Shown: piece by piece, positions 1-27,264 of the stretch
Layout: each line of letters opens with the position of its first letter
Numbering within the stretch: the stretch's first letter is position 1
Origin: a virus
Strand: one strand, 5' to 3'
IMG/VR virus record: IMGVR_UViG_3300033146_004797
Span: 1 to 27,264 of that record
Length of the DNA stretch: 27,264 nt
Notes under the pieces: model-generated
The model's database searches: none
The model's input: only the letters and a program-made list of their open reading frames with translations
Told to the model about the DNA's origin: nothing
Program-made: the position numbers and the translations under genes

Positions 1-111
1 GAGGCTATTTATAATTATTTTAATTCTAATCGTGAAATTTTAGGACTTATAAACAATTACAGCTCGAAACAATTAATTAGGTTATTTCAACGAATACCGA
101 ATTGTTTATAA
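1..111 (+). CDS. C-terminal end of an unidentified gene (5' truncated)
   Basis: Frame 1 is open from the window edge to a TAA at 109-111, giving 36 residues that end in RLFQRIPNCL. Composition and strand match the genes downstream, and the next gene begins 33 bases later, so this is probably the tail of a real gene. The fragment is too short to name and no family is recognised. Confidence 0.45.
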   Translation, partial: EAIYNYFNSNREILGLINNYSSKQLIRLFQRIPNCL

Positions 112-144
112 CAGAAAACTTTAAACACCTTTTATAATAAAAAT

Positions 145-831
145 ATGAAAAAATTAAATATAATAAAAATAATTATAGAATTTTTTGGAGCTTTAATTAT
201 ATTAATATTTTTAGCGGATTATTTACGTAGTTCTTATAGTCTTGTATTAACAACATTTTATCAAATTTGGGACAAAACAATAAGACCGCACGCTATAAGT
301 AGATATGCTTCTGTTTTTGCATTTGCAAGTTTGTATATAATAATTTTTTTTTCATCTAATAATAAGAAATTCCAATTATTAATTAAGATTTTATTTGTAG
401 TTTTAGATGTTATTTTATTAGCGATAATTTATGACGAAAATATTTTAAATTATGCTAGGGTAGCCGCTTATGGTTTTGCGGTGTATTCCGGATTAATTAC
501 TTTTTTTATAGGTTCAATAATTTTAAATATTATAGATAAAGTAAAGCCCAAAAAAGAGGAGAGCAACATAAACGAATTAAAAAGTTTAAAAAAGAGTTTT
601 GAAGAGTTACAAGCAGAAAATAAAGAGTTGAATTACACTATAGATGTAATTCAGAATCAATTAAAAAACAATGATTTAAAACCTTTAATACCTTACGCTT
701 TAAAAACACTTTCTATGTCTTTAAACATGCGTAAAGACAACGATTTTAGCAAAGTCAAGGATTACGATCTGTTTTTAAAATTTAAAGACTTTGAGGGGTA
801 CAAATTAATAAATAAAAAATGGAAAAAATGA
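145..831 (+). CDS. Membrane protein with about four spans and a cytoplasmic-type coiled coil, unknown function
   Basis: The 228-residue product is not recognised. Hydrophobic segments at about residues 8-25, 53-70, 78-97 and 105-131 predict roughly four membrane spans. A charged heptad-like stretch at about 140-175 (EELQAENKEL and following) predicts a coiled coil, and the end is lysine-rich. The ATG follows an A-rich leader with no Shine-Dalgarno site, as in most genes here. Its end overlaps the start of the next membrane-protein gene, so the two are probably translated together and may form a membrane complex. A holin or superinfection-exclusion role is possible from topology alone; no family motif supports either. 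Confidence 0.8.
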   Translation: MKKLNIIKIIIEFFGALIILIFLADYLRSSYSLVLTTFYQIWDKTIRPHAISRYASVFAFASLYIIIFFSSNNKKFQLLIKILFVVLDVILLAIIYDENILNYARVAAYGFAVYSGLITFFIGSIILNIIDKVKPKKEESNINELKSLKKSFEELQAENKELNYTIDVIQNQLKNNDLKPLIPYALKTLSMSLNMRKDNDFSKVKDYDLFLKFKDFEGYKLINKKWKK

Positions 832-1496
832 AAAATAAAATAAAATACAAAAATTTATATAGTTTTAAAAAATTAAATATGAAATTAATAAAATGGATTG
901 CAGGGTTGTTGGGTCTTTTAAGTACGTTTATCATTGTAGATAAATTGTTCGATTTAAGCAAATTAAAACCAATTACAACAAGTATTTTTAATTTGGATAT
1001 AGTTAAGGAAAACAAAACGATTGTTTATGGATTTCTTATATTAATAATTTTCTTTATTATTAGTTTTTTGAAATCCTCTAAATTTAAGAAGACTAAAGAA
1101 AATTTGATTTATATAACTTTTATCTTGTTTTTTGTTGCTAATTTGGTTGGAATAAATATGTTGCAACATGGGCATAATAAAATTGATGAAGTTGTTGAAG
1201 TTATAATTCCAGAAAATAATTTACGATTTGAAACAAATTATCAAACCGATACGATTAATTATAGATTTACACAAGTAACGAGAAATATCTCAAATAAGAT
1301 TGATAGTATAATCCCCTTTGCGAATACAAATGAGAATAATGAAGTTTTTGGGGTCGCACATGTTGCAGGATACAGAAATATAGATTTATATTACATTAAC
1401 AGTCCTGAAAAAATAGAAGCATATAAAAGACTACAAACGCTAACAGCGAAAGAACAACTAAGAGAATTATATAAATTTATAAAATATAATAATTAG
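819..1496 (+). CDS. Membrane protein with two to three spans and a soluble C-terminal domain, unknown function
   Basis: The 225-residue product is not recognised. It has a very basic N-terminus, hydrophobic segments at about residues 24-41, 68-84 and 96-113, and a hydrophilic C-terminal domain of about 110 residues. Three starts are possible: 819, 828 (which forms a classical ATGA overlap with the TGA of the previous gene) and 879 (which begins just before the first span). I give the longest; 828 is at least as likely. It sits between another membrane-protein gene and a soluble unknown and is probably co-transcribed with both. The C-terminal region has no recognisable catalytic signature. Confidence 0.78.
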   Translation: MEKMKNKIKYKNLYSFKKLNMKLIKWIAGLLGLLSTFIIVDKLFDLSKLKPITTSIFNLDIVKENKTIVYGFLILIIFFIISFLKSSKFKKTKENLIYITFILFFVANLVGINMLQHGHNKIDEVVEVIIPENNLRFETNYQTDTINYRFTQVTRNISNKIDSIIPFANTNENNEVFGVAHVAGYRNIDLYYINSPEKIEAYKRLQTLTAKEQLRELYKFIKYNN

Positions 1497-1500
1497 AATT

Positions 1501-2091
1501 ATGTATAAGATAGGTAATTGTATATTTGCAAAAGATTTTGAACCTCTTATTATATCGAATATAGACCTAAAAAATGGAAATATTTTTGCGATTCCTTTTG
1601 ATTTTGAGAGATTAAATAAGTCTATAAAAACAGAGATAGAACAATCACACGAGGTTAAGATTTTTAATAATATTTCCCGAAAAGGGATTAAAGTAAATAA
1701 ATCTGAAGTTTATATACCGGAAATTGATTTAACTTTTTACCTTATGCAATTAATTAGATATGTAATTAAAAAAATATTAGGCGAGCCTCTCCCCTACTAT
1801 AAACTTTTTATATTGCAAGAATTTGCATATTCTTCTAAGAAACAGTACATTAGTAAACAAAAGAGTAAGAAACTTTTTAATGATAATGTTTATTTAAAAG
1901 ATAAAAAAGATTTAATAAGATTTTGGCAAAGAGTTATAAAATCAAAAAATGATATATCTGCAATAAAACCATATTCTTTCTTTAATCAAATAAAATTTGA
2001 ATTTGGAGATAAATATAAAGAAAGTCAGATAATTACGACTTTTAATAAAATAATAGAATATAAACTTTTTAATAAAACAAAAATAAGATGA
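1501..2091 (+). CDS. Unknown 196-residue basic protein
   Basis: No family is recognised. The protein is soluble and rich in Lys, Ile and Phe, with a mixed alpha/beta-looking N-terminal half and a basic helical C-terminal half. It starts 4 bases after the stop of the preceding membrane-protein gene and ends in an ATGA overlap with the next gene, so it belongs to the same operon. No signal peptide, transmembrane segment or endolysin motif is visible, although this is a position where a lysis enzyme might be expected. Confidence 0.75.
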   Translation: MYKIGNCIFAKDFEPLIISNIDLKNGNIFAIPFDFERLNKSIKTEIEQSHEVKIFNNISRKGIKVNKSEVYIPEIDLTFYLMQLIRYVIKKILGEPLPYYKLFILQEFAYSSKKQYISKQKSKKLFNDNVYLKDKKDLIRFWQRVIKSKNDISAIKPYSFFNQIKFEFGDKYKESQIITTFNKIIEYKLFNKTKIR

Positions 2092-2453
2092 AAACAAACA
2101 ATTTAATTTTAGGGGTGTTAATAGGTGCAGGAATTGTCGTCGGTGTGTTATTGTATCATGGGTGCAATTCATCAAATGCTTCAAGTATTCAGCTTCAAAA
2201 TGCAGTTAATGAAGTCTTAAAACCTTTTGAAGAAAATATATTCAATCAATTTCAAGACCAAAATACAAAAATTGAAATTTTAGACGTACAGCAAAAGGAA
2301 ATAATCGAAAAAACAAATGAAATTATTGAAAAGATTAACATTATTACAGACACTTTAAATTCTGTGAATTACAAAACTGATTATTTGATCTATGGGAATA
2401 ATCGGATTTTTAAAGCAATTACAAATAATGATTTAAACACAATAAATAATTAA
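2088..2453 (+). CDS. Small membrane-anchored coiled-coil protein; possible inner-membrane spanin
   Basis: The 121-residue product has one N-terminal hydrophobic span (about 6-24, glycine-rich) followed by Cys26 and a helical, coiled-coil-like region at about 35-95. This single N-terminal anchor plus periplasmic coiled coil matches the layout of Rz-type inner-membrane spanins, which help fuse inner and outer membranes at lysis. The cysteine gives a poor lipobox (L-Y-H-G-C), so a lipoprotein is less likely. The ATG overlaps the previous stop (ATGA). The two upstream genes also encode membrane proteins, which fits a lysis or host-envelope group, but no endolysin is seen nearby. The function is inferred from topology only. 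Confidence 0.7.
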   Translation: MKTNNLILGVLIGAGIVVGVLLYHGCNSSNASSIQLQNAVNEVLKPFEENIFNQFQDQNTKIEILDVQQKEIIEKTNEIIEKINIITDTLNSVNYKTDYLIYGNNRIFKAITNNDLNTINN

Positions 2454-2455
2454 AA

Positions 2456-2827
2456 ATGAAAACAAAATACAGGAATTTTTTTAAATTAACAATTAAAAGT
2501 AGAGTTAATAATTTGTTTTTAGAGTTCGGCTTCCCAGTTTCTAAATTCCAAAAATTTATTGCAGGAGCTCAAAAACCCACAATTCAAGATTATGAAATAA
2601 TCGACAGAGTTATTGCATTTCTTAAAGAGGACTTAATTAAAAATGGCATAAAAAGTAAATATTTTCATGTAAGCCGAATAAAATCTATTTTTGCAAAAGA
2701 AAGCAAAACTTTTGATGGAACGTATCTTGAAACTCTTTTAATGTCAAACGTAGAAGAATATAAGAAAAAAGTAGATGAATATAATTTAAGGGTAAAGAAA
2801 ATGGCATTAAACAATTTTTATTTATGA
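2456..2827 (+). CDS. Small basic protein with a possible helix-turn-helix
   Basis: This 123-residue, lysine-rich soluble protein starts 2 bases after the previous stop and ends in an ATGA overlap with the next gene. Residues about 22-55 (FGFPVSKFQKFIAGAQKPTI and the helix that follows) look loosely like the turn and recognition helix of XRE-type DNA-binding domains. The match is by eye and incomplete, so regulation of the late genes is only a guess. No other family is recognised. Confidence 0.72.
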   Translation: MKTKYRNFFKLTIKSRVNNLFLEFGFPVSKFQKFIAGAQKPTIQDYEIIDRVIAFLKEDLIKNGIKSKYFHVSRIKSIFAKESKTFDGTYLETLLMSNVEEYKKKVDEYNLRVKKMALNNFYL

Positions 2828-3330
2828 AACAAATTGACTTTTTAAAATTAATTGAAATTGCAAAAGTTGATAATGGCTTTATTCCTGCAAATTCTAATGC
2901 AATAAAAATACATGAAAATTTGCAAGAAGGAGAAATTGCGGTTTTTAAAACGGCAAATAGTCGGGATTTAAAGTTTCATCAAAATTATTTTGTTTTTTTA
3001 AACTTTATTTATGATTTATTACCTCAAAAATTTAAAAAAGAAGTAAAGAAGAAAAATTTTTATATTTTTTTGAAGTATGCAAAAAACGAAATTGAAATTT
3101 TATTTACGTTTAAAAATGGTTTACAAATAATACAACCAATTTCAATTTCGTTTTCAAATTTTGATGAGTTGCAATTTAGAAACTATATAAAAGAACAATT
3201 ACCTTTTATTTATTCCGAGATTATAGACAAATTGTTTAACGAGCATGAGGCAAAAAACGTTATTGAACTTATTGAAAATGAATTTGAAAAGTTCTTCGGA
3301 GTGTTAGAAAAACAATATAAAAATAAATGA
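2824..3330 (+). CDS. DUF1367-like phage protein
   Basis: The 168-residue product shows two hallmarks of the phage DUF1367 family in the usual order. The first is an FHQNYFVFLNFIYD block near residues 51-64, corresponding to the FHRxFFALLNL core. The second is ISISFSNFDELQF near 106-118, corresponding to the SISFxxMDExEF block. Family members are about 170-220 residues, so this is a short but complete member. DUF1367 proteins are common in phages of Enterobacteriaceae and other Gram-negatives, often near recombination or late-control genes; their biochemical role is not established. The start overlaps the preceding stop. The gene is the last confident one before the weakly coding gap. A lab-level function cannot be assigned. 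Confidence 0.72.
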   Translation: MKQIDFLKLIEIAKVDNGFIPANSNAIKIHENLQEGEIAVFKTANSRDLKFHQNYFVFLNFIYDLLPQKFKKEVKKKNFYIFLKYAKNEIEILFTFKNGLQIIQPISISFSNFDELQFRNYIKEQLPFIYSEIIDKLFNEHEAKNVIELIENEFEKFFGVLEKQYKNK

Positions 3331-3386
3331 TTAAGGAGAAAATACTAAATTTATATGCAGGGATAAAAACAGATTTGTTATTTTAA
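3327..3386 (+). other. Tiny ORF (19 codons) coupled to the preceding stop; possibly a methylase-gene remnant
   Basis: An ATGA overlap with the DUF1367-like gene opens a 19-residue reading frame containing ILNLYAGI. That string resembles the N-terminal motif (LNLYAGIGGN) of phage DNA cytosine methylase-like proteins, but the frame stops straight after it. It may be a decayed gene start, a leader peptide or chance. Coding status is uncertain. Confidence 0.25.
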
Positions 3387-3399
3387 AAAATAGAAGCAA

Positions 3400-3570
3400 A
3401 TGATTAAACAATTTTTACTTAAAGATAAAATAATAAAATTAACAATTTTATATATTTACGAAAATAAAAAAGAAGTTAAAACAGAACTAAAAGACTTAAT
3501 AAAAAAATATGCTGATTTTTTGCATATTAAAATAAAAAGACATGAAAAGAACTTTTTTACAGTTCATTGA
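3400..3570 (+). CDS. Small basic hypothetical protein, 56 residues
   Basis: An ATG at 3400 opens a 56-residue frame ending at TGA 3568-3570. The peptide begins MIKQFLLKDK and is rich in Lys and Ile, with a likely helical centre. The A-rich leader, AT-rich codon use and + strand orientation match neighbouring genes. It is one of the few plausible coding frames in the 440-base gap before the packaging operon. No family is recognised. Confidence 0.45.
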   Translation: MIKQFLLKDKIIKLTILYIYENKKEVKTELKDLIKKYADFLHIKIKRHEKNFFTVH

Positions 3571-3622
3571 TGCAGAAGGCTCTGGGACGACAAGAATAAA
3601 TGATTTTTTTAATAGTATCTGA
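3542..3622 (+). other. Tiny ORF (26 codons) overlapping the previous small ORF
   Basis: An ATG at 3542 opens a 26-residue frame containing AEGSGTTRINDFF, ending at TGA 3620-3622. It overlaps the 56-residue ORF by 29 bases in another frame. The local sequence is more GC-rich and more protein-like than its surroundings, so it could be a true micro-gene or a remnant of a larger gene. Not recognised. Confidence 0.25.
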
Positions 3623-3771
3623 AAATTAATTATATTCTTTATTGCACAAATGTAGATTAATATTAATCTGTAGAAAAACGATTTGTTGCATATCTATTTA
3701 ATTCTAAAAAATGATATATTTGCTTTTTAACTAAAATTTCATTATTTTTACTTTTTAATCCAGAACACAAG
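3623..3771 (+). promoter_or_regulatory. Upstream region of the packaging operon, with a TAnnTTTG promoter element and a palindrome
   Basis: No coding frame is supported here. A perfect Bacteroidota -7 box, TATATTTG, lies at 3715-3722, about 50 bases before the first packaging gene. The TTTG at 3682-3685 is too far away (29 bases) to be a canonical -33 element, so the promoter is half-supported. Upstream at 3654-3669 is a perfect 16-base palindrome, AGATTAATATTAATCT, which could bind a dimeric regulator. In a genome this AT-rich, either short motif could arise by chance. Confidence 0.4.
3654..3669. repeat. Perfect 16-base palindrome, candidate operator
   Basis: AGATTAATATTAATCT is a perfect inverted repeat with no spacer, in the non-coding gap about 46 bases upstream of the -7 box at 3715. 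Partial outer arms (ACAAAT at 3646-3651 and ATTTGT at 3681-3686) flank it asymmetrically. An operator for the packaging operon is inferred from position. Confidence 0.4.
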
Positions 3772-4821
3772 ATGATAACAGATACTTTTAAGGAAACAAA
3801 AAATAAAAAATTCAATTCTTTTAAAACTAAGAAATTGACCCAAGCAGAAAAGAAAAAAACAGATTCTTTTTTTACACAAAGAATCTCAAAAAGTTTAGAG
3901 ACTTCATATAAAGTCCTTAATCGAATCAAGGATTTAAAAGACCTCCCCGAAAAAAACAAACAAATAGAAATTTTAACTACTAAAAATATTCTAAGTACAG
4001 AAATTTTTGAAGTAATTAGCAAATCCGAAAGTATTAGAAATGTAATTGCAGGGTTTGTTGTTATTGCAAAACCAGCAGCAAACATAATTAAAAATTATAA
4101 AGTAGAACAAATTGTATATCGTAATTATTACGCGAAATTCAAAACAAAATATCAAAAAATTGTAGATAATATCAATTCGGAATCAGAAAAAAAACTTTTT
4201 CACCATTTAAAATATTTTATTATCTATACTGGAAATAATAATTATTTAGTTACAACTTCTGCAAATCCTAAAATTTCGGCTTATACGGAAAGTTACACAA
4301 TAATGAATAGTTTAGAAGCTGTAAATTTTTTCAATAAATTCTGGGAAACAGAGAAGAAACAGGAGATGATTTTACCAAAAAAAAATGAATTAATTGAGAA
4401 TATAAATATGCACGGACACCCCCCTTTTTCAATTATCGAAAAAATAACAGAAAAGGAAATAATAGAAAAATTGACTTTAATTACGCAAGTAGGAGGTAAA
4501 AAATTTTTTAAAAGATTAGAATCTTTATTAGAACAAAGAAAAATAAAAGACATAGAGTTTAATTTTAGCGATTTTATTATAAAGATGAATACAGAAACTT
4601 TTAATGAAGCTGTAAGAATTAACAATCTATATACAAAGAATAAGATTAAATTTTATAATAATCATATTAAAATTATTTTGGCAAAAACAAAAAACAATTT
4701 TTATGTTATAAATAGCACTTCTAATGGGTTAAGTAATTCAAAATATGAATATACCAAAACAACAAATAACAGCAAAGATTATAAATTCTTTATAAACTTT
4801 GTTGATAAATATTTTAAATAA
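3772..4821 (+). CDS. Phospholipase D-like (PLD superfamily) phage protein next to the terminase genes
   Basis: The 349-residue product contains two equally spaced motif sets. The first is H145-x-K147, S163-x-N165 and E173; the second is H298-x-K300, S317-x-N318-type and E326. In both halves K-to-N is 18 residues and N-to-E is 8. This is the arrangement of the bilobal PLD fold, where two HxK motifs form one active site in nucleases and phosphatidyltransferases. The usual HKD aspartate is not evident in either half, so activity may be altered. The N-terminal 110 residues are lysine-rich and probably an added region. The gene lies 12 bases before the small terminase gene, so a DNA-handling role in packaging is a reasonable inference but not shown. 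Structural duplication with lost catalysis is an alternative. Confidence 0.65.
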   Translation: MITDTFKETKNKKFNSFKTKKLTQAEKKKTDSFFTQRISKSLETSYKVLNRIKDLKDLPEKNKQIEILTTKNILSTEIFEVISKSESIRNVIAGFVVIAKPAANIIKNYKVEQIVYRNYYAKFKTKYQKIVDNINSESEKKLFHHLKYFIIYTGNNNYLVTTSANPKISAYTESYTIMNSLEAVNFFNKFWETEKKQEMILPKKNELIENINMHGHPPFSIIEKITEKEIIEKLTLITQVGGKKFFKRLESLLEQRKIKDIEFNFSDFIIKMNTETFNEAVRINNLYTKNKIKFYNNHIKIILAKTKNNFYVINSTSNGLSNSKYEYTKTTNNSKDYKFFINFVDKYFK

Positions 4822-4833
4822 AAAATAATAAAT

Positions 4834-5313
4834 ATGCCAGCAAAAAAAGGAAATACACATGGGAAGCAATTCTCCAAAGATTATCAACCTGCTGAAATTT
4901 GGACAGAAAAGAATGCTTTGAAATTAGGAAACGACCTGATAGCGTGGCTATTAGAAAAGGAGACCAATATTTTCTTTTTAGAATTTTTAGTAATTGATAA
5001 CGATTATAGCGAAACCTTAACGGCTTATCTGTCAGGCAAATTCAAGTCGTTTTCTAGACTTTTGTTTCGGGCAAAAAAAATTCAAGAAGCTAAACTTCTA
5101 AAATATGGCGTTTTAGATAAACTAAATTCATCTATGACAAAATTTGTTTTAATTAATAATCATGGATATACAGACAGAAAAGAGGTTGAAAACACTATTA
5201 TTCAGACAGATGCAGAGAAATTAGCGTTGGTTAAGAAAATAAACTTTATTGAAAGTGGACAAAAAGTAGAAGAGGAAATTGAGTCCTACATTGAAGAAGA
5301 CACAAACGATTAA
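4834..5313 (+). CDS. terS: Terminase small subunit
   Basis: The small terminase binds the phage DNA end or packaging site and hands it to the large subunit. This 159-residue protein fits the length of the family. Its region near residues 91-117 (GVLDKLNSSMTKFVLINNHG then YTDRKE) matches the conserved C-terminal block seen in small terminases of Bacteroidota phages, where a 'KLNxxMTxFxLKNNHGxxD' pattern recurs. The N-terminus (MPAKKGNTHGKQF) is basic, and the end is acidic (EEEIESYIEED). Its stop overlaps the ATG of the large-subunit gene by one base, the usual gene order. The assignment rests on motif and synteny together. Confidence 0.8.
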   Translation: MPAKKGNTHGKQFSKDYQPAEIWTEKNALKLGNDLIAWLLEKETNIFFLEFLVIDNDYSETLTAYLSGKFKSFSRLLFRAKKIQEAKLLKYGVLDKLNSSMTKFVLINNHGYTDRKEVENTIIQTDAEKLALVKKINFIESGQKVEEEIESYIEEDTND

Positions 5314-6524
5314 TGGATTTTAGCATAAAATATAAACCTCTTTTTAAATTAAACAAAAATGTTCGTTATATTGTTGTAACTGGAGGACGTGGTAGTGGGA
5401 AATCTACAGCTGTAAGTCATTTTATCCACAATAAAATGTTTGAAACTGACAATGTTATTTTGCATACAAGAGTGACTATGACCTCTGCTAAAATTTCAGT
5501 AATTCCGGAGTTTCAAAAAGTTATAAATAATATTAATACTTCCGATTTTTTTGCAATAAATAGAAATCAAATAATAAATACTTATTCTAAAGCTACTTTA
5601 AATTTTAAAGGATTAAAAACAGGCTCTTTAATCCAAACTGCACAGCTTAAAAGTGTAACAGACTTAAACATTTGGGTACTAGACGAAGCTGAAGAATTGC
5701 ACGATGAAGGTGTTTTTGATGATATAGACGAAAGTATAAGACGCTTAGGTTATCAAAATATTGTAATTCTAGTTTTAAATACTTATAGGATAACTAAAAC
5801 CCATTTTATATATAAAAGGTTTTTTGAAAATGCGGGGGTACAAGGTGGTTTTAATGGATTAAAAGGTAATACTCTATATATTCATACTTCTTATTTAGAT
5901 AATTATAAAAATTTAAACAAGTCTTTTTTATCTGTAATCCAACATACAAAAAAAACTAATTTTGAAAAATACGAATATAGATATTTAGGCAAATTTAGAG
6001 ATAAAAGTGAGGGTGTTATTTTTGCGAAATGGAGTTATGGATCGTTTGACAAGTCGTTACCAGCGGTATATGGCATGGATTTTGGAGTGCTAGACCCTGA
6101 CTGCTTGGTCAAAGTTGCCGTTGACAGGAAGGCTAAAAAGTTGTATATTCATGAGGTTTTTTATGAGAATAATTTAAGTACCGAACAATTAAAGTCTAAG
6201 GTTTATAAATTCCTAAATAAAAAAGATTTGGTTGTTGCAGATAGTTCCGGCAAACGAACAATTAAAGACTTGCAGGATTTAGGTTTTAATTTTGTGCCAT
6301 CTAAAAAGGGAGACGGATCAGTTGTAGAAGGCATAAAAAAAATATTAAGTTTTGATATTATTATAACACCAGAAAGCGTAAATCTTGCAATAGAATTAAA
6401 TAATTACAGCTGGAGCGATAAAAAGGCGGAAATCCCAATTGATGCTTATAACCACGCTATTGATCCAGTACGTTACACTTTAGAGAAATTAGTAAAAGAC
6501 ACTGCTAAAATGATTAGATACTAA
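5313..6524 (+). CDS. terL: Terminase large subunit (ATPase-nuclease DNA packaging motor)
   Basis: This motor pumps DNA into the procapsid and cuts the concatemer. In the 403-residue product the N-terminal ATPase has a Walker A motif GGRGSGKS (24-31) and a Walker B motif IWVLDE with D124 and E125. The C-terminal RNase H-like nuclease shows MDFG with D256, VADSSG with D310 and HAIDPVRY with D384, in the expected order and spacing. Length is normal for the PBSX/Terminase_3-like group. It follows the small subunit directly and ends 3 bases before a strong hairpin terminator, so it closes the packaging operon. Identification is close to certain; the packaging strategy (cos or headful) cannot be told from the window. 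Confidence 0.97.
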   Translation: MDFSIKYKPLFKLNKNVRYIVVTGGRGSGKSTAVSHFIHNKMFETDNVILHTRVTMTSAKISVIPEFQKVINNINTSDFFAINRNQIINTYSKATLNFKGLKTGSLIQTAQLKSVTDLNIWVLDEAEELHDEGVFDDIDESIRRLGYQNIVILVLNTYRITKTHFIYKRFFENAGVQGGFNGLKGNTLYIHTSYLDNYKNLNKSFLSVIQHTKKTNFEKYEYRYLGKFRDKSEGVIFAKWSYGSFDKSLPAVYGMDFGVLDPDCLVKVAVDRKAKKLYIHEVFYENNLSTEQLKSKVYKFLNKKDLVVADSSGKRTIKDLQDLGFNFVPSKKGDGSVVEGIKKILSFDIIITPESVNLAIELNNYSWSDKKAEIPIDAYNHAIDPVRYTLEKLVKDTAKMIRY

Positions 6525-6526
6525 AA

Positions 6527-6553
6527 AACCTGTTTGCATTTTGCAAACAGGTT
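6527..6553 (+). terminator. Hairpin terminator after terL, 12-base-pair stem
   Basis: AACCTGTTTGCA at 6527-6538 pairs perfectly with TGCAAACAGGTT at 6542-6553 around a TTT loop. It begins 3 bases after the terL stop and is the most GC-rich hairpin in the gap. On the + strand it is followed by A's rather than T's, but the A-run at 6523-6528 gives a T-tract for transcription arriving on the minus strand. It therefore may serve mainly the convergent minus-strand gene. Confidence 0.75.
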
Positions 6554-6564
6554 AAAACCGAAAT

Positions 6565-6604
6565 ATAAACTAACAAATAAATTATATTTGTTAGTTTATT
6601 TTTC
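6565..6604 (+). terminator. Second hairpin terminator between convergent genes, 15-base-pair stem with T-tract
   Basis: The left arm at 6565-6579 (ATAAACTAACAAATA) pairs perfectly with the right arm at 6585-6599 around a 5-base loop, and TTTTT follows. This is a good intrinsic terminator for the packaging operon on the + strand, and it ends just before the stop of the minus-strand gene at 6609. With the preceding hairpin it forms a back-to-back pair insulating convergent transcripts. Confidence 0.8.
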
Positions 6605-6608
6605 TACA

Positions 6609-6953
6609 TTAAAATCCTATTAATTTAACTTTAAAATTAGTATCAGTATTAAGCTGGGAATTTATTTTACTTTCAAGATGCTCGCATATAAATTCTTCAC
6701 ATTCTTCTAATACCGCACTTTTTTTGTATGTAGCGTTATTGTCATTGTCCCAAATTTTAATACCCGGATTGTTTGTCCAAGAATTTTCAGATGCTTGTGT
6801 GGACTCATAAAATTTAGCTGTACTGTCTTTCGTTAAATTAAAAATAATTCCAATAAATTGATACGAAACAAATGTTCCGTTGTTATTAAAATTAGATTTT
6901 CTTACTACTGCGTTTAAATTTCTTTTGTTTACTGTTACTGTTACATTTTTCAT
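6609..6953 (-). CDS. Unknown 114-residue protein, minus strand
   Basis: One of two minus-strand genes in the window. The protein starts MKNVTVTVNKRNLNA, has a beta-rich first half and an acidic helix with two cysteines (ECEEFICEH) at about 83-91, and ends in another beta-like segment. No family is recognised and there is no signal peptide. A near-consensus Bacteroidota promoter lies upstream on the minus strand (7029-6998), giving a predicted leader of about 40 bases. Two TTTGCAAA palindromes sit just upstream of that promoter. Its place between terL and portal, with its own regulation, suggests expression at a different time from the virion genes. Accessory (moron-like) is the fairest label. 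Confidence 0.72.
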   Translation of the reverse strand: MKNVTVTVNKRNLNAVVRKSNFNNNGTFVSYQFIGIIFNLTKDSTAKFYESTQASENSWTNNPGIKIWDNDNNATYKKSAVLEECEEFICEHLESKINSQLNTDTNFKVKLIGF

Positions 6954-6997
6954 AATTTAATAAATTTAATTGTTTATATTTCGTTTTATTTATAGTA

Positions 6998-7029
6998 CAA
7001 ATATAATACAAAAAAAAACAATATGCAAG
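6998..7029 (-). promoter_or_regulatory. Bacteroidota-type promoter for the minus-strand gene at 6609-6953
   Basis: On the minus strand the sequence reads CTTG (7029-7026), 20 bases, then TATATTTG (7005-6998). This matches the Bacteroidota consensus TTTG-N19/20-TAnnTTTG with one change in the -33 box and a perfect -7 box. Transcription would start near 6990, about 37 bases before the ATG. It is the best complete promoter seen in the window. Confidence 0.65.
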
Positions 7030-7032
7030 TTT

Positions 7033-7060
7033 TTTGCAAAGTTTTTTGCCTTTTTGCAAA
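7033..7060. repeat. Two identical TTTGCAAA palindromes exactly 20 bases apart; candidate regulator sites
   Basis: TTTGCAAA occurs at 7033-7040 and 7053-7060, each inside a longer near-repeat (TTTTTGCAAAGTTTTTT). A degenerate third copy (GCAAGTTTTTT) precedes them at 7025-7035. A spacing of 20 bases is close to two helical turns, so two dimers would bind the same DNA face. They lie immediately upstream of the -33 box of the minus-strand promoter, a position typical for an activator or for cooperative repression. The small HTH protein encoded next door is the obvious candidate ligand (inference). Confidence 0.5.
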
Positions 7061-7119
7061 GTTTTTTTAAACAGGTTGACTTAGAGGGGATTGCGGACGT
7101 ATCATATCATTGATATAAA

Positions 7120-7320
7120 TCAATTTTTTCTATAATCTAAAAAAACAGGGTTGCAAGCTTTGTAAACAACCGAATAACTGCAATTATATTTTTCCATTAA
7201 TTCGTTGTATGTCGCACCCTTTTTTTTTCCAATATTCATTTCCCACTTATTCCTAACTATTTGTTTTTGATTATCGGTTAAACTATCAAAAGCAAATTTA
7301 TAAAACTCTATTGTTCCCAT
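7120..7320 (-). CDS. Small helix-turn-helix protein, probable transcriptional regulator
   Basis: This 66-residue protein has LTDNQKQIVRNKWE at about 14-27, then a conserved-looking HTH at about 37-56 (TYNELMEKYNCSYSVVYKAC). It resembles the last helices of sigma region 4 or of small response-regulator-like DNA-binding domains. The gene reads leftward and diverges from the portal operon across a 106-base gap that holds TAnnTTTG boxes in both directions. An autoregulating switch between this island and the head operon is a natural inference. A perfect 6-base inverted repeat (ATATCA-T-TGATAT, 7104-7116) lies just beyond its stop. The HTH reading is by eye; the targets are unknown. Confidence 0.7.
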   Translation of the reverse strand: MGTIEFYKFAFDSLTDNQKQIVRNKWEMNIGKKKGATYNELMEKYNCSYSVVYKACNPVFLDYRKN

Positions 7321-7426
7321 ATCTCTTTTTTTTTGTTTTTTACAAATATACGTCTTTTTTCTTAAAAAAGAAAACTACAATTAAGTATTTATCTTTTAAA
7401 TAAGCTATTTTTGCAAAAAATGTTTT
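7321..7426. promoter_or_regulatory. Divergent promoter region between the HTH gene and the portal operon
   Basis: Rightward, TATTTTTG at 7406-7413 fits the Bacteroidota -7 box and would start transcription a few bases before the portal ATG at 7427. Leftward, TATATTTG reads at 7350-7343 on the minus strand, giving a leader of about 16 bases for the HTH gene. Clear TTTG -33 boxes at 19-20 bases are missing on both sides, so an activator or a phage-modified polymerase may be needed. The two -33 regions would overlap, which allows mutual exclusion. Confidence 0.5.
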
Positions 7427-9103
7427 ATGGATATTAAACAAAAAATAGAAACTTTTGATACAACCTTTATAGATAAAGCCGTAAAACTAAATATAGAAAG
7501 CGGTTTTTATTCCGAACCACAAACAAAATTATCTACACACCCTTTTTTCCCTTATTTTAGAAAGAAAATAAAACAACTATTCCAAAACACATATAAGGAA
7601 AATGCTTTTATCGAAACCTATATGGGAGAGAATGTTCCCACGCTTGAAATTGTTGAAACCATATTTAACAGATTAAAAAATATTTGGGATTCTCAAAATT
7701 CAAATTTAATCATTGCAGGGACAAACAAAAATAAAGATATAGTATCCTTTTTATCGGAATATTTAAAATGGTTTAGAACAACAGGATGGGAAGCGTTAAA
7801 AAATAAATTTAATTCTTTTATTTGTGTTGATATAAAAGATAATAAACCTTATATATTTTTAATTTCTCCCGAAAATGTTAAATATTTAAACATTTTTAAG
7901 GATAAGGTCCAAGAGATTATATTTTCTTTCGACAATACGATTTTTTATTATTACACTAATCTTATTTATAGCGTTTATACAAAAACAAATAATAATTACA
8001 TTCTACAGCACAAGCATAATCATAAATTAGGAGAATGTCCTGTAAATTTTTTTATTTCGGAGAATTTAAACGGACAAACAACGTTGTTAAAAAAAAACAT
8101 AATAACAACACAATTTGATGATTTACATAAATACATAATAAAAGCAACAGAGCTTTATATTAGCGAATTGCATACGTCCGATGTAAAACAGGTACTGCCA
8201 GACACATCGTGTGGATATAGTACAGATACAACGGTTTGTGAGGGTGGGAGAATGTATTATTTGCCCGAAGGGACAGAACAATCTGTTCCTGTAATGTTAG
8301 ATGACAACACACAACGTTTATGCCCAAATTGTGGACATAATAGGTTCGTTGGAACTGGTGCGGGGCTTACTGTAGATTATGGGCTATTATCGGAAAGAGG
8401 TATAAATGTAAACGATCTAATTAAGTATTTCGCACCTCCACTAGAGGGGACAGAATACCAATTTGAAAAATTGCGAAATTTAAAAGAGAATATTATTAAA
8501 AGCTCTGTTGGTGTCATACAAAAATTAACGGCTCAAAATGCAAGAAATGAAATTGATGTGCAAAGCGACTTTGAAGAATCGACAAAAATTTTAACACATT
8601 TTGGTGCAATGTATGCAGAAACAATAAATTTTGCTTTTAGGATAATTTTAAAATTAGAAAATGTAAAATTTGAATCTGTTAGTTTTACTTTTGGGAATAA
8701 ATTTTATTTATTAACTAAAAACGAGCTTTTGGCACAAAAGGAAAAAGCGACAAATCCAATTTCCAGATTAGAAGCCGAAAAGCAACTAATAGAATTAGAA
8801 TATAAGAATGCACCAGACAAAAAAAAGGCGATTTTTAATGCTTATGCCATTCTGCCTTTTTCGGGTGTTACAGATACCGATTTCTTAGAACTAATAAAAC
8901 TTGGGAAAGTTTCTGATTTTGATATTGAATTAAGATTTAATTTTAATTTTTATATTTCTGAATTTATCGACAAACATAAAAACGAATTAAACTTATTAGA
9001 CAGAAAATTTATTAAACAAAAAATGTATGAATTTGTAAATATTAGGTTAAATACAAATTTGAATAATAATACAAATAATAACTTAAATACTAACATTAAA
9101 TAA
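7427..9103 (+). CDS. Portal protein with an embedded four-cysteine (zinc-ribbon-like) cluster
   Basis: The portal forms the dodecameric DNA gateway at one capsid vertex and docks the terminase. This 558-residue protein has portal length, occupies the portal position (after the terminase, before scaffold and capsid) and has the long helical middle (about 320-400) expected of stem and crown regions. Residues 262-302 hold C262, C271, C299 and C302 in a CGYSTDTTVC...CPNCGHN pattern, followed by a glycine turn (GTGAG), as in a zinc ribbon. A similar cysteine-rich insert is, to my recollection, seen in other Bacteroidota phage portals. The C-terminus is low-complexity Asn/Thr/Leu. It is the first gene of the rightward head operon. 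Confidence 0.82.
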   Translation: MDIKQKIETFDTTFIDKAVKLNIESGFYSEPQTKLSTHPFFPYFRKKIKQLFQNTYKENAFIETYMGENVPTLEIVETIFNRLKNIWDSQNSNLIIAGTNKNKDIVSFLSEYLKWFRTTGWEALKNKFNSFICVDIKDNKPYIFLISPENVKYLNIFKDKVQEIIFSFDNTIFYYYTNLIYSVYTKTNNNYILQHKHNHKLGECPVNFFISENLNGQTTLLKKNIITTQFDDLHKYIIKATELYISELHTSDVKQVLPDTSCGYSTDTTVCEGGRMYYLPEGTEQSVPVMLDDNTQRLCPNCGHNRFVGTGAGLTVDYGLLSERGINVNDLIKYFAPPLEGTEYQFEKLRNLKENIIKSSVGVIQKLTAQNARNEIDVQSDFEESTKILTHFGAMYAETINFAFRIILKLENVKFESVSFTFGNKFYLLTKNELLAQKEKATNPISRLEAEKQLIELEYKNAPDKKKAIFNAYAILPFSGVTDTDFLELIKLGKVSDFDIELRFNFNFYISEFIDKHKNELNLLDRKFIKQKMYEFVNIRLNTNLNNNTNNNLNTNIK

Positions 9104-9111
9104 TTTGGGAA

Positions 9112-9390
9112 ATGGAAAAAGAAAATAAATTGCAAAATGTTGCTGATGATGAGTACGGTTTTTTTGTACGAACAACTAAAGATAAATATTCTACAGAAAC
9201 AGGAGAAAAAAACGACTTTGAAAATTGGAAAATAGGCAAGGCTGACAAAAGGCATTGTTTTGTTGTTTCTGTAACTTCAAAAATGTTAAAAACCTTCTTA
9301 ATAAATGCAAAAGATGTTTATTTACATGTAGAGTGTATTTATTCGCCTGTAAAAGATAGAACAAAAATAAACAAACAGTTAAAAAATTAA
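9112..9390 (+). CDS. Unknown 92-residue protein between portal and scaffold
   Basis: The product is small, charged and soluble, without a recognised family. The N-terminus is acidic (VADDEYGFF), the centre is lysine-rich and the C-terminal half has two beta-like stretches (CFVVSVTSKM, VYLHVECIYSPV). It lies 8 bases after the portal stop and 19 bases before the scaffold candidate, so it is part of the head operon. At this place other phages carry minor head or maturation genes, but the protein is far too short for a protease and shows no catalytic signature. Confidence 0.75.
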   Translation: MEKENKLQNVADDEYGFFVRTTKDKYSTETGEKNDFENWKIGKADKRHCFVVSVTSKMLKTFLINAKDVYLHVECIYSPVKDRTKINKQLKN

Positions 9391-9409
9391 TCAATTAATT
9401 CCTTAGAAA

Positions 9410-10249
9410 ATGAAAGAAATTTTAAACGGTATAGAGATTGCCGAAGACAAAAAAAAAGCTATTATTGAATTTTACGAAAAAGCTATTATTGAAGAGAAGA
9501 AACAAGCAACAATTAATGCAAATAAAATATTAGATAATATTGCAACAACATTTGAAGAAAATTACAAAATTAAAAGACTTGCGGAAGAAACACAAATTGT
9601 TGAATATTTAAAAAGGGCGACTAAAGAAATTGGTGAAAAAAGCAAGAATGAAGCAAGTAGAACAATAGAAGAAAAAGAGAATAAAATAAAAGAACTTGAA
9701 ACAAAAATTAAAGAGGGCATAACAGATGAAAAATTTAAAACAGAATTTGAAACCTTAAAATCAAAATTTGGCGAATTGAATAATATTTTAGAATCTAAAG
9801 AAAAAGAAATTGAAACGATAAAAACAGAAAAAGAGAAAGAAGTTGAAAGTTTTAAAATTAATTCTTTATTAAATTCTCAAATGCCTCTTTTTTCAAAAGA
9901 TGTAAATTTATATGAATTAAAATATAAAAAAAACGAGGTTTTGTCAAAATTAAAAGAAAATTTTAATTTAAAATTAAATGGGAAAAATGAGTTAATAGCA
10001 GAAAATAAACAGACTTTTCAAACTATTAGCCCAAAAAGTTTTTTAGAAAAAGAATTAAAGGACTATATTAATACACAAAATACAGGAGGTGGTGCAACGC
10101 CGCCGCCAAATCATGTAACTTTAACCATACCGGACAACATCTCACGAAGTGAAAAAGCGTTGTTAATCGAAAGTCATTTGCTTACAAAATATAAAAGTAA
10201 ATTAGATTCCGGATATGCAGAAGAATTTATACAACTATTAAATAAATAA
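9410..10249 (+). CDS. Probable capsid scaffolding protein (long coiled coil)
   Basis: Scaffold proteins organise the procapsid and leave or are cleaved before packaging. This 279-residue protein is highly charged, with a long heptad-rich coiled coil at about 70-160 (ENKIKELETKIKEG and following). A short linker (TGGGATPPP) lies near 224-232 and the C-terminal helical tail ends in EEFIQLLNK. It sits directly before the major capsid gene, where scaffolds of HK97-fold phages are found, and its composition fits GP20-type scaffolds. No protease motif is visible, so the protein seems to be scaffold alone. The assignment rests on position and coiled coil rather than on a diagnostic motif. Confidence 0.72.
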   Translation: MKEILNGIEIAEDKKKAIIEFYEKAIIEEKKQATINANKILDNIATTFEENYKIKRLAEETQIVEYLKRATKEIGEKSKNEASRTIEEKENKIKELETKIKEGITDEKFKTEFETLKSKFGELNNILESKEKEIETIKTEKEKEVESFKINSLLNSQMPLFSKDVNLYELKYKKNEVLSKLKENFNLKLNGKNELIAENKQTFQTISPKSFLEKELKDYINTQNTGGGATPPPNHVTLTIPDNISRSEKALLIESHLLTKYKSKLDSGYAEEFIQLLNK

Positions 10250-10273
10250 CGAGATTTATTTATTTTAAGAATT

Positions 10274-10286
10274 ATTAACTTTTAAA
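10274..10286 (+). promoter_or_regulatory. Leader motif ATTAACTTTTAAA before the major capsid gene
   Basis: This 13-base sequence lies exactly 11 bases before the capsid ATG and recurs, identically placed, before the tail tube ATG (15090-15102). The intervening leader is A-rich in both. No Shine-Dalgarno site is present. A translational enhancer or mRNA-stabilising 5' element is inferred from the shared position in front of the two presumed most abundant proteins. Confidence 0.45.
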
Positions 10287-10297
10287 AATAAAACAAA

Positions 10298-11332
10298 ATG
10301 GCTTATACAGACCCAACTGTTTTACTTACGTTTCAAGGGGGTAAAACACTTACAGAATTACGAGACACGAAATATGGAATGCTAAGAGCGTTTGAAGCAT
10401 CAACGCCTTTTTACAAGGGTTTAACACCTGAATTAAAGACATTTCTTGCGACAAGAATGGATAGAACGGCACAAATTGCGGCTATTCCCGAAACCATAAT
10501 TACAACAACAACAAGCGAAAGTTTTACAATTCCTGCAAATTTATCTGTATCGGAAAATAAAACAGCAACGATTTACACGTTGTTTTCTGGTTTTAAAGTT
10601 TACGACGCGATGTTTGTTGAAAATCAAATTAGCAAAGAAGAATATATTAGAAACAAAATGGAAGAGATAGATAAAGCTTTTGCAAAAGCAAAAAGTGCAA
10701 CTCTATTAACCATTTTAGATGGGGCGAAAACGCAAGTCTTACCCAACAACCCTGCTGCAAATGACGGTATTACTTTTGCTGCATCTACATTAACAGCTAC
10801 TTTAGCAGCACAACAAGCACGAATTTTTAATAACTTAAATGTTATTGCAGAAGACAACGGACTTGAAAATGATAAAATTTTTCCTGTTTCTCCCGGCATT
10901 CAAGTTTTGGAAAATTACAACGACATGTACGGCATGCAAAACACTAAAGACTTGCAAAATCAAGGTTTTATCCCTGCGATTTTACCCGATAATCGTATAA
11001 CCAATACCGCTCGTTGGACTGGCTATTTGTTCGAGAAAGGGGCATTTGCGGCGGTTGATAATATGAAATATGACTTTAGAGTAGGCACAAAAGTAAACGA
11101 AGCCGTTTTTGGTGTCTCTAATACAATTTTGCCAAAATTAGGGTCGCAAGTTGGTACATTTTACAACAAATTTGCAACAGATGCTAGTGGATTACAGGGA
11201 ACTACATCAACATGGAAAATGACAACAGGAGAAGAATTTGGATTTATCCATAGATATGCTGTATTAACTCCTTATAATTCGGACATTACTACAAAATTAA
11301 ATCCTGTTATTAAAATTGTAGGAGCTGTTTAA
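10298..11332 (+). CDS. Major capsid protein (HK97-fold type)
   Basis: The 344-residue product builds the icosahedral shell. Supporting evidence is position (portal, scaffold, capsid), length and composition. Unlike its neighbours it is rich in Ala, Thr and Gly, and it has the helical stretch ISKEEYIRNKMEEIDKAFAK at about 111-130, followed by LLTILDGAKTQVLP, a pattern common to Bacteroidota-phage capsid proteins (spine helix). An acidic-aromatic N-terminal arm and a beta-rich C-terminal half fit the HK97 fold. Codons for Ala and Gly raise the local GC content. The gene has the shared 13-base leader motif and is followed by two hairpins, as expected for a heavily expressed gene. No cleavage site could be identified. 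Confidence 0.88.
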   Translation: MAYTDPTVLLTFQGGKTLTELRDTKYGMLRAFEASTPFYKGLTPELKTFLATRMDRTAQIAAIPETIITTTTSESFTIPANLSVSENKTATIYTLFSGFKVYDAMFVENQISKEEYIRNKMEEIDKAFAKAKSATLLTILDGAKTQVLPNNPAANDGITFAASTLTATLAAQQARIFNNLNVIAEDNGLENDKIFPVSPGIQVLENYNDMYGMQNTKDLQNQGFIPAILPDNRITNTARWTGYLFEKGAFAAVDNMKYDFRVGTKVNEAVFGVSNTILPKLGSQVGTFYNKFATDASGLQGTTSTWKMTTGEEFGFIHRYAVLTPYNSDITTKLNPVIKIVGAV

Positions 11333-11351
11333 ACATAACCTAAAATAAAAG

Positions 11352-11383
11352 AACTTTTGCAATTTTAAAATATTGCAAAAGTT
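11352..11383 (+). terminator. Hairpin after the major capsid gene, 11-base-pair stem
   Basis: AACTTTTGCAA (11352-11362) pairs with TTGCAAAAGTT (11373-11383) around a 10-base AT loop, starting 20 bases after the capsid stop. The following sequence is T-rich but not a clean T-run (TAAATTTATTGTTTTT), so termination is likely partial, or the hairpin protects the capsid mRNA 3' end. Confidence 0.65.
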
Positions 11384-11459
11384 TAAATTTATTGTTTTTG
11401 ACATAGATGGTGTGGGGGTGAACTTTTACCTAGAGATTTATTATTCATTTGTTAATTTT

Positions 11460-11487
11460 AAGGGCAGGTATTTTGCTTGTCCTTTTT
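11460..11487 (+). terminator. Second hairpin after the major capsid gene, with T-tract
   Basis: AAGGGCAGG (11460-11468) pairs with CTTGTCCTT (11476-11484) around a 7-base loop, with two G-T pairs, and TTT follows. It lies in the 174-base gap between the capsid gene and the next gene and looks like an intrinsic terminator. Because the downstream head and tail genes have no clear promoter of their own, read-through is probably needed. Confidence 0.6.
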
Positions 11488-11506
11488 AATAAAAAAATTT
11501 AAAGAT

Positions 11507-11857
11507 ATGACTATTTTAAATATTGCAAATTCGATAAATTTTGCAGATTTGACAACTACATATAACCTCGCTGAAGGAGATAATATTTTTTCTTGCGAAA
11601 TTTCCACAAAATCAGTTGCTATTGCTGTTAATGCAAAAAGCTTAACGGGAATATTAAATGCAACTATAACGATTTATGGAAGCAATACAAATGTTTTTGC
11701 AGATGCTGTAAAAATTGGTGCAACAATTACACTCTCTACAACGCCGTATAATTCTTTAATAGTTAAGAATGTATGGAATAGCAGGTATTTGTTCGCAGAA
11801 TTAACTGTAAATGGGTGTACAGGTGGGACTTTATTAATACCTATAACATTAAAATAA
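11507..11857 (+). CDS. Small beta-rich virion protein, possible head decoration protein
   Basis: The 116-residue product (from the ATG at 11507) is rich in Thr, Ile and Asn with alternating hydrophobic residues, as in beta-sandwich proteins. It shows ATITIYGSNTN at about 58-68 and a closing GCTGGTLLIPITLK. The frame opens earlier, at 11477, but that start lies inside the right arm of the terminator hairpin, so the downstream ATG is preferred. It follows the capsid gene, where decoration or cement proteins are usual, and stops 2 bases before the LamG protein gene. No named family is recognised; decoration is inferred from position and fold type. Confidence 0.7.
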   Translation: MTILNIANSINFADLTTTYNLAEGDNIFSCEISTKSVAIAVNAKSLTGILNATITIYGSNTNVFADAVKIGATITLSTTPYNSLIVKNVWNSRYLFAELTVNGCTGGTLLIPITLK

Positions 11858-11859
11858 TT

Positions 11860-13194
11860 ATGGAATATCAAAATTTAGATGAAAATTTCAAAGTCGCAGA
11901 TATTGGAGATGTTGAAAGTGGGAACTATACGGAGTTTAAAGAAGACGGAACAATGGTTCTGCATGGCGAAGCAACAACTTATGAAGATGTTGCTATTGCG
12001 GGGTTGTCTTTACCGCCAACAGGCGTGGCAGCTCCTGAAATGAAATTATTTAAAGCAAAAACAGGTACAATATCAGATTATGCAATAAAATTTAATGGAG
12101 GAAACCCAAATGCAACAATTCCAGACAATTCTGCTTATGATTTTTCTGCAAATCAAGAATTTAGTTTAGAAACATGGATAAAACCGATAAATTCAACATT
12201 TAATTGGATTTATCAAGCAGGTTTTTTAGATATATATTTTTCTGGAAATTCTTTAGAAATTGGATTAGACGGCACATACCGGACAGCTGGGGACAGTTTA
12301 GGACTTAATGCTAAAAATCATTTAGTTATTACATTTTCTCCTGCAACATCTACAAATACAAGAATAAAAGTGTATGTAAATGGTGTTTTAGGCACTAATT
12401 TTACGGTTAAAAATACAATAAAAAATGGTACAGGGAATCTATATATTGGCTCATATACATCTTCTGGGTGGGATCTAGATGGAATTATTGATGAATTTAG
12501 AATTTATGATTTTGAACTATCTCAGAGTCAAATTGATGCAATGTTTAATCTTGGAAAAGGAACGGCAAATCTGCCAACAGGCGTTAATTTTACTACTGTA
12601 GGGGCTAGAGCAGTTGCACAGTTTAAATGTAACGAAAATACAGGACTAACAACCGCAAACGCAAACACAATAACAGGAGATGTTATGACATTGCACGCAA
12701 ATACTACATGGACAAATGGACTTATTGGAGACGATGGAATTTTTGGATATTACGCATGGCATTTTAAAGCGGGTAAAGATGCTTTATTAATTTTTAATTA
12801 CGAATTTCTACATAAATTAAAGTTGCAATCAGATGCAAGCCCACATGCCCATTGGTCGCCTACAACAGACATGGGGACAAGCGAGGTTTTATGGGAAATT
12901 GGTTTTACATGGGCTAAATTAGGGTCTAAATTCCCCGATTTAACCATTTATCAATCAAAAAATGAAATTGTCGCAACGGCAAAAGAAGCTTTTGAACATT
13001 TAATGACGGTATTTGCGGACATAGATTTAAGTACAAATACAAGTGTAAGTTCTATTTTAGGCGGATATATTGCAAGAAGAGGTACAGACGCACAAGACAC
13101 CTATACAGGTGAAGTGGCGTTGCATTATGTGGATTTGCACATGAAAGTCGATAGCGTTGGAAGCGAAGGAATGTACACAAAATATAATTCTTAA
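11860..13194 (+). CDS. Virion surface protein: conserved phage beta domain with an inserted LamG/concanavalin A-like domain
   Basis: In the 444-residue product, residues about 20-45 (YTEFKEDGTMVLHGEATTYE) and 290-444 look like the two parts of one widespread phage structural domain. The C-terminal part contains PHAHWSP (328-334), VLWEIGFTWA, DTYTGEVALHYVDLHM and a closing DSVGSEG. Between them, about residues 74-235 form a LamG-type domain: FSLETWIKP, HLVITFSP, IKVYVNGV and GIIDEFRIYDFELSQSQID are its classical strands. LamG domains bind glycans or proteins, so the insert probably displays an adhesion surface on the capsid or neck. The ATG at 11860 is preferred over an earlier in-frame ATG at 11815 that overlaps the previous gene. 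Adjacent to the capsid and decoration genes. Exact virion location unknown. Confidence 0.8.
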   Translation: MEYQNLDENFKVADIGDVESGNYTEFKEDGTMVLHGEATTYEDVAIAGLSLPPTGVAAPEMKLFKAKTGTISDYAIKFNGGNPNATIPDNSAYDFSANQEFSLETWIKPINSTFNWIYQAGFLDIYFSGNSLEIGLDGTYRTAGDSLGLNAKNHLVITFSPATSTNTRIKVYVNGVLGTNFTVKNTIKNGTGNLYIGSYTSSGWDLDGIIDEFRIYDFELSQSQIDAMFNLGKGTANLPTGVNFTTVGARAVAQFKCNENTGLTTANANTITGDVMTLHANTTWTNGLIGDDGIFGYYAWHFKAGKDALLIFNYEFLHKLKLQSDASPHAHWSPTTDMGTSEVLWEIGFTWAKLGSKFPDLTIYQSKNEIVATAKEAFEHLMTVFADIDLSTNTSVSSILGGYIARRGTDAQDTYTGEVALHYVDLHMKVDSVGSEGMYTKYNS

Positions 13195-13205
13195 AATAAA
13201 AAAAG

Positions 13206-14546
13206 ATGAATTATAATATTTCTAAAATACAAGCAAATTTTAAAAGTCTAATTGGATTTAAAATGCCTTTTGACCCCAATTTGCAAATATTATCTGACGT
13301 TTTAAAACATTCGGATAGTGGAATAATTATAAACGATGGTTTAATTCCATATTTAACTTTGCAAAACATTAAAGATTTAGGACTAAATTATAATTTATTT
13401 AATTTTAATGAATATAACAGTTTAACAACTTATATAACAAATAATAGAATTAAATATCCTTTCCCTGTTTTCGATGCAACAAAAATTTATGAGGAAAATG
13501 AATGTGTAATTTTAAATTCGATCGGTTATCGAAGTTTAATAAATGCAAATCTGAATAACGAACCAGATAAAAATTTAGACAAATGGAGTGTAACTGCCGA
13601 GAATTATTTAATTTTTGATAGTTTACAAAATGCAAATTTAAACAACCAGCCAGATATAAACCCAAATTTTTGGATAGAAATAAATTTATTTAGTGCATTT
13701 TTAGAAAGTAGATTAAATTTTGCAACTACAAATGTTTTACAAAAAGTAATCGAGACTCAAAATAGGATTTTAGAACAAAAAAAACTGTATTATGGAATCG
13801 GCAAAGTTTCGGATACAATAACAGAAAACACAAAATGGGCAGGATTAAGATTTAATTTATTCAGGAACAAGAATATAAAGGTAAAAATTAATAGAATTGG
13901 TTTACATTTTACACAGCCAAATACGGACTTAACATTTTATTTATATAATCAGAATACTTTAATTTCAACTTTTACGGCTTCAAATATTTCAGACGATTTT
14001 ATTTGGGTAAACGTTAAAGATATTGAAATTACTGGAGATAAAGCAGGAAGTTGGTATTTGTTTTATAAACGTTCTGACGTTTATGGTTTCGCGGTAAACA
14101 ATAAAATAAATATTAAAAAAAATACAAGTAATTTTCTTGAGCTAAATCAATTTGAAGTTCCAGATGGAACGGATTTAAAAACGATAAATGAATCTGATTT
14201 TAAGTATTATCAGAGTAATATTGCAAATATAGATTTTTCAGTTGTGCCAGACCTGACTAATTGGCTGATTTACAACAAGTTGATTTTTGCGAGTGCTATT
14301 AAACTCCAGTTTGCAATAGATATTTATAAAATGTTTTTAGCAAACGAAAATGTCCGAGCTAATAGAACAGAACGAAATATAAATATACAAGATTTAAGAA
14401 CTTCTATTTATTCTAAAGATGCAGAAACGATATTAAAACAATTATTAGAAGAAATTGAAAATTTAAGATTAAGTTTTGGAAAAGCAAAAATTGATAATAT
14501 CAATTTGCCGAAAGACAAATTGTTTAAACAAAATATTTTTATATGA
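13206..14546 (+). CDS. Virion protein with two carbohydrate-binding-like repeats, neck/head-tail region
   Basis: In the 446-residue product, residues 95-156 contain a tandem pair, YRSLINANLNNEPDKNLDKW (108-127) and FDSLQNANLNNQPDINPNFW (137-156). They resemble the Y-x-N-x-N-x-P-x-W core of chitin-binding-like CBM5/12 modules. Residues about 205-305 look like a beta-sandwich (TFYLYNQNTLISTF; SWYLFYKRSDVYGF). The C-terminal 100 residues are helical and contain a possible coiled coil (ILKQLLEEIENLRLSFGK). The gene lies between the capsid/decoration group and a neck candidate and ends in an ATGA overlap. A particle-surface or neck protein that binds glycans is the best reading; a true family name is not known to me. 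Confidence 0.72.
   Translation: MNYNISKIQANFKSLIGFKMPFDPNLQILSDVLKHSDSGIIINDGLIPYLTLQNIKDLGLNYNLFNFNEYNSLTTYITNNRIKYPFPVFDATKIYEENECVILNSIGYRSLINANLNNEPDKNLDKWSVTAENYLIFDSLQNANLNNQPDINPNFWIEINLFSAFLESRLNFATTNVLQKVIETQNRILEQKKLYYGIGKVSDTITENTKWAGLRFNLFRNKNIKVKINRIGLHFTQPNTDLTFYLYNQNTLISTFTASNISDDFIWVNVKDIEITGDKAGSWYLFYKRSDVYGFAVNNKINIKKNTSNFLELNQFEVPDGTDLKTINESDFKYYQSNIANIDFSVVPDLTNWLIYNKLIFASAIKLQFAIDIYKMFLANENVRANRTERNINIQDLRTSIYSKDAETILKQLLEEIENLRLSFGKAKIDNINLPKDKLFKQNIFI
13527..13673 (+). repeat. Tandem protein-level repeat (two CBM-like units, 29-codon period)
   Basis: Bases 13527-13586 and 13614-13673 encode two 20-residue units sharing xxSLxNANLNNxPDxNxxxW. Both are inside the 446-residue virion protein. 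The repetition is clear in protein and partial in DNA, so the duplication is not recent. Confidence 0.7.
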
Positions 14547-15088
14547 TAATTTCTAAATATATAAATAATGCCGTAGGAGTTGATTATCACATTCAACTTT
14601 TACAAAAATATATAAATAAAAATCAAAATTTAATTGATTGGTGTTTTGGGAGGGCTTATAAGAACGAGAATAGAGATAAAAAAATTATTCCTGAATTATT
14701 TATAAATAAAGATGAATATAAAGAGATTTATGGAATTGATTTTGTTAAAGGTTTTGGATTTTTTGATGTAGCAGAAACAATTGATATTTTACATAATAAC
14801 TCAAATACTTATTATAAAGAAACGACAGTAAGATTAATTATTTTTTCAAATTTAAAAAAAGCATTTTCATTATCTTATAGGGCAGATGAAAATTTAATTG
14901 TAGGATTTGAAACATTATTACAAAATTACACTAATAAAAGATTTAAGCTTACAAAAATAATTAAAGGGTTGAAAAATGTTTATTCTAGTTATAATTACGA
15001 GATTAAAAACAATCTGAATAATATGCAACCTTTTTTTATTTGTGCTTTTGAGTTTAATTTTAAATACAACAATAAATTAATTTGTTAA
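14543..15088 (+). CDS. Probable neck or tail-completion protein
   Basis: The 181-residue product has no recognised family. It is soluble, mixed alpha/beta and rich in Asn, Lys and Tyr, and ends in a beta-like run (FFICAFEFNFKYNNKLIC). The ATG overlaps the stop of the preceding gene. Its place immediately before the tail tube gene, and its size, match tail terminator or tail-completion genes of siphophages, which cap the tail and join it to the head. The role is inferred from gene order only. Confidence 0.6.
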   Translation: MIISKYINNAVGVDYHIQLLQKYINKNQNLIDWCFGRAYKNENRDKKIIPELFINKDEYKEIYGIDFVKGFGFFDVAETIDILHNNSNTYYKETTVRLIIFSNLKKAFSLSYRADENLIVGFETLLQNYTNKRFKLTKIIKGLKNVYSSYNYEIKNNLNNMQPFFICAFEFNFKYNNKLIC

Positions 15089-15089
15089 T

Positions 15090-15102
15090 ATTAACTTTTA
15101 AA
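15090..15102 (+). promoter_or_regulatory. Leader motif ATTAACTTTTAAA before the tail tube gene
   Basis: Identical to the 13 bases before the major capsid gene and again 11 bases upstream of the ATG. It overlaps no promoter box, so the common element more likely acts on the mRNA (ribosome recruitment or stability) than on transcription. Confidence 0.45.
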
Positions 15103-15113
15103 TTAAAAATAAA

Positions 15114-16016
15114 ATGAGCGTAAAATGTACAACAGGTTTAAACAACCTATCAAAAACGCAATGTGAGGCATCATACGGGCAGATTTTAGCCTTATGGTTA
15201 GATACAATTGATGACGGAATAACACTTGCTAATGCCTTAGCAGAAACAAATTGGGCATCAAAAATTTATGCGACAGCGGCAGAACGAATGTTTGTATTAA
15301 ATCCGGGAGCTAATGCAGAAATAACAAGAGAACAAGCAGAGGCAGTATTTAAAGAATACAATACAGGCTCTAGGAAGAAAATAAGAAACGGTTATTTAGA
15401 TTTAACGTTCGCTTATGACGGTTTAACATTCTGCCAAGCAGAAAAGTTAAAAGATTTAAACGGTTTAAGATTATATGCTTACGCCCTAACGTCAGGGGGG
15501 TATATCGTAGCTGGTGGCGATGCAATAACCCTAAAACCTGTACCTGTAGAGTTGTTTGTAGGAGAGCCTATACCGCCGGAGAATAACGATAGTGACTGGA
15601 CAGTAAACATTTATGTTAGATATACAAACACGCATGGGAATTTCAAAAATGCAGTCAATCCTGTTGATGACGGCGATTTTACACCACTAAATGTGGACGG
15701 AATTATCAATATTGAATTTGGCTCAATAAATGCGGACATCACCGACAGTGAAGTAATAACAACGATTACAACAGAATGCGATGGTGCAGAAGTAGACGAT
15801 TTAACAACTGCCAGCGATGTGATTGTAAGGGTAAAAGGCGGTGCAGCCTTAACTGTAGATGCACTTACCCATGTAAATAATGTCTATACATTTACAATAA
15901 ATGCGGGGACACCATTAACAGCAGTCCCACACGAAATATTGACAAAAAAGGCAAATAATGCAACGCAAAAGAAATATGAATATGCAGTCGCTACAGAATT
16001 TACACCAGTTCCTTAA
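15114..16016 (+). CDS. Major tail tube protein
   Basis: The tail tube protein stacks in hexamer rings to form the DNA channel. The 300-residue product lies between the neck genes and the tape measure, has the shared strong leader motif and is followed by a solid terminator, as expected for an abundant virion protein. Residues 1-190 contain a mixed region with YNTGSRKKIRNGYLDLTFAY at about 82-101, and then beta strands. The C-terminal 100 residues (IINIEFGSINADITDSEVIT and following) look like an added beta-sandwich or Ig-like domain, which many tail tube proteins display on the outside. Richer in Ala, Thr and Asp than its neighbours, like the capsid protein. Assigned by position, expression signals and fold type. 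Confidence 0.72.
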   Translation: MSVKCTTGLNNLSKTQCEASYGQILALWLDTIDDGITLANALAETNWASKIYATAAERMFVLNPGANAEITREQAEAVFKEYNTGSRKKIRNGYLDLTFAYDGLTFCQAEKLKDLNGLRLYAYALTSGGYIVAGGDAITLKPVPVELFVGEPIPPENNDSDWTVNIYVRYTNTHGNFKNAVNPVDDGDFTPLNVDGIINIEFGSINADITDSEVITTITTECDGAEVDDLTTASDVIVRVKGGAALTVDALTHVNNVYTFTINAGTPLTAVPHEILTKKANNATQKKYEYAVATEFTPVP

Positions 16017-16029
16017 TCTTTTTACCTTT

Positions 16030-16057
16030 AAAAAAGAGGTTTAAAAGCCTCTTTTTT
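16030..16057 (+). terminator. Intrinsic terminator after the tail tube gene
   Basis: AAAAAAGAGG (16030-16039) pairs perfectly with CCTCTTTTTT (16048-16057) around an 8-base loop that can close further, with the T-run built into the arm. It starts 13 bases after the tail tube stop and is a clear factor-independent terminator that works in both directions. No promoter is evident before the next genes, so they probably depend on read-through. Confidence 0.85.
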
Positions 16058-16072
16058 ACAATATTAAAAAAA

Positions 16073-16291
16073 ATGAAAAAAATAAAAAATTGTTGGTATG
16101 ATGAAGCCAAAATGGATTTTAATACTTTTTTAAGACTATTCCCTAAAAAAACAAGAAAAGATTTTAATAAATTTACAGGGAGAAAAGAAGCAAAACGAGA
16201 TAACCCAAATGAAGAGAAGAAAAAGGAGTTGCAAAAAAATGACAATAGAAAAAGCAAAAAAACTAGTAAGAAAATATCAAAAAACAAATAA
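16073..16291 (+). CDS. Small, very basic hypothetical protein (72 residues)
   Basis: The frame begins 16 bases after the terminator and yields a lysine-rich peptide, MKKIKNCWYDEAKMDF at the start and poly-Lys/Ser at the end. Residues 15-40 look like a real folded helix (FNTFLRLFPKKTRKDFNKF), while the last 25 look like out-of-frame or unstructured sequence. It overlaps the next small ORF by 53 bases. Position before the tail-assembly gene suits a tail chaperone component, but no family match is seen. Confidence 0.5.
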   Translation: MKKIKNCWYDEAKMDFNTFLRLFPKKTRKDFNKFTGRKEAKRDNPNEEKKKELQKNDNRKSKKTSKKISKNK

Positions 16292-16400
16292 AAAAGATTT
16301 CGCAATTATAAAAAAAGATTGCGGTGATATTGATTTCTGTTCTTTAAAAACAGCAAAAATAAATAATTATTTAATTTTAGAAATAGTTGAATTTACATAA
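16239..16400 (+). CDS. Small hypothetical protein (53 residues) overlapping its neighbours
   Basis: An ATG at 16239 is preceded by AAGGAG at 16223-16228, one of the few Shine-Dalgarno-like sites in the window (10-base spacing). For that reason I prefer it to the earlier in-frame ATG at 16209. The product, MTIEKAKKLVRKYQKTNKKD then a short beta-like region, is unrecognised. It overlaps the 72-residue ORF by 53 bases and the following gene by 14 bases. It may be an independent micro-gene, or the overlaps may mark a translational frameshift zone. Confidence 0.5.
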   Translation: MTIEKAKKLVRKYQKTNKKDFAIIKKDCGDIDFCSLKTAKINNYLILEIVEFT

Positions 16401-16959
16401 TACAATAAAAACAATCCCAATAATTCAATATTTTAAATTGCAAGAAACAGGGGATTTAAGGTATTTATTATATCTAAATAAAAATCAGATTTTTGATTTG
16501 CCGGAAGTTGAAATAAATAAAGAATTTGAAACAGCTTATAAATTATTAATTGAAAGTTTGGTTTATATAAATAACAAAGAACAAATTTTGTTATTTAAGT
16601 ATATTAAAGCTAATTTATTAAAGAAAAATGACAATATTCATTTTCACAATTATTTTAGATTTATAAAAAGCAATTACGATTTTTTCAAGTTAGATGAAAA
16701 AATTATTGATATTGATTTGCACTATAACGAATTAAAAGAAAAATATATAGATGCAGAATTTAAGGAGAAAAGATTATTTTTTGTTCTGCAACTTGAGAAA
16801 ATAGCAAAAGAGAATGATTATTTAGACATAATGTTAGACATGGAACTAGCAATAAAAATAAAATTAGATGAATATAAAGACAGCTATTATAAATTCTTGT
16901 TAGTAATTGAAAAAATAAAAGAGCGTGCAAAATTTCAAAAGAAAAATAAATCTACTTAA
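16387..16959 (+). CDS. Probable tail assembly (chaperone-like) protein, TTG start
   Basis: This 190-residue helical protein lies between tail tube and tape measure, the position of tail assembly chaperones. The open frame begins right after a TAG at 16384-16386 and has no ATG near its beginning, so TTG at 16387 is taken as start. The predicted first residues, NLHNTIKTIPIIQYFKLQET, look like a natural N-terminus. To my recollection, proteins at this place in other Bacteroidota phages begin in a similar way. The remainder is charged helices without membrane spans. It overlaps the previous ORF by 14 bases and the next by 35. Function is inferred from synteny. Confidence 0.68.
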   Translation: MNLHNTIKTIPIIQYFKLQETGDLRYLLYLNKNQIFDLPEVEINKEFETAYKLLIESLVYINNKEQILLFKYIKANLLKKNDNIHFHNYFRFIKSNYDFFKLDEKIIDIDLHYNELKEKYIDAEFKEKRLFFVLQLEKIAKENDYLDIMLDMELAIKIKLDEYKDSYYKFLLVIEKIKERAKFQKKNKST

Positions 16960-17440
16960 AAACCTTTTTAGCAAAACTACTTTCAAATTAGTTCTAAAAG
17001 AAATTTTTGAAAGTGGAACAATTGATGATGAAGTCATTGGAATAATTCAAAAACGATTATACAACATTGGAGTAGATGCAGAAAACAAAAAATTAAGTAC
17101 TGATTACTCAGGAGATTTGTCAGAGTTTTATGCAAATTCAACTTTTAAAATAAAAAAGGATATTGGACAAAAATATGATAATGTAACGTTACACGATTCT
17201 GGTACTTTTTATGAAAGTTTTGAGGGGCTGACAAATAATAACGGTTTTGATATTGTTGCAGATTTTGACAAAGAAAATGGGCATATTAGAAATAATTTCA
17301 CATTGCTTTATTCTTCAAATGAAGATTTTGAACAAAAAATTTTAGATATGACAGTAGAAGAAAAAGCAGAATATGTGAAAACTGAATTATTGCCTGAATT
17401 TTTAAATTATTTACGTTTTGATTTTAATAAAATAAAATGA
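16925..17440 (+). CDS. Conserved-looking tail-region protein upstream of the tape measure, GTG start
   Basis: The 171-residue frame has GTG at 16925 as the first plausible start, with no ATG until deep inside, and overlaps the preceding gene by 35 bases. Residues about 72-95 (DNVTLHDSGTFYESFEGL) form a motif that I associate with proteins lying before tape measure genes in Bacteroidota phages. The rest is mixed alpha/beta and ends LPEFLNYLRFDF. It overlaps the tape measure start by 4 bases (ATGA), indicating tight coupling. Precise role in the tail is unknown; a tail assembly or neck factor is possible. Confidence 0.72.
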   Translation: MQNFKRKINLLKNLFSKTTFKLVLKEIFESGTIDDEVIGIIQKRLYNIGVDAENKKLSTDYSGDLSEFYANSTFKIKKDIGQKYDNVTLHDSGTFYESFEGLTNNNGFDIVADFDKENGHIRNNFTLLYSSNEDFEQKILDMTVEEKAEYVKTELLPEFLNYLRFDFNKIK

Positions 17441-20400
17441 TATTTAACTATAACGAAATATTTGCCCCTGATTTGATTTCCGGTTTAGAGAAGATGAATA
17501 CATCTTTTAATAAGATTGCAGAATCCGTAAATAAAATGGCAACAACAATTGAGATAAGTTATGAAAAAACAGGTAAAGCATATTTAAAAAATAAACAAGC
17601 AATTGATAGATTATTAAAAGCTACAGAATTACAATTAAAACTAGATAAAGAAAAAAGCAAATTAGATAAAGAAACTCAAAAAATAATAAATAACAAAATA
17701 AAAGCCGAACAAAAAGAAAAAGTAGCTACAGAAAATTTAGTTAAAACAGAAAAAAAACTTGTTAAAGCAATAATAGAATTAAATAAATCCAAAAAAGAGG
17801 GTAAGAATATTGAACAAGGTTATACAAAAGTAATAGAAACACAAAAAAATATTATAGCAAATACAGTAATTGCACATGGTAAGCTGAGTAACGAGTACGC
17901 AAAAGAAAAAGCAAAGTTAAAAGAAATACAAACAGAACAAAAAGGATTTAACCAACAACAAAAACAAGTTAAAAAATTTACAGATGTTGCAGATGGCTCG
18001 TTGGCGAAAATGACATTAGAATTAGGTAAATTAAAAACACAATATAGAAATGCAAGCGAAGCTGGGAGAAACAAATTAACCCCATCAATCCGAAAATTAG
18101 ATGCTGAAGTGAAAAAATTAAATGCAGATATTGGAAATTTTCAAGGAAATGTTGGAAATTATAAAAGTGCATTTTCAAAACTTTCAGGCGTTGCTGGTGG
18201 TTTGGGGTTGTCTCTAGGTGGGGCGGCTCTGGCAATGAAAGGAATGCAGATTGCTAAAGACGTTGGAGAAACTTTGCGAAACTTTGAAAAAACAATGAGC
18301 GAAGTAAAAGCCATAAGTGGGGCGTCAGGAGAAGAATTTGAGACTTTAACTAATCTTGCTAAGGATTTAGGTAGGCAAACAACGTTTTCAGCCTCTCAGG
18401 TCGCCGAATTAGAAATTGAATTAAGTAAATTAGGATTTTCTGCACAAGATATTGATGAAGTAACAGAAAGTGTTTTGTATTTAGCACAAGCAACAGGTAG
18501 CGACCTTGCTACTACTGCAAATGTAGCTGGAGCCACATTAAGAGGTTTCGGGTTAGATGCCAGCCAAATGGGACACGTAACAGATGTTATGGCTTTATCG
18601 TTTTCTAGTTCTGCATTAGATATGGAAAAATTCAACACTGCAATGAGTACCGTTGCACCAGTTGCACGGACTTTTGGTTTTTCTCTAGAAGATACAACAT
18701 CTTTATTAGCTCAATTAACAAATGCTGGGTTTGACGCCTCAACAGCAGGAACATCTTTAAGGAATATAATGCTAAATATGGCAGACCCTGCTGGGGATCT
18801 AGCAACAGCTTTAGGCGAGCCAGTAACAGACCTTCCAAGTTTGGTAGCGGGTTTTGAAAAGCTTAAAAGCGAGGGTATCGACCTTGCAGGAGCTTTAGAC
18901 CTAACAGATAAACGAAGCGTAGCGGCATTTGAACAATTCCTTGCAACAGGCGAGCAAGCCCTTGTTCTAAGCGACAATTTAGCGAACGCAGACGGTTCAG
19001 CGATGCAAATGGCAGAGACGATGACAAACAATCTGGACGGAGCTATGAAGGGTTTAAGCTCCGCATGGGAAGGTTTAATTTTAGGAGTTGAAATGGGAGA
19101 CGGTAAAATGGGTAGTTCTATTGTTACAATAATAAATTTGATCTCTGAAGTAATGAATTTAGCAACAGATGCAAATTTTCTAGGAAAACAATTTAACACC
19201 TTATTAACACCGTTATTTGATATTTTCGATATTTTTACAGGTCTAGGAAATATATTATCTGTTTTTTCTAAAGAGACAGAAGAGGGTACAGATAGTATTC
19301 AAGGTCTAACAAAAATAATGGATATTTTAGTTTTTACTTTTAAAATTAGTTTAGCCCCACTTACAACAGTAATAAAAATATTAAAATTCCTTTTTGAAAT
19401 TGTAGAAAAAGGAATTGTAGGGAATAAAGATAAAATTAAAAAATTTGGAATTATATTTGAACGAATGGGTCTAATTTTCAGCCAATTAGGGGACATAATA
19501 AAAAAACTATATAACGACAATATAAAACCTCTGATAGACAGTTTAAATAAGGGGGGGGACTCTGTTGATATGCTAGGTGTTGCTTTAGATGGCTTATTTT
19601 GGTATTTAGATACTGTTACAACAGGATTTCAAAAAATGCTTACAGCGTTACATGTTCTAAAAGTTGAAAATGATGCAGTTATAAATTCCTTTAGCTCTTT
19701 AGAAGCTGTTATGCCATCAATTGCGGCAGTCATGGGAAATGCCTTTGACGAAGAGGCTTATAAGGCAGAACTTGCAGCATCTAGCATAATAACCGCAAAT
19801 AATAACGTAATAGAAAGCGAGGATGACGTTACTGAGAATTTGCGAAATAATGCAGATGAAAGACAAAAAATTAGAGATAAATTAAATTTAACGACAGCAC
19901 GAGAATATTATTACAGGGAATTAGCAGAATTAGAAAACTATTTAGAAAATGCTTATATTTCCGAAGAGGAGTTTTTGGAATTAAAAAAACAAATGTATAT
20001 TGATTATTTTGGAGAAGGTGAAGAATTGCAAACAACACATATAAATTTAATTGAAGACAATCAAGTTCAATTAAATGAAAATTTATTAGATCTTCAGAGA
20101 AGATTAGGAGAACAAACAATTGCCGAACAAAAAAGGAGTTTTTCCGATTATTTAGATTTAATTTTAGGAGATAGAGAGAAATTAAAAAATTCTTTAAAAG
20201 ATTTTTACGAAACGGCAATAGACGAAACAGGAAAATATTTAAAAGCACAATTAGATGCGGCAAAAGAACAACAAAGCATTAGTAACAAGAATATTAATAA
20301 TATAAAAAACGAATTAGAAACAGAATTAAAAACTCAAGAATTAAGGCAAAAATCCGGAGAAGCTTACGATTTAATAAAAATTGAGAATTTAAAAAAGAAT

Positions 20401-20904
20401 TTAGAAAAAGAACAGCAAATTGAAGCTGAAAATGCAGAAAAAATAGCAAAAACACAAAAAAAATTAATTTATTTTCAACTAGGAATTGATACTGCATCAT
20501 CAATCTCAAGTTTGATTGCGGCGAGTGAAGGAAATCCTATGAATTTATTGACAAGTGGGGCGGCTGGAATTTTGCAATTAACAATCGGGCTTGCAAGAAT
20601 ATTTGGCGGTTTTGCAACCGCACGAGCACAAATAAAAGGGTTTAAAAGTGGAATTATTGGGATTGATGGAGACGGAACGGAAACAAGCGACAGTATCCCT
20701 GCATTTTTGTCTAAAGGAGAAAGCGTAATGACCGCAAAAGAAACAAGGGAAAATCTAGGAGCTTTAAAATTAATGCGGGCGGGGTTTTCTGTAGATAATT
20801 TAATCTTAAATAAGGATAATGAATTAGATAGAAGAAGGAACGAATATTTAAAACAAATGACAAAAAAAACAAAACAAAATTTGTATCATAGAACTTTAAA
20901 TTAA
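17437..20904 (+). CDS. Tape measure protein (TP901-type)
   Basis: The tape measure fills the tail lumen and sets tail length. This is by far the largest gene (1155 residues). The N-terminal 40-240 is coiled coil (KLDKEKSKLDKETQKI and following). A glycine-rich hydrophobic stretch lies at about 250-270. The TP901 core domain spans about 285-480, with GRQTTFSASQVAELEIELSK at 312-331, YLAQATGSDL and GFDASTAGTSLRNIMLNMAD. Further helices and hydrophobic segments follow to about 690, then another coiled coil. The C-terminus has GTETSDSIPAFLSKGESVMT, a motif common at the end of Bacteroidota-phage tape measures. At roughly 0.15 nm per residue the tail would be about 170 nm long (inference). ATGA overlap with the upstream gene. 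Confidence 0.95.
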   Translation: MIFNYNEIFAPDLISGLEKMNTSFNKIAESVNKMATTIEISYEKTGKAYLKNKQAIDRLLKATELQLKLDKEKSKLDKETQKIINNKIKAEQKEKVATENLVKTEKKLVKAIIELNKSKKEGKNIEQGYTKVIETQKNIIANTVIAHGKLSNEYAKEKAKLKEIQTEQKGFNQQQKQVKKFTDVADGSLAKMTLELGKLKTQYRNASEAGRNKLTPSIRKLDAEVKKLNADIGNFQGNVGNYKSAFSKLSGVAGGLGLSLGGAALAMKGMQIAKDVGETLRNFEKTMSEVKAISGASGEEFETLTNLAKDLGRQTTFSASQVAELEIELSKLGFSAQDIDEVTESVLYLAQATGSDLATTANVAGATLRGFGLDASQMGHVTDVMALSFSSSALDMEKFNTAMSTVAPVARTFGFSLEDTTSLLAQLTNAGFDASTAGTSLRNIMLNMADPAGDLATALGEPVTDLPSLVAGFEKLKSEGIDLAGALDLTDKRSVAAFEQFLATGEQALVLSDNLANADGSAMQMAETMTNNLDGAMKGLSSAWEGLILGVEMGDGKMGSSIVTIINLISEVMNLATDANFLGKQFNTLLTPLFDIFDIFTGLGNILSVFSKETEEGTDSIQGLTKIMDILVFTFKISLAPLTTVIKILKFLFEIVEKGIVGNKDKIKKFGIIFERMGLIFSQLGDIIKKLYNDNIKPLIDSLNKGGDSVDMLGVALDGLFWYLDTVTTGFQKMLTALHVLKVENDAVINSFSSLEAVMPSIAAVMGNAFDEEAYKAELAASSIITANNNVIESEDDVTENLRNNADERQKIRDKLNLTTAREYYYRELAELENYLENAYISEEEFLELKKQMYIDYFGEGEELQTTHINLIEDNQVQLNENLLDLQRRLGEQTIAEQKRSFSDYLDLILGDREKLKNSLKDFYETAIDETGKYLKAQLDAAKEQQSISNKNINNIKNELETELKTQELRQKSGEAYDLIKIENLKKNLEKEQQIEAENAEKIAKTQKKLIYFQLGIDTASSISSLIAASEGNPMNLLTSGAAGILQLTIGLARIFGGFATARAQIKGFKSGIIGIDGDGTETSDSIPAFLSKGESVMTAKETRENLGALKLMRAGFSVDNLILNKDNELDRRRNEYLKQMTKKTKQNLYHRTLN

Positions 20905-20908
20905 AAAA

Positions 20909-21820
20909 ATGACATTTTCGGAAAATGAAATAATAAAAATAAAAGGAATAAGAAGTAAGGTTAATTTTTCTTTAAATAAAGATGCAATTTTAAATGTTAC
21001 TGAGGTTCGATTCTTGAAAGAATACAAAACTGAGCTTCCTGTTTTAACAGATAAGAAATTTTTATCTTTAGTAAATAAAAATTCTTACGAAAATGTAATT
21101 TTACAAAGCAAAAAGGTAATCGCTTATGATGTGGAAATCTCTGCAAAAGAAAACACTAATTTACAAATATTAAAAGAGTGTGAATTAATAAAATTAATAG
21201 ATAAGAACAATAACTCAAAAAATGTACAAATTTCTGAAATAACAGAAGAATTTGAAAGCGACACAACATTAAAAAACATAAAATATACTTTTATTGAAAT
21301 TTTAAAAGATAAAGACAGTTTAGTTTCACATGCCGAAAGCAGTTATGTTTTTGAGAAAATTGGAAATGGAGAATATGAAGAAAGCATTTATTTACAAATT
21401 GAAAATAATAAAAATATTGATAGTATTGTAGATTTTGAAAATGGAGAAACATTAAAATTCTATACATTATTTTATCCTGAAATTAAAAGAGAAATGATTG
21501 CTGAAGACACTATTTTGAATTTTTCCAAGAATGGTAAAATGATTACAATATCCTCTTTTGATTGTGAGAATGTAAAAATTAGATTATTTTTGAATAATGA
21601 AAATTTAGTAAAGCTCCAAAAATACATAAAAAGAGCATGGTTTATTCAAAATGGACAAAATAAAGGTGTTAAAATTATTGTAGGAAGTTTAGAATACCAA
21701 GCCGAACAAACAATAAATGCTGATGATATTGAAATAAATACAGATAATTCAAGTTTAGTAAATTTAACAGAAATAACAATAACATTAAAAAGAGATTTTA
21801 TTAATTATAATATATGTTAG
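20909..21820 (+). CDS. Probable distal tail protein
   Basis: The 303-residue product starts 4 bases after the tape measure stop, the usual place of the distal tail (Dit) protein that caps the tube and forms the baseplate hub ring. It is mostly beta, with charged loops and strands such as DSIVDFENGETLKFYTLFYP at about 169-188 and EITITLKRDFINYNI at the end. No diagnostic motif was recognised, so the name is by position. It overlaps the next gene by 7 bases. Confidence 0.6.
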   Translation: MTFSENEIIKIKGIRSKVNFSLNKDAILNVTEVRFLKEYKTELPVLTDKKFLSLVNKNSYENVILQSKKVIAYDVEISAKENTNLQILKECELIKLIDKNNNSKNVQISEITEEFESDTTLKNIKYTFIEILKDKDSLVSHAESSYVFEKIGNGEYEESIYLQIENNKNIDSIVDFENGETLKFYTLFYPEIKREMIAEDTILNFSKNGKMITISSFDCENVKIRLFLNNENLVKLQKYIKRAWFIQNGQNKGVKIIVGSLEYQAEQTINADDIEINTDNSSLVNLTEITITLKRDFINYNIC

Positions 21821-23652
21821 ATTTTAAATTCACATATTACACTGATCTAATAACGGCTGAAGAGGTTGAAATTGAGACAATAGATTTTTCAGGATTGTCT
21901 TTTAATATAGAACAAGACCCTGAAAAATTAATTTATAGAAAAACTTTAGAAGGCGACATTATCGTTTGTGGAAATGCTTTTAATTATTTTAAATCAAAAA
22001 TTGATGCAGGTATTTTTTCTGTTTTCGGGGACTTTTATGTAAATAATAATAAGATTTTTAATGGAGATGTGGCATTTGGCGGTATTGGTGGATTACAGTA
22101 TTATTTAGATTCCCATAGTTATAACGAAGAAAAAAAACAAATTAAAATAAAAATAAAAACGAACGATGAATATACTTTAATAGAAGACAATGCAGATATA
22201 AAAATTAATATTCTAGAAAGTGAAGCGGAGAGATATGTTACTTCTTGCTATAGACGCAGAACAAAGTTAGTTTTTTCTCCAATTCCTATTACAGGTGGCA
22301 GTGTTTTTCTCGACCATTCAACTTCTTACGATCCTATTGCAACAAATAAAGTTTATGCACGCGAAATGTTGATAAACGCAACAGAAGTCGAAAAAAAGAC
22401 TTTAAATGGTTTAAATGGTTGGATAATTTCAGGAACGGCACTAGTTAGAGATTGGTCTTATTCTTTTAGAGCTCCAACTGCTAGCGATTATATCTTCGCG
22501 GCTATTGATTACGTAGAAACAGCAAATGGTGTTAAAGACTATCCGACAGTCGATGCACAAGGACACATGCAAGCATCAACAATATATATCCAAACAGATG
22601 CATTTTTAGACACATATACAGCTTTAATAAATTATTTTGGAGATGAGACGGTCGCACCTTACTCTCCATATTTTTGCTTAATGTTAAAAAATGAGACGTA
22701 TTACGGATCAGAATCGGATTATAAATATTACTTAGTTAAAAATGGACTTAATTTAATTGATGCAGTATTATTTATGTATAAAAAAGTTGATCCAAACATT
22801 TCTGCTGTTTTGTTTAAATTTTTAGATAGATTTGAATTTACCGAAACAACAAATTTAATAATTCAATCACTTTCCGAATTAAGCAGGGCATTACCTTATT
22901 CAACGACAGTTTCTGGCACAAATATTTCTCCTGCAACAAAAGGGAATTTAACATTAAACGAAATAAACAGACTTTTAAGGCAATTTTTAAATGTTTATTT
23001 TTATGTTGAAAATCAGAACGTTAGATATTTGCATTATTCCGATTATTTTAATTTAACTCCTATTATAGATTTAACAAATACAAAAATAGGAAATATCACC
23101 CCAATATTAGAAAAAAAATATAATTCTGAAGAACGGTTTAAAATAATTACAAGAAATTTTGAGGCTGCGAATATTGATTTTATCGGAACAGATATTATAT
23201 TTGATGCAGTATTAAATAATACAATAAAAAACGTTCAAGCGGATAAATTTTATTTTGATATAAACGATATTTTAACAAATCAAGATAAATATGCAAAAAG
23301 TTCTGGAGAAAGTTGGGTTTTAATGTTAAGAAAAGAAAATTCCGCAATTTTAGAAAATGAACAAATTTTGTCAAATAGATTTAAAAAATTTATTAATGAG
23401 AAATTTTCAGTTGCTTTTATCGACGAAAAATTTGCTGTAGGAAGCGACAAAAAAGCATTAATAAATTTAAAAGAAAAAGAAATTGATACTTTCTTATATA
23501 CAGAATTAATAGAATTTGACATTTGCCCTAGTATTACTTTTGAAATAAATCCACGTTCTTATTTTAAAACAGATTATTCAGATAAACATATTTTAAAGAA
23601 ATTAAATCTAAAGTTGGATGGAAGTCCGGCAAAAATAAACTTATATGTATAA
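21814..23652 (+). CDS. Probable tail-tip/baseplate hub (tail-associated, Tal-like) protein
   Basis: The 612-residue product follows the distal tail candidate. The N-terminal 60 residues are beta-rich, with IDFSGLSFNIEQDPEKLIYR at about 24-43, which resembles the start of hub proteins. A middle region (about 145-330) has many aromatic residues, and the rest is alternating helices and strands. No lysozyme, peptidase or other catalytic signature was found. Location, size and order (tape measure, Dit, this gene, then adhesins) suggest a hub that carries fibres. The C-terminal end overlaps the next gene by 8 bases. Confidence 0.6.
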   Translation: MLDFKFTYYTDLITAEEVEIETIDFSGLSFNIEQDPEKLIYRKTLEGDIIVCGNAFNYFKSKIDAGIFSVFGDFYVNNNKIFNGDVAFGGIGGLQYYLDSHSYNEEKKQIKIKIKTNDEYTLIEDNADIKINILESEAERYVTSCYRRRTKLVFSPIPITGGSVFLDHSTSYDPIATNKVYAREMLINATEVEKKTLNGLNGWIISGTALVRDWSYSFRAPTASDYIFAAIDYVETANGVKDYPTVDAQGHMQASTIYIQTDAFLDTYTALINYFGDETVAPYSPYFCLMLKNETYYGSESDYKYYLVKNGLNLIDAVLFMYKKVDPNISAVLFKFLDRFEFTETTNLIIQSLSELSRALPYSTTVSGTNISPATKGNLTLNEINRLLRQFLNVYFYVENQNVRYLHYSDYFNLTPIIDLTNTKIGNITPILEKKYNSEERFKIITRNFEAANIDFIGTDIIFDAVLNNTIKNVQADKFYFDINDILTNQDKYAKSSGESWVLMLRKENSAILENEQILSNRFKKFINEKFSVAFIDEKFAVGSDKKALINLKEKEIDTFLYTELIEFDICPSITFEINPRSYFKTDYSDKHILKKLNLKLDGSPAKINLYV

Positions 23653-24673
23653 TTTTCTATCAATAATAAAAAATGACGACCTTTTCGATTTTCAAAAAAA
23701 AGGGAATTTTAATAATGTAGAATTTGGGTTATTGAAGTCCCCACAAGATTTTATATTGCCTTTTCGTTTTTTTGTTGAAAACGGCTCTTTTTTAAATAAA
23801 TTTGAACTTAGAAAAGTTGAAATTACTGGGAACGAGATTACAATAATTTCAACGATAAGCTTACTTGTTTCAAATCCGCCTTTTTTAACAGGAAGTCGTT
23901 ATTATTCAACTCCAACAAACCAAATTTTAGCAAATCCGATTGATGAAGGACTTTATTACTTATATTTTCATGGTGTTTTGGGCTTTACAAATCATAAGTC
24001 TGAATTATTTTGTGTTAAAAAAGATTTTTTTGAGCAAAATTACGGATTAGTATTTAACATTTTCAATTCTTCAGGATACACAGAAAGCACAATCATAGAT
24101 GACTCAGGAAATACAAATCATTTTACGCTAAAAAATGGGCGATGTGGATACTCTAAAGGAGATACAATCCTAAAATTTGCGAACCATTTAAATCTTGAAG
24201 GTTACACCGCGACAAATAAAGGTTCTGCAAGTATTACAATAGATAATTATAGAAAAACAATTAAAATAGGGAAAGGTACGGTATATGATCTTGTATTAGA
24301 AAAAATAGGCAACAAAACATTTAATTTGCCTTTTGTAGAAAATTATTTTTACCTTTACGATATTAATTATTCAGAAAGGTTTATTGCCCAAAATTTAACT
24401 TGGACAATTCAAAACGAATTTTTCTATTTGAATGGAATGCAAATTGTACACGACACAGATAGTGGAGAAACTTTTTATATTCCTTACAATAGATTTTTAG
24501 GAGTGCAACATAACGTTTCTCGTTCTAGAGTTACAAATTCGTATATAGCCGGTGGAAACCCTTATAATGTTAATGAAATTTTATATCACAACAAAAATCA
24601 TTATAAAGTTGCTTCGGCGTTTATTTCTTCAAAATTTAGTAGTGATATTGCAAATTTAATTCTTTTATCTTAA
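23645..24673 (+). CDS. Tail-tip or fibre-associated protein, unknown function
   Basis: The 342-residue product is rich in Phe, Tyr, Asn and Gly, with strand-turn-strand patterns throughout (SRYYSTPTNQILANPIDEGL, YLYFHGVLGFTNHKSELFCV). Near 208-300 there are repeated aromatic turns. The GLYYLYFHGVLGFTNHKSELF region is of a kind I associate with tail proteins of Bacteroidota phages, but I cannot name the family. It is coupled by overlap to the hub candidate and is followed 29 bases later by a spike-like gene. A fibre or spike connector is inferred. Confidence 0.62.
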   Translation: MYNFLSIIKNDDLFDFQKKGNFNNVEFGLLKSPQDFILPFRFFVENGSFLNKFELRKVEITGNEITIISTISLLVSNPPFLTGSRYYSTPTNQILANPIDEGLYYLYFHGVLGFTNHKSELFCVKKDFFEQNYGLVFNIFNSSGYTESTIIDDSGNTNHFTLKNGRCGYSKGDTILKFANHLNLEGYTATNKGSASITIDNYRKTIKIGKGTVYDLVLEKIGNKTFNLPFVENYFYLYDINYSERFIAQNLTWTIQNEFFYLNGMQIVHDTDSGETFYIPYNRFLGVQHNVSRSRVTNSYIAGGNPYNVNEILYHNKNHYKVASAFISSKFSSDIANLILLS

Positions 24674-24702
24674 TAATAATAAATTTATAACGAAAATAAA
24701 AA

Positions 24703-26373
24703 ATGGCTGATATATATGTTTATGCAACAGGAGGAAATGATACAACAGGTACAGGTTCTTCAACTGCACCTTATGCAACAAAAGGCAAGGCGGAGAGTGT
24801 AGCTACCGCAGTAGATACTATTATATTAATTGAGGACGCTTACAATGAAGATGTAAGCAGTTTCCACGCTTGGAAAGTAAAAGGAAATGGAGAGAGACGG
24901 AGCGTAATTAATGGATCATTATTATCAAATTATGCTGTTTCTGCAAAATTGTTAATTGAAAATTTAGAAATTAAAAATTTCGGGACAATTATTTATATTT
25001 CGGGATATACTTTTGTTAATAATTGTTTTTTTAAGGATTCCGATAATTTAGCCGTAGCCCCTATAGGTGTCGCACGATTAAACTTATTTACAAACAATAT
25101 TATTGCAAATATTCCTAATTTAACAGGTAGTATTTTAAATTTTAACAATTCAGGACAAGATTACAGATATAATACAATTATAAATTCTAGGTTCAAACAC
25201 GAATATTCAAATTGTTCTTTATTATATAATTGGATTTTAGCAGATGTAGAATATTATTACAGAGATACAGCAAATGTAAATAAATTAGATTATAGTATTT
25301 TTTATGGGAATTGTAAAGTTTATAATGGTGCAAATTTTATAAATGTTACAAGTTTAACCGATTTAACTACAAATGCAAATGGAAATTTTGCGAATTGTTT
25401 AATATTAGCGGATATACAAGGGACTGTAACAGATAATGGACTTGGCAAGGTAAAAGTAACAAAATCTGCTCACGGTTTAAATAATGGACAATATATAACG
25501 ATTAGAAGAAGTACAAATAATGCTTATGTTACAAATAGAATTAGCGTAATTGTAACTAGTACAAATACGTTTGAGCTTGCAATAAATTTTAATGCTTTAG
25601 ATGCTGTTTTATATTATAACGAACCATTATTTATTAACGAATTTGCTGGAGATTTTAGAGTTTGGGTGGATAGCAAGGCATGCATGATGAATCCTATATC
25701 TCCAAACACGCCAATTGGTGCTTGTAGTGCAGGAGTGTGGTACGATAATGATAATTTCGCTTTTACTTCAAATATCGAAACAGAGAATGAAAATGGTTAT
25801 ACATTGTTTAAAATCCAAAATGAAAACGCAGATGGGACTATTGTCGCAGGATCTTATTTAAACTTAGAACAAAATACAATAAATAAAATTTCTTTTAATG
25901 CTATCTTAGACTACTTAAATGGTCGTATAATTGCAACAAACAACCAAATACGCTCTACAATCTACAATGCAGGCGATACTCTAACAGCTGGATATTACAC
26001 TGTAGAAAACGGAATAGTTACGTATAATTCTATAAATCGGAATATTGACGATGTATTTGCGTATGTTGCAGGACAACCGACTTTTACTACATCTGCTGGA
26101 GGTGTTGTTCGTAAATTAGATTATTTTTCCCCTAGAAAATTTGCAATTAAGATACAAGTTGTACGAAACAACAATGAGAGTTTGCCTTTTTATGTTTATT
26201 TAGACGAAGAGATTTTAGTCAACTATGCAGAAAACGACCCTTTACAAATTATTACCAAAGGCAACGCAGATACTTTTTTTGACTCTGCCCATGCTTTTAC
26301 ATTAAATTCTATTCAAAAAATTAAAATTTTAGCTATTAAAATGCAAAATGGAGACAATACTATAAAATTATAA
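24703..26373 (+). CDS. Beta-helix tail spike-like protein (pectate-lyase-type fold)
   Basis: The 556-residue product begins with YVYATGGNDTTGTGSSTAPY at about 5-24, followed by a repeated hydrophobic/asparagine pattern. This is the classic opening of right-handed parallel beta-helix proteins, as in pectate lyases and phage spikes. Residues about 30-235 show many N-x-hydrophobic turns (NNCFFKDSDN, NNIIANIP, FNNSGQDYRYNTIINSRF) typical of coil stacking. A module at about 238-304 is shared with the next gene. The C-terminal 240 residues form another beta-rich part. Such proteins bind and often cleave surface glycans; no catalytic residues can be assigned by eye. Position near the end of the tail operon fits a receptor-binding spike. 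Confidence 0.72.
   Translation: MADIYVYATGGNDTTGTGSSTAPYATKGKAESVATAVDTIILIEDAYNEDVSSFHAWKVKGNGERRSVINGSLLSNYAVSAKLLIENLEIKNFGTIIYISGYTFVNNCFFKDSDNLAVAPIGVARLNLFTNNIIANIPNLTGSILNFNNSGQDYRYNTIINSRFKHEYSNCSLLYNWILADVEYYYRDTANVNKLDYSIFYGNCKVYNGANFINVTSLTDLTTNANGNFANCLILADIQGTVTDNGLGKVKVTKSAHGLNNGQYITIRRSTNNAYVTNRISVIVTSTNTFELAINFNALDAVLYYNEPLFINEFAGDFRVWVDSKACMMNPISPNTPIGACSAGVWYDNDNFAFTSNIETENENGYTLFKIQNENADGTIVAGSYLNLEQNTINKISFNAILDYLNGRIIATNNQIRSTIYNAGDTLTAGYYTVENGIVTYNSINRNIDDVFAYVAGQPTFTTSAGGVVRKLDYFSPRKFAIKIQVVRNNNESLPFYVYLDEEILVNYAENDPLQIITKGNADTFFDSAHAFTLNSIQKIKILAIKMQNGDNTIKL
25414..25614 (+). repeat. Shared adhesin repeat module, copy 1
   Basis: These codons (residues about 238-304 of the spike-like protein) encode a module with G-x-G-K-V-K-V-x-x-x-A-H-G-L, then Y-x-T-x-x-x and T-N-T-F. 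The same order of features, AH(G/S)hL, strand, D/T-x-N, recurs twice in the following gene. Confidence 0.55.
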
Positions 26374-26376
26374 ATA

Positions 26377-27264
26377 ATGGAAAATTTTAAAGCTGGAGAT
26401 AAATTAATTAATGGAAATTACATTGTAGGAGATGCAACATTGCTTTACAATTCGGCAAGTTATGCAGTAGGTGCAATGTTTAAGAAAGTTAAACCGTCCC
26501 TTTCTACAATTACAAGTGGAGCCATAGCTTCAGTAAACTCTTTTGATACTGGGAAAAGGACAAAAGTAACTTTTGTCGCGGCACATAGTATTACCGATTA
26601 CGATATTGTAATATTAACAAATACAATAAATTACAACGGAACTTATTCCGCTTTTGTTTTAGACACAAAGAATATTGTTTTAGAGAAAGCATACAACGCC
26701 GAAAGCACAATAAGTTGGACAGGAACAAAAATCGTAAATAGTTCGTTTACAGAGCCTGTAAAAAATAATTTTATTGCAGGCGATTTTGCGAACATAACGA
26801 GTTATGATGCAGGGAACAAAACGCTTGTTAAATTTAATATTGCTCACAAATTAACAACTAATGATAAAATAAAAATTTTATCTGCAACAAATGAAAGATA
26901 TATTAAGTTTCACGATAATATTTCCTTAATTACAAGCACTAGTATAGTTATTAATACACCATATATTGCCGAAACTGTAGCATCTTGGACAGGAGATGGA
27001 TTTTCGCCAGCAATAGCAATACCGCTACTAGAACCGAAATTAAAGGGATTTGCGTTAGAAGTTGAATATAAATCTGCATTAAATACAAAACCAACAGAAT
27101 TAAAAGGGTTTATTATCGAAACAACACAAACGCCATACGCTCAAAACGTCACATTAACGAACAGTCCCAATAATGCATTAAAAACAGGATTTAACGAATG
27201 GGGATATAAAATAAAATGCCCTGACGTGGACCAAATAAAGCAGTTTTTTGACTACAATAACGGC
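26377..27264 (+). CDS. Tail fibre/adhesin protein with repeat modules, runs off the window
   Basis: An ATG at 26377, 3 bases after the previous stop, opens 296 codons with no stop before the window end, so the true length is unknown. The first 45 residues (MENFKAGDKLINGNYIVGDA) look like a connector. Two modules follow at about 50-116 and 139-206, each with K-x-x-V-x-F-x-x-A-H, a central strand and a closing W-T-G. They match the module in the preceding spike-like protein. After residue 210 the composition becomes more mixed (PLLEPKLKGFALEVEYK). Part of the host-recognition apparatus by position and repeat sharing; no enzyme motif in the visible part. Confidence 0.75.
   Translation, partial: MENFKAGDKLINGNYIVGDATLLYNSASYAVGAMFKKVKPSLSTITSGAIASVNSFDTGKRTKVTFVAAHSITDYDIVILTNTINYNGTYSAFVLDTKNIVLEKAYNAESTISWTGTKIVNSSFTEPVKNNFIAGDFANITSYDAGNKTLVKFNIAHKLTTNDKIKILSATNERYIKFHDNISLITSTSIVINTPYIAETVASWTGDGFSPAIAIPLLEPKLKGFALEVEYKSALNTKPTELKGFIIETTQTPYAQNVTLTNSPNNALKTGFNEWGYKIKCPDVDQIKQFFDYNNG
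26524..26724 (+). repeat. Shared adhesin repeat module, copy 2
   Basis: First module of the last gene (residues about 50-116), KVTFVAAHS near its centre and WTG at its end. Similar to the copy at 25414-25614 and to copy 3 at protein level. Confidence 0.55.
26791..26994 (+). repeat. Shared adhesin repeat module, copy 3
   Basis: Second module of the last gene (residues about 139-206), VKFNIAHKL near the centre and WTG at the end. It follows copy 2 after a linker of about 22 residues. Confidence 0.55.

Follow-up and report, generated by a model that had tools for sequence, protein, structure and literature searches.

Phage T4 Hoc is an Ig-like capsid decoration protein that carries beta modules on the capsid (PMC10385173). 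The RcGTA head spike, which sits on capsid pentamers by way of its base, combines two head-displayed proteins, a jelly-roll base, Rcc01079, and a head fibre, Rcc01080, that attaches particles to the capsule (PMC7296036). Our literature search found no published description of a LamG domain seated in the loop of a jelly-roll domain, which is the architecture of the 444-residue protein analysed here. This protein is encoded in a 27,264-base metagenomic virus record, a fragment that is termed the window throughout.

The window protein would resemble Hoc in being a particle-attached protein with protruding beta modules, which in Hoc are of the immunoglobulin type (PMC10385173). They differ in their architecture: in Hoc, Ig-like domains follow one another on a domain that binds the capsid, whereas the LamG of the window protein lies inside a jelly-roll loop. 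In Pfam, Laminin_G_3 (PF13385) is the only family that matches the 444-residue protein, and no Ig-fold repeats of the Hoc type were found in it. By gene position, the two-protein layout of the RcGTA spike is comparable to a two-gene cassette in the window, the small partner in the window differing in that it is without a known homologue. In addition, a tblastn search with the LamG alone revealed LamG-like sequence in Synechococcus phage S-RIM8 and Pelagibacter phage HTVC022P, with matches that cover part of the LamG. We consider the window protein a probable virion surface protein, in which a jelly-roll domain holds a probably permuted LamG in one of its loops, and which would be displayed on the particle, plausibly the head, and bind glycans.

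Gene organization of the window

The gene of the 444-residue protein starts with an ATG at 11860 and stops at 13194, beginning two bases past the stop of a small ORF. Its position among the neighbouring genes is as follows.

10298..11332, + strand: gene of a head protein, probably the major capsid protein, with a match to phrog_7231 (head and packaging, E=1e-31)
11510..11857, + strand: small upstream ORF of 115 residues from its ATG, a possible partner, ending two bases before the LamG gene
11860..13194, + strand: gene of the 444-residue protein, a jelly-roll domain with an inserted LamG (ORF listing, translation and sequence)
13206..14546, + strand: next conserved gene, 446 residues, phrog_8189, directly after the capsid gene in relatives

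A homologue of the head protein in Croceibacter phage P2559Y bears the annotation putative phage capsid protein, and Bacteroides and Elizabethkingia phages gave further tblastn matches. The window also encodes a portal, a terminase and a tape measure protein (17437-20904). In four relatives, the capsid gene is directly followed by the homologue of the 446-residue gene, with a gap of ~0.1 kb or less; the two-gene cassette composed of the 115-residue ORF and the LamG gene, which stands between the capsid gene and the phrog_8189 gene in the window, is absent from all four.

The spacing of the small ORF suggests that it belongs to the same cassette as the LamG gene. It has no homologue among the phage records, PHROG or the fetched loci, nor is homology to it detectable in the small neighbouring genes of L014 and L019, two loci that encode insertless homologues of the jelly-roll domain. 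Elsewhere in the window (6609-7320), two short opposite-strand ORFs are located between the terminase and portal genes.

The two flanks match one contiguous domain

The 444-residue protein can be divided into two flanks and an insert.

11893..12069, + strand: N-flank, residues 12-70, composed of a leading motif (NYTEFKEDGTMVLHGEATTYEDV) and the first two jelly-roll strands
12070..12729, + strand: whole insert, residues 71-290 (220 residues), a LamG core and a tail that occupy the loop joining strands 2 and 3
12730..13191, + strand: C-flank, residues 291-444, the remaining jelly-roll strands

The boundaries of the insert were derived from an alignment with four other inserted members and a profile of the insertless domain, in which the break falls at profile position 35|36. 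Direct search of viral contigs found no close relatives of the 444-residue protein, its C-flank or the capsid protein. The search motif D-x-Y-x3-V-x5-D-x-H-x3-D-[ST]-x-G-[ST], built from the window protein and one Rhodobacteraceae phage protein, retrieved 29 viral contigs and seven genome contigs, most of which encode the domain uninterrupted. At least 62 distinct full-length insertless homologues were found, with an insertion loop of only 2-10 residues, and none of the 62 carries an insert of at least 8 residues at any other site.

Against a profile built from 21 insertless homologues only (A4), the C-flank scored 108.6 bits over positions 36-179, and the two flanks joined together scored 115.2 bits. 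The N-flank alone reached 0.4 bits against this earlier profile, a value that is not significant because the profile started too late. Against an upstream-extended N-terminal profile of 48 insertless homologues, it scored 31.7 bits (E=6e-12), compared to a maximum of 5.3 bits for its shuffles, 0/491 of which were as high. The same N-terminal profile gave 19-40 bits for the N-flanks of the three other inserted proteins that are complete. As both flanks match adjacent parts of a contiguous insertless domain, both can be assigned to one domain; judged from these profile comparisons, the N- and C-flanks are two pieces of a single jelly-roll domain of ~180 residues.

An earlier note on this DNA had read residues about 20-45 and 290-444 as one common phage beta domain with a LamG gained between them. 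Its limits of the flanks proved almost exact, and the profile scores of both flanks, the insertless homologues and the match of the joined flanks to the contiguous domain all agree with the single-domain reading. The description as a common phage domain holds in part: the domain is widespread in uncultivated phage contigs, but profile searches of the flanks and insertless homologues found no Pfam or PHROG family model for it, and a tblastn search of the annotated phage records with the C-flank alone weakly matched a single phage protein. We regard it as an undescribed, widespread jelly-roll domain of virion type that is covered by neither Pfam nor PHROGs.

Predicted structures of the insertless domain and the full-length protein

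For structure modelling, the insertless proteins were split into N- and C-terminal pieces; plain MAFFT misplaced the N-terminus. An insertless homologue (L014:12657-13223, - strand) was predicted by AlphaFold to form one beta sandwich, with a pLDDT of 86 and a pTM of 0.84. The insertion site corresponds to the loop 34-41 of this model, which connects the strands 28-33 and 42-47. Structural similarity search against the PDB revealed weak similarity to CBM15, CBM27, CBM61, CBM22 and the PP2 lectin among the 50 matches listed; such Foldseek and PDB matches, to toxins, capsids and lectins, are at the level of the fold and were given weight for the fold class alone. In BFVD, the predicted viral structures most similar to the model belong to collagen-repeat proteins, one of Catovirus at 41% identity and one of Klosneuvirus at 33%, with TM values of 0.83-0.86.

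The full-length AF2 model of the 444-residue protein, with a pLDDT of 68.8 and a pTM of 0.50, shows the same series of strands interrupted by the LamG. The C-flank has a pLDDT mostly of 84-96 over residues 301-430, and the LamG core mostly of 70-87, whereas residues 234-295 are mostly below 50 and confidence is low at both junctions. Structure prediction agrees with the earlier proposal in that the insertless domain is one sandwich whose strands are interrupted by the LamG in the full model; as the junctions are poorly modelled, we infer the packing of the N-flank on the C-flank from homology. Flanks that form separate domains were rejected: the insertless homologues are contiguous, and the AlphaFold model of the insertless domain speaks against separability.

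The LamG insert and its probable circular permutation

LamG folds bind glycans or proteins. Two segments of the insert could be distinguished.

12094..12534, + strand: LamG core, residues 79-225 (PF13385, E=9.7e-18)
12598..12729, + strand: tail of the insert, residues 247-290, similar to the strand pair found ahead of the core in ordinary LamG domains

The Pfam match of the core scores 65.2 bits against a cut-off of 27.6. Among the structures that Foldseek matched to the AF2 model are pentraxins, an arabinanase domain and sialidase lectin domains, which share the concanavalin-like fold, and PHROG matches to the LamG regions are mostly without a function label. The insert interrupts the jelly-roll domain of the 444-residue protein, so that the LamG indeed lies between the flanks and not at an end, as had been claimed. 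The limits proposed for it, 12079-12564 (residues 74-235), cover the Pfam core but miss the tail, the complete insert spanning residues 71-290.

In many Bacteroidota proteins, the ordinary LamG has a strand pair, (G)L-x-A-Y-Y-x-F...D-S-S-G-x-G, before the core, which the Pfam model does not include. In the inserts, a similar strand-pair sequence follows the core, immediately ahead of the point at which the host domain continues. Comparison of the tail with the leading strand pair by hhalign gave a score of 19.7, against a mean of 8.3 and a maximum of 13.0 for column shuffles (0/200 as high); the match itself is short and weak, with a probability of 22.7% over 35 columns. From these alignments the LamG is probably circularly permuted. 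A permuted LamG would have its ends close together, which suits insertion into a loop, and the host domain would not need to open to hold it.

The insertion recurs at an identical site

A LamG occupies the identical site (profile position 35|36, between the predicted strands 2 and 3) in five proteins including that of the window. The other members are L020/L044, L025/L043, L120 and L070, the L070 copy being cut at its 5' end. The five inserts comprise ~212-221 residues and share the linker N-x-G-x-G-T-x2-[LV]-P-T-G-[VI]. No domain other than LamG was seen at position 35|36 among the homologues examined, and none of the annotated phage records matched the inserted protein of L025. Several tandem LamG domains are found in a 1,700-residue phage protein (L050:5083-10359, + strand).

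In the C-flank tree, the five inserted members fall in three places, with three changes on the best tree, and a single clade of all five is not rejected (p-AU 0.305); one gain followed by losses and several gains are both compatible with this tree. The presence of the same insert at the same site in four other phages supports the modular gain suggested beforehand. As the insertless domain is widespread and the combination recurs at an identical loop, insertion of a LamG looks like a reusable adhesive add-on, by which a phage particle could be given an extra sticky arm. It provides a clean natural case of a whole beta domain held in a loop of a second one; the setting is phage virion-type proteins, for which insertless relatives are numerous and the site of insertion recurs.

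This architecture could also be read in two other ways. If the LamG were an ordinary domain of a multidomain chain, the flanks would be two unrelated small domains, which fits the ill-defined domain packing of the full-length AF2 model; but both flanks match adjacent, non-overlapping parts of a domain that is contiguous in the insertless proteins, and the cut falls in one and the same loop in all five inserted members, making this reading highly improbable. In the other reading, the insert might consist of a standard, non-permuted LamG core with what is left of a second LamG behind it. One of the tandem LamGs of L050 is indeed followed by a similar strand-pair sequence, and the hhalign match is short, so this arrangement has some claim to attention; nevertheless, we think it unlikely, as the end of the insert is identical in position in all five proteins, directly ahead of the second part of the host domain, and PTG(V/I) is conserved. 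We continue with a probably permuted LamG in the loop of a single jelly-roll domain.

Putative display on the particle and function

In the model that we propose, the N-flank contributes strands 1 and 2 of the jelly-roll and the C-flank the remaining strands, with the LamG as a separate lobe in a variable loop. The particle would display the protein, plausibly on its head, in view of the cassette between capsid and connector-type genes. From the same context, the LamG lobe may bind a glycan on the host cell or in its surroundings, adding avidity before the tail engages. The most likely function of the 444-residue protein would accordingly be that of a particle-displayed, glycan-binding adhesin. 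If the lobe is an adhesin, phages could gain stickiness while leaving their assembly interfaces untouched, and domain display could readily be tested at this loop.

Gene context differs among the relatives. In L012, the gene of an insertless homologue has a major head protein gene on one side and a head-tail adaptor gene on the other; in L019, another lies close to head genes, one gene away from a head protein gene. The LamG versions of L043 and L070 are close to endolysin genes, not head genes, so the head location does not generalise; judged from gene context, display on the head is plausible in the phage of the window, not as a general rule. In many homologues, the domain forms the C-terminus of long fibre-like proteins, or stands alone in small proteins.

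In addition, four histidines of the C-flank are invariant.

12811..12852, + strand: H318, H329 and H331 (LH...PHAHW), histidine in 68/68 homologues at each position
13138..13140, + strand: H427 (DLHMK), histidine in 68/68, a residue that the search motif itself requires in most rows

The C-terminal placement in long proteins raises the question whether the window protein belongs to the tail or to another host-attachment device, with the domain as a fibre tip, the LamG as part of a receptor-binding device and the capsid-gene neighbourhood incidental. The domain ends long fibre-like or collagen-repeat proteins in L008, L009, L010, L033 and L035, tail-fibre PHROGs match L008 upstream of the domain, and two LamG versions are near endolysin genes. 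By contrast, the 444-residue protein is without a long shaft, its gene has the capsid gene on one side and connector-type genes on the other, at a distance ahead of the tape measure gene (17437-20904) and of what follows that gene, and an insertless homologue occupies the same place in L012; we accordingly find a tail protein rather improbable. The histidines point to a different possibility, which might replace the adhesin explanation or add to it: they may bind a metal that stabilises the oligomer, or serve catalysis, with the LamG as a targeting module. Besides the four histidines, an arginine is invariant at one position in 68/68 sequences, and the T4 gp37 fibre tip holds iron through HxH pairs (PMC11705849), which makes a structural metal a fair guess, no more. 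Against it, H427 lies in the search motif, and, while many A4 members have a GxxxxPHxH-like spacing, the cupin criterion being G(X)5HXH, the 50 PDB matches listed included no conspicuous cupin or metalloenzyme. A metal site in this domain is a tentative reading at best, and it could hold together with the LamG adhesin, which we prefer as the explanation of the window protein.

Occurrence of the domain beyond phages

The giant-virus proteins of Catovirus CTV1 and Klosneuvirus KNV1, the predicted structures of which match the insertless domain, differ from the window protein in carrying collagen repeats. Their likeness at 33-41% identity suggests transfer between phages and giant viruses. The same jelly-roll domain also ends bacterial proteins (L037:2185-3249, - strand; L042:408-1493, + strand; L038:185-850, - strand; L059; L060), with Lutibacter, a Bacteroidales MAG and two other Bacteroidota genomes as carriers. 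Most of these proteins start with an apparent signal peptide. Among sampled Bacteroidota genomes, 3/395 have the domain.

A broader view would be that of a four-histidine, possibly metal-binding jelly-roll of phages, some bacterial secreted proteins and giant viruses, the tolerant loop of which captured permuted LamG lectins more than once and so gained an exchangeable adhesive lobe; taken as a whole, we hold this view to be speculative and on balance doubtful. In one further locus (L181:1284-1956, + strand), the domain is split over two overlapping frames, which cover profile positions 3-67 and 67-179; the split is due to a frameshift in the gene or else to an error in sequencing.
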